Source: Ascidia mentula
Lineage: Eukaryota; Chordata; Ascidiacea; Phlebobranchia; Ascidiidae
Direction: 5' to 3'
DNA: 64,000 nt
Assembly (NCBI GenBank): GCA_947561715.1
Contig: OX387203.1
Span: forward strand, 17,608,001 to 17,672,000
The notes below the pieces were generated by a model. That model saw nothing but the letters and a program-made list of their open reading frames with translations. It was not told where the DNA came from and searched no databases. A program made the position numbers and the translations under genes. This document shows positions 1 to 64,000 of this stretch, in pieces (positions within the stretch are counted from its first letter, which is position 1; every line of letters starts with the position of its first letter).

Positions 1-305
1 GCAGCCGAACACAACGCGCTTCGACGGAATTAATTGAACCGTGGGTTTTGTAGCAACGAAATAGGTGTAGTGTGGTTATTGTGATGATGTCAGTGAATGT
101 TGCCCACCGGTATATAACAACGTCTGTACAACGTAATCTTTCTACATGCAACAGTGTTTGAAGTGATCGCGATGGCGCCACATACTAGAACATTTTGAAG
201 TGGAATAAATGGATGATCTCAGTGCTGTGACATTGTCGTATCTAACACAAACATCTTCGAGACACAGGTATCCATGTAATTGCGCAGTGTGACGTTCTTT
301 GATCA
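1..305 (+). repeat. Dispersed repeat, copy 1 (inverted partner near 19.2-19.45 kb)
   Basis: Read on the minus strand, 19186-19455 matches about 30-300 here almost base for base over some 270 bp. Shared stretches include the GTAGCAACGAAATAGG region, the TATATAACAACGTCTGTAC block and a segment around CTTCGAGACACAGG. Copies lying far apart in opposite orientation indicate an interspersed element. I see no open frame or terminal repeats that would classify it. The left end may be cut by the window edge. Confidence 0.75.
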
Positions 306-664
306 TATAAGAATAAAGAATCGTATTAAAAAATCATTTCATTGTGCTTCGTGTATTAGTTCGCTTTGAAACAAGTGAAATTGCAAAACCACAACATTGG
401 TTGTAACTCGCTTCATGTCTCTGAGTGTTGGTTTGTTCCACAGTAGTTTAGAAAACTACAGAAACCAAACCATGAAGGTAACAATTATTCATGTTATTAA
501 CGAAATAAGTCAGAAATCTTTGTGAGTTCGTGTAATAATTACGTTCGACTGCGTAAACTTTGGTGCAAACGTTTGTTTAAACTGGAGTTTGTCCAGCAAG
601 TGAGTAAGTACATTGTGTTGGTAAGAACCTACAAATGTACGTAAACATCTAAACCATTTTCATT
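306..664. other. No gene seen
   Basis: AT-rich sequence without a convincing exon, RNA gene or repeat. It separates the dispersed repeat from the retrozyme array. Confidence 0.5.
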
Positions 665-863
665 GCTTATCATATGATTATTGTGACACGGGGCCTGACG
701 GCACTATTGGTTGAGCTTGCTTGGCCGTAGTGTTTCCACCTTGTTTGCTACGTAAGGTTGCACCTAGTTTGGTGCCCAACGGATGACGGTGACTGTATAG
801 TCACCACAAAGTGGAAGTCTTTGCTTGGCCGTTTGGTCAGCAAAGTCGTCTGACAGTCACACC

Positions 864-916
864 AGCTGCACTGATGAGACCTTTTAGGTCGAAACAGTGG
901 CCATCTGTCTGCAGCT
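864..916 (+). ncRNA. Type I hammerhead self-cleaving ribozyme, copy 1
   Basis: All core parts are present in order. Stem I 5' strand AGCTGCA (864-870) pairs perfectly with TGCAGCT (910-916). CTGATGA lies at 871-877. Stem II is GACC..GGTC around a short T-rich loop (878-890). GAAAC follows (891-895). Stem III is ACAG..CTGT with a seven-base loop, and the cleavage-site C is at 909, preceded by GT. Because helix I is the open helix, this is type I. Every residue of the conserved core that I can check is intact, so cleavage after 909 is expected. Loop-loop contacts between stems I and II cannot be judged by eye. Confidence 0.92.
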
Positions 917-1147
917 TATACACAAATTCATATTATTGGCTCCACATTGGTTATCATATGATTATTGTGACACGGGGCCTGACGGCACTATTGGTTGAGC
1001 TTGCTTGGCCGTAGTGTTTCCACCTTGTTTGCTCCGTAAGGTTGCACCTAGTTTGGTGCCCAACGGATGACGGTGACTGTATAGTCACCACAAAGTGGAA
1101 GTCTTTGCTTGGCCGTTTTGTCAGCAAAGTCGTCTGACAGTCACACC

Positions 1148-1200
1148 AGCTGCACTGATGAGACCTTTTAAGTCGAAACAGTGGCCATCTGTCTGCAGCT
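1148..1200 (+). ncRNA. Type I hammerhead self-cleaving ribozyme, copy 2
   Basis: Same motif 284 bp downstream: AGCTGCA (1148-1154), CTGATGA (1155-1161), stem II (1162-1174), GAAAC (1175-1179), cleavage C at 1193, TGCAGCT (1194-1200). The only visible change is one G-to-A in the 3' strand of stem II, which turns one C-G pair into a C.A mismatch. The core is intact, so it is probably still active but with a weaker stem II. Confidence 0.9.
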
Positions 1201-1208
1201 TATACACA

Positions 1209-1881
1209 TTTTCATTATTGTCTGGTAAACTTATTTCCGACTAAACAAAAAGTTGTGTATTCTCACTTACCCAACACGACCACTCCCCCTGTATGTAGTT
1301 GGTTGTTGTTGTTGTTGAGCAGTCGTTCTTCACTTCCTCATCAGCACTGAAAATATTTGACTGTTTTGTGTTTATTTTATAAATAAAATCTCAAATTGAG
1401 TGCAGATGATATTTACTTGCGACTCATGTAGTAATTAAACAAACATTTTTGAAACCCATTTATGGGAATTCAGCTCAGAACTGACCAAAAATTACGAAAG
1501 GAAGTTTAACCTCAAAATACCTGCTGCACTCCACTGAAGCAACAATGCCTCACACTGGATTTGTTCTCTTGTGATAACATCAATAGTATGTCAAGAAATA
1601 CAAACAATACCAAACATTCGCTTTAACCTAATTGATTTCAAAACACGGTAGCTGAGGAACACAAAGATATTGAAACCACTTTAACCCAACAAATAAAACT
1701 GTCAACTTGGTACAAAGCAAATTTCCAATGCTTGGTCGCCCATTATTGAAACACTGTTACGTCACAAAGGTTGGTGGCTTGTTGTGCCTAGATATGCGAT
1801 GACTTGCATTCAAAGTCTTTTTCGACTACAAATACTTTGTAATCAAGGCCCAAAACGTCTTTATGATGTCATAACAGTAAA
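1209..1881. other. No gene seen
   Basis: AT-rich spacer with a short GTT-type microsatellite near 1303-1318. No exon or RNA gene can be supported. Confidence 0.45.
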
Positions 1882-2432
1882 GGCCCGTTTACACTACAGA
1901 CAATTCCGTGTTTGTTTTATTATGCGCGCGTGCTGGGATGGGATGTGCCGGTCTGTGCTAGGATGTGCTCGCTTTTGCTCGACGAGCATAAATTCGGGCA
2001 CAGTTGGGCACATTTCAGCGCACATTGATGCGAAAGTGCAGCGCGACTGCCTAAAAATGTAGGACGTATATTATTTTGGTTTGTGGTTGTATGTAACACA
2101 AGTACATGCCTTAAGTATGTAACACAGTACATGCCTTAAGTATGTAACACAAGTACATGCCTTAAGTATGTAACACAGTACATGCCTTAAGTATGGAACA
2201 CAGTACATGCCTTTTCTTGAAGAATATGTACAGCCAATAGCAACAACCTCAATTTTTACCTATAATAACGCTGGCGGGGCCTAGAAATGCAAGGCAAGAA
2301 TCCTTAAAAATTATCAACGTAACTTGTCACTTGCATTTGTCGGTTTCGTGTTCGATTATTTCAGTAGTGTAAACACCGTGTGAGCCAGAATGTGCTGTGC
2401 CGTTCCAAACTGTGTTCGTGTGTAAACGGGCC
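1882..2432. mobile_element. MITE-like element with 13-bp terminal inverted repeats
   Basis: The left end GGCCCGTTTACAC (1882-1894) is the exact reverse complement of the right end at 2420-2432. The 551-bp body has no coding sequence of note; open frames crossing it are incidental. A minisatellite lies inside. The terminal motif resembles those of short non-autonomous DNA transposons. I could not identify a clean target-site duplication, so the superfamily is undetermined. Confidence 0.7.
2093..2212 (+). repeat. Minisatellite, about five 24-26-bp units
   Basis: The motif AAGTATGTAACACAGTACAT with GCCTT is repeated about five times. Units alternate between ACACAG and ACACAAG variants, and the last unit is divergent. 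It sits inside the MITE at 1882-2432. Confidence 0.85.
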
Positions 2433-2636
2433 ATTAAGGAATGTGTATTTTTCCTGCAGCGGCGAAACACATCCTTAACACCTGCATTAGTTTATGAGTC
2501 GTGCCAATGAAAACAAGTCATGTAGTATTTACAGACACTTAACACATCTTACACAATTGCAAGTCATAGATTTCTGGTGACGCATTGGATGTCAGTGGTT
2601 TCAATCCAAAGAATAAACTAATGCTTTATCACTTAC

Positions 2637-4188
2637 TAATGAAATTTGGCACAATCTTTGGTTTTCCCACTTTGACAAAAACATTCATCACTTTTATCGG
2701 GACAGTCGGTGACGTCATCACACACATTTGACCTTGAGATAATCATTGGGTCATTTGTACATTGAAAACATGAACGATGATTAAATGTCTGAGAACTTCG
2801 AATGTCTCTGCAAATGAAGTCCATTATTTTTGAATGAGAACTGATGATGTTTTTAGCGAAACATGTTTTCTTTACAATAAACTGCGTTTGACACGAGGTT
2901 ATTTATATGTAACATTACAAGTCCATTCTGTCTTATCTTAACTGGAAGATACGTTCAACCAACCACAACGTTTCATCAGTACCTGGCATCTCCATTCTCC
3001 GAGGTGTAACACAAATCAGATTTATCATCACAATCGGCAATACCGTCCCATAGAAACATTTGCGGAAGATTGCAATTCCTGCCATTCCGAACACATTTGA
3101 ATCCATGTCCATTATTCCAGTGTTGGAAAGCTGGACAGTCATTGCAAGGATCGCCATCACAAACAGTCGAACGTTTCCAACAAGCTGAATTCGGACACTG
3201 GAAGTTGGAGGGGCAGAGGTACTCACATGGGGAATTCCCTAAACAATGAGCGAGCTTGTCGCACATTTCATTTTTTGAGTTACAGGAAATGTTGGTTTGA
3301 TCCAATGTGTTGTAACAGACTCCATCATTGTCGAAACAATTGCAACGTGGTTTTGAACTAAATAAAATTGATAGTTTATTTGCATCAACGAAATAAAGGT
3401 CTTTTCAAACCTACCCGAAATACACTTCCTTGTTCTTAATGCATTGCTCATGGAATTTTCCATTACAACCGCATTCATCACTCATATCAGGGCAATCTAC
3501 GACGTCATCACAAACACTTGACCTTGAGATGATCATTGAGTCATTTTTACATTGGAAACACAATCCTTCTTTCATGGACGATGTATTACGAATGTCTCTG
3601 CAATAACAAATTTGTTTACAGAAGCAATATTTTACCACAAGCAAGCAGTTATCGCCGTTCTTTTTAACATCTATAGCCATAAAACCACTAAGCTCATTTC
3701 ACAAAAACTATATTCATGTTTGCAAATGTTTCAGTTTTTTCGTTTTCACTGCAATAGGAAGAGTGACGCCGAATAATGGTAAGATGATCAGGAGCACAGA
3801 GGTAGAGGTTAGTCTGGAGCAGTGCTGGCAAGTACGCATATGCAAAATGCAATCAAAGACGAAATACCTGACATCTCCATTCTCTGAGGCGTAACACAAA
3901 TCAGATTTATCATCACAATCGGCAATGCCATCCCATAGAAACATCTGCGGAAGATTGCAATTCCTGCCATTCCGAACACATTTGAATCCATGTCCATTAT
4001 TCCAGTGTTGGAAAGCTGGGCAGTCATTGCAAGGATCGGCATCACAAACAGTCGAACGGGACTGGAAGTGGGTGGGGCAGAAGTCACACAGCTTTTTTCC
4101 AACACATTGGATCATTCCTTTGCAAAACTCCTCCACTCTTAGGGCGCATACTTTGTTGAAACCGTAGCCGTCAAACTTGTTGTCGCAA
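2637..4188 (-). CDS. LDL-receptor class A repeat protein (partial, four exons)
   Basis: Four exons can be read on the minus strand: 4188-3868, 3597-3415, 3357-2983 and 2807-2637. Each has an AG acceptor and GT donor, and every junction is in phase 2, so the frame runs through. The exons are Cys-rich. The first and third share a block with FKCVRNGRNCNLPQMFLWDG then DCDDKSDLC. The second and fourth share ISRSxVCDDVxDCPDxSDEC. Both blocks have the Asp/Ser-Asp-Glu signature of LDLa modules, which bind calcium and act in extracellular ligand binding. The pattern is a tandemly duplicated exon pair. No start exon or signal peptide was found above 4188. The last exon either ends at the TAG overlapping its GTAAGT donor or continues to an exon I could not find. 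Expected location is extracellular or membrane-anchored; ligand unknown. Confidence 0.75.
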
Positions 4189-4460
4189 CTGTAACAAAGT
4201 AATGTATTACGTCATATAACAATAGTTTCGGGAGATTTGCGTTTGTAAATGTTGAAACATGAAGAGTCGTCATGACTTTTATCCGGTAAATGTTAAGTGT
4301 GGTTTGAAATAAACTAGATTAATGCCAACTAATCATGCACGATTGCGCATGCAAATGTGTGAATAACAATACACAATCTACGACTTCACAATAATTTCGC
4401 GTAACATCTGTTGAAAAAAACTAATAGAAAGCAAATTGGAGACAATGTCATAAATTCTGT

Positions 4461-4645
4461 GAGCTGTAAACAGTTGACCTCTGTTTTGTACTATAAGGTC
4501 TCATCAGTGTAGCTTGGTGCGACTGTTGTAGACGATCATGCCGACCATCGGGCAGGCAAATACTTCTACATTGTGGTGACTATACAGCCACCGTCAACCG
4601 TTGGGCACCAAATTAGGTGCATCCATACGGAGAAAACAAGGTGGA
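4461..4645 (-). mobile_element. Decayed retrozyme copy with inactivated hammerhead
   Basis: On the minus strand this matches the 284-bp retrozyme unit, from the GGTGCCCAACGG region through CTGATGAGACC to the stem I strand near 4461. CTGATGA is intact, but the 3' strand of stem II is mutated, GAAAC is changed to AAAAC (loss of the G12 position), and the cleavage-site C is replaced by T. It is therefore a catalytically dead relic of about 185 bp. Confidence 0.75.
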
Positions 4646-5187
4646 AGAAAACAATTGCAATCAGCAGGTAATTATTCTTGTCTAGAACTCTGCCAAGCAA
4701 TAGTAAATTTATCAAGTCCCTCTCGAAGTTGTGAAGATTTTTATTTTACGTGTAACTTTTCCGATTTCTCGTTTAATCTGTTCTGATAGACTTACTAAAG
4801 CCACTCTGTCCAAAGCCAGTACAGCCCTTGTCTGTGCTGCTGTTGTTTTGAGAGGAGAGTTGAGATGCCAGTGGCCAGCCCGTGCGCTATTTGAGTCGTA
4901 CAAGAAACTACGTAATCAACTACATTGAGGCAGTTTTCCAGCTTCGTGTTTCGGCCGGTGGTGTGAAAGAGGTTGATTATCCGTTTGCAACAGACGGCAA
5001 CCTTGACGTTGAAGCTTGCTTTATTCATGAGCTATAAAAACGAACTTTTTAAATTCATGAAAGTATCTCCGATGACCACAATGTGTACGGTGGCAAGAGA
5101 TTGGTGATAATGCAAGCATCAGTTCTCGCCCCAAATTCTATTCCCGAGCTCTTGCTAGTTGGAAAAAAACAATACAGTTGAGGTGTT
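4646..5187. other. No gene seen
   Basis: No exon with paired splice sites or a recognisable domain. Overlapping open frames on both strands have no protein-like features. Confidence 0.4.
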
Positions 5188-5262
5188 GCAAGAAGGGATA
5201 CGACAGACGCCCGACTGGTATCCCATCCTGGGTTCAAATCCCGGGGAGATACCTCCACAATT
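5188..5262 (+). repeat. tRNA-like remnant (B box and T arm), possible SINE head
   Basis: CTGGGTTCAAATCCCGG forms a perfect T arm and contains a canonical pol III B box (GGTTCAAATCC). A degenerate A-box-like stretch lies about 45 bp upstream. Anticodon arm and acceptor pairing are poor, so it is unlikely to be a working tRNA gene. A tRNA-derived SINE relic is the better reading. Confidence 0.4.
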
Positions 5263-7429
5263 CCAGTGGTTCCTACTGAAGCATCCACGCAACCAGTTGC
5301 CACATCCACCCCAAAGTCAACCATGCGGGACGACGGCATTATAGAAATGCGGTCCCACAAACGGAAGAAAACATCGTACTGCCGCACTACATACGTAACA
5401 TCAGGCAAGCATCTTAAAAGTCTATGTGGCAAAGTAATTTCAAAATACCGTGTCACGACTGGGCTTCGGATGAAACCCATCCCGTTGTAACCACGCAGAC
5501 TGAGAGTGTTTGTTGATTAGTTGAACATGTGGCACATGTTATATTCTAATGCCCGATGCGAAGGTTGTGTGTAATATATGAGGCAATAATACTAAATGAA
5601 TTCAATACAACCCGTTTTTAATCAGCCAATATCTTGTACTTTTGTTATAGTTTTTGACAATGGCGCCTACTTCGTACATGCTTGTGTGCATTTAGAACTT
5701 CCGGCACCATCTTCATAATCTCGGTGCCTCTGCAGGGATTGGTTGTTATGACGCGGTCAACATCCCCCTCTTTACTGACCTCTCACTTCTCTCTGCTTTA
5801 AACAATATTACAAACCCCGCATACTGGAAATACACTCTTGAACTCACTTCTGCACACACACTTGGAATCTTTACACACCTATTTCACGTCTGCCCATCCA
5901 TGCAGCTCTTGCTAACTCTGGTAAACAAAAACCCTCAACGCACTTCTCCTTAACTTTCCCAAAACTCCCACAACCTAACACACCCTACGCCACAACCCTT
6001 GCAGCCCTTCTGAACACCTCTATGTTGCCATATCATTTCGAGACCCGTAACTGTATCCGCAATGACCTCCGCCCTTTGAACAGAATCCCCAACACCTAAT
6101 CCAGTCACTTAAACATTCCATAAACTTTAGGCTCGCAATCCAGCGGAACAGGGACAACACCTTTCCTTAATGCGTCCTGGCTGATGTCAAACATTCTATA
6201 AATATAAATTAATCAACGTTCTCTTCACCCCATTCTTACATCAGCAAAACTTAATCCTGTGCCATTACCTGTTTTTTTTTGTTCTTCACGTTTAACATAA
6301 CTTCCTCTTTCTGGCGTCTTTTTTCCAATCTCTTTAATCTTCTGCCATATTTTTTTTCCATTTAATATTATGTAACATGGGTTTAATTCATATTATTGGC
6401 TCCACTTCGCTTGCATGCAAGATAAGCAAATCCTGACAAAATTATCAACAAAAAACGTTTTGCAAATTTGCCATCAATCCAAGCAACCATTTTAAGTTTC
6501 TGGCTTTACTCCCACCATTAAAAACTCTTTTTTTACCACGACGGGATGCGAACCCAGAATATTCCGGCCACGATCAGACTTTCTTCTTGGTATGGAGAGG
6601 TGGCCAACTTGTCAGCGAAAGCAATCGAGCTTTTGAATAATCGACTCACATGCGACGGGAATATTTTGAAGGTGGTCGAATTTTGGGAAAGTTCCTGTAT
6701 ATTTTCGCAGAACCATGTTTGCTGCTTGAGTTCGTGTTGGGCAGAAAACCTACATGGGTTTCTGCGACGTCGCATTTAAGGTAGTTTGCGTAGTTGTGTT
6801 GGATTACCGAAGAATTAAAGTGCGCATTTCACAAACAAAAGCTTTTACGTCGGTACGTGCGCCAGGTACTGAATTTACAAGAAAGTAGATCAGAATAACA
6901 TTAAATACGTGCCTGTTGTAAGTATACACTTTTCGTGCGCTATATGTGGTAATAATGCCACGTGTTACGGAACAATGCGCCACGTGTTTGGTAACAATGC
7001 TCAATTTAAAAACAATGTGTTAAACAGGCGAACATGAAACTTTTAGTTTTCTCGGTAAATTATGCAAAAAGATTGACGATTACGTTTATTTAAAATTTAA
7101 TTCAACGCAAACTGTGATGCGATCGGCGTGTTGACCACCCCTGATATAAGCCTTTGCTTATCTTAGATTAACCCTTTGCGCCACCCACTGGGTAAAAGTC
7201 ATTTCTTACCTCGACAATATTATTGTTGCGTGGGAGTGTTTCGCAATCAACAATTTCCTTTCAATATCGAAGCAAAAACACTTCTGAATGCATGGGGTTT
7301 TGAAACTGTCTCCGAATTTAATACAAATTATTCCAAATTGGTTATTTCAAGTAAGACAAACCCTGATAACATCGTCTATTGGTTGGTCTGAACTAATACA
7401 ACGAATGTAGGGAACATATTTAAGTGCTT
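5263..7429. other. No gene seen; C-rich relic and a short retrozyme-like match
   Basis: About 5740-6170 is unusually C/A-rich on the plus strand compared with its surroundings, with no usable frame. About 6384-6406 matches 22-23 bp of the retrozyme spacer (ATTCATATTATTGGCTCCAC). Nothing else is supported. Confidence 0.35.
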
Positions 7430-8567
7430 TCACCTCATGTAAGGACTGGTGAGGTTTTCAGGATAAGTGGGAAAGTTGTCCGGTTTCTCATCACTTCCGT
7501 CCCTGCAACCTCGGAAACTAGTACCATCACAAAACCACGCAGCCCACACCTCCCTCCCATCATCGCAAGCGAACCCTGCACAAAACACATGAACGTAAAT
7601 CGATTTGAAATCCATAGAAATCTTTAAAACTAAACAATATATCAAATTAATCGAAAGTTTTTAATTTCAATGTGATTAGTAAATCAAATCTGGATCAAAA
7701 AAACCAAAGGCCCCTGGCAGGCTGTCGATCGCACACCGTATCAAATAAATCGATCTGAGCTGTCTGAAGATCGCTGTGTTTGGATTTTAATACATTATTA
7801 AGTTTTTAATTTGTAACAAAATACTTACTTTCGCCATTTTTATAAAGTTTATACTGTGCTGAAGCAATTGTGATGAAGGAGAGCAGGATTCCAACCACCT
7901 TCAACCAATACCTGATAAAAACACAAAGAGTTTATATCTTGCAATGATATATTTCTCTAACTCAGGGAAATGACGTCATCAATGATTTTAGTGGACTTTT
8001 ACAAACTTTATGTCCAAGAAACGCTGCAAGGTTATTTAAGTTAACTTGTAGCCTCCAAAATGGCTTTTATATCAACTGTCGTCACTTTTTCAACTATATG
8101 TCTGATATAAATACTTTAAACCACGTTTAGTTAACTCCAGCCGATCCGTCGTGTTTCCAGCACATAAAAAGGCTCGGCAAATATTATAAGCAACCGTTTA
8201 TGAACAGATGTCAGATTGTGACCTGGTATAATTTTTGCGCGATATGAACGGACCAAAATTTCGTCCCGTACTCACAGTGCCGAAGCGTGAGACACCGGGC
8301 AAGAGACTAATTAATTATTCACTTTGATTCACATTCTAAGCCGAGTTTAACCTAACTCAACATACCTTGGTCCCAGCCATGATAAGACTTTGCAGAGAAA
8401 TAACAACATTAAATGGTTGAAAATATCCGCGCTTGGTTTGACCAGGGAGAATATTTATTTTTATTATTATCGCGCAAAATGTAGGCTTATTTATGGTTTT
8501 TCCGAGAAAAATGTGGCTATTTATTAACTTGGAGATAATTTAAATAGCTCACAAACCTTGCTCCCAT
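7430..8567 (-). CDS. Small secreted LDLa-like protein (79 aa, three exons)
   Basis: Exon 1 is only 11 nt (8567-8557, ATGGGAGCAAG then GT). Exon 2 is 7911-7829 and exon 3 is 7575-7430, ending in TGA. Phases agree at both junctions (2, then 1). The protein starts MGARYWLKVVGILLSFITIA, a clear signal peptide, followed by an LDLa-like core: FAC, then CDGTSFRGCRDGSDEKP. The first and last cysteines of a standard LDLa module are missing, so it may be a trimmed module or one exon of a longer gene, since AG|GTGAAA at the stop could serve as a donor. A second possible first exon with a similar donor lies near 8372-8386 but does not keep frame from its ATG. A secreted product is inferred; function unknown. 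Confidence 0.55.
7660..7800. repeat. Short dispersed repeat shared with 40.2-40.5 kb
   Basis: CCCCTGGCAGGCTGTCGATC and adjoining bases (about 33 bp) recur at about 40297-40335. A GAGCTGTCTGAAGATCGCTG motif at about 7760 recurs at about 40193 and 40454. It is a non-autonomous element family of unknown class. Confidence 0.6.
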
Positions 8568-8949
8568 TTTTGGTCTGGGGTCAACACGACGGAACCTGCA
8601 CTGATTCGTCTTAAATCCACCCTCTGATCAACCAACGACTTCTGCAAAGCCAACGACTTTATGATATAAGGTTTGTTGACATAGATTTATTGCAGCCAAA
8701 CTACACATACCTGTATAAGATTGAAAAGTTTGTTTGCAAATAAGCTGGCCCAAATCACAGCAAAATATCCTAACTCTGTAACAACAATATTTGCAGACGT
8801 TTTATGGAAACGGAAATCAAAATGAATATGTTTATTTCACTGAAGAGAGAAGCCTAGATTTTATTTAAGCAACCTTTCTACTTCCTATAGGTTTAAATCC
8901 GCACCCTAGGCGGCAATTAAACATATCCACACAATGCCGCACTAATATA

Positions 8950-11115
8950 TGGATTTTACGCATTCTTCCTTTATATTCTGACATTCAATACTGACAGTTT
9001 CTAATCCACTGCCTTTAACACGTCTCAAAGACATCCTGTGAAACAAACGTCATTGTGTGAAATTAAAAAATCCAAATTATGACAAACGTTGAAAAGGATT
9101 TCCTCGATTCATGCAGTCTACCATTGCACTCGTTTGTTCCGGGGTTGTAATACTGATGTGTTGAGACGCACGCAAGCACCATTTGTGTTCCTACAAACAC
9201 TTCGTGAAGATTAGTAATAAGAACAATACCTATCATAATTAACTGGCTCCTATACGCCAATTCCTTGCAGAAAAACCTGCACTTCTTCTGGAAAAACCTG
9301 CACCGCTTCTAATGAAATTCAAACTTAAATATCCTTGAGGTTGGCTGTCAAACTAACCGTTGGCTGTTCAATGAAACACGTGTATCAAGGTGGCCTAACA
9401 GGAATTTCTTACGTTTAGCGAACGATGCAAAAGTACTGCTCGGAAAGACAATTTAACTTAGCCTATGTGCATTTGGCCCGACAGCGTTGTGTGTTAAGCT
9501 TTGGCCCATTACCCACCCATTGAACAGGGTTGACTAATAAAAGGTATGCATTCATTTTAGTCTTTGTGTGACTGAATTCTGTATTATTACATATATTTAT
9601 TCTATGTTATAAACTTGGATTTTGCAGTGAAAACGTTTAATTATATTGTTGATATTTGTTGGTACAGCAGCTCTCATTAATCAGTTAAGTTGTAATCGCA
9701 CAAGATATTGTGTGTATATAATTGAATAAATCTCTTTTACAGTCAACGGGCATCTGTTTAAATCAACACAGGCTGAACACGAGCCAATGCAAACTATTTG
9801 ACATCTGTAGAATTCCTCCCGTCCCAGGGAAAACAAAACGTGGATGTGCAAAATGAATGTGTTTACACAATATAATATCCGAACCGCTACAAACCTTACC
9901 CTTTTTTGATCCGGTGTTATGACATTTAATATACTAAGACGAAACAAGCAATAACTTAAAACATGTGTGTTTTTTCCAACTTTGATTTTTCCAACCAAGA
10001 TAATATTACAAAAGTTAATAAAGAATATTCACTGGATAGGCGAATTGGTTTGTGGTGGCGCGGATTAAAAGTTAATGTTGTAAAATAACTGTGTTGATTT
10101 CGTAACATGCATCGTATAAAGTTAAAGAATATGGACAGTGTATAATTTCAACGTTGGGGAAGATCTTACCTTGCTTCCCGCAAATTTTTATTTTAACGCT
10201 CAGTGTTCCTCTTCAACAGCGTGACAATGACTTCCTGCTCAGCATTGAAATATTTCCACAATCATTACGTTGCAACCATGGTTGCAAGTAGATTGACAGC
10301 TTTTTGCTCTGCGCTTCTCGCGTGTCAATAAATTATTGAATTATTATAAATTATTGACACGTTGTCTTGGAATTGTTATTTATTCGCATACATCGAACGG
10401 GTAAACACAGCCTTATTACCGACCAGTCATCGACATGTTGGGTGTATATTTCCCACATTCTAACAAACGAACAGAAGGTAATCAACAAAGATATGCATGC
10501 ATTTTTGGCCCTTGTGGGACTGAACTTGGGGTTAGAATTCATGTTTATTTCCCCACGGTTTAAACTTGGATTTTGCCGCGACAATTAGACTTATTCCGTA
10601 ATGGTTTCATGGACCCATGAAATTTTATGTTTCGTATTTGTTGTTCATTGGCGTAGTTAACGTGCAAAATAAAAATGATTTCATTTGTAAGCATTTCGTG
10701 ATGATTTCATGATTCCGTTACATCACTTGATTTACTCACATGATTCTGTTAAAATGTAATCGTGCAGGATATTGTGTATATTTGACCAAATAAATCGCTT
10801 TCAATATTAATGGACATATGTTTAACTCAATGCACGCTAATAAACAGCATCCAAATTATTTGACGGCGATCGAATGTATGCCATATTTTGCACCCATTTT
10901 ACTGGTCACGCTTGAAAAACGTCCTGGCATAAAAACGTCGTTGTGTCAAACGAATGCATATATGTGGAAGCGACATAGGAGTTAACTGCGCTGGTGACCG
11001 AACAAGAATAATAAACACGCCCGGTTTCTGACTACAAATACAAAGTTGATTTTTACTTTGCAAATGAAAGCAAAGTCTGACAAATCATCATCGAGCAGCC
11101 ATTGTCAAAAAGGTA
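8950..11115 (+). repeat. Segmental tandem duplication, unit 1
   Basis: Unit 1 matches unit 2 (about 11470-13540) along its whole length, with scattered substitutions and small indels. Shared landmarks include CATTGTGTGAAATTAAAAAA (9050/11572), CCCTGGCATAAAAACGTCG-type sequence and the CACGCCCGGTTTCTGACTAC block near both right ends. Unit 1 has an AT-rich palindrome near 10320-10365 that is mostly lost in unit 2. No complete gene is recognisable in either unit. Confidence 0.85.
9122..9190 (-). other. Possible exon with YYNPGTNEC motif (copy in duplication unit 1)
   Basis: Between TTTGTAG and AATG|GTAGAC the minus strand has an open frame reading MVLACVSTHQYYNPGTNEC. The duplicate at 11643-11724 keeps the frame with VVACVSTHQYYNPGTSEC. 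A Cys followed by YYNP..C resembles Cys-rich receptor modules. The two copies differ in the bases just after the acceptor, so their phases differ and I cannot assemble a gene. Confidence 0.3.
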
Positions 11116-11469
11116 CAAAAGTTTCTGCTGTATGTTTGTTTAGTGTCTGTTCAAAACGATATAAGTTTGTTGGGTGCCCGGACTTTCACAATTTTACCTA
11201 ATCTTTTACTTAGGCGGTCGCTTTATTGCAAAAAAAAACGCACGAACAACGGTTATTTAAACCTAACAAAAAAGGGAAATTAACAAACTACAAATGATTG
11301 ACCAAAAACATTTTTTCTGTGAGTAAACTTTAACGTTTTAAACCCCCAAAAAATAATTTCATTTTGATTCTCCGGTTCATAAAGTACGACTGGAAGTCGA
11401 CTCGCTTGAGGGCGCACTTTTTGGTCAAACATATTGGAACTTTTTGTTTTGAGTACGAACAACGGTTGT

Positions 11470-13540
11470 TGAAATTTTACGCTTTCTTCCTTTATATTCT
11501 GACATTTAAATCTGACACTTTTTATTCCACTGTCTTTCACACGTCTCAAAGACATCCTGTGAAACAAACGTCATTGTGTGAAATTAAAAAATCAAAATTA
11601 TGACAAACGTTGAAAAGGATTTCCTCGATTCATGCAGTCTACCATTGCACTCGCTTGTTCCAGGGTTGTAATACTGATGTGTTGAGACGCACGCAACCAC
11701 CATTGACTCAAACAGATGTGTTCCCTACAAACACTTCGTGAAGATTAGTAACAAGAACAATACTTATCATAATTAACTGACTCGTACACGCCAAGTCCTT
11801 ACGGAAAAAACTGCAGCTCTTCTGCTTTCTAATGAAATTCAAACTTATATCCTTAAGGTGGAATGTCAAACTAAATGGTGGTCTAACAGGAATTTCTTAC
11901 GTTTAGCGAACGATGCAAAAGTACTGCCCGGAAAGGCAAATAACTTAGCCTATGTGCATTTGGCCCGGCAGCGTTGTGTCGAAGCTTTGACCCATTACCC
12001 ACCCATTGAACAGGGTTGACTAATAGAAGGTATGCATTCATTTTGGTCTTTGTGACTGAATTCGGTATCATTACACATTTTTACAGCAACTCTCATTGAT
12101 CAGTTAGATTGTAATCGTACAAGATATTGTGTATATTTGATTGAATTAATCTCTTTTACAGTCAACGAACATCTGTTTAAATCAACGCAGGCTGAACACG
12201 AGTCAATGCAAACTATTTGACATCTATAGAATTCCTCCCGTCCCTCGGAAAACAAAACGTGGATGTGCAAAATGAATATATTTATCCACTAAAATATCCC
12301 AACCGCAAAAAAACCTCACTAATATGCTCAGGTGTTATAATATTTAATATTCTAAGACGAAACAAGCAATAACTTAAAACATGTGTGTTTTTTCCAACTA
12401 ATTTAAAAAAAAGCAATGATAATTATGCGTGGGGATTTCTATGGTCAACTCACCATTAAATTTCCTCGGTTTTGACGAAATAAAATCCTTTCACCGCCCT
12501 GCGATAATTTCGGTTTAAAAGTCAAAATTGTGAATGTTGTAAAATAACTGTGTTGACTTCGAAACATGCGTCGTATAAAGTTAAAGAATATGGACAGTGT
12601 ATAATTTCAACCTAAGGGAAAATCTTTCCTTGCTTCACGCAGATTTTTATTTTAACGCTCAGTGTTCCCATTCAACAGCGTGACAATGACTTCCTGCTCA
12701 GCATTGAAATATTTCCACAGTCATTACGTTGCAACCATGGTTGCAAGTTGATTGACAGCTTCTTGCTCTGCGCTTCTCGCGTGTCAATAAATTATTAACA
12801 CGTTGTCTTGGAATTTTTATTTATTCGCATACATCGAATGGGAAAACACAGCCTTATTACCGCCCAGTCATCGACATGTTGGGTGTATATTGCCCACATC
12901 GTAACAAACGAACAGAAGGTAAGTAACAAAGATATACATGCATTTTAGGCTCTTGTGGGACTGAACTTGGGGCTAGAATTCATGTTTATTTCCCTACGGT
13001 TTAAACTTGGATTTTGCCGCGACAATTAGACTTATTCCGTAAACGGTTTCATGGACCCATGATAATTTATGTTTCATATTTGTTGTTCATTGGCGTAGTT
13101 AACGTGCAAATTAAAACTGGTTTCATTTGTAAGCTTTTCGTGATGATTTCATGATTCACTTACATGACTTGATTCACTTACACGATTCAGTTAATCGTGC
13201 AGGGTATTGTGTATATTTGACTAAATAAATCGCTATTAATATTAATGGACATATGTTTAACTCAACGTACGCTGATAAACAGCATCCAAATTATTTGACG
13301 ACGATCAAATGTATGCCATATTTTGCACCCATTTTACTGGTCACGCTAGAAAAACGTCCTGGTATAAAAACGTCGTTGTGTCAAACGAATGCATATATGT
13401 GGAAGCGACATAGGAGTTAACTGCGCTGGTGACCGAACAAGAATATTAAACACGCCCGGTTTCTGACTACAAATACTAAGTTGATTTTTACTTTGCAGAT
13501 GGAAGCAAAATCTGACAAATCAGCCATTGCAAAAAAGGTG
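11470..13540 (+). repeat. Segmental tandem duplication, unit 2
   Basis: Second copy of 8950-11115. Homology stops at about 13540, exactly where a truncated hammerhead relic begins. About 350 bp of unrelated sequence (11116-11469) separates the two units. Confidence 0.85.
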
Positions 13541-13583
13541 CAGACCTTACAGGTCGTAACAGTGTGTACACCTGTCTGCAGCT
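13539..13583 (+). mobile_element. Truncated retrozyme hammerhead relic
   Basis: Stem II (GACC..GGTC, 13543-13555), GTAAC in place of GAAAC (13556-13560), stem III ending CTGTC with the C at 13576, and the stem I strand TGCAGCT (13577-13583) match the 3' half of the retrozyme ribozyme. The 5' half, including CTGATGA, is missing, so it is inactive. Confidence 0.75.
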
Positions 13584-14900
13584 ATCAAAACAGTGTAATT
13601 CGATAGCATTGGCCTATACGCTATTTCACTCACAGTTCGCCAAGTATCAACACAATTACACTGAGCAGCACTATGTCTGGGTGCAAATTGACTTGCTCAA
13701 ATGCATTTACAAATGCAAATGCGTTTATAATGTTATTATCGCAAGTAACAAGCAGGTCTAGACGGAATATAGTGGGATTATTTTATTTTTAAAAGGAATT
13801 TTTAAAACATGAAAACCAAACGGAAGGCATGAGTTGTTGCTGCCTTTCAGATGAATAATACGTTTCAAGTTTATTAATGTTTCAAAGCAGTGTTCTTGAT
13901 GTAAACACTTAAAAAACTTGGACGTAAGGCATAGGAATGTTACTAAAGGGAGGCGTGATAGAAATTTGTACAGAACTTATTAATGTAGAGCAAATATTGC
14001 CGTACATTTTGCCATTTATGTTTTGTGATCGAACAACTCCTGGGTTTCCATCAAAAAACAGAAATCTGTGAAGAAACCTTCGGTAAAAACTGACATACAG
14101 TGATCTCTAAATTTTTCATGATATATTAACAGACGATCATTTTTTAAATATTCAACAACAACTGCCGCCAAACCGCGGGAAAATGTCGAATCTGAAAAAG
14201 GACAATTGCTTGAAACCCAGACGTCATAATTAGTCTTGTTTCATTCACGCTGGTGCTCCAATACATACTGTAACCACGTACACTGCGCTGGAACATACAA
14301 AGATCCCCGCCATGAGGGTTTCGCACTTCACTAAAACTCACACTTTGAACGGACATTTAAAGATTTGGGAGACGCAGGGGTCAAATTGATCTAAAGTCAG
14401 TGGTTCCCTGCCTATGATACGCGAAAGACATCCAGGCGGAACAGGAAAACATTTAACGAATATTGTTTGGCGCTAACAATTTAGCTTGTACATTTAACGG
14501 TTGAAATGACTTAGAAACCATTAAATCTTCCACGACAAAAATGTTTAACGATGACACTTTCCTATAATGTGCCAGAGATTATTTTTCTTTGTTTAAATGT
14601 AGGGCGACTGTGCAGGATTTTGAAATGGTACGCAAAGTAACTCATCAGGTTGGGAACCACTGGTCTAAGCGGTCGAATATGCGAAGGACCTTCCGGCTTA
14701 CATTGTTTAAGTTCGTTTTCGTTTAAGTTCGTTTCGAACGACAAGAACGATATCAAAATTACAAATTTTAAACCGTGTCAAAAGTTAAAGCAAGGAAATA
14801 AAATTGAATAGATTCGCTAAACCCAAACTCTGTGCCTGCCCACAGCTGACTTCAAATTTATTGAAGAGTTTTGGAAACAAAACAAAAATCTGAGGACAAT
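13584..14900. other. No gene seen
   Basis: AT-rich, with short unsupported frames on both strands and no recognisable domain, repeat or RNA gene. Confidence 0.4.
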
Positions 14901-16257
14901 TTACATGGTTTTATTCAACAACGCGCGTTTCTTCATCAAAAGTGATTTTTTCGCTAGTTTCTTGCAAGTTTTAGCGGAAGTTTCGCGTAATCTCTTTAGT
15001 TTGGGTGTGGCAAGGTCCGCCTTTTGATTGGTTGCTTTACCGCCAGAACCTCCCTGATTGGTTGAACTGGGGTCGTTTAGCGCCGCCTCTTTTTGACTGT
15101 TGTTGGTGGGCGATTTCCCTCGGCCTTTCTCATTGGATGGTTCGTCAAGGTCTGATAAGCGCACTAACCGCTTCTTGACCTTTGCCGACTTGGGCGAAGA
15201 TTTAAATTGAATTTCATTATCGTCCAAATCCACCACCATCTCTGTACTGACATCTAGCGGTTCGGAATCGTGTTTGGTGATAGTTGATTCCGCTGCAAAA
15301 TAAATGCAACCATTCATTGCTTTAGTTATTGGTAGGGTGTCGATTTATGCCTTTTTCGCCATTCTATGTGTTCGAAACGCGACCTCACTGTTCGACACGG
15401 GCAGCGCAAGTGTAATGTTAGTTAACGGAATGCAGTACCACGAACAGACCAACGCTATTGTTATCTACAAAAGTCCATAAATTGAATTGCTATAATAACT
15501 TAATTAAGCCTAACAAATTAGCCATTTATTTTTTAGAAGATTGGACGCTAACGATTCTCCTATAACATGTAGGGTAGTTGTCAATTGTTTTGCCGTACAT
15601 GCTGGTGGCAAAATTGGTTCGAAGACGTTGGTGCCAGTATAAGTCGTTTTATTTCAACCGCAAACTATTGGGGAGAAATTTGTGTTTCGAGTCACTATCC
15701 AACAACAGCATTTAACTGGAACGGTTACGTAGCGTTGAAAACTTAATGACATCATCGTTCGGGATTCCCACCCCAAATAAATTAAACAACTAAATAAACG
15801 CAACCGCAATAAATTGTTGGACAAAATCCATGCAAAAACCAGCCAGCACTTGCTTTGACCTTTAGCGAATAAGCGAGTTAAACTAACCATTATTTCCAAG
15901 CATGGACGACTGTTACCGAACACGTGCCATTATTACGCAACATATTGCATTGTTACGAAACAAGTACCATTTTTCGCTCAATCGGATCTTAAAAGAGACA
16001 TAGCAGCCTACAACATGCAAGGTTTTTAATTGTTTTGTCGTTATTTTAACGTGTTTTCTAAACTTATGTAACGTGTTTTCTAAACTTACGACACTCAATA
16101 AAAAATCGACGCCCTGGTTATTAACATTAAATGCATTTGGTGCATGTAAAATTTCACTGTAAAACATAAAGCAGAAGAAATGAACATTCATATGTGCACT
16201 TTCATGCTTACCACAGGTTATTGGCAAGAGTACATCGCACAAGTCTTTTGAAAACAT
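14901..16257 (-). CDS. Unrecognised Lys/Ser-rich protein, probable last two exons
   Basis: The last exon runs from 15296 (after TTTATTTTGCAG) to the TAA at 14901-14903 and encodes about 131 residues. It is acidic at first (VVDLDDNEIQ), then Ser/Asn/Gly-rich, and very basic at the C-terminus (CKKLAKKSLLMKKRALLNK). This composition suggests a nuclear or nucleic-acid-binding protein, but no domain is recognised. AATAAA overlaps the end of the frame and may be the polyadenylation signal. An upstream segment 16257-16212 (MFSKDLCDVLLPITC, donor GTAAGC) joins in matching phase 1, so a two-exon reading is possible, but 16257 may instead lie inside a longer exon. Function unknown. Confidence 0.45.
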
Positions 16258-17311
16258 ATTTAAACAATCCTCGGTAAAACTTAAGTATTTACCTTTGATT
16301 TCTGTGCCCTTCTTGGGAAGTTTTCGAACACAAGGTTTTCAGTCTTCTGATTGACAACAACAACAAGTTGTACAAAATATGCGCAATTAGCAAACATTCA
16401 ACAAAACGATTAAATTTTAGTGAAAGTTTAAATTAGCCGCGAACGAACCAGTTGATATTGAATGCAAACAGTAATTGATTGTCAGAAAAAGAAACTTCCA
16501 ACAAAAAATTCTTGCTGCTGGACATTTAATGCAAAGTTAACGATAGTATGTGAATTGAATTATGAGGCGATTTACACAGAGAGTTTGGCCTGCCAAGAAT
16601 TTACGACATCTTGTTTGTAGTAAAATATCAATGGTATACAGAATACAAAGGGCGAAGTTTATGTACAAGGCGTGTGAGAGGGGGGTTTGAGGGGGCGTTC
16701 GATAGTTTGTATTCCATGAGTTGATTGCATGGAATGTTTCCAACATCATATTTACAAGTAAACGATCATCCAGCAACACGATAAGTTCATATTCGTCGTT
16801 AAACACACTGATTTCATCCCCAATATGTTCCAACTTCATCATATTTCATCTCATAAGATGGTTGGTACTTTACACGCCACAAAGGCACTAAAATGTTTCT
16901 CCAATTCGATAGAAAACAAAATAAAGTGGGGAAGTCACTGGTAGCAAGGGGATTTCCAGCATCATTGTAATGTCCAAAATGATTCTACCCAAGTTGATGT
17001 CAAGCATTCTAACACTCACACATAATAAGAGTGTGCATGTGTTGGATGCCGAGTCCGACCAACTCATCACGAGACTCATACCATGGTACATAAAATGATT
17101 ACTCACATAATACAACTAAAAAGCATGACCGGGCATTAATAGAGACAAGGAAACCAAAGATGTCATTTGAAATATCAATTTTGTGTTCAAATTACTCTGC
17201 CATCACAAATAGAATTCTACACATGGAAGATTACCGTATGGAATCGGTTCTGTCAATTCGATGTCAGAAAAAGTACTTCATATTTTGCACAAAACCAAAC
17301 CCAAGGTTTAT
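16258..17311. other. No confirmed gene
   Basis: A minus-strand frame at 16537-16842 and a possible exon near 16292-16345 with a GTAAAT donor cannot be joined in phase to neighbours. No domain was recognised. Confidence 0.35.
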
Positions 17312-18358
17312 TTACAGAGCGGTTTCTGCTTCAACCACATGTAAGTTTTGTCGGTTAGCAACCACAGCCACATTTTCCTGTTCCTGTGGTTGAGGCCTGA
17401 AAACGGCACGTAGGACATCCCGGAATTTATCATAAAGCAGTTTCGGTGCGTTGGAGTAGATGAGGGGATTTAGAGAGCTGTTGATGGGGAGTAGGATGAT
17501 TGCTGACACAGCGTACATCACTGGAGGCATAGGGATTCCACCGAAGTTTACAAATGCCATGATTGAAATTGGAACCCAGCAGAGAAAATCGGTAATTATC
17601 AGTCGGAGGATTTTCTTTTGCATTTCTGCCGAAACAAACAGCATTAATGGAATAATATGTTTGCAAATACGAATGCGGTTACCTTTGTTTTGTCTTGCCG
17701 CCCTGCCATCTCTTGGTCTCTCGTTCACTTGCCTGGCACTGGCAGTTGTCTTCTTATAAATCCACAAATACGTAATTGCCACGAACATGAAGGCCAGGTA
17801 GTTAAGAGAAATGATAGCGATTGAATATCCCCATGCTGTGGTCGTTGGTCGTTACATACAGTTTGCTGATGCGAACACTGCTCCTGCTGTAATATCTACA
17901 CATCGATAATTTTGTGACGATAAAATTCAAGACCCCAAATATCCAGAAATATCAAATAGCTCAGTGTAATTGTAATCCTCAAGAATATCCATAAAATCCT
18001 TCCAGGAATTAGCATCATTCACTCGCATGAGGGCAGTATTGAGTACTTGGGAGTCGTTGCTTGTGAAGTTGTGTTGGAAAGTTACAAATCGATCCAAGAA
18101 GTTATTCATGCCTGTATACGCAGCGCTAGTGTCATTCGAAACTGGTTTCATCACCAACATCTACGACAAAATCTTACTAGAGAAGTCGATTGCAACATTA
18201 TCAAAAAACGGATTCTCATTCATCCAAGCTTTGGTTTCGAACAAATGTTGAAGTTGAGTTGTGAGTGGAATAAAAGTAATTGCAAACGATAATGCCCAGG
18301 AGAGGATAATGGAAAGGATGACAGATTTTAATTCCGGTTTCAAGGATGCATCGAGCGG
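17312..18358 (-). pseudogene. Relaxin/LGR-type rhodopsin-family receptor fragment with in-frame stops
   Basis: 17851-17312 is open and carries TM5 (AWGYSIAIISLNYLAFMFVA), TM6 (LIITDFLCWVPISIMAF) and TM7 with the NPxxY-type motif NSSLNPLIY, then a polar C-terminal tail. The FTD/ITD-xCWVP pattern in TM6 and PINSxLNPLIY in TM7 resemble the leucine-rich-repeat glycohormone/relaxin receptor group. An exon starting at 18358 after TTTGTTTCAG gives TM4 (VILSIILSWALSFAITFIPL) and a long second extracellular loop. That loop has an in-frame TAG at 18161-18163 and a TGA near 17927, and a TAA at 17852-17854 precedes TM5. Possible splice sites around these stops would give introns of under 30 nt. TM1-3 and the ectodomain were not found. 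It is most likely a decayed partial gene; errors or unusual introns are the alternative. Confidence 0.7.
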
Positions 18359-18389
18359 CTGAAACAAAAGTGATTTTATTAAAAACAAT

Positions 18390-18520
18390 AAGTTTGCAAG
18401 CTCGGTGGTTCTTTCACATTGAGGGATGGAAAACATAGTTGTCAGTTCGAATCCCATCGGACTGGAAACTGCTCCATCTTTCTCTACTCTGTAGTTCCCA
18501 AATTGGGCAAAACTGCGTCA
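18390..18520 (+). repeat. tRNA-derived SINE relic
   Basis: An A-box-like AGCTCGGTGGTT (near 18399-18410) is followed about 50 bp later by the B box GTTCGAATCC, with a body reading TTCCCAAATTGGGCAAAACT. This is the layout of a tRNA-headed SINE. It lies in the intron just upstream of the receptor TM4 exon. The anticodon stem is not convincing, so it is not a working tRNA gene. Confidence 0.6.
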
Positions 18521-18720
18521 TTTTTACAATATTCGTTTTGATTTCGTTTCTCATGTCAGGCTTAGATTCTAGCGATATCTGTGAGAGTGATAATAAATAG
18601 GTTTCCGAAGATAAAAGATTTCCAGAGAAAAAGTTGTCATAAAATTTTGGAAAGAGCAGTCAACGGTTCAACAAAGTTAGCAATAACTGACTTAACCAAA
18701 TACAATAGTTTTATTAAATT

Positions 18721-19085
18721 CCTGTTGCTGCCAGGCATATTGCAATTAAAAATGTACTGCTCTTCTGGCATAAACGTACTGTATTTTGCGACGTTTCGTC
18801 TGCCATGCGGCAAGACTTCATGAGGTATAACGCAACAATTGAATCACACTGAAACACGCAGGGGCACAAAAAAGAAAAAGAAAAAAGGGGGAACGTTAAC
18901 ACCGCTTGTCAACTCACGTGCTAGAGGCAGAGGCACCAAACATTGCAGAAGACACAACAATTACAACAAATTATTTTTTGAACTGCCGGAAAGAAAACAC
19001 ATTGTTCTTTGTTATTGACGCAACCACTATTTTTGTCGATGTGCAACGACTCATATGCGTTGGCCAATCATGCGGTGACATTGCG
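18721..19085 (+). mobile_element. Penelope-like element remnant (5' part)
   Basis: The frame at 18906-19091 (NCRKENTLFFVIDATTIFVD) matches the start of the better-preserved fragment on the minus strand near 23.3 kb (NCRKVNTLFFVGDASTVFVN), and its DNA is repeated at 42688-42840. Upstream, 18721-18785 is the reverse complement of about 23460-23535. A hammerhead-like core in antisense sits at 18793-18824. The reverse transcriptase body is missing. Confidence 0.65.
18793..18824 (-). ncRNA. Hammerhead-like core at a Penelope-like end, mutated
   Basis: On the minus strand: CTCATGA (one change from CTGATGA), a strong hairpin (GTCTTGCC pairing with GGCAGAC around GCAT), then GAAAC. An extra A precedes the hairpin. 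Self-cleavage is doubtful because the G5 position is changed. Confidence 0.45.
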
Positions 19086-19185
19086 ACATAAAGTTGACTT
19101 CGACAGAGCCCAAGTCCTGGAAATGGAGCTGGACCACGCCAAGCGGCTATTTCTTGTGTCTCACTGCGCAGAAGTTTACGCTCGG

Positions 19186-19455
19186 TAACTTACGTCACAC
19201 CGCGCAACTACATGAATACCTGTGTCTCGAAGATGTTTGTGTTAGATACGGCACTGTAACAGTACCGAGACCATCCATTTATTCCAATTTAAAATGTTCC
19301 TGTCTGTGGCGGCATAGTGACCACTTGAAACACTATTGCATGTAAATAGATTACGTTGTACAGACGTTGTTATATACTAGTGGACAACATTCATTGACAT
19401 CATACGCACAATAACCACACTACACCTATTTCGTTGCTACAAAACACACGGTTCA
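19186..19455 (-). repeat. Dispersed repeat, copy 2 (inverted relative to 1-305)
   Basis: Reverse-complement match to about 30-300, roughly 270 bp with scattered changes. It begins about 100 bp after the Penelope-like remnant. Confidence 0.75.
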
Positions 19456-20805
19456 ACAAATTCCTCCAAACTCTCACTGCAACAGGAAGAGTGACGACAG
19501 TAGTATAGTATGACAAAGTACAGACTTCCTTCCTGTCTTTCTGCTACTCTTTCCGGTTCGGGAGACAGGAAAGAGTGCTCTTTCCGTTCTATTTCGTATG
19601 CATTTCAAAGGGGACATGTTTCAGGGAGATACTCACAGTTACTCATGAGCATTCCGGTTTTAAATTTCTGGTTTTGATTGGGAGCAAAATAAGATTCTCC
19701 TATTGTTTGTCTCTTTCCGGTGTCGCAATCGTGATTCTATTTTTATCTTGAGCGTGTGAACTTTGTTTGAGATGTCCGCGTCAAGGAATTCGGGGTCACA
19801 CGCAGTGCACTGTGTGGTCGTGTGGCGTTTGTGAAACTATCTGGTAAATTGTTTCCTGAATGCAACCGGTTCCCAATGCCTTCACAATGACATCACGCGA
19901 GATGATCAACAAACAATTGTTTGTCGATCAGCTGTTAATTGTATCCGCTAGCGAAAATTCAGCGTGCCTCGTTTTCATAGCTCTTGAAAAGCATAAACAT
20001 ACAAAGACTTGGTACATCGTGTGTTCGTATTGCCCCTCACTTGACCCTTGCCAATAAGTTGGATTTGCAAAGTTGGGAGTATTCAGGGTCAAGGTCTTCG
20101 GAGACCCTAAATACCCAACATTGACCTGATTGCGTGTGGATTGTTTACGAGCATGGAGCACTGACATGTTCGTGTAGGTAGTTGCTATCTTTATCAAAAG
20201 ACCGATGTGTCGGATTTTTAGTTTTTGGACTTTGCAGTCACATTACAGTTTGCAGTGATTACAATGGCGAACACGTCTCGCTTTGCTACGAAAGCAAAAC
20301 GCTTTTGAGCTTTGGCAACAAACCTCAACGTCTTGGTTAGGTTTGACGTTTAATCGTTCAAGACTGTTTGATAACAGATCCTTGTAATATAATGAGCGAT
20401 GGGTTTCGAATTCGAATCAATCGTGACGAGTGACATATCATAAAATGTGCCAATCGCAAACCTCCTGTCTGTAAACTCAACGTGATAACAAACAGTTCAA
20501 ATTAAAAACCTGCATTTTTCGGCTGTTCAGCAATTCATGATATCAACGCTGGTTCTCGGTTTAGAAATGTTTACGACAGGTTTTTGTGATGGAACCTGTA
20601 TGAGACAAACAATAAAAATTTAACAGAAATTTATAAAAAATAACAAAATGTTACATTATAAGATTAAATGTAGAAGTTCAAATCTGGAGCTAAACAAGAA
20701 TTCAACTTGACCACAAAAAGAAGAAAAACTCACTAAAAGTCCGATGAAATGATGACAAAACAGATGTCCATGTAAGTATTGTGGATGTCAACTGATGGAA
20801 CTTAG
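19456..20805. other. No gene seen; two hairpins
   Basis: A perfect 9-bp stem (ACTCTTTCC/GGAAAGAGT) lies at about 19546-19576. A longer near-perfect stem-loop lies at about 20072-20118. No exon or known RNA gene was recognised. Confidence 0.4.
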
Positions 20806-21602
20806 TTAACATGAAAACATTTTGTTGCCACTTTTACAAACAACCTCATCCACATCAATTGTAAAAAGTTCAGGGTTCTCCAATTCTATTCTGTTCCAAC
20901 TTGATGAAAGTTTTGAAATTAATTTGGATTCTTCTGTGAATTGGTGGAGATGCCAAGCAATACTCATGTGGTAGGATGGGTTTGTGTAGTAAGGCTTGCA
21001 ATAAAAACCCATGAATGCTTTATCCACGATCTGAACGACTTTATTCAGTTGTTGAACTGCAGCTTGCACTAAAATCTGGAATTGTTTGCAAACAATAACA
21101 AACAAGTTGATATCAAATCAAGACAAGAAATGCTGTCGAAAAAGTTTCACCCTTACCTTAAACCCACAAAATGATCTTGTTTTTTCATCATTCACATAAA
21201 CGTTCAAATCATCAGATGATAATGTGATTGAAAATCTTCGAAACCGTTTTAAATTTTGTCTGAGACTCTCCACTAGAGGGTGTATGCAGTGGTGAGGTAT
21301 GACATTGGTCCTCGAAATACTCACATGGAAATCATCCACAAGATGCCATTTCGATTCTATCATTTGATTCCCAAACATTTAAAACTGTACACAATAATTT
21401 AAGCAGATAATTTAATATCTTTTTGTCTGCTTTCGAATGTTTTTTTCGAGGACTTGGTGTCTCCAAACAATGAAGAAATAGCTTGCGGTAAAGGCAAATT
21501 CACTTTGGTGCCAGCTCGGTCTACTTGCGTAAATCGTTAGTCGTTGTCGCTAAAATCAGAATCACTGCCGTAAGCGTCGCAAAGCGAAGCCAAGGCCGCC
21601 AT
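20806..21602 (-). pseudogene. USB1: USB1 (U6 snRNA 3' phosphodiesterase) copy, interrupted and missing its middle
   Basis: USB1 is a nuclear 2H-family phosphodiesterase that trims the U6 snRNA tail. The N-terminal part starts at the ATG at 21602 (MAALASLCDAYGSDSDFSDN), meets an in-frame TAA at codon 22 (21537-21539), then continues in frame with the USB1-like LPLPQAISSLFGD before a TAA at 21399-21401. The C-terminal part has an exon from about 21356 to 21157 with the first catalytic HxS motif (WHLVDDFHVSIS) and VYVNDEKTRSFCG. After a roughly 80-bp intron, the last exon (21075-20806) has the second HxS motif (PSYHMSIAW) and ends VCKSGNKMFSC. The usual 50-60 residues between SLFGD and WHLVDD are absent. 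The retained intron rules out a processed copy. Both catalytic motifs survive, so a sequencing or assembly error cannot be excluded. Confidence 0.72.
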
Positions 21603-22092
21603 TTTCACCATAAATCAGTTTTAAACCGGCACTTATCAAATATAAGGGAAAGCACCCGAAAACCATTCAAGCGTGTAAACGTCAACATCGGTATGAAATG
21701 CAACAGGGGGCAAACTTTGTTTCCCCTTACAATTACTAAACAGATTAAACTGTACTGACTGCAGTGGAAAGTCACTGTTTCTTTGGCGAGTTACTTGGAT
21801 AGCGCGTTTGTAATGCCGGAAAGTGACCACGTTGTGCCGCTGTGCGTGCATTTCCATGAAACCCAGTGTTACGAACAGTTTAACCATTTAATAACATATC
21901 TATGTTACTTGAACCCATGTGTGTATATGTACACATTTGCATCATATCATCGCATCCCTTTGTTTCACAAAGCATGCTCACTGGTTTACTTGCGGAAATA
22001 GACACAGTAATCGTTAACATTAATGTAGATTAGACTTTGTCTAGATTCTGGTGATACTTTTAATGTAGATTTAAAGGCCTGTCATGTGCCTC
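21603..22092. other. No gene seen
   Basis: Upstream flank of the USB1 copy. It may hold that gene's promoter, but no element is recognisable. Confidence 0.4.
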
Positions 22093-22887
22093 TTTGAAAT
22101 GGTGAGCACAATATCCCCTACCATTGCATCTACGCAACTGCAAACTTCACTGCAGTGCAAAGCCCTCCAACAGCGGAGGCAGAAAGATAAGGGAGTGCGA
22201 ATCAAAATAATGACGACCCGACGCACGAACGCATGACGTCATTGAACAACATCATAAACAACACAAAAAATATCAACCACATATACATAGTTAACGAAAC
22301 ATCAACAATAGGCAAACAATATAAACTGCTGCAACCTCTAACGTGTGCGAGTTTCAACATTTGTGTTGCGACGTGCACAACTTGTCATTAACAATACGTT
22401 GGCCAAACCAAAAATAATTTTTAACAAGATGGACGCAACACAGATTGGAATTCAGCCAAAGGCAAGTTGGGAAGCAACGACAATGCGCCACCATTTTTCA
22501 ACCGCGTACCCACCGGCAGGAACGCGTTAATGCATTTCAAGTTGTTTTTCGGTGGTATTTGTGGAACAACCTATGGCCAAAGGACTGGATGTGTGCGAAG
22601 TCAAATGGCTGAACCGCACCCAAGTTTCAATAAATATTTAAAAAATTATTCTCTTCATATTTGTTAGCAGTTGCTGGCAGTATTATTTGGTGTTGTGTTT
22701 TATCGACGGATCTTTCACCATTGTCTTTAATGTTGTTCAATCACGTCGTGCGTTCGTGCTGCGGGTGGTCATTATTTTGATTCGCACTCCCTTATCTTTC
22801 TGCTTTCGGTATAAGAGGGCCTTGCACTGCAGTGAAGTTTGCAGTTGTGTAGATGCAGTTGTGGGGGATATTGTGTTCACCATTTCA
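22093..22887. mobile_element. Foldback-type element with about 165-bp inverted termini
   Basis: 22093-22262 and 22723-22887 are reverse complements of each other over about 165 bp, including GATAAGGGAGTGCGAATCAA and CTTCACTGCAGTGCAA, with modest divergence. The 460-bp centre has no transposase. It is a non-autonomous foldback/MITE-like element of unknown superfamily. Confidence 0.75.
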
Positions 22888-22939
22888 GTTTTATTTTCAT
22901 TTCTTTGCTTATGTTAGGTACATGAAACTTCGAGTGTTT

Positions 22940-23535
22940 TAATGCAGTTTATTTGCAGAAATCAGAAACACTGTTCCGCTGGTGAGCGTTTCATCCTTAC
23001 TGGTTAATGCCGGTCTCTTTTGAGTGTGCCATAACAGTGGTGATTGATAGGGATACCGGTACATTGGTGAACAATGACACCACATCAAAGGATACCATGC
23101 TTTCATGTTGCTCCACTCGTAAGCTCCGTACCTCGACTGCAAACTCGCGTGAGTTTTTTACATGGTGCGTACGATTACCCACCAAAGGAGCGATTATCTT
23201 AGCATTCTTGAGTCGCTTCACATTCACAAAAACAGTGGATGCGTCACCGACAAAGAACAATGTGTTTACTTTCCGGCAGTTTATAACAATTTGTTGTAAC
23301 TGTTTCGCCTCCCGCAGTGTTTCGTGTTTTGCCTCTGCGACGTGATCTGACAAGCGTTGTCAACGTGTCCTTTTTCTTTTTTGTGCCCCTGAATGTTTTA
23401 GTGCAGTTTATTTTGAAATTGCGGTATCAATACCTGATGAGGTATCGCCGCATGCAGCACGTATATTTTATACCAGAAGCCAGAAGAGCGGTACATTTTA
23501 AATTGCAATATGCCTGGCAGCAACAGGATTTCCAG
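22940..23535 (-). mobile_element. Penelope-like element remnant (N-terminal and start of reverse transcriptase)
   Basis: The minus-strand frame 23353-22997 includes NCRKVNTLFFVGDASTVFVN, then HVKNSREFAVEVRSL, and the reverse-transcriptase block MVSFDVVSLFTNVPVSLSI. The same SFDVVSLFTNVPV block occurs in the larger element at 49-51 kb. The upstream part (to about 23535) is the inverted counterpart of 18721-18785. The element is truncated, with no catalytic YxDD and no endonuclease. Confidence 0.8.
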
Positions 23536-23771
23536 GTTTGTTTTAGGTTGAATGCGTGGTCAAAGAAAAATCAGAAAATGGTTTGGTCGTTTCGTCATCT
23601 TTTCAAACAAATGCAATTAACTGAGGAATATTTTTGAGAGAAAAATACATCGCAAATCCATTTTCGAAAATATATACGAGATAAAAATAATAATATTGCG
23701 ATTTTTAATTTGCTTTAAACCTTCAATTTTCTTGTTTACTTGTAGCGTATGTTCTTGCATTTTATGTAGCA

Positions 23772-26700
23772 ATGATGTTAAAGTATTGCTTGCAAGCTTT
23801 CCTGCTTTGTTATCTGCAATGCAAGAATCAATGCAATTCGTTGACAGGTAAGCTACCTTTCAAATTTACTCATAAAATTTTTATGTACTGCTTATAAGTC
23901 TACTAAATATTTCGTTACCACAGCGACGTGTGACACAAAGTTATCAGATTTAAATCACTCAATTTCAAAAGTAATCTGCCCACCCAACTGCTGGAGACAA
24001 TATTCGGATTTGTGTGGAAGTGATGATTACGCCTCTGGTCCCCTTTGTCTGGCTGCAATGCATGCAGGACTGATGGACAGTAAGTTACAGTGATAGTACC
24101 CTGGCATATTTACCGGATTTTCTTTGATATGAACTCAAACCAAATATTTTAGATGATGGAGGCTATTTTGAAATATACAAAAGTGATCCAATCCATGAAT
24201 ATATAGGATTGGACAGGAACGGAGTGAGAAGCAAATTTTGTTCGTTTGCAAGATGGTCTTACACATTTGAAAGTAAACTATGTTCCGGGTAGCGTTTTGG
24301 TTAGATTAAATAATAACTATTTATGGAAATATAGTGAAATGCAGCACGACAGGAAACAGTGAGTTTTCTGTAACGGATGTATTTTGTCCACCTGGTTGTT
24401 CGTCCAACTACGTCTGTGGAACAAATTCGTACAACAAGAATTCCTCGGTTTGTGCCTCTGCCATTCACGCTGGTATCTTGTCGCGTAAGTTGGTGTAATT
24501 AACACTTTGTGGTTTGTTTGAATCAATCATGAATATTTTCAGGAAGTGGAGGATACGTGACGTTTTATACTAGAAACGGAAGACGCTCATTTATTAGTTC
24601 GACCAAGGATGGTGTGACCAGCAAATCGTGTGGTTCATCAAGTCAATACTTTTCTTTCACTCGTAAGTTAACAAAAAGCATTCTAAGCGATAAACAGGGA
24701 TTGAAAGTGAAAAGAAGTGATAAATGAAATAACGCTTGTTTTTCGATATTTCAGATGAAGATTGTTTGAGAAGTTGTTCTAACAACGGTGAATGTTTGTC
24801 TGGAGTTAACGACCAACATTGTTCTTGCAACCCCGGGTTGATCGGGTCAGACTGTGAAATAGGTAAGAAATTGCCCTGAAAGCTGGAATATTCGGTACTA
24901 AGAGAAATGTGCCAGGTAAATCGCAAAAGACTTGAAAATTAAAGACAAATCCTGCATAAAGTAAACGCTCCAATCACCTATTTCATGTTGTAATGTGTTC
25001 ATGTTTAAGCAGCAGAATATTTGATAGTTCTAAATTTTCAGCCATACGAACTTTCACTTATAGCCGTGTTGAAGGTGCTGTCCTTTAAAGAAGTTCATGC
25101 CCCGCGTTTACTTCGGAGCTAATTGCCACTCAGTGTGTGACAGTCAACTAAAATTGATCGTAATTATCATATTCAGACATAAACGAATGCGCGAATGTAA
25201 TGCACAACTGTCATCAACATGCAACTTGCATCAACACCGTCGGCAGTTTTCAATGTTCTTGCAACGCAAACTACACCGGAGATGGCATTGATTGTTGTAA
25301 GTTTGACTTCGTTTTTTAGAATATTCAAATACAGGGATTCCAACCTCTGGGCCGCGAACCGGTTTGGGTCCGTGATGCATTTGTAACCGATCAGTAGAAA
25401 AGAGAAAAATGATGGCCTTTTTCGAGGATGCTGTATGACGATCAGCTAAACGAAATTGCCTTGGTTACTTAACTGTGGTTACAATCGAATCACCGACTAA
25501 ATAAACTACTTTTTACACAACCTATCACCCTAGTGTTCTGTAGGGCCGGAATGTCATGGTATTCAACTCTTCCCTGTGAGTAAGAATGCAAATTCAGATC
25601 ATGAAACCAAAGTTCTTTTTAGATCCAGATTTCTGTGCACAAAATCTTGGTATTTGCCAGAACAGAGGAAGATGCATTGACACAAAAACCTCCTACAGTT
25701 GTTCATGTGCCCACGGGTATGGAGGAACACATTGCGAAATAGGTAAGATTTTGCAGTTTTTTTTTGTTTTTTTTGGATGAAAGGTGTTGTGTTTCTTTAT
25801 ATTTTGTTCGTATCGTTGCAAATCATAGAATGAAAGCAAGGTACTGCGTACACGCATTTAAAGGGGAAATTAATTGCATTTCAAGTAACACGCACAAATA
25901 ATAATCACGCTGAAAGGACTGCGACACATTCCACGCATCACGCGACGGTGGCATGCAAGCGCATTGTTGCCGCCGTACGTAATGAGGCGTGACCTCAACA
26001 CCTCCCCACCGAAGATAGAAAAACCCTCCATCAGGTTAATAGTGTAACCGCTCTGGAGGTTTGCGCGATCGCTTGCCACTTTGTGGATTGCTGGCACCGA
26101 ACGCAGAAGTGCTGGGATTGGTTGGAACGTCTATTTCTGGAGACGGAGGCTGCAGAAATCTTCATTCTTCCACCGGTTCCAAATCTTGGTCAGAAACGTA
26201 TCGAACGCGTAACTGGTCAATGTGACATCGCCAGATTGGACCTCGGGGAAACACTTTCACATGAAACATTCGACTGCCAAAACAATTAATAATAGTGACA
26301 GGAACCCAGCGACCATCCTTGCTGTGCCTCGGGCCCATGTATAAAGCATAACATGGATCGCCAGCTTTAAAAGAAATTGTATCTTCGGATTTTCGTGTCG
26401 GCCTTACTTGATTACGTTGCTTAACGTGTGCTGGTGAAGGTAACAGAGTATCAATTTTTGCTCGGATTTGTCTGCCGTTAAGGAGTTCACTTGATGAAAA
26501 TCCACTAGCGTTGGGAGTACGCCTGTACTGAAATAGAAACTCCTGCAATGCTTATTTAAGGGGGTTTAGAAGACTTCTTCATTGCCTTCTTAAAAGTTTG
26601 GACCAATCATTCCGCAGCGCCATTGGTTGCAGGAAAATATGGTGCTCCTGTCAAATGTACGATGCCCCTTTGCTTGCAAAATTCCTGAAAATCAGCAGAC

Positions 26701-29700
26701 ATAAATGCTTGTGCATTATCCGACACAATAGTGTGTCGGTAGCCGAAATGGGCAAAATCTCTTTCCAGCAATTCCATAGTTGTTCTTGATGACATAGATT
26801 GCGTTTGATGTACGCAAGGGTACTTTGAATATGCATCGATCATCAGAAGCCAGTTACTTCCCAGAAAGTTAACTACGTGATCGATATGTAATCGACTCCA
26901 TAGCTTTTCTGGCATCATCCATGGATGAATTGCTGCCCTTGAGGGAGCGTTTTGGTGTTCGGCACAAGTCTGGCACTTGTGACAAAGAACTGTAATGTCA
27001 TCATCGATATTCGGCCAGTAAACTGCGGTCCTCGCCAGCTGCTTCATTCGTTGGATCCCAAAATGTCCAGTATGTAAGATCTGCAGAAAAGTAGAACGAA
27101 GTGATTCCGGTATGACTAACCGCGAACCATATAGTAGAAATCCGTAACTTGTACTCAACGAATCCGCTACTTTGCAAAACTTGGCAACTGGGTCACTGTT
27201 TGCCAAAGAAGATGGCCCTCTCTAGTAAAGCGCATGACTTTGGATAAGACCGGATCTTTTCCACTTTCCTTTCGGAGTGATGCCGAATCGGTGGGTTGCA
27301 CTTGTAAACTCAGACTGGTGATTGCACAAACTATGTCGGTGTCCTGTGCACTTTCCTCTCTGTAAAAGACTGCATCTTCCCCAACCGGTAAACGACTAAG
27401 TGCATCGGCATTCTGATGTTCCGATGTCTTCCTGTATTCAATCTTGTATTGAAATCGACTCAGAAAAAGTGCCCACCTTGCTAGGCGGTTAGCTGCTAAA
27501 GCAGGTGTAGCTTTAGTGGGACCGAACAAAGCTATCAGTGGCTTATGGTCGGTCACCAAAGCAAATTTCCTGCCAAAAAGATACTGGTAAAACTTCTTCA
27601 GCGCGAAGATTATTGCAAGAGCCTCTTTCTGAATTTGGCTGTAGTTGCGCTGGCTTTTGGTCAATGATTTTGACACGTTTGCAATTGGCCTCTCGCTTCC
27701 ATCTGGATAGCGGTGAAACAGAACTGCTCCAATTCCAACGTTTGCTGCATCGCAGGAAATTCCAACAGGCAATGAAGGGTCGAAATGAGTCAGAACTGTG
27801 TCAGCTGACAACCATTCCTTCAATTGGCAAAATGCAGCATTCTCGTTCCTGCCCCATTTCCACGCAACATTTGACCTGGTAAGTCGATACAAACGTTCCG
27901 CAACATTTGCGAATTGCGATGGCAGGAACTTGCGGTAGAACTGCACTGAACCAAGAAATCAACGTAGACTTGGCACATCTTCCGGTGGTAACATGTTGAC
28001 AACCGCATCCAATTTTGAACCTTTGGAAATGCCTTCTTTGGAAAGAATGTGCCCCAAGTATTCCACTTGTGGTAATGCAAATTTGCATTTCTCTATACGA
28101 CAGCGTAAACCCTTGTCGTTGAGCCTTTGAAGAAGTTGGCGAAGATTGTGAATATGTTCTTCGGCCGTTGATCCGCTGACCAAAAGATCATCCAGATAGA
28201 CGGTTACACCTTGCAAATCTTTTGTAATGTCGTCCATTAATACCAAATGGTAAAACGTTTTGCAATAGAACACCTCTGTGTGAACTGATTGCCAGTCTCT
28301 TGCGACTCTCTGGCCCCAATCGGATTTGGTTATAGGCGTCAGCCAAATCAATTTTTGTAAAGCTGTATCCATCTCGCAACTTGCGCATTAAGTCTTCAGG
28401 AAGTGGAAGTGGATGACGGTGTGTAGATAACTGCGGGTTAACGGTTACAGAGTAATCTCCGCAAACTCGTATCTTGGCTTTGGTTTGTCCTGGAAGCGGT
28501 GACTTTCGTATTGGAACCACTGGCGTTCCCCACTTGTTAAATTTCACAGGAGTCCAAATACCTCTTGCGATGCCAGCGTCAAATGCCTGGTTGACATCGT
28601 CTTGTAACGCGAATGGAACAGGTCTCGGCTTGCAGAATATGGGTTTCACGTCCTTCGTAAACTTTACCGCTAGTTCAAAATCCTTTAAACATCCCAATTC
28701 GGTCTTGAAAAGATCTGGGTATTGTCCACAAAGTTGTTTGCAAGCTTCTTGCAAATGAGTGTCCGGACGGCTATCGTCAGATAATGCGTGCAACTGCTCG
28801 TCGGGACTGTGAAGTAGCTTATCCAACGAAATGTGCAGGGATTGGATAGCGCATCTTCCAAGCAGATTTAAATGCGGCATTTGGGAGACGAAAAATAAAG
28901 TTTCCGTTTGTTGCGGTGTCCATCTCCAATAGACATGCTTTGCCGTTAATGGTAACGGTTACCTCCAACTTTGTACGTGAAATGACTTGCGGCTTGATCG
29001 AAAACAACAAATTGACATTGTCGTTAGATGCCCTCTTCTTTCTGCAAGCTGCTTCCAAATGTCCCAAACGTTTGCAAAAACGGCATGTTGCTGTTTTAAA
29101 TCGGCAATTGGGTGCAATATGATCTGCCTTTCCGCAGCGGTAGCAAGAAATCTTCTTCTTGAACTGACCTTGAACAACTGTAGTTGGTGACTTAACAGCA
29201 GTTTTCTTTGCATCCCGAACTTTATGCACCGATCCCCGTGTTCCGTAAACGGTTTCCTTTGCAACCTTGGCAGCGTCTTCAGTTTGCATGGCAACTTCAA
29301 TAGCACGCGTAAATGTCAGCTCATCAGCGTTGATTTTGAAAATTGCCTTCAGCACTGCCTCATTGGCTATGGAGCAAATAAACCTTGTGCGCAGCGCCTC
29401 GTCCAGAGGGTTTTCGATCGAGGGAAAATCACACGTGCCTGCGTCCTGGTGAATGCGTGCAGCCAATTCTTGCACCGTTTCCCCTGGATTGCGTTGCATG
29501 TTGCTCCAAAACTTGAAACGTTCCCGAATAACAAATCGCTTTGGATCGAACTGTTCCTTCATAAAGGCTTTGATGTCTGTAATAGAAAGATCGTTGACGG
29601 GCTTTGCAGGAGAGCTTTGTCCAGCCAGATTGAATAAAAGCTTGTACGTTGTGGTAGTTTGGTTGGTCAAAAAAACCTGAGCCACCCTCGTTTCTGGTAC

Positions 29701-32700
29701 AGCATGTGCACGTATAAACGTAGCAAGCCTCGACCAATAGTCGTCCCACAACTCCGATGTTGCGTCGAATGACGAAAAGCTTGGTGTAGCAACGGAAGGT
29801 GCAGCGTTTCCACTTGAACCAGCCTTGTCAACTAGGGCAAGAATCAACTTCATTTGTTCTTCGTGACACTTACGTTGTTCTTCATAACACCTTCGTTGTT
29901 CTTCTCGCTGTTCATCGTGACGCCTTTGCTGCTCTTCTTGCTGTTCATCGTGACGTTTTTGCTGCTGTTGTAACTGTTCTTGAATGAGCTTCGCAACTTT
30001 TTTCATCTTCGGGCTAACTTAAATATATTCAATAACAAACTGTGTGCACCTCGTTCAGTTGATTGAATCCCATCCTCGTCGCCAATAACTCTGTTGTGTT
30101 TCTTTATATTTTGTTCGTATCGTTGCAAATCATAGAATGAAAACAAGGTACTGCGTACACGCATTTAAAGGGGAAATTAATTGCATTTCAAGTAACACGC
30201 ACAAATAATAATCACGTGGAAAGGACTGCGACACATTCCACGCACCACGCGACTGTGGCATGCAAGCGCATTGTTGCCGCCGTATGTAATGAGGCGTGAC
30301 CTCAACAAAAGGAATGCAATTTATTAACAATGTTCATGGTGTTCGAAACCTAGGTTCGTTTCCAACCTGCAAGGACGCGTTACAAATCGGCCTCAAAGAG
30401 AGCGGAGTCTACAATTTAACTTCTCCTCTGACTTTCCAGGGATATTGCGACATGGATGGTGGTGAAGCTTGGCTGGTGAGTTTGCCTCTCGAGGCTGGAA
30501 CTGTATCCTAAGTTTATTGGTTGGGAAGCGTTCGGTGGACGTTTACATGACAAGTAATTGTCTGAACACCTTACCTAAGTTATGATAAATACCAGGTGTT
30601 CCAGCGTCGTTATGATGGATCTGTGAGTTTCGATAGAGATTGGGTGGATTACAAGAACGGGTTTGGGGATCTAACAACAGAATTTTGGATGGGTTTGTAT
30701 TCCAATAATGCAATCTTTAACTAAACGTCTTAGAAGTTTAATTAAAAATCAAGTACAACTGCTGTTAAATTTTGAATAGTAGTTGGTTTTAAATTTAATG
30801 CATTTACTGAACATTTACTAAGTGTTATAACGTGCGCACAACCAGTTAAATATACAGGCCTACCAAGCAAAACGTTTCAAGCACGCTACGCAAAAATCCT
30901 AGATAGTGTCTCAATGACGCTAGCGCGTGATGAGTCGCTTGAGTTGCAATGATTTCTTCTACCTCGTCTTGCAAAGTAATCAGACCTTGGATAATTATCT
31001 GGATAACGGTTGTATTGAAATATGTTACCTGTTTCATTAAAACAGTACATTATAACTCTTCAATATAATGTTGATAGAATCCAAGCGAATAGAATAGAAT
31101 CCAGTAGAATAGACTTTACAGGTAGACACTGGGCTGTTTAAAGCTCTCCATACTGATCACTGATTGGTCAATAACGTCACGTAATATCATGAGGCGCTGG
31201 AAGTATTATAATACAAGAACATTAGGTGTGATGTGACAGCATAGGAGAACATTTTATGTGGTAAACAGGATGTTAAATGAATCACTTTACTCGAGAACAT
31301 TCGATGACCAGCAATGGTTTCTGTGACGTATGTTACAAGTACATATAACAGTATCAGTTAATCCAATTTAAATTCCAGTGTTCTCAGCAATATTATTACA
31401 ACCAACAAATTTTATCAGGTTTGGAGAAACTGCATCAAATCACCAGTGCGTCGACCAGATGTCGCCTTCGTGTTGACCTTCAGGATTTTTCCGGAGGTCA
31501 AGGATTTGCCGAGTATAGGTAAGACTATTACGTATTTAAAGTTTTCAATTTAATGCCATTGTTCCAACGATAATTTACCCGATGCTGCCAGGTCGTCATA
31601 ACTAACAAAATCTTAAAAGCCACACCCCCCTTTATTACGTCAGATTCCCAAAGTTTGGGATTTAAGTTTGAAGCATTCAATGCATTTACTCGGTTCGGAA
31701 TAATTATGAAAACAAAAACTTGCGGTTTGTGCGATCGCTTGATCGTGGATTGCAACGAGTTTATGCGGTCGTTGTTGCCCAACTCCTTGTGGTAAAATCT
31801 TGAGCGCCAAGTACTGACCTTTGCCAAAACGTTGCATCTTGACTGGAAAGTTAGATTTATCCGCTTTGTTCTTCAGCTACAATGAAACCTCTTTGTAATC
31901 GCCTTAAATTAACGTTTAACCGAGGCACACGTACCCTGCCAGTGACGTAGGATCAGAAATATTAAGAAACTTGTCACAAACAACGTAGTTAAATGCGGGT
32001 TACAGAATAGTCTCGGCAAAAACTCATCTAACTTTTGCTTCTCCTGTAAGATATTCCAAATATATCTTGCAATGTCAGCATCGTATGCTTGATTGACATC
32101 TTATTTAAATGGACAGGTTTCAGTCGTTTGTGAACTTTTGTGAACTTGAAGTTGAAAATATCTGGGTTTCTTTCTCAAAACTTCTAATCCCACTCTGTGT
32201 TTATTGCTTAGTTGACAAATAATTATCCCACAGAACAGAACACAATGTATGACACATGTCGTTTGTTACGTCATAAAGTGTTTTATGTTTCATTTCCGTG
32301 AGCAACAAACCAATGTAAGCGGATTGATTTAAAACAACAAATTATCCGTTGTTTTTTAAATTACTTTGCATTAAATTAAACATTGTGACATTTTTGTTTT
32401 CAGTACTTTCAACATTGGCAATGAAGGAAGTTCCTACACAATTACTATATCCGGATATACGGGAAATGCAGGAGATTCCATGACTGTTGTGCAGCACAGT
32501 CTAAACGGGATGAGATTTTCAACTCTCAACAGAGACAATGATTTGTGAGTAATAATGATACAACGTGTCTGATTATATTTCTGTTTTACTAACGAAGTAA
32601 ATCGAGTTGTTTAAAAACGAAAAAACTGCATTTTCTTAAATAGTTGATTTTCAATGACAAAGTTAATCGCCTACCCTAAATCAACAATTGTAAAAATCAA

Positions 32701-32992
32701 TTGCTCTGAAACAGGGGGTTGTATTAACGTTTTAGTTGAACACAAATTTTAACTGAATGTAAATAAGTTGTAACACAGAGTTGTTGACAACCGACTTAAT
32801 TATAATTGCAGATCAGGACGTAATTGTGTTGTGATTGGTGGTGGAGCTTGGTGGCACCGTGATTGTTCATATGCCCACCTCAATGGTCCGTGGTCGAGAA
32901 CTTCTACTGATTACAACACTATGTGTTGGTACTGGTGGAAAAATTCATATGGGAAAATCATGAGCTCTAAGATGAAAGTGAAATGCGACTAA
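23772..32992 (+). CDS. Secreted LCCL-LCCL-EGF-EGF-EGF-fibrinogen C-terminal domain protein
   Basis: Fourteen exons join in consistent phase: 23772-23847, 23924-24079, 24153-24272, 24335-24484, 24543-24662, 24755-24862, 25177-25296, 25544-25579, 25623-25742, 30354-30475, 30596-30692, 31419-31518, 32404-32544 and 32812-32992, about 548 aa. Exon 1 is a signal peptide ([16 protein letters not shown]). Exons 2-3 and 4-5 each form an LCCL domain (CPPNC..AAMHAG..GGYFEIY; CPPGC..SAIHAG..GGYVTFY). Exons 6, 7 and 9 are EGF modules; the second opens DINEC, a calcium-binding type. Exon 8 is a 36-nt micro-exon. Exons 10-14 form a 213-aa fibrinogen-related domain ([49 protein letters not shown]). The product is presumably an extracellular recognition or matrix protein; ligand unknown. 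The roughly 4.6-kb ninth intron holds a Ty3/gypsy element. Confidence 0.88.
25785..26000 (-). repeat. 3' LTR of the Ty3/gypsy element
   Basis: 216 bp, TGTTG...CAACA. By eye it differs from the other LTR at six positions. Confidence 0.93.
26001..26010 (-). other. Polypurine tract
   Basis: On the minus strand GGTGGGGAGG directly abuts the 3' LTR, the expected plus-strand primer site. Confidence 0.75.
26162..28880 (-). pseudogene. Ty3/gypsy pol remnant (RT, RNase H, integrase) split by frameshifts
   Basis: Successive minus-strand pieces follow each other in different frames. 28880-28188 has the RT N-terminal half ([15 protein letters not shown]). 28372-27959 has the catalytic [10 protein letters not shown] block. 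27946-27167 is RNase H ([35 protein letters not shown]). 27206-26607 is integrase with an HH-CC zinc-binding region (HTGHFG..CHKCQTC) and the catalytic-core Asp regions ([13 protein letters not shown]). 26548-26162 is the integrase C-terminal part. At least three frame changes break the polyprotein. Confidence 0.88.
28819..30006 (-). pseudogene. Ty3/gypsy gag with zinc knuckles, running into protease
   Basis: The 395-residue frame starts with a Gln/Glu/Arg-rich coiled coil, followed by a capsid-like region and two zinc knuckles ([14 protein letters not shown] and [14 protein letters not shown]). The start of an aspartic protease follows ([20 protein letters not shown]), where the catalytic triplet reads DTA rather than the usual DTG or DSG. 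The frame ends soon after and pol continues in another frame. Gag itself looks unbroken. Confidence 0.85.
30065..30084 (-). other. Primer-binding site complementary to tRNA-Ser 3' end
   Basis: The plus strand reads GAATCCCATCCTCGTCGCCA, the 3' end of a eukaryotic tRNA-Ser(GCU) with CCA, seven bases from the 5' LTR. Its complement on the element strand is the minus-strand primer site. Confidence 0.85.
30092..30307 (-). repeat. 5' LTR of the Ty3/gypsy element
   Basis: 216 bp, matching 25785-26000 except for about six substitutions (roughly 3 percent). It is followed by the target duplication AAAGG. Confidence 0.93.
31640..32170 (-). mobile_element. Older degraded Ty3/gypsy pol relic in an intron
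   Basis: Around 31990-32150, phrases such as ATGCGGGTTACAGA.TAGTCTC and CAATGTCAGCATCGTATGC.TGATTGACATC parallel the reverse-transcriptase part of the intact element (28430-28620) with many changes. Part of 31640-31850 may belong to the same relic. It lies in the intron between fibrinogen-domain exons 31419-31518 and 32404-32544. Confidence 0.5.
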
Positions 32993-34860
32993 ATGTTGGG
33001 AGGTCAAAGTGACGAAAATTAACTTTGCGTCGTTAGTCACCATGGCAGCGTTGTGTTGATCTACAATTATTGACAGACATTGTTAATACTTTCACCTATT
33101 TTGATAAAGGCTTTAAATCGTAAAATAACAGGAAAGCGATTTTACCAAATCGAATTTTTTTCTCAAATCCTTAAAATTTTTGTGTTAATAGCGAACGTCA
33201 CCTTTCTGCATGTTTGTTATTATCGTGGTATTTGTAGGGCGTTACTTAAAACGTCTACACAAATAATAACACTGCCGTATATCTGACTCCTGATAAAAAG
33301 GCTGCTATCAAACCCAAAGTCCATCGATCAGTTTAATACACAAAAACAAGCGCACGAGGATTAACAATAACACGTTACAAACCACGCGTACAAAAAGTCT
33401 CTGTCCTATTTCCTTTGTCCTCTGTCCCTTCGCATCTTTTTTACGCAAAAGACATGTGGCCTACATAGAAAATGCATACCAGGTTATTTGAGTTCGGATT
33501 ACCACGTGACTCATTTAAAAAGGCGGCTTGTTGCTGGAAGTGTCAACGAACGAATAGCACGTTCGCCGTAAACGAGTTAAACTTGGTTTACAGCGTGATT
33601 ATTATCCGACGTTAATAAAAAAAGCGGTTGATGCCAGAAAAACACAATATGACGTCGACACTACTTATTATTACATTTTGTGTGTTTCGGATGCCACTTC
33701 TTCCATAGAATTATGTCAACGTGTCAATTAGATATTGACAACATATTCCGTTTTATCATTCCTTGTATATCATGTCGCTGTTGTAATATCGCATGTAACC
33801 GTTTCCGTGCTTTATGTTGATAATCCATGTAAATATAAACATTGATCCATCAGATTTGACAGTTGATTTCTGATTCGAGGATGTCAGTAAATTTGATTCA
33901 GTTCAGTTTGGCTTTCTCTGATCAACTCAAAAATGCATTCACGCAAATTTACCGCAAATATTAACAGAAATGCGCGGATATCGCGGTGCAATCTCAAAAA
34001 CTTATGGAAAAGGTTTTATGTGAGCGAAATTGTGTAACAAAGTTTCTTGTCAACACCCAGGTCCTCACTGCAGCCCAAATAATGACGTCACGGCCATGGC
34101 CTTGAGTGGCGTCTGTCACGTGGGTCATGACGTCAGTTTCAGGCCATGTTAAAAACCAGAATTTTCCGACAAGATCTCAAAATACGAATTTCTTTTCGAT
34201 CCCAATTCAGGGTTTGTTTCTTTTTTAAACCGAGCGACAGTAATTGGAACGTAACAATAAGCAACTGTGACATCATAGGCCTCAACTGGCTTGCCGCAGA
34301 CATACAAGGAACTGTGTTTATAAAACAACCAAATCGAAGAAGCAATAAATTGATGCAAATGTACAATAAATAATATTAGACAGATAACAATGTTAAAAGA
34401 TGGACAGTCTAAAGATAAAAGGGTTGACAACAATAGGTACGAAAGCGGTTGGAATATTTCATGTTACGCGGTGACGTCATCGGTGTAAACGTCTTTGTTC
34501 GTTTTGTTTTTTACTCGCTTTATTTCTTTTTGTATTTTCACTTCACCTTCACTTTTACTCGCATGTTTTTCTTTGTTTACTTACACTCACCTTTTATAAT
34601 ATATTTGTAATTATTTCTATTTTACTCGTGGCAAACGTGGACAGTGATAATTGGTGTAAGTGCTGGCGGCAGAAATAATAAGCGAAAAGCCAGGCAGTTC
34701 TCTGGTGGTGGCGAGTAGAAAGCATTGTTTTTATTGTGGCGAGAAGTAATTGTTGTGAAGGCTATTTGTGCAGTGGAAAGTCCTTTTTGCGAAAAAAGCA
34801 ACCGTCTTATCCTTACTTTTACCATTTTACTCTTTTATACCTATTAGCGTTTCCATTTTA
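32993..34860. other. No gene seen
   Basis: 3' flank of the LCCL/fibrinogen-domain gene and AT-rich spacer. No exon, repeat or RNA gene is supported. Confidence 0.4.
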
Positions 34861-35100
34861 TTACAAAACTAGCCACCTTGGTCGTGTAACTCCAGGTCTT
34901 GGCGACAGGCCGTTAGTGCGGAGTAACCTGTGCGTTAGCCGGTTTAGAGAGAAGCTAATTTCGGTTACATTGGTAACGGTTTGACCGTCGACCGTCATCA
35001 GAGCGTTCTTCGGGTTCGCGAACTCGCTTTCCATGTTCAATTTCTCCTTCTCCTCGTTCGATACAATCTTCATCAACATGCTGCCGCAAAAAAGTTCCAC
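34861..35100 (-). CDS. Hypothetical open frame of unusual composition
   Basis: The 79-codon frame (MLMKIVSNEEKEKLNMESEF, then TVDGQTVTNVTEISFSLNRL) uses GC-richer codons than its AT-rich surroundings and reads like real protein. No splice sites, domain or homologue is recognised. It could be a piece of a mobile element or an exon of an unseen gene. Confidence 0.25.
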   Translation of the reverse strand: MELFCGSMLMKIVSNEEKEKLNMESEFANPKNALMTVDGQTVTNVTEISFSLNRLTHRLLRTNGLSPRPGVTRPRWLVL

Positions 35101-35377
35101 TCAATAAGACGGGGAGTGTGCGTTTCTTGTGTTAGTGACCAAGTGATATATCTTGTCGTATTTTTCCAATGGAGCGACAATGCTTCAAAAATACTAATTG
35201 ACGCGATAAATGAACCAAGCATGGTTTGTCCCAGTAGTGTTTCAGAAAAGTTTATCGTCATCGTACATAATGCCTGGACTTTAATCGAGCAGAAAAATAT
35301 GAAATCATCAATGCTTTGACCACAAAACACCCTCTCGCAGTAACAGTTTTATTATCACGCAACCAAATAAGACATAA

Positions 35378-35409
35378 AAGGTGCAAAAAGCGGCCATCTG
35401 TCTGAAGCT
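35378..35409 (+). mobile_element. Short retrozyme hammerhead relic
   Basis: GGCCATCTGTCTGAAGCT (35392-35409) preceded by AGGTGCAAAAAGC parallels the stem II to stem I part of the ribozyme (AGGTCGAAACAGT then GGCCATCTGTCTGCAGCT). The GAAAC core is lost. Confidence 0.5.
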
Positions 35410-36031
35410 CAAATAAACAATTAAAACCTGTTTGTTGCATTTGTTCATTAGTTGTGCTCCTGTTTATTGCAAAAGTACTAGACAAGTTTACATTTTTTTC
35501 CATTCCTAGGCAAAAGGCTTGCTGGCAGCCCTCGCACCACCAAAGCGTCTTCTATGACGTCCTGCAACAATAATCTCGATTTCGCACGATTTCTTTCGCA
35601 ACGGTTAAAACGTAACTTTGATCAACTGAATCTCACAAAACTGTGGCCGTATCAAGCTATTTTTTCGCCAAAAGTTGTTGAAATTTATAATCATTTCAAA
35701 ATTTATTGCCATGTCATATTCACTTCAAGTAGTTTCTTACTACATTTTTCTCTACCACGTTGTAATATCGATTATAACCGTCAATATTTTCATCGTACAA
35801 GTCGTATCGGTCAATCCACCCAGTTGCATTGCTTTTTAAACCTTCGTGCTACCCACATGTCCTAGTTGCACCCATTTATGGTGATTTCTATCGAATTATT
35901 TTACTACTTACAAAGACTTAAGCCTAAAACAACGTCTCTAGTTTGAGGCACTTTCTGGCGACGTTCCATTCGACAAAACGTAAGAATAAATACGAAATCT
36001 TGACCTTGATTTTATTGAATTTCATCGGCAG

Positions 36032-38298
36032 ATGCTCCAAAACACATCAAGATTTGATAATACTTACGAAATGGCATTAAAAGCTGCATCTGAGTCAATG
36101 AAAATCTTCCAGAATAAAATACAGATGTCCAAAATATTATCCGATGAAAAGCGGTTCGAAAATGCTGCTCAAAAACAAATCGAATCATTTCAAGAAAGTT
36201 TCATTGCAAATGCTGAGCTGCAAGGGAAGGATTGCATTATAACCTACAATATTTAAATGTTTTTGTACATAGAACTACATTCATGAACGATGTGAAACTG
36301 CCGTAACAGAAGCAACAACAAATATGTAATCCTATTTTATTCTTTTCATTAGATAAGGAAAATACTTTGAAATTAGAAAACTACCAGCAGTAGAATCGCA
36401 AGGATATTTTCCAGCGCTAGCATATTTCTGTCATCTTAATTACACAGAAAAGTTTAATAATCTGCCCAAAGAATGCAATGCCTGGATACAAAGAAAAGAA
36501 TTTTGATACAGCGAACACAACGTTTTCCTGACAAAATGAAGCGAGATATGAAAAATTGGGCTACAAGGCCTTGACGGGCACAAAGCAAAGGCTTATTTGT
36601 CTCTGATTAAATCGTCAATCCAAAGCGTATAGCAGCAACGACATGACTCTGTACTTCAATAAGATGAGGATGGTGCGTTTCCACGCTGAGTGACCTTACA
36701 TGACGTCATTCTGGGTGTGATTTCATAAATTTAACCTCATCTTGTCGGTGACGTTATCTGAGGTTTCTAACAATATCGCGAAAAAAATGGTGGTTATTTG
36801 CGGCGGATTTCATAATAATGTAATAAAAAATAGTAAAGTATTGCTCGGGTGTTTATCCATTTAGTTTTGCTGCTTTGAAGATATTCTCGGCGGTTTTTGC
36901 CACCCTCAAAAATTAATGACTTGTTTTTATCTGTTGACGAAACGATGTTTAATAAATAATAATTCCTACGCATAAGTCTCGCTGGCAGCTCTCGCACGAC
37001 TTCATTATGTTTTGTGTAGATGGAATTGCAGGCGTTTCAAAATTCAATGGACATTGGCGATGCTTACGAAATGGCATCTAAAGCTGCCTAGGATTGCATG
37101 GAAATATTCTGCAATGTAACACTGAATTCCGACATCTCATTCAATGCAAAGCAGTTTGAAATGACTGCACAGGAACAAATAAAGTCATTTCAAGGCGCAT
37201 TCATTGAACATGTAATAAAGCAACGGAAGATATTTCAGAGGAATATAAAAAAACAGAAATACGTTTTTGTGCTTAGGAATAAAAATAGAAATACGTTTTT
37301 GTGCTTAGGAATATATTGAAAAGTGGTGTAAGAGTGCAGAAAACCAAGCAGTTGCCGATATGAGCAAGAAGGGAAATGAGGTACAACTAAAAATATTTTG
37401 ATTGATCAAAAAATTTTTTTGTACCTAATGCATATCTCGAGTTTATTTGTACTAACGTTTGTTATGACATCAGCGTCGTGTTGTGTTTCAACTGAGGTAA
37501 CGTTGGTATGTACGCAGTTGTGGAAGTCAACTTGTGGTCACAATGGATAATACATTCAAAAAAAATTTAAAGCCATGTCTTGTTGGTTGTTTTAAATAGT
37601 TTCAGCAATTTGGACAGTTTCTGTTTTTTTTATCTGGTTTCGATCTTGTAACAAACACAGTAACAAAAATAACATCAAACAACTAAGTTTTCAATGCAAT
37701 TGCTTAAACAGATGCTTCTAAAGTATTTGAACTTTAGCGATGCTCACGAAATCTCATTCAAAATTTCCTCTGAATATATGGAAATATTCTGGGACGAAAT
37801 ACGTAAGTTAAAAATATCTTTCGATAGCAAATCCATTCAAAAGAAGTGCACAAGACCAAATTCAGTCACACCTAGCAACATTTATCGCAAATGTAAAACA
37901 GCAACGGGAAGTAGGTTTGCATGCTCGGTGTCATCATGATGATAAAACGGACAAAAATTTTATGAATTAAGCTAATATTTACATCACAAACATTTAATGA
38001 TTTTAGAATGTTTTTCAAACAAATCGAAGAAATTTAAGCATAAAAACGCCACAATACTTAAAGAGGTTATTTTTTAACAACTTGTATTAAAATTGAATAA
38101 AACAAAGGCAGCAAACTGTAATTCTTCCATGCTCCAAATCGTTACTTGTTGCAGGCTGCGTTTAAACTTTGGACCAAATCTGGAAAGTTGAAGGCAGCGA
38201 CTGAAACTCACCACGAACTGAAGAAAGAATGTATTTCGCAGCTGAAAAAAATCACCGAAAACGCAGATGGTGAAAAAGCACTGGTAGAACGAATATAG
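36032..38298 (+). pseudogene. Tandem copies of an unknown helical protein, decayed
   Basis: Three related segments follow each other: 36032-36230, 37020-37255 and 37715-37910. They share a pattern like DAYEMAxKAASExMxIFxN..ISFD..AQEQIxSF...FI. The first is open for 74 codons, the second has an in-frame TAG (KAA*DCMEIF), and the third needs a frame change to read SAQDQIQSHLATFIANVKQQ. Related downstream exons end at 37380 (IEKWCKSAENQAVADMSKKG, donor GTAC, phase 0) and at 38155-38298 (after GTTGCAG: AAFKLWTKSGKLKAATETHH, ending in TAG). The sequence is Lys/Glu/Gln-rich and probably alpha-helical. I do not recognise the family. At least two of the copies look broken. Confidence 0.5.
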
Positions 38299-39581
38299 TT
38301 CAGCAACAACCACAACTCAATATGGACGGCACCTCTGTACCACTATTTATATGCAATGTGTAATGTGTTTGTTGCGTTTTATGCCGTTTATTGTGTATTT
38401 TGCGTTTTGCGTCGCTTCCTGCGCATTTTCCGCCTTTTAGTGTTGTGTGGCCGATAGCTAAATGACGTCACCACCCGCGCGAGCCTTATTCGTGACGTCG
38501 GCCTGGTCAGATCCTCATAATCATGGAGCTACACCAATCGCGTCATTCAAACTGATGATGGCATAAGTTTTTGCCAATACGTCTTCTTTTAAACATGACA
38601 GTGTTAATAGCAATATGGGCCAAGTCTCCTTATACTCAGAATCTTTTCTTTATTAATTAAACTTATTATTTAAACAATGGGCCGACGTTTCATTTAGGGC
38701 AATTTAAAAGTCCAATCATTTCTATTGTCCTGTAGGGAGACGGGGTCTCTAATTAGACAGAAGTTAATCAGTTGTCTAATAATCATAGTTTTGTTACGTA
38801 TTTAAATTTCCGATTGAATACAATCCGTTGGTTCAACGGTTCCTAATAGTGAACGGTCCCGAAGCAGCATTTTATTATTATTATTTTTTTTTTATTTTAA
38901 GTTGCCGAATAAATTCGACCGAATAAATTACCGAAACTAATATTGGTATCCATCTCTTTTAAACGCAATAAATTTAAACAAAACATGTGCTGGATTGGAT
39001 CTAATCTTACCATACAGCCTTTTATTGGCACTTTTAGAATAACCTCGATTGCTGTACCAAATGCTTAAAGTTGATTTTCATCATTTCGGTGACAAAAAAA
39101 CGTACACAAAATTATCACGACAAAAATGGATTGATCTAAAAGCTCTGACACAGTTACAATGCAATATATTGTTTTAACATAAGTCGATTATATTATTAAG
39201 AAGTATGATTAAAACTAAACACATATCATGTAAGCTTCCTCAGGGTTCTTTTCACACCCGTATTTACGTAATCCGGTTATTTGATGACGTCATAGTTGTG
39301 GACAGCTTTGTTTCTTTCATCTCGATTTCTGGGTTCTGTGAAAAAGAAACCAATACATATTTCTCAACCCCTACGATTTTTGTGAAATATTTGGAAAGGG
39401 TTAATTTATACTGAAGTTGTTGAGGTAAGTTTGGTTGACTGAGGAAATGTGTTAACTTACCTATAGAAGCAACATTTTCCATCAGGTTGATTTGAAGATC
39501 AACTCTAAATATCACATTATTACAAACCCTACTAGTTGAAAACAAGTAACGATAATCATAAGCAACAGCACACAGACTTAC
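38299..39581. other. No gene seen
   Basis: AT-rich spacer without supported exons. A C-terminal cytoplasmic exon of the lectin gene at 39582-41294 could lie near 39420-39540 but cannot be fixed. Confidence 0.35.
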
Positions 39582-41294
39582 ACATGTTTCGTACGCGACC
39601 AGAAACAGATGATCCCAATGACAACAGCATCAATAATAACGGCATCAAGTGCCAAAGAGGCTATGTTCATGATTGTAGGGTCGTAACTGTATTGGATTGC
39701 ATCTGACAAACCTGTGAGAATTGCTGCTCAAGGCAAACAAAAGCATTTGTTCGGGAAAGTGAAAATACTCTTTCTTAAGTTTATAAAAATAAACTTACGT
39801 ATGGAGGTTGCAGAAATTGTTTTTAATTCCTTAGTAGCAGAAGTTTGGAGATTAATGGCTGCGGTTGCTGTTTTTGTTGTTGTTGTCGCTGTCATTGTTA
39901 TGTTGTAGCTGTCATTGTTGTTATGCTTGGTGTTATTAGTAAACATGTGCACGTCTATCATTTAAACAACCTAACAGTGTTTGTGGAATATTAATCTAAT
40001 CAACGCACCGTATCTCGATACGTATTTCTATGTAAATTCCAATACAGCGATCATGCACAAAACTCCGTTTGTTGATGCTCAGAAAAATATATTTTGCATA
40101 AAGACATCATCAGCTTCTTATTCAAATACAACCCTTTTGTGATTAATATTTATCACATTAAGGAACTGATGGTGACTTTAGACGAAATAAAACTGAGCTG
40201 TCTGCATGACCGCTGTGTCGGAATTTACATAGAAATACATAACAACCTAATAGTTACAATGTGATTATTGAATAAAAACTGGATCTATATAAAAACCAAA
40301 GGCCCCTGGCAGGCTGTCGATCGCTCACCGTATCAATATTATTACATATTAAATTTCACAAAGCGATCTATAGACAGCTTGATTCTATTTGAATAAGTTG
40401 GAGAAGCTGATGATGCCGTTTTAGGCAAAATATATTTTTCTCAAAAAATCCAACTGAGCTGTCCACAGATCGCTGTGTGAAATTTAATACATAACAACCT
40501 AATAGTTAATTATTTTGAAACAATGGGTTTTCATGACAACTTATTGTTAGGTTCTTTGGTTGTAAAGTTAGATTTTATTGATTTATGATCTAAGTGTTGT
40601 TTGCCAATGCATATTTTTAGAATATTATTTTAATGCATCTGGGTAATTACCTCCTGGTTTTCGTTGACAAATATATCTCGAAGTAACATTGCATTCCGTA
40701 CTTCTCCACTTGTATGTTGAATCAAGTGAAGTTACTGAACCCATTATCACACAATTCTTTTAATCTGTTGCGATCGGTTCCCCTGTTTCCCACTGTCCAT
40801 TATTAACATTCGATCCATCCGTCCACTTATAGATGTTTGTTCCTACAGCACGTTTCGCTCCGATGTAGAAAGAGTATGGGGAGGCTGTGAACATGGACAA
40901 TCAATGTGGTTTAATGTTACGAGACATCCATGAAAATGATTCCAGTAAAAATGCTCTAGACTCGAGAGAGATATCAAACAAAAAAAATTAAATTATAAGC
41001 GTGATTCTGTTACGTTTACGTTGTTATTTGGTCGATTTCAAACAAATGATTCTGAGGGGGAAAACGAAATTACATACCTGTTGTATTTCCAATTATTTCA
41101 ACCTGAAAGTTAAATTCAGATGTTGTTTTAATATTAGCGAGATATGCATTGTGTGCACTGCATGTTGCTTCAGCTTCTGTGTATGAATTAACCTGAGATC
41201 CGATCAAATATTCCCTGTAGTCGTCATACTTATACCACGTTTGTCCACAAACAACAGGTAGAAAAATTGCAAATAACACAATAAATAATTTCAT
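39582..41294 (-). pseudogene. C-type lectin/stalk/TM gene (copy D) with one in-frame stop
   Basis: Exon 1 (41294-41078) encodes a signal peptide (MKLFIVLFAIFLPVVCG) and the start of a C-type lectin domain (QTWYKYDDYREYLIGSQVNS). Exon 2 (40884-40651) encodes the rest of the domain (SPYSFYIGAK..NGQW..NCVIMGS..YKWRSTECN..YICQR) but has a TAA at 40760-40762 next to a degenerated EPN position (EPI). The Thr-rich stalk exon (39954-39799) and membrane exon (39723-39582; IMNIASLALDAVIIDAVVIG) are open, with good splice sites and phases 1, 1, 1 and 2. All exons join except for the single stop. It was probably a type I membrane lectin. It is either a recent pseudogene or a polymorphic stop. Confidence 0.75.
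40190..40505. mobile_element. Inverted-repeat element cluster (MITE-like)
   Basis: AAATTTCACAAAGCGATCTA (40353 onward) is the near reverse complement of the segment ending at about 40484 (GATCGCTGTGTGAAATTT), giving inverted termini of about 33 bp around 130 bp. A third partial arm lies at about 40190-40225, and a CCCCTGGCAGGCTGTCGATC block in between is shared with 7.7 kb. It lies in the intron between the lectin-domain and stalk exons of copy D. Confidence 0.6.
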
Positions 41295-42687
41295 TCTCCC
41301 CTATTTCCAATTAATGGAAACGTTGTTGGAAATTATTTAGTGTGATAACAAAAGCACGCAAACGCTGAAATTAAAGTTCTTATCATGGCTAGCAGTAACT
41401 AGGTCAGCTACACAACAAAAATCCTTGATTATGGCACAAAAGCAAATTAATTAAATATTTCAAACATGAACGCTTTGTTGCATTGTAGATATTTGACGAA
41501 TACGAACTTTTTCTATAACTCTCTGTGTGTGACGTCACAAATTGCAACAGCATGGAAACGCATCACTAGTTTACTGGAAATAAGTGTAGTGGAAAACTGC
41601 GTGTTTGTGACGGACTTCAATTCTAAACTAGTCCAAATCCCATCAACGCCATGCAAGCAAATTTCTATCAAAAAAAGTTACAAAAGAATTTGTCAACTCG
41701 TTCAAACGTTTGCAAGAATACAAGTCATTCGCATCATTCTAAACCATTGTTGCAACTATCAAAATTCCGAGAGAACAGACAGAAGCAAAGTTTATGTAAA
41801 TTCAAATTTACACATTTCATCAATAAAACAATTCAAAACCACAGACCGCACTGTAATATAGCTGCCTCTGCTTACTGTGCTGATTGCCACAGTTTGCAAA
41901 TACGTCTATGTTTAGGTAAGAGTAGGTTCTAGTGGTGTTTGGTTTCCTCTTGTGTTAGCGGAGAACAAATAAGTTGCGGGATTTCCTTGTTGAAACGTTT
42001 GTAAACTTATCTCGTAGTCATGTGTAAAGTGTTTGCTGCTATAGCTTTGGCCAGTGGTCAGTACATTTGGCGAAGGAAAATATTTGTAGACTACGTGCTA
42101 CATTAGGTCGGAGTCAGCCCCCAAATCAAATGTTATTGTGAATCCAAATCCTACTCAGTGCATATTTACAACTAGAGTCCTTACGAAAAATATATTGTCC
42201 GTTGTGTGGATCCATTTTTGATGAAAATCACGAAACATATTTAAAGGAACCCAGCCTTTACGATACAATTGCCTGAGTTTAAAAACAAACAATGGTATTC
42301 GTGGGGCCCCCATTTGCTATTAGTTCCATACACAGGCAGGGTACGCGGCAACGGCTGCATTACCCCAACCTATGGGCTTCTTACGTCATAACATGTGAAG
42401 TCTTTTCGTCAGTTGTGGTGATACGTGGGACGCATCCCATAAAGCACACCAGCAAATTGCGCACAGTGGGATGTTCTGCAACATAGAGGCAACCACAATA
42501 TTACCCACCCACATTACAGTCGTATTGTATATTTAGTTATCTTGTTTCACAAGAAATGTATCGCGGTTTGTTGATGAGATTGTCACGTGGTAGATAATGG
42601 ATGATAACAGACAGAAAGACTGAACATATAATGAACCAAAATATGTTTTACCATTCACGATCTTATATTTCCGTATAAAATCGCTTA
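41295..42687. other. No gene seen
   Basis: Promoter side of lectin copy D and unclassified sequence. A 131-codon plus-strand frame near 41466 has no domain, splice context or composition supporting it. Confidence 0.4.
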
Positions 42688-42840
42688 CACCGCTTGTCAA
42701 CTCACGTGCTAGAGGCAGAGGCACCAAACATTGCAGAAGACACAACAATTATAACAAATTATTGTAAACTGCCGGAAACAAAACACATTGTTCTTTGTTA
42801 TTGACACAACCACTATTTTTGTGGATGTGCAACGACTCTC
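42688..42840 (+). mobile_element. Penelope-like element fragment
   Basis: Nearly identical to 18898-19052 (CGCTTGTCAACTCACGTGCT, then AACACATTGTTCTTTGTTAT). It corresponds to the NCRKxNTLFFV region and lies directly next to the broken lectin exon at 42876-43106. Confidence 0.7.
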
Positions 42841-42875
42841 ACATGCAAAGAACAAGCATCATACATGGATCTACA

Positions 42876-43106
42876 AACTGTTACTGTTCCAATCTTCTCC
42901 ACCAGGAAGTTAAATACATTTGTTGTTTTAATATTAGCGAGATGTGCATTGTGTGAACTGCATGCAGTTTCAGCTTCTGTGTATGAATTAACTTGAGGTG
43001 CGATCTAATATTCGTGGTAGTCATCCAACTTGTACCAAGTTTGTCCAAAAACAACAGGTAGAAGATTTACAAGTAATATAACAAGCAATGTCTTTGCTGG
43101 TTTCAT
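42876..43106 (-). pseudogene. Orphan C-type lectin exon 1 (copy C')
   Basis: Starts ATG at 43106 with a signal peptide (MKPAKTLLVILLVNLLPVVF) and QTWYKLDDYHEY, then an in-frame TAG at 43005-43007. It continues in frame with VNSYTEAETACSSHNAHLAN. Compared with copy B, about 60 bp including the splice donor are deleted at the 3' end. There is no second exon. Its 5' flank matches that of copy B (48010-48140 with 43110-43245), so it is a partial 5' duplicate. Confidence 0.8.
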
Positions 43107-43244
43107 TGTCGGTCTAATTTATTTACATAAACGTTTTAAGCTTCGCTAAAACCAATGGGATTATATTGAATAAGTTCCTTTTTTTCCCTCACTCCATTGA
43201 TTTTTTTCCAGTGACGCAATCATTCCTAACAAAATGATAGAACG

Positions 43245-44885
43245 TTATGGAACAACGCAAAATGACACTAATAACCATAAAATTTGGGAGATTTCGGACG
43301 CCGTTTCGAGCGCCGGGGTAAACTCTCCCCGTGTGACAACTCCTGCGCCGCAGGTGAATGAGTATTGTCAGGTCTAACGATAGTCTCAGGGGTAACCGTG
43401 TCGCGCGTACATTGACGACGACTGTATAAGAAAAGTACGGTAAAGTGGCTGTGTATGACTTTGAGCAGCAAAATACAAAACGACTCAACGAAAACAATTG
43501 ATCAAAAATTTACTACAAATTCAGTTTGTATAATTTACAATATTTTAAGTTAATAGTGGCACAAAAAAAACAGTAAAATGTAGTTATTTTGGTAACATTT
43601 GTGTTTTAATCCAAACAGTCTTACTCATAGGATATATTGTGAAACAACAAGCATCTAATTTATTTCAATTTATTTGAAAAAATCGATTTCGCTTATGTAG
43701 GCTACTGGAAGCATCGTCAGTTTCTGCAAATAATACATGATAATAATAATAAAATAAAACACCTAAAAACAACGCTGCACATAAGTTATTTGAAATTGGA
43801 AATTGAAAGTCTGTTTTTGACTCTATACCTTTTAAGGTCAAACTGTAAACTGCAGTGGTAGCGAGTCATTACGCAAGTCCTACTCATGTCAATTATTTTA
43901 AACTTCACGTAATTTTTTACTTCTGCAAAATAAATTTTTTTTCACGAGACAAATTAATTGTACAAACGCGACAAGTTTGAAGCGGCTTCTTTTAATATTT
44001 GTTGATTAAACCTGGGACCAATCAGTATCAATACTAGAAGCATTTCATGTAGCCATCTTCAACCCCGGTATTAACGTTGCTTTGCAGGCCAGTGTTTGCA
44101 TAATTCTGTTGTTTGGTGACGTCATAGTTGTGAGATTTGTTTTTATCTTGGCTTTTGGAACCTGTTTAGTTTCAAAAAGTTGCTGATTCACATTTCTCAT
44201 CATACGATTATATGTGAGGTAAATTCACAATAAATTCGTATAAATAACCTACTCGGTACATTCGGTTACTCACCATCCATATTTCCAATTTGAAGGTTGG
44301 TTTGGTCATCAACACTAAATTTAACAAAACAATGGCTTAAATAAAATTCTGATTATAAACGAACCAAAAAAAGATTAGCATAAGAACACATGAACTTACG
44401 GTTGTTTCTTAAGTGACCAAAATCAGATGATTGCAATGATAACAGCACCAATTGTGAGAACTTCAAGTACAACCAAGGTAATAATCATGCTGGTGTTTTA
44501 CTTAATACGATGGATTGCATCTGACAAACCTGTGAGAATTTCTGCCAACAAATAAACAAAACTCGTATGTGAAAATATTATAATGAAATAATGACTAAGT
44601 TTGGCTTACGAATGGAAGTAAGGGAGTTTGGGTTTGACTGCATTTCCTTATCTGTACTGTGGTGAGCAATTGAGACGACGCTTGTTACTGATTTTAGATG
44701 TGTAATGAAAGCGTAAGTTGTTACGTCACTGGTTGCTATAGTTGTCGTAACTGCTGCTGTTGTTTGTGTTGTTGTTGAGCTTGCTGCCATTGGTTGAAAG
44801 GTTTAGCCGATATGTTAAACAAATAAACAACATTGTACAGTAATTAATGGTTCAACCGTTTTATTGTAGTATTTAGTGTGGAGTA
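43245..44885. repeat. Segmental duplicate of 45675-47030
   Basis: 43245-43420 matches 45675-45850, and 43664-44885 matches 45850-47030, with few changes. The block between (about 43420-43664) is absent from the second copy. The duplication carries the 3' half (stalk and membrane exons) of lectin copy B. Confidence 0.85.
44400..44790 (-). pseudogene. Lectin stalk and membrane exons without a lectin domain (copy C)
   Basis: The Thr-rich stalk exon (about 44785-44610; SSTTTQTTAAVTTTIATSDV) is open with acceptor GGCAG and donor C|GTAAGC in phase 1. The next exon (AEILTGLSDAIHRIK) has an in-frame TAA and later a TGA within the former membrane segment, although its GTAAGT donor survives. No lectin-domain exons lie upstream. 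It is a 3'-half duplicate of copy B that has decayed. Confidence 0.75.
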
Positions 44886-45329
44886 CCGCTTGTGAAAGAT
44901 GATATTTCTTCTGCTATTTCCACACAGTTATGTGAATTTGCATTTTTGCTTGAACATTTATCCGTATCTCATTTATAAATATTAAATGTGTGATTACCAA
45001 AATATCTGTAAAAAAGCAAACCATTTCGGAGTTCGACCGATGTAGAAGGAAACAAACTTACGATACCTCGAACAAACCCTGCTTTCACAACAACCATAAA
45101 ATGTTACATCCGGTTTGAGTTCAAATTTATGTCTACAAGTTCCAGAGTTTCAGTGATATTTTAACAGGGCGCAGTATTTTAACACCACCACTGTAAATCT
45201 CTTCCGACATCAGAACATCTGGTTATAGGAGCTATGCTACTGTATAGTGCAGCTACCTGGCTAACCAATCTTCTTCTATTGACTTTTTATGGGGCATCAT
45301 ATTGTAAGTGAAAATGCACTGACTGGTTA

Positions 45330-45405
45330 TGTCAGGTGGGACATGACAGGTGGGACATGTCAGGCGGGACATGCCAGGCGGGACATGCCAGGTGGGAAAT
45401 TGACA
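45330..45405 (+). repeat. Minisatellite, about five 13-bp units
   Basis: Units of the form GGACATGNCAGGN, about five in a row. The paralogous block at 48660-48700 has only one or two units. Confidence 0.8.
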
Positions 45406-46387
45406 TCATCCTAATCTGGCATTGTTGTATTCTTCAGTCACAAACAGTTCAAGTGTATTCATACAAAATGGTGCGCAGGTTTTATAGGCAAAGCCAACAC
45501 GCAAATAACGCCAGGAACGGAATTATTGGCCATTGAGGTGCGCAGTAAATCCACAGGCGTAAGTCGCATTGCCAGACACGCTGATTGCACGGCGAGTTTT
45601 GAGCGCCGTTTTGTAAGGTCAACTTTGGAACACATAATGATATAATTACATAACACCTCCCCGCCAATATTGGGTTATGGAACAACGCAAAATGACACTA
45701 ATAACCATAAAATTTGGGAGGCTTCGGACGCCGTTTCGAGCGCCGGGGTAAACTCCCCCGTGTGACAACTCCTGCGCCGCAGGTGAATGAGTATTGTCAG
45801 GACTAACGATAGTCTCAGGGGTGACCGTGTCGCGCGTACATTGACGATGTCAATTTATTTGAAAAAATCGATTTCGCTTATGTAGGCTACTGGAAGCATC
45901 GTCAGTTTCTGCAAATATTACATGATAATAATAATAAAATAAAACACACAAAAACAACGCTGCACATAAGTTACTTGAAATTGGAAATTGAAAGTCTGTT
46001 TTTGACTCTATACCTTTTGAGGTCAAACTGTAAACTGCAGTGGTAGCGAGTCATTACGCAAGTCCTACTCATGTTAATTATTTTAAACTTCACGTATTTT
46101 TTTACTTCTGCAAAATAATTTTTTTTTCACGAGACAAATTAATTGTACAAACGCAAAAATTTTGAAGTGACATCATTTAATATTCGTTGACCTGGGACCA
46201 ATCAGTATTAAGACTAGACGCATTTCATGTAGGCGTCTTCAACCTCAGTATTAACGTTGCTTTGCACGCCAGTGTTTGCATAATTCTGTTGTTTGGTGAC
46301 GTCATAGTTGTGAGATTTGTTTTTATTTTGGCTTTTTGAACCTGTTTAGTTTCAAAAAGATGCTGATTCACATTTCTCATCATACGA

Positions 46388-47985
46388 TTATATGTGAGGT
46401 AAATTCACAATAAATTCGTATAAATAACCTACTCGGTACATTCGGTTACTCACCATCCATATTTCCAATTTGAAGGTTGGTTTGGTCATCAACACTAAAT
46501 TTAACAAAACAATGGCTTGCATAAAATTCTGATTACAGACGAACCAAAAAAAGAGTAGTTGTTTTTGACGTGACCTAAAGCGGTTGATTGCAATGATAAC
46601 AGCACCAATTGTGATGACGTTCAGTACAACCAAGGTAATAATCATGCTTGTATTGTCCTTAATACGATGGATTGCATCTGACAACCCTGTGAGAATTTCT
46701 GCCAAAATATAAACAAAGCTGGTATGCGAAGGAATTGTAATGGAGTAATGACAAAAGTTGGCTCACGAATGGAAGTAAGGGAGTTTGGGTTTGTCTCCGT
46801 CCCGACGCTTGTTGCTAATTTTGGATGTGTAATGAATGCGTAGGTTGTTACGTCACTGGTTGCTGAAGTCGTGGTTGTAGTTGTAGTCTTAGTAAATGCT
46901 GCTGTTTTTGTTGTTGTTGAGCTTGCTGCCAGTGGTTGAAAGGTTTAGCCGATATGTTAAACAAATATACAACATTGTACAGTAATTTAATGGTTCAACC
47001 GTTTTTATGTAGCATTTAGTGTGGTGTACCCCATGGTATTTCTTTTATCTTACAAGTCGGGACTCCACAGTAATTGCATCTTGGCGTATCACTTTATGGA
47101 AACGGGGCAACCACCCAACCCACATTATATTTTAATAAATGCTACGGGGATGATTTACAAAATTACTATAACCCAGGGATACAAGACACATGCTGTTATA
47201 GCGCCTACAGTGTGGAATTCTTTCACAAATGTATCTCGATTTATATGAGCAAGGAACATCTCTCCATCTGTATGTTGGATCAAGTTCATAAATCCATCCC
47301 ATTATCACACAATCCTCATTTCCACCAGCGTTGTTTGGTTCTTGCATAAGCCACTGTCCACTGTTAGTACGTGATCCATCCCTCCACTGGAAGTTGTTTG
47401 TTCCCGGAACTCGTGTTGCTCCGATGTAGAATGAATATGGGAACTCTTAACGTTATTTGTCAAAACATTACTGAACCAATCAATGGTTTAGCACACAAGA
47501 AATTTTCAATTCATTAATGAGTTTCAAATTAAAATTAAGTTTGACGGTAAAGTAACCACAATGGTGAAGATTTTTGCTCACAATTGTTCACAATTTGTAC
47601 ACAAAAATTACCTATTTCGAAACATCAGTGACTGCGGTATAAAAATTTTCCGATCTTTACTCAAACACATGCAAAGAACAAGCATCATACATAGATCTAC
47701 AAGAAATTTTTACGAAACCAAACGAAAACTTTTCTTTAACAAAGAATAGTTAATGATCATCACATTACCTGTTACTGTTCCAATCTTTTCCACCAGGAAG
47801 TTAAATATGTTTGTTGTTTTAATATTAGCGAGATGTGCATTGTGTGAACTGCATGCAGTTTCAGCTTCTGTGTATGAATTAACTTTGGATCCGATCAAAT
47901 ATTCGTGGAAGTCATCCAACTTGTACCAAGTTTGTCCATAAACCACAGGTATAAAATATACAAATAATATAACTAGCAATCTCAT
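46388..47985 (-). CDS. C-type lectin, Thr-rich stalk, single-pass membrane protein (copy B, open)
   Basis: Four exons in matching phase 1: 47985-47769, 47445-47209, 46925-46767 and 46698-46388, about 307 aa. Order: signal peptide (MRLLVILFVYFIPVVYG); C-type lectin domain starting QTWYKLDDFHEYLIGSKVNS, with the sugar-type EPN motif (EPNNAGGNEDC) and RWRDVPC in place of WND; Thr-rich, probably O-glycosylated stalk; membrane segment MIITLVVLNVITIGAVIIAI; short basic stop-transfer (NRFRSRQK). EPN suggests mannose-type calcium-dependent binding, but the WRD change may alter it. Compared with copy C, about 21 bp containing the GTAAGT donor after the membrane exon are deleted, so translation runs into former intron to a stop at 46388. 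This is the only member of the cluster without an in-frame stop. Likely a cell-surface recognition receptor. Confidence 0.78.
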
Positions 47986-48304
47986 TGCTAGTTGTATTGC
48001 CGGTCTAATTTAATTGCATAAACGTTTTAAGCTTCGCTAAAACCAATGGGATTATATTGAATAAGTTACTTTTTTTCCCTCACTCCATTAAATTTTTTTC
48101 CAGTGACGCAATCATTTCTAGTAAAATGATAGAACGGCGCCCCTGAAAGACGTTGACGTTTTTTTTTCGATGAATCCGCTCACGTTATAAGCTGATCCGT
48201 TTATATCACTGCTGCACAGTGGTATATGCGGTAACAAATTTCCACCAGTAAGTTTGCAACGCCCCCAAGAACAACAAATCGTCGCGTCATTTGGAATCTC
48301 CGCA

Positions 48305-48715
48305 AGTAAATGTGTGATTGCCAAAATATCTGTAAGCCAGCAAACCTTCGGTGTTCGACCGATGTAGTAGGAAAAAAACTTACGATAACTCGAACTAATC
48401 CTGCTTTCACAACAACCACAAAATGTTACAGCGTGTTTGCGTTTAAATTTATGTCTACAAGTTCAAGAGTATTCAGTGATATTTTAACAGTACGCAGTAT
48501 TTTAACACCACCACTGTAAATCTCTTCCGACATCAAAACATCTGGTTATAGGAGCAATACTACTGTATAGTACTGCTGCCTGGTTAACCCTTCTTCTTCT
48601 ATTGACTTTTTATGAGGCATCATATTGTAAATGAAAATACACTGACTAATGATCACGCAAGCAGTGGGTTGAACAGGTGGGACAAGTCAGGCGGGAAATT
48701 GACATCATCCTAAAC
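48305..48715. repeat. Segmental duplicate of 44985-45420
   Basis: Shares ATGTGTGATT.CCAAAATATC, TTCGACCGATGTAG and TTGACATCATCCTAA landmarks with 44985-45420. It is part of the duplicated lectin-cluster architecture. Confidence 0.75.
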
Positions 48716-48940
48716 TGGAATTGTGACACTAACTCACAATTACGAGTCTCGATGGCAACTCGGCCTCGTAGACAACTTGCCTTGTCTATGTCAAGGTTAC
48801 TGTTGGAGTTAAATAACTCCTTTACACAAGTCTGTGCATCTTCTAAATAGTCTAACTCCCGACTAAACCCATACATCCACCAAGCTTTAAACCAGTTGTT
48901 ACTAAATCCGTCCAAGACCCTAACACGGCAAAAGCTATAT
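48710..48940 (-). other. Open segment of unknown origin
   Basis: The minus strand is open for about 75 codons (FSNNWFKAWWMYGFSRELDY, then LEDAQTCVKELFNSNSNLD). It reads like protein, but no domain is recognised. It lies between a lectin-cluster duplicate and the Penelope-like element, so it may be mobile-element coding sequence. Confidence 0.3.
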
Positions 48941-49019
48941 AGCTCGATTAGCCAAGTTCCCTACATAGGTTATTTATGTTTGGGTTGACTTTGTTTTTCG
49001 ATTAACTAAAAGTAGTTCA

Positions 49020-50975
49020 ATAATTTAAGGCTCTTCTGGCAAAAAAACTTGTTTGGACGACGTTTCGGTGGTTATTCAACAGACCTTCATCAGGACAAGC
49101 GAAGTAAAATAAAACGCCAACACGGCGATAAATAGCAACGCGTGACAAAAAAGGCGAAAAAGAGCGAAAAAAGCAAGAAAAAAGCTGAAAAACGGGGAGG
49201 GGAGCACAAAGAATTAAAAATGCGCGCCAACAAGGAATGAGATACCGGGGTCTAAATCACAGTGCCCTGTGGTACGCAGGACCATCAGGTTTAATCAGGG
49301 GACGTGTCGCGCAGACCGTTATCAAATGCCGATAAACGGGTGGAAAAAAGGTTTCCCTTTTGTCATTAAGTGCAGATTCATGTCCATTTATATGCACAGA
49401 CTCCAATGAACATTCTCTTGTACTTGTCCTTTTCCCTGTCCAGAATTGTTGTATCTTTAAAATTGACCATGTGCCCTGTTTCTGCTACATGTTGCGACAG
49501 TGCCGTCCTTGTAAATTTCTTGGGCTTGACATCCCGCTGATGCTCCTTTAATCTTGTCCGTAAGGCGCGACCCGTCTCGCCAATATACACCTTCTCACAC
49601 TCTCCGCAGAGGATGCGGTATATCACACCCCCAGCATCTAGCGCGCCTCCAGTGCGATCTTTGGGATACGAGACCAAGGAGCGTAATGTGACTGAACGAC
49701 GCTCGAACACCAGGGTGGAAAAATCCTCCAGCAGTCTCTTCAAGGTCTCCGAAAGTCCTGGAAAATATGGAAGAACAACCACACCCGCGGAGGGCCTTTT
49801 GTCGCATTTAGGCAGGGATGCATGGTTTCGTCGCAGAAAGGAGCTTGGGTAACCATTCCTTAACAGAGCATCCCGCACACTACCCGCCTCTTGTTCTCGG
49901 GCCTTTTTCTCTGTAACCAGATTCTCCGCTCTAGCGTATAGTGCACGCACTACAGCCAGCTTGTGGGATATAGGGTGCGCTGACCGGAAAGATAGATACC
50001 TGTCAGAATGTATCGGTTTTCGGTAAACACTCGTGCGAAGCGACCCACGGTTTTCCCTTTGAACAGCAACATCTAAACACGATAAAATCCCACCATGCTC
50101 AACCTCCATGGTGAACTTAACGCTCGCTTCGATCGAGTTGAGGTGCTCAAGCAGCGATTCCACGTAGTCGCGATGCACAACCACAAAGGTATCATCCACG
50201 TAATGTCGCCAAAGTGGGGGACTCGAAAACGTTGACAACGCTCTTTGCTCCACGGATTCCATGAACTGTGTTGGCGACCACAACTGAAAGCGGAGACCCC
50301 ATGACTGTACCAAAAATTTGCTTGTAAAATTCACCTTTGAACGACAGATAGGTGGCGTCCAGACAGAGTTGAATGCATTCCACGATCTCCGGTAGTGGCC
50401 ACGAACAACTTGCCTCCAATGCCTCATCTCTCTGCAGTCTTTCTGCTGCCACTCCCACCGCCAACTTCACCGGTACGTTTGTGAAGAGAGAGACGACATC
50501 AAATGATACCATTACCTCCTCCTGCTCCACGCTCAATTCTTTAATCTGTGCTGCAAAATCGATAGAATTCCGGACGATCTCATCCGTCGCACCCACAAGG
50601 GGGGCCAAAATACGGGCCACATGTTTAGCAAGATTATACGTGGGAGATCCAGGAACGACACAATAGGCCTAACTGGAACCCCAGGCTTATGAATCTTTGG
50701 ATGACCATAAAGACACAGCTTCCGCCCATCCGTGCTATGCAACTCGAAAAACTCCCTTACTGATAACACTTGCTTGTCCCTGTGTAAGCGACCAACCATT
50801 GCATTAACCTTTTGTTTAACAATGTGACCGGGATCCCTCTTCACCTTGCGGTAGGTCTTTTCGTCAACCAACATTAACTTAAGCTTGTTCTCGTAATCCC
50901 ATCTATTCATAACCACCGTCACATTTCCTTTGTCCGCAGGGAGTATTACAATGTCATTATTATATACGTATCTGG
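49020..50975 (-). pseudogene. Penelope-like retroelement: reverse transcriptase plus GIY-YIG endonuclease, frameshifted
   Basis: Minus-strand coding runs from about 50970 (DIVILPADKGNVTVVMNRWD) through YGHPKIHKPGVPVRPIVS and FDVVSLFTNVPV, to FYKQIFGTVMGSPLS, then the catalytic RHYVDDTFVV and a GIY-YIG-type endonuclease (VIYRILCGEC..KVYIGETGRALRTRLKEH). RT followed by GIY-YIG is diagnostic for endonuclease-bearing Penelope-like elements. The pieces lie in three frames (breaks near 50.6 and 50.2-50.4 kb) and the N-terminus is missing, so it is an inactive 5'-truncated copy. The 3' end carries a hammerhead-like motif. It is inserted within lectin copy A, just after the stalk exon. Confidence 0.9.
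49062..49093 (-). ncRNA. Hammerhead-like motif at the Penelope-like 3' end
   Basis: The coding strand has CTGATGA, then AGGT..ACC-type weak pairing, then GAAAC followed by GTCGTCC. Both invariant core blocks are intact, but an extra A sits before stem II and stem II is short, so activity is uncertain. Hammerhead motifs in the terminal repeats of Penelope-like elements are established in other eukaryotes. Confidence 0.55.
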
Positions 50976-50984
50976 GGATGCTGT

Positions 50985-51530
50985 TAGAATCTGTTGTGTT
51001 GTCGTAACTTCTTTTGTCGTTTTCTCCAGCACGATTTCAGTTGTTTGTTGGGGTTGTTGTACTTGCTAAAAGGTATGTAATTAAAAATTAAACAATATGT
51101 TTATGTAAAGCTCCTTACTTGCTCACACCAATATGTTGTTACGTTTAAATATTCCTGAAAACATTTTGATTTTATATATCAGTGTAAGGCAATTTAATTG
51201 TAACAAACTAACTTAAAAATGGCAATAAATTCTGTTCGTCTCACAGTTACGACCTGTGAGGATGAGTAAAAATATTTATATATTTTATTTAAACTTTGTC
51301 CGTCTGCAGATACCTACTGATATCCGTTGACAAATATATCCCGAAGTAACATTGCATTCCGTACTTCTCCACTTGTATTCTGAATCAAAAAAAGTTAATG
51401 AACCCATCATCACACAACACTTGGATCCTGTTGTGATCTGTTCCCCTGTTGCCCACTGTCCATTGACAATATTTGAAAAACGATGCCCACTTATAGTTGC
51501 TTGTTGCTGCATCCCGTTTAACGACCTCTG
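50985..51530 (-). pseudogene. C-type lectin copy A, 5'-truncated
   Basis: About 51512-51316 keeps the second half of a lectin domain (NGQWATGEQITTGSKCCVMM, YKWRSTECNVTSGYICQR) with a phase 1 donor. The EPN motif has become EQI, and the frame is disturbed before NGQW. The Thr/Gln-rich stalk exon (about 51066-50985; QTTEIVLEKTTKEVTTTQQ) follows. Upstream, the first exon is replaced by a ribozyme-element-like fragment at 51540-51600. Downstream, the Penelope-like element begins. Confidence 0.7.
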
Positions 51531-51539
51531 TTTAGCAAA

Positions 51540-51600
51540 ATAATCACCATAATGTGGAAGTCTTCGCCTGGTTTTACGGGCAAGTTATTCATCAGGCAGC
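51540..51600. mobile_element. Retrozyme/Penelope-like terminal fragment
   Basis: The plus strand AATGTGGAAGTCTTCGCCTGG resembles the retrozyme's AAAGTGGAAGTCTTTGCTTGG (809-829). The minus strand has CTGATGA (51595-51589), a GCC..GGC stem and GAAGAC, a hammerhead-like layout with an extra base in GAAAC. Confidence 0.45.
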
Positions 51601-52560
51601 AAGCTGAACGGGTGAGAATTAAATTCCTCGCAACAGTGGCGTAACCGCAGCTCACTCCAATCATCATTGGTTCCAAGACAAGCATGGAAACGTATATTGA
51701 TCAATTTAAATAGTGTACCGACTGTACTTTTTAAATCTCAATATATTTGACTTTGCTAGAAAGCTGACTGAATTAACATGTTGCAAAACGTTTCAGTGCT
51801 TCTGTTATGATGGGTGTTATGATGTTAATTGTTTATTTCATACATGGGGGTTTAAGTCACTGTAACTAAGGAACAACTGCAAAATACATAGGTCAAAAGA
51901 AAACAGTACATACGGCTGGACAAGAACGAAAAACCACACTATCAGAACACGTGCGCGACAACACACAGTCGATCACTCACGCAAGCGTAGAGCGCGCAAG
52001 GCTCAGGGCAACTTGCGTACCGCCATTGGCTCAAGCATATTAAGACAAGTCTTGTCTTAATTTCACAACAATGAGGTATAAGAGTTTATATTTATCATCT
52101 TGCTGCAATACAGAAGTAATACCATGCTTTCGCAAAGCAAGGCATGATCGCTCCAATGCGCAGGCCCTTTATATTTGGCGATCACAGCTCAAACATTCTT
52201 GGCGGTCACAATTCTTGCTGCAATATTTACGTTTTGTCGTTACATTTCTTACTATTCCACATAAATATTACGCCAAGAGTTAACCTTAATTGCTCAAAAA
52301 TATTTTCAATGTTCCTCACAAAAATGTCTGACCACAAAGAATGGACGCAGCCAGACACATTTCTACCTTAACCACACATAGTTTCATTAAACTAGGATTT
52401 CGCAGGTTAAACATTCGTTCTTAAGCTGGTTGTTTTTTGTTCTTTATAACACAACAACATGAGGGAATCGAGTGGATATTCATTCCTTCCTTACCCTGAG
52501 GAAGCCAAGTTGAATAACAGGCTTATAAAAATAAAAACGTTGGTCAATAAAAATAAAAAA
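51601..52560. other. No gene seen; element-like end at 52490-52550
   Basis: The sequence just left of the satellite has CCTGAGGAAGCC, then GGCTT, then AAACGTTGG, reminiscent of degraded Penelope-like terminal motifs. Nothing else is recognised. Confidence 0.35.
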
Positions 52561-52564
52561 CAAA

Positions 52565-55500
52565 AAGACATACGCCAATTTGGTTTCCACTGCTCGTTTT
52601 AAACTGCCATCTAGTATTTGTGTGCAAAGTTTCAAGTCGCCTAATACAAAAATGTTCAAATCAAAGGCGGACAACTCTCAAAATTACTTAATATCCGCCC
52701 AACAGTAGCCACCATAGTTTCAAACATGCGTTTTCGTTCGCGAACAAAAAACTAAAAGACATAGGCCGATTTGGTTTTCACTGCTTGTTTTGTACTGGTA
52801 TCTAGTATTTGTGTGAAAAGTTTCAATTCGCCTGATATAAAAATGTTCAAATCAAAGGCGGACAACTCTCAAAATTACTTAATATCCGCCCAACAGAAGC
52901 CACCATAGTGTCAAACATGCGTTTTTGTTCGCGAATAAAAAACTAAAAAACATAGGCCAATTTGGTTTTCACTGCTTGTTTTGTACTGGTATCTAGTATT
53001 TGTGTGCAAAATTTCAAGTCGCCTGATATAAAAATGTTTAAATCAAAGGCGGACAACTCTCAAAATTACTTAATATCCGCCCAACAGTAGCCACCATAGT
53101 GTCAAACATGCGTTTTTGTTCGCGAATAAAAAACTAAAAAACATAGGCCAATTTGGTTTTCACTGCTTGTTTTGTACTGCCATCTAGTATTTGTGTGCAA
53201 AGTTTCAAATCGCCTAATACAAAAATGTTCAAATCAAAGGCGGACAACTCTCAAAATTACTTAATATCCGCCCAACAGTAGCCACCATAGTTTCAAACAT
53301 GCGTTTTCGTTCGCGAACAAAAAACTAAAAGACATAGGCCAATTTGGTTTTCACTGCTTGTTTTGTGCTGGTATCTAGTATTTGTGTGCAAAGTTTCAAT
53401 TCGCCTGATATAAAAATGTTCAAATCAAAGGCGGACAACTCTCAAAATTACTTAATATCCGCCCAAATTTAGCCACCATAGTGTCAAACATGCGTTTTTG
53501 TTCGCGAATAAAAAACTAAAAAACATAGGCCAATTTGGTTTTCACTGCTTGTTTTGTACTGGTATCTAGTATTTGTGTGCAAAATTTCAAGTCGCCTGAT
53601 ATAAAAATGTTCAAATCAAAGGCGGACAACTCTCAAAATTACTTAATATCCGCCCAACAGTAGCCACCATAGTGTCAAACATGCGTTTTTGTTCGCGAAT
53701 AAAAAACTAAGAAACATACGCCAATTTGGTTTTTACTGCTCGTTTTCAACTGCCATTTAGTATTTGTGTGCAAAATTTCAAGTCGCTTGATATAAAAATG
53801 TTCAAATTACAGGCGGACAACTTTCAAAATTACTTAATTCCGCCCAACCATAGCCACCATAGTGTCAAACATGCTTTTCGTTTGCGAATAAAAAACTAAA
53901 AGACATACGCCAATTTGGTTTTCACTGCTCGTTTTGTACTGGCATCTAGTATTTGTGTGGAAAATTTCAAGTCGCTTGATATAAAAATATTCAAATCACA
54001 GGCGGACAACTCTCAAATTTATTTAATTACGCCCAACCGTAGCCACCATAGTTTCAAACATGCGTTTTTGTTCGCGAATAAAAAACTAAAAAACATAGGC
54101 CAATTTGGTTTTCACTGCTTGTTTTGTACTGGCATCTAGTATTTGTGTGCAAAATTTCAAGTCGCTTGATATAAAAATGTTCAAATCACAGGCGGACAAC
54201 TTTCAAAATTACTTAATTCCGCCCAACCATAGCCACCATAGTGTCAAACATGCTTTTCGTTTGCGAATAAAAAACTAAAAGACATACGCCAATTTGGTTT
54301 TCACTGCTCGTTTTGTACTGGCATCTAGTATTTGTGTGGAAAATTTCAAGTCGCTTGATATAAAAATATTCAAATCACAGGCGGACAACTCTCAAATTTA
54401 TTTAATTACGCCCAACAGTAGCCACCATAGTTTCAAACATGCGTTTTTGTTCGCGAATAAAAAACTAAAAAACATAGGCCAATTTGGTTTTCACTGCTTG
54501 TTTTGTACTGGCATCTAGTATATGTGTGCAAAATTTCAAGTCGCTTGATATAAAAATGTTCAAATCACAGGCGGACAACTTTCAAAATTACTTAATTCCG
54601 CCCAACCATAGCCACCATAGTGTCAAACATGCTTTTCGTTTGCGAATAAAAAACAAAAAGACATAGGCCAATTTGGTTTTCACTGCTTGTTTTGTACTGG
54701 CATCTAGTATTTGTGTGCAAAATTTCAAGTCGCTTGATATAAAAATGTTCAAATCACAGGCGGACAACTTTCAAGATTACTTAATTCCGCCCAACCATAG
54801 CCATTATAGTGTCAAACATGCGTTTTCGTTCGTGAATAAAAAACTAAAACATATACGCCAGTTTGGTTTTCACTGCTTGTTTTGTACTGGCATCTAGTAT
54901 TTGTGTGGAAAATTTCCGGTCGCTTGATACAAAAATGTTCAAATCACAGGCGGACAACTCTCAAAATTACTTAATTACGCCCAACCGTAGCCATCATAGT
55001 TTCAAACATGCGTTTTTGTTTGCGAATAAAAAACAAAAAGACATACGCCAATTTGGTTTTTACTGCTTGTTTTGTACTGCCATCTAGTATTTGTGTGCAA
55101 AATTTCAAGTCGCTTGATATAAAAATGTTCAAATCAAAGGCGGACAACTGTCAAATTTATTTAATTACGCCCAACCGTAGCCACCATAGTTTCAAACATG
55201 CGTTTTTGTTCGCGAATAAAAAACTAAAAAACATAGGCCAATTTGGTTTTCACTGCTTGTTTTGTACTGGCATCTAGTATTTGTGTGCAAAATTTCAAGT
55301 CGCTTGATATAAAAATGTTCAAATCACAGGCGGACAACTTTCAAGATTACTTAATTCCGCCCATCCATAGCCATTATAGTGTCAAACATGCGTTTTCGTT
55401 CGTGAATAAAAAACTAAAACATATAAGCCAATTTGGTTTTCAATGCTCGTTTTAAACTGCCATCTAGTATTTGTGTGCAAAATTTCAAGTCGCTTGATAT

Positions 55501-58500
55501 AAAAATGTTCAAATCACAAGCGGACAACTTTCAAAATTACTTAATTCCGCCCAACCATAGCCATTATAGTGTCAAACATGCGTTTTCGTTTGTGAATAAA
55601 AAACTAAAACACATACGCCAATTTGGTTTTCACTGCTTGTTTTGTACTGGCATCTAGTATTTGTGTGCAAAATTTCAAGTCGCTTGATATAAAAATGTTC
55701 AAATCAAAGGCGGACAACTCTCAAAATTACTTAATTACGCCCAACCGTAGCCATCATAGTTTCAAACATGCGTTTTCGTTCGCGATTAAAAAACTAAAAC
55801 ACATACGCCAATTTGGTTTTCACTGCTTGTTTTGTACTGGTATCTAGTATTTGTGTGCAAAATTTCAAGTCGCCTGATATAAAAATGTTCAAATCAAAGG
55901 CGGACAACTTTCAAAATTACTTAATTCCGCCCAACCATAGCCATTATAGTGTCAAACATGCGTTTTCGTTTGTGAATAAAAAACTAAAACACATACGCCA
56001 ATTTGGTTTTCACTGCTTGTTTTGTACTGGCATCTAGTATTTGTGTGCAAAATTTCAAGTCGCTTGATATAAAAATGTTCAAATCAAAGGCGGACAACTC
56101 TCAAAATTACTTAATTACGCCCAACCGTAGCCATCATAGTTTCAAACATGCGTTTTTGTTCGCGAATAAAAAACAAAAAGACATACGCCAGTTTGGTTTT
56201 CACTGCTTGTTTTGTACTGGTATCTAGTATTAGTGTGCAAAATTTCAAGTCGCTTGATACAAAAATGTTCAAATCAAAGGCGGACAACTCTGAAAATTAC
56301 TTAATTACGCCCAACCGTAGCCATCATAGTTTCAAACATGCGTTTTTGTTCGCGAATAAAAAACTAAAAGACATACGCCAATTTGGTTTTTACTGCTTGT
56401 TTTCAACTGCCATCTAGTATTTGTGTGCAAAATTTCAAGTCGCTTGATATAAAAATGTTCAAATCAAAGGCGGACAACATTCAAAATTACTTAATTACGC
56501 CCAACCGTAGCCATCATAGTTTCAAACATGCGTGTTTGTTCGCGAATAAAAAACAAAAAGACATACGCCAGTTTGGTTTTCACTGCTTGTTTTGTACTGG
56601 TATCTAGTATTAGTGTGCAAAATTTCAAGTCGCTTGATACAAAAATGTTCAAATCAAAGGCGGACAACTCTCAAAATTACTTAATTACGCCCAACCGTAG
56701 CCATCATAGTTTCAAACATGCGTTTTTGTTCGTGAATAAAAAACTAAAAGACATACGCCAATTTGGTTTTTACTGCTTGTTTTCAACTGCCATCTAGTAT
56801 TAGTGTGCAAAATTTCAAGTCGCTTGATACAAAAATGTTCAAATCAAAGGCGGACAACATTCAAAATTACTTAATTACGCCCAACCGTAGCCATCATAGT
56901 TTCAAACATGCGTTTTTGTTCGCGAATAAAAAACATAAAGACATACGCCAGATTGGTTTTCACTGCTTGTTTTGTACTGGTATCTAGTATTAGTGTGCAA
57001 AATTTCAAGTCGCTTGATACAAAAATGTTCATATCAAAGGCGGACAACTCTCAAAATTACTTAATTACGCCCAACCGTAGCCATCATAGTTTCAAACATG
57101 CGTTTTTGTTGGCGAATAAAAAACTAAAAGACATACGCCAATTTGGTTTTTACTGCTTGTTTTAAACTGCCATCTAGTATTTGTGTGCAAAATTTCAAGT
57201 CGCTTGATATAAAAATGTTCAAATCAAAGGCGGACAACTCTCAAAATTACTTAATTACGCCCAACCGTAGCCATCATAGTTTCAAACATGCGTTTTTGTT
57301 CGCGAATAAAAAACTAAAAGACATACGCCAATTTGGTTTTCACTGCCTGTTTTCAACTGCCATCTAGTATTTGTGTGCAAAGTTTCAAGTCGCTTGATAC
57401 AAAAATGTTCATATCAAAGGCGGACAACCCTCAAAATTAATTAATATCCGCCCAACAGTAGCCACCATAGTGTCAAACATGCGTTTTTGGTCGCGAATAA
57501 AAAAGTAAAAAACATAGGCCAATTTGGTTTTCACTGCTTGTTTTGTACTGGTATCTAGTATTTGTGTGCAAAGTTTCAAGTCGCCTGATATAAAAATGTT
57601 CAAATCAAAGGCGGACAACTCTCAAAATTACTTAATATCCGCCCAAAAGTAGCCACCATAGTGTCAAACATGCGTTTTTGTTCGCGAATAAAAAACTAAA
57701 AAACATAGGCCAATTTGGTTTTCACTGCTTGTTTTGTACTGGTATCTAGTATTAGTGTGCAAAATTTCAAGTCGCTTGATACAAAAATGTTCAAATCAAA
57801 GGCGGACAATTCGCAAAATTACTTAATTACGCCCAACCGTAGCCATCATAGTTTCAAACATGCGTTTTCGTTCGCGAATAAAAAACCAAAAAACATAGGC
57901 CAATTTGGTTTTCACTGGTCGTTTTCAACTGCCATCTAGTATTTGTGTGCAAAATTTCAAGTCGCTTGATATAAAAATGTTCAAATCAAAGGCGGACAAC
58001 TCTCAAAATTACTTAATTACGCCCAACCGCAGCCATCATAGTTTCAAACATGCGTTTTTGTTCGCGAATAAAAAACAAAAAGACATACGCCAGTTTGGTT
58101 TTCACTGCTTGTTTTGTAGTGATATCTAGTATTTGTGTGCAAAATTTCAAGTGGCTTGATATAAAAATGTTCAAATCAAAGGCGGACAACTCTCAAAATT
58201 ACTTAATTACGCCCAACCGTAGCCATCATAGTTTCAAACATGCGTTTTTGTTCGCGAATAAAAAACAAAAGGACATAGGCCAATTTGGTTTTCACTGCTC
58301 GTTTTCAACTGCCATCTAGTATCTGTGTGCAAAATTTCAAGTCGCTTGATATAAAAATGTTCAAATCAAAGGCGGACAACTCTCAAAATTACTTAATTAC
58401 GCCCAACCGTAGCCATCATAGTTTCAAACATGCGTTTTTGTTCGCGAATAAAAAACAAAAAGACATACGCCAGTTTGGTTTTCACTGCTTGTTTTGTACT

Positions 58501-61500
58501 GGTATCTAGTATTAGTGTGCAAAATTTCAAGTCGCTTGATACAAAAATGTTCAAATCAAAGGCGGACAACTCTCAAAATTACTTAATTACGCCCAACCGT
58601 AGCCATCATAGTTTCAAACATGCGTTTTTGTTCGCGAATAAAAAACAAAAAGACATACGCCAGTTTGGTTTTCACTGCTTGTTTTGTACTGGTATCTAGA
58701 ATTAGTGTGCAAAATTTCAAGTCGCTTGATACAAAAATGTTCAAATCAAAGGCGGACAAATCTCAAAATTACTTAATTACGCCCAACCGTAGCCATCATA
58801 GTTTCAAACATGCGTTTTTGTTCGCGAATAAAAAACAAAAAGACATAGGCCAATTTGGTTTTCACTGCTCGTTTTCAACTGCCATCTAGTATTTGTGTGC
58901 AAAATTTCAAGTCGCCTGATATAAAAATGTTCAAATCAAAGGCGGACAACTCTCAAAATTACTTAATTACGCCCAACCGTAGCCATCATAGTTTCAAACA
59001 TGCGTTTTTGTTCAAGAATAAAAAACAAAAAAACATAGGCCAATTTGGTTTTCAGTGATTGTTTTGTACTGGTATCTAGTATTTGTGTGCAAAATTTCAA
59101 GTCGCCTGATATAAAAATGTTCAAATCAAAGGCGGACAACTCTCAAAATTACTCAATTCCTCCCAACCTTAACCACCATATTGTAAAACATGCGTTTTCT
59201 TTCGCGAATAGAAAACTAAAAGACATAGGCCAATTTGTTTTTCACTGCTTGTTTTGTGCTGGTATCTAGTATTAGTGTGCAAAATTTCAAGTCGCTTGAT
59301 CCAAAAATGTTCAAATCAAAGGCGGACAACTCTCAAAATTACTTAATTACGCCCAACCGTAGCCATCATAGTTTCAAACATGCGTTTTCGTTCGCGAATA
59401 AAAAACCAAAAAACATAGGCCAATTTGGTTTTCACTGCTCGTTTTCAACTGCCATCTAGTATTTGTGTGCAAAATTTCAAGTCGCTTGATATAAAAATGT
59501 TCAAATCAAAGGCGGACAACTCTCAAAATTACTTAATTACGCCCAACCGTAGCCATCATAGTTTCAAACATGCGTTTTTGTTCAAGAATAAAAAACAAAA
59601 AAACATAGGCCAATTTGGTTTTCAGTGATTGTTTTGTACTGGTATCTAGTATTTGTGTGCAAAATTTCAAGTCGCCTGATATAAAAATGTTCAAATCAAA
59701 GGCGGACAACTCTCAAAATTACTCAATTCCTCCCAACCTTAACCACCATATTGTAAAACATGCGTTTTCTTTCGCGAATAGAAAACTAAAAGACATAGGC
59801 CAATTTGGTTTTCACTGCTTGTTTTGTACTGGTATCTAGTATTAGTGTGCAAAATTTCAAGTCGCTTGATACAAAAATGTTCAAATCAAAGGCGGACAAC
59901 TCTCAAAATTACTTAATTACGCCCAACCGTAGCCATCATAGTTTCAAACATGCGTTTTCGTTCGCGAATAAAAAACCAAAAAACATAGGCCAATTTGGTT
60001 TTCACTGCTCGTTTTCAACTGCCATCTAGTATTTGTGTGCAAAATTTCAAGTCGCTTGATAAAAAATGTTCAAATCAAAGGCGGACAACTCTCAAAATTA
60101 CTTAATTACGCCCAACCGTAGCCATCATAGTTTCAAACATGCGTTTTTGTTCGCGAATAAAAAACAAAAAGACATACGCCAGTTTGGTTTTCACTGCTTG
60201 TTTTGTACTGGTATCTAGTATTAGTGTGCAAAATTTCAAGTCGCTTGATACAAAAATGTTCAAATCAAAGGCGGACAACTCTCAAAATTACTTAATTACG
60301 CCCAACCGTAGCCATCATAGTTTCAAACATGCGTTTTTGTTCGCGAATAAAAAACAAAAAGACATACGCCAGTTTGGTTTTCACTGCTCGTTTTGTACTG
60401 GTATCATCTAGTATTAGTGTGCAAAATTTCAAGTCGCTTGATACAAAAATGTTCAAATCAAAGGCGGACATCTCTGAAAATTACTTAATTACGCCCAACC
60501 GTAGCCATCATAGTTTCAAACATGCGTTTTTGTTCGCGAATAAAAAACAAAAAGACATACGCCAGTTTCGTTTTCACTGCTCGTTTTCAACTGCCATCTA
60601 GTATTTGTGTGCAAAATTTCAAGTCGCTTGATACAAAAATGTTCAAATCAAAGGCGGACAACTCTCAAAATTACTTAATTACGCCCAACCGTAGCCATCA
60701 TAGTTTCAAACATGCGTTTTTGTTCGCGAATAAAAAACTAAAAAACATAGGCCAATTTGGTTTTCACTGCTCGTTTTCAACTGCCATCTAGTATTTGTGT
60801 GCAAAATTTCAAGTCGCTTGATAAAAAAATGTTCAAATCAAAGGCGGACAACTCTCAAAATTACTTAATTACGCCCAACCGTAGCCATCATAGTTTCAAA
60901 CATGCGTTTTTGTTCGCGAATAAAAAACTAAAAGACATACGCCAATTTGGTTTTTACTGCTCGTTTTCAACTGCCATCTAGTATTTGTGTGCAAAATTTC
61001 AAGTCGCTTGATATAAAAATGTTCAAATCAAAGGCGGACAACTCTCAAAATTACTTAATTACGCCCAACCGTAGCCATCATAGTTTCAAACATGCGTTTT
61101 TGTTCAAGAATAAAAAACAAAAAAACATAGGCCAATTTGGTTTTCAGTGATTGTTTTGTACTGGTATCTAGTATTTGTGTGCAAAATTTCAAGTCGCCTG
61201 ATATAAAAATGTTCAAATCAAAGGCGGACAACTCTCAAAATTACTCAATTCCTCCCAACCTTAACCACCATATTGTAAAACATGCGTTTTCTTTCGCGAA
61301 TAGAAAACTAAAAGACATAGGCCAATTTGGTTTTCACTGCTTGTTTTGTACTGGTATCTAGTATTAGTGTGCAAAATTTCAAGTCGCTTGATACAAAAAT
61401 GTTCAAATCAAAGGCGGACAACTCTCAAAATTACTTAATTACGCCCAACCGTAGCCATCATAGTTTCAAACATGCGTTTTCGTTCGCGAATAAAAAACCA

Positions 61501-64000
61501 AAAAACATAGGCCAATTTGGTTTTCACTGCTCGTTTTCAACTGCCATCTAGTATTTGTGTGCAAAATTTCAAGTCGCTTGATATAAAAATGTTCAAATCA
61601 AAGGCGGACAACTCTCAAAATTACTTAATTACGCCCAACCGTAGCCATCATAGTTTCAAACATGCGTTTTTGTTCGCGAATAAAAAACAAAAAGACATAC
61701 GCCAGTTTGGTTTTCACTGCTTGTTTTGTGCTGGTATCTAGTATTAGTGTGCAAAATTTCAAGTCGCTTGATACAAAAATGTTCAAATCAAAGGCGGACA
61801 ACTCTCAAAATTACTTAATTACACCCAACCGTAGCCATCATAGTTTCAAACATGCGTTTTTGTTCGCGAATAAAAAACAAAAAGACATACGCCAGTTTGG
61901 TTTTCACTGCTTGTTTTGTACTGGTATCATCTAGTATTAGTGTGCAAAATTTCAAGTCGCTTGATACAAAAATGTTCAAATCAAAGGCGGACAACTCTCA
62001 AAATTACTTAATTACGCCCAACCGTAGCCATCATAGTTTCAAACATGCGTTTTTGTTCGCGAATAAAAAACAAAAAGACATACGCCAGTTTGGTTTTCAC
62101 TGCTCGTTTTCAACTGCCATCTAGTATTTGTGTGCAAAATTTCAAGTCGCTTGATATAAAAATGTTCAAATCAAAGGCGGACAACTCTCAAAATTACTTA
62201 ATTACGCCCAACCGTAGCCATCATAGTTTCAAACATGCGTTTTTGTTCAAGAATAAAAAACAAAAAAACATAGGCCAATTTGGTTTTCAGTGATTGTTTT
62301 GTACTGGTATCTAGTATTTGTGTGCAAAATTTCAAGTCGCCTGATATAAAAATGTTCAAATCAAAGGCGGACAACTCTCAAAATTACTCAATTCCTCCCA
62401 ACCTTAACCACCATATTGTAAAACATGCGTTTTCTTTCGCGAATAGAAAACTAAAAGACATAGGCCAATTTGGTTTTCACTGCTTGTTTTGTACTGGTAT
62501 CTAGTATTAGTGTGCAAAATTTCAAGTCGCTTGATACAAAAATGTTCAAATCAAAGGCGGACAACTCTCAAAATTACTTAATTACGCCCAACCGTAGCCA
62601 TCATAGTTTCAAACATGCGTTTTCGTTCGCGAATAAAAAACCAAAAAACATAGGCCAATTTGGTTTTCACTGCTCGTTTTCAACTGCCATCTAGTATTTG
62701 TGTGCAAAATTTCAAGTCGCTTGATATAAAAATGTTCAAATCAAAGGCGGACAACTCTCAAAATTACTTAATTACGCCCAACCGTAGCCATCATAGTTTC
62801 AAACATGCGTTTTTGTTCGCGAATAAAAAACAAAAAGACATACGCCAGTTTGGTTTTCACTGCTTGTTTTGTGCTGGTATCTAGTATTAGTGTGCAAAAT
62901 TTCAAGTCGCTTGATACAAAAATGTTCAAATCAAAGGCGGACAACTCTCAAAATTACTTAATTACACCCAACCGTAGCCATCATAGTTTCAAACATGCGT
63001 TTTTGTTCGCGAATAAAAAACAAAAAGACATACGCCAGTTTGGTTTTCACTGCTTGTTTTGTACTGGTATCATCTAGTATTAGTGTGCAAAATTTCAAGT
63101 CGCTTGATACAAAAATGTTCAAATCAAAGGCGGACAACTCTCAAAATTACTTAATTACGCCCAACCGTAGCCATCATAGTTTCAAACATGCGTTTTTGTT
63201 CGCGAATAAAAAACAAAAAGACATACGCCAGTTTGGTTTTCACTGCTCGTTTTCAACTGCCATCTAGTATTTGTGTGCAAAATTTCAAGTCGCTTGATAT
63301 AAAAATGTTCAAATCAAAGGCGGACAACTCTCAAAATTACTTAATTACGCCCAACCGTAGCCATCATAGTTTCAAACATGCGTTTTTGTTCGCGAATAAA
63401 AAACTAAAAAACATAGGCCAATTTGGTTTTCACTGCTCGTTTTCAACTGCCATCTAGTATTTGTGTGCAAAATTTCAAGTCGCTTGATATAAAAATGTTC
63501 AAGTCAAAGGCGGACAACTCTCAAAATTACTTAATTACGCCCAACCGTAGCCATCATAGTTTCAAACATGCGTTTTTGTTCGCGAATAAAAAACTAAAAG
63601 ACATACGCCAATTTGGTTTTTACTGCTCGTTTTCAACTGCCATCTAGTATTTGTGTGCAAAATTTCAAGTCGCTTGATACAAAAATGTTCAAATCAAAGG
63701 CGGACAACTCTCAAAATTACTTAATTACGCCCAACCGTAGCCATCATAGTTTCAAACATGCGTTTTCGTTCGCGAATAAAAAAACAAAAAACATAGGCCA
63801 ATTTGGTTTTCACTGCTCGTTTTCAACTGCCATCTAGTATTTGTGTGCAAAATTTCAAGTCGCTTGATATAAAAATGTTCAAATCAAAGGCGGACAACTC
63901 TCAAAATTACTTAATTACGCCCAACCGTAGCCATCATAGTTTCAAACATGCGTTTTTGTTCGCGAATAAAAAACTAAAAGACATACGCCAGTTTGGTTTT
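52565..64000 (+). repeat. 190/191-bp satellite array, about 60 units, open at the window end
   Basis: The anchor GCCAATTTGG or GCCAGTTTGG recurs every 189-193 bp from 52574 to about 63985. Two subfamilies are visible. One has 191-bp units ending TAATATCCGCCCAACAGTAG (52.57-53.72 kb, and again at 57.33-57.71 kb). The other, with 189-193-bp units reading TTAATTCCGCCC or TTAATTACGCCC, fills the rest. Blocks of three units (570 bp; 58855 and 59425) and six units (1143 bp; 61137 and 62280) are repeated as higher-order units. Most units hold a palindromic TTCGCGAA. Each unit of the second group has a 74-codon frame that overlaps the next by 35 bp; because 190 is not a multiple of three these cannot fuse, and I treat them as incidental. 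Confidence 0.95.

Follow-up and report, generated by a model that had tools for sequence, protein, structure and literature searches.

How does a short, non-coding repeat that carries its own ribozyme reach new sites in an animal genome? The question is raised by a locus of the ascidian Ascidia mentula, in a 64,000-nt stretch of contig OX387203.1 (the window), where an initial annotation had proposed a retrozyme array with two type I hammerhead ribozymes. Retrozymes, Penelope-like elements (PLEs) and the idea of PLEs as helpers are already known: PLEs were named, as a proposal, a strong candidate helper of animal retrozymes (PMC7229834, 2020), and a 2024 review gives the helper as LINEs or PLEs (PMC11722881). 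The retrozyme call was right, although the family is an ordinary one, and the analysis supports as the new part a rule of insertion, in which each of two fixed sites supplies one outer end. So far the helper of animal retrozymes has been a guess, and this one-of-each footprint bears directly on it. The footprint is a signature readable from the genome and can be checked in that of any animal.

The hammerhead array of the window

The two hammerhead layouts described by the initial annotation are both present, 284 bp apart (Table 1). Copy 1 is intact and comprises a perfectly paired stem I (AGCTGCA/TGCAGCT, 864-870/910-916), CTGATGA (871-877), a 5-bp stem II (878-890), GAAA, a 4-bp stem III and the cleavage nucleotide C909; copy 2 has the same layout shifted by 284, with cleavage at C1193 and, as had also been noticed, one stem II mismatch (C·A). 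A scan for the core together with the three stems (stem I, at least 6 bp; stems II and III, at least 3 bp each) found exactly these two in the window and none in 150 dinucleotide shuffles; the bare core pattern is weakly informative, with 45 matches in the window vs 13 expected. The hammerhead fold of copy 1 (-16.0 kcal/mol) is close to the predicted minimum (-17.4 kcal/mol) without being it, and that of copy 2 (-11.5 vs -14.4 kcal/mol) is likewise not the minimum. The Rfam covariance search, which the initial annotation had itself named as a refuting test, went against it: no hammerhead matched in the window at the gathering threshold, both copies scoring below it, and at a relaxed threshold the only hammerhead families listed were Hammerhead_3 (22.6 and 18.5 bits; cut-off 48.5) and RAGATH-1 (20.4 and 22.8 bits; cut-off 56.3), Hammerhead_1 being absent. 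The type I family RF00163 gave nothing across the whole genome, a null result that is not decisive because 14 control genomes gave nothing either. The hammerhead motif is real as sequence, and from it we infer ribozyme activity.

The repeat between the two cleavage sites is 284 nt long, as annotated, and defines the coordinates used below, in which u1 is the first base past the cleavage point (window 910). The two tandem units, 284 bp from start to start, are 98% identical over 271 nt and differ at 6 of 271 columns, which places the array among the older ones. The unit has a GC content of 0.47, and the majority unit is predicted to fold stably as a circle (z -3.48 vs 200 shuffles). No closed stop-to-stop open reading frame of 120 aa or more occurs in 665-1206, and the unit holds no reverse transcriptase (RT) or GIY-YIG frame, both of which are found in separate PLE copies.

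Table 1. Coordinates of the retrozyme, its parts and the PLE fragment in the window
Feature	Position	Strand	Remarks
Left target-site duplication, CATTTTCATT	655-664	.	AAAC (common half-site) outside
Retrozyme insertion, 1.9 units, single arm	665-1206	+	5' end at u40, 3' end at site 1 (u13)
Type I hammerhead, copy 1	864-916	+	Cleavage after C909 predicted; from sequence and chance scan
Type I hammerhead, copy 2	1148-1200	+	Cleavage after C1193 predicted; one stem II mismatch; from sequence and chance scan
284-nt unit between cleavage sites, predicted RNA circle	910-1193	+	u1 = T910
Site 1 (u11-20)	920-929	+	One of two end zones of family insertions
Tail between sites 1 and 2, ~28 nt (u17-44)	926-953	+
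Site 2 (u38-51)	947-960	+	Second end zone of family insertions
Right target-site duplication, CATTTTCATT	1207-1216	.
PLE fragment	49041-51036	-	Frames with GIY-YIG (over Pfam cut-off); RT by homology to longer copies only

Two further traces of the family lie in the window: an old, decayed relative at 4429-4646 (minus strand; 79% identical to the unit over 223 nt, ribozyme core broken), and an exact 21-nt match to the retrozyme tail (u16-36) at 6385-6405, followed by a short inverted stretch, which is perhaps the relic of a very short insertion.

Insertions of the family across the genome

The genome searched comprises 196 Mb in 79 contigs. In its mitochondrial contig, COX1 carries AGA/AGG at positions where glycine is expected, in agreement with the ascidian code (NCBI table 13), and its best match is the COX1 of Phallusia, at 90% identity. 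At least 145 retrozyme matches were found in 40 scored places among 2199 first-look candidates, these counts being lower bounds. All 40 clusters were examined, together with 16 of 20 further clusters found with a diverged query, the other 4 belonging to one repeated block of contig C73; the sample thus comprises 56 clusters. The assignment to the animal retrozyme class is borne out by this dispersal, by target duplications, by units that are nearly uniform within each insertion and by a ribozyme core preserved in 118 of the 121 complete units examined across the genome.

In 36 of the 56 clusters (29 of the first 40 and 7 of the next 16, the latter classified by eye), two arms lie head to head, a minus-strand arm preceding a plus-strand arm, with the 3' side of the RNA facing outward on both sides. 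In every one of these 36, site 1 (u11-20), which lies shortly after the ribozyme cut, supplies one outer end and site 2 (u38-51) supplies the other, an outcome with a probability of 2^-36 under independent and equal choice. In the 29 insertions from the first 40 clusters, the two zones are narrower still, at u12-19 and u40-50. A clean insertion using the same site twice (site 1/site 1 or site 2/site 2) was found in none of the 56 clusters. The 20 clusters without the pattern are single-arm copies (10, that of the window among them) or are odd or decayed (10). From the first 40, 6 single-arm (L033, L036, L038, L040, L048 and L070) and 5 odd clusters (L041, L049, L059, L062 and L063) were dropped, and from the next 16, 4 single-arm (L106, L112, L116 and L117) and 5 odd ones (L111, L113, L118, L119 and L121). 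Within the odd group, L059 has an outer end at u266-272, outside both sites, and L041 was set aside since it has site 1 at both ends and flanks that are mirror images of each other, which points to a later palindromic duplication.

An exact target duplication of at least 10 bp flanks 33 of the 36 one-of-each insertions; the exceptions are L045 (7 bp), L066 (8 bp) and L107, which was classed from match ends and lacks any exact duplication reaching 6 bp. Among the first 40 clusters, 34 have an exact duplication of at least 10 bp, the mirror-flanked L041 included, and 32 share a flank word of 12-16 bp, whereas mismatched flank pairs reach 12 in only 9 of 1560 cases. The target half-site AAAC adjoins the duplication on both sides, with A at -2 in 53 and at -3 in 52 of 66 half-sites. 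Of 33 inner joins between arms, 21 have an overlap of 1-7 matching bases and 4 have no overlap; the other 8 contain additional bases, part of which may stem from trimmed match ends. On average 1.42 bases match, roughly double the value for random joins (0.68). The two arms of an insertion stop at quite different inner coordinates (u157 and u82 in one case), and site-1 and site-2 arms show neither a difference in length (medians, 329 and 397; p = 0.28) nor a correlation. As a pattern the insertion rule is strong, read as it is from the sequence of one genome.

The units themselves indicate what kind of template was copied. Marker mismatches amount to 15 of 969 (1.5%) between units within one arm and 12 of 783 between the two arms of one insertion, vs 17322 of 68817 (25%) between different insertions. 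The majority haplotypes of paired arms differ at 2 of 204 markers, vs a permutation mean of 23%, and none of 5000 permutations gave a value as low. In L048, L053 and L056, no column differs between units in 3535, 3838 and 4770 pairwise comparisons, respectively. Differences within insertions are mostly private to the insertion (90 of 114), the other 24 being common to others. Markers are shared between units and between arms, and therefore one insertion derives from one RNA sequence. The cleavage junction is crossed by 57 of the 58 measured arms, and 39 of the 58 are longer than one unit, the longest reaching 1680 nt. The template was therefore not a linear cleaved monomer, which is ruled out because site 1 lies only ~16 nt from the monomer 5' end. 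Circular RNA is the template that fits these sequences best, although a uniform multimer would also cross the junction.

Two related groups of sequences were encountered. A second hammerhead family (L072 and L074, around position 3420, minus strand) shares its stem I (AGCTGCA/TGCAGCT) with the main family, carries GGCTC in its tail and lies next to PLE copies on contig C71, within repeated blocks. A retrozyme subfamily ~88-90% identical to the main one (L105 and L121, C73:5692893-5774019) lies in a repeated block with PLE copies.

Penelope-like elements of the same genome

The PLE fragment of the window, a relative of the candidate helper, carries a minimal hammerhead at 49056-49093. The GIY-YIG domain of its 362-aa frame scores above the Pfam cut-off, and the frame has at least 117 matches in the genome. 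RT is absent from the Pfam results of two window PLE frames. In related copies, two long open frames resemble the RT family with scores slightly below the Pfam cut-off, and GIY-YIG is listed in neither; a PDB search with a PLE protein gave no match. In the 3' region of five PLE families, a minimal hammerhead with the sequence GCCAGAAGAGC, or one close to it, is followed by a first end, then by a 27-38-nt tail that includes CCTGG (in some copies of family E, CCAGG), and lastly by a second end. This order, ribozyme - site 1 - tail - site 2, is identical to that of the retrozyme.

Of 36 PLE pairs that lie head to head and have canonical sites at both ends, 35 bear the tail on a single side (family E, 12; D, 5; A, 4; B, 5; C, 9), five family E pairs having been assigned by eye since their tail, ACCAGG, was missed by the script flag. 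The tail is one-sided in all 27 pairs with an exact duplication of at least 10 bp. These 27 of the 35 were found by script; duplications of 12-14 bp were identified by eye in L081, L130/L131 and L148/L160, and L163, L164, L165, L169 and L174 have only 5-9 exact duplicated bases. The exception is a family C pair, 3.7 kb apart, with tails on both sides (L179/L180, C52:17862280-17866340); no target duplication shared by its two copies was found, and it may therefore be two insertions. Another pair with tails on both sides, L075/L078, has mirror-image flanks and was set aside like L041; both may reflect either a palindromic duplication of the locus or an assembly artefact. Besides L075/L078, the count leaves aside L080, L177 and L178 (one end short or unclear) and the L084 pair (partner outside the sample). 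The one-of-each footprint is thus common to retrozymes (36/36) and PLE pairs (35/36), the window copy showing one end only.

A comparison of families A-E singled out no helper: the AAAC half-site is nearer to family D than to E, but the offsets differ. Of 61 retrozyme ends, 33 have GTT at offset 11-14, as do 10 of 23 family D ends (and, at offset 8-11, also 10 of 23) and 7 of 28 family E ends, vs a background of 8%; families B and C enter this comparison with few copies. None of the PLE tails of this genome matches the retrozyme tail convincingly in sequence. In the PLE tails of L090, L095, L098, L075 and L088, a possible stem GCCAG/CTGGC encloses the first start site, and the family E stem ACCAG/CTGGT is a possible compensatory change. 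A comparable pairing in the retrozyme, of GCCA in loop III with TGGC in the tail, was seen by eye and is absent in the L074 family, and it is not claimed here. The window also contains a family B PLE 3' end with its tail at 18721-18841 (minus strand).

A model of mobilisation and its alternatives

The retrozymes of this genome are probably mobilised in trans by PLE enzymes acting on circular RNA. In this model, tandem copies would be transcribed and the ribozyme would cut out monomers, which a host ligase would close into 284-nt circles; such circles of animal retrozymes, and their closure in vitro by RtcB, have been published for other species (PMC7229834). The PLE reverse transcriptase/GIY-YIG endonuclease would bind the circle in trans and cut both target strands ~12-13 bp apart, and the 3' end of each strand would prime one cDNA, one from site 1 and the other from site 2. 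Because the template would be circular, a cDNA could run round it several times and produce tandem units, and the two cDNA ends would then be joined between the arms, in many cases across 1-4 bases that match. Where only one strand is extended, a single-arm copy like that of the window may result. We lean, by a little, towards a single concerted event: a dimer of the PLE enzyme would start two cDNAs simultaneously on one circular RNA, each of the two start sites being used once, with one cDNA per target strand. If true, the concerted rule would explain both the movement of retrozymes and the head-to-head PLEs with a one-sided tail, and it would offer a mechanism for the odd structure of PLEs (inverted copies, optional tail).

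The same machinery could have used an uncleaved multimeric transcript, the ribozyme having another role. A cDNA on such a template could also cross the cleavage junction and give tandem arms, and the Anolis PLE enzyme PAc inserts RNA with a dead ribozyme in vitro (PMC11167929). Yet units look uniform at birth (1.5% marker mismatches within vs 25% between insertions), most of the within-insertion differences are private, and a multimer transcribed from an older array, such as that of the window, would pass the differences between its units on in order, all of which makes this template rather unlikely. That the repeat is a satellite spreading by unequal crossing-over, with a fossil hammerhead, would account for tandem units, and animal retrozymes were first seen as satellites (PMC7229834). 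We give this reading hardly any credence: the arrays are short and dispersed on many contigs, mostly with their own target duplication and with fixed outer ends, and the ribozyme region departs from the majority less (34 of 7158 positions) than the tail and body (265 of 23277).

L1-type twin priming gives 5' inversions within one target duplication, and only one of its two outer ends is the RNA 3' end. Mobilisation by a LINE through this ordinary route would match the inversions; here both outer ends are at fixed sites 28 nt apart, as in the PLEs of this genome, and the route appears very improbable. For Penelope copies of Adineta, self-priming or fold-back of a single cDNA has been proposed (PMC3846280); fold-back makes inverted repeats, and the arms here are indeed head to head. 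As a reading of the present insertions it is equally hard to maintain, for the inner junctions differ widely and show short matches, not hairpins, and fold-back does not explain why one outer end should lie at site 1 and the other at site 2. Two independent insertions are disfavoured by the single target duplications, the common haplotypes, the fixed outer ends and the non-palindromic inner junctions.

The preferred reading, PLE enzymes acting in trans on circular RNA, can be set beside known systems. Like the metazoan non-LTR retrozymes (Cervera and de la Pena 2020, PMC7229834), the present family has a type I hammerhead per unit, tandem units (170-400 nt in the former), GC below 50%, no LTR, PBS or PPT, target duplications (>4 bp when present in the former) and PLEs in the same genome. 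Those retrozymes were described as direct tandems, whereas the copies here are mostly head to head with two fixed end sites; the word "inverted" does not occur in the main text of that paper. Among the titles and abstract openings listed in searches of open-access literature, none reports head-to-head retrozymes or a test of their helper. Plant LTR retrozymes (PMC4918200, as cited in PMC7229834) are likewise ribozyme-bearing and non-autonomous, with a circular RNA intermediate, but differ in their type III hammerhead, LTRs, length of 600-800 nt, 4-bp duplications and Gypsy-type helper (PMC7229834). In another tunicate, Didemnum vexillum, type I hammerheads have been recorded at 9 loci (PMC8704543).

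The likeness to PLEs extends to a hammerhead upstream of two alternative 3' ends ~30 nt apart, to inverted, head-to-head arms with a tail optionally on one side, and to short target duplications, 8-10 bp in those PLEs and mostly 12-15 bp here (PMC3846280; PMC11167929). In the Adineta Penelope, a 31-bp tail is optional on one inverted repeat (PMC3846280), and purified PAc cuts and extends both target strands, with starts at two internal positions of the RNA, one at either boundary of the tail (PMC11167929). PLEs, whose hammerhead is minimal, code for RT and a GIY-YIG endonuclease, whereas the retrozyme is non-coding, with a fuller hammerhead and tandem units. PLEs with permuted domains are reportedly the subject of a 2021 paper.

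Two other kinds of repeat share the window with these elements, namely a Gypsy-like LTR retrotransposon at 26162-30018 (minus strand; several frames, with RT and integrase matches) and ~60 tandem copies of a 190-bp satellite, which run from 52552 to the window end at 64000.
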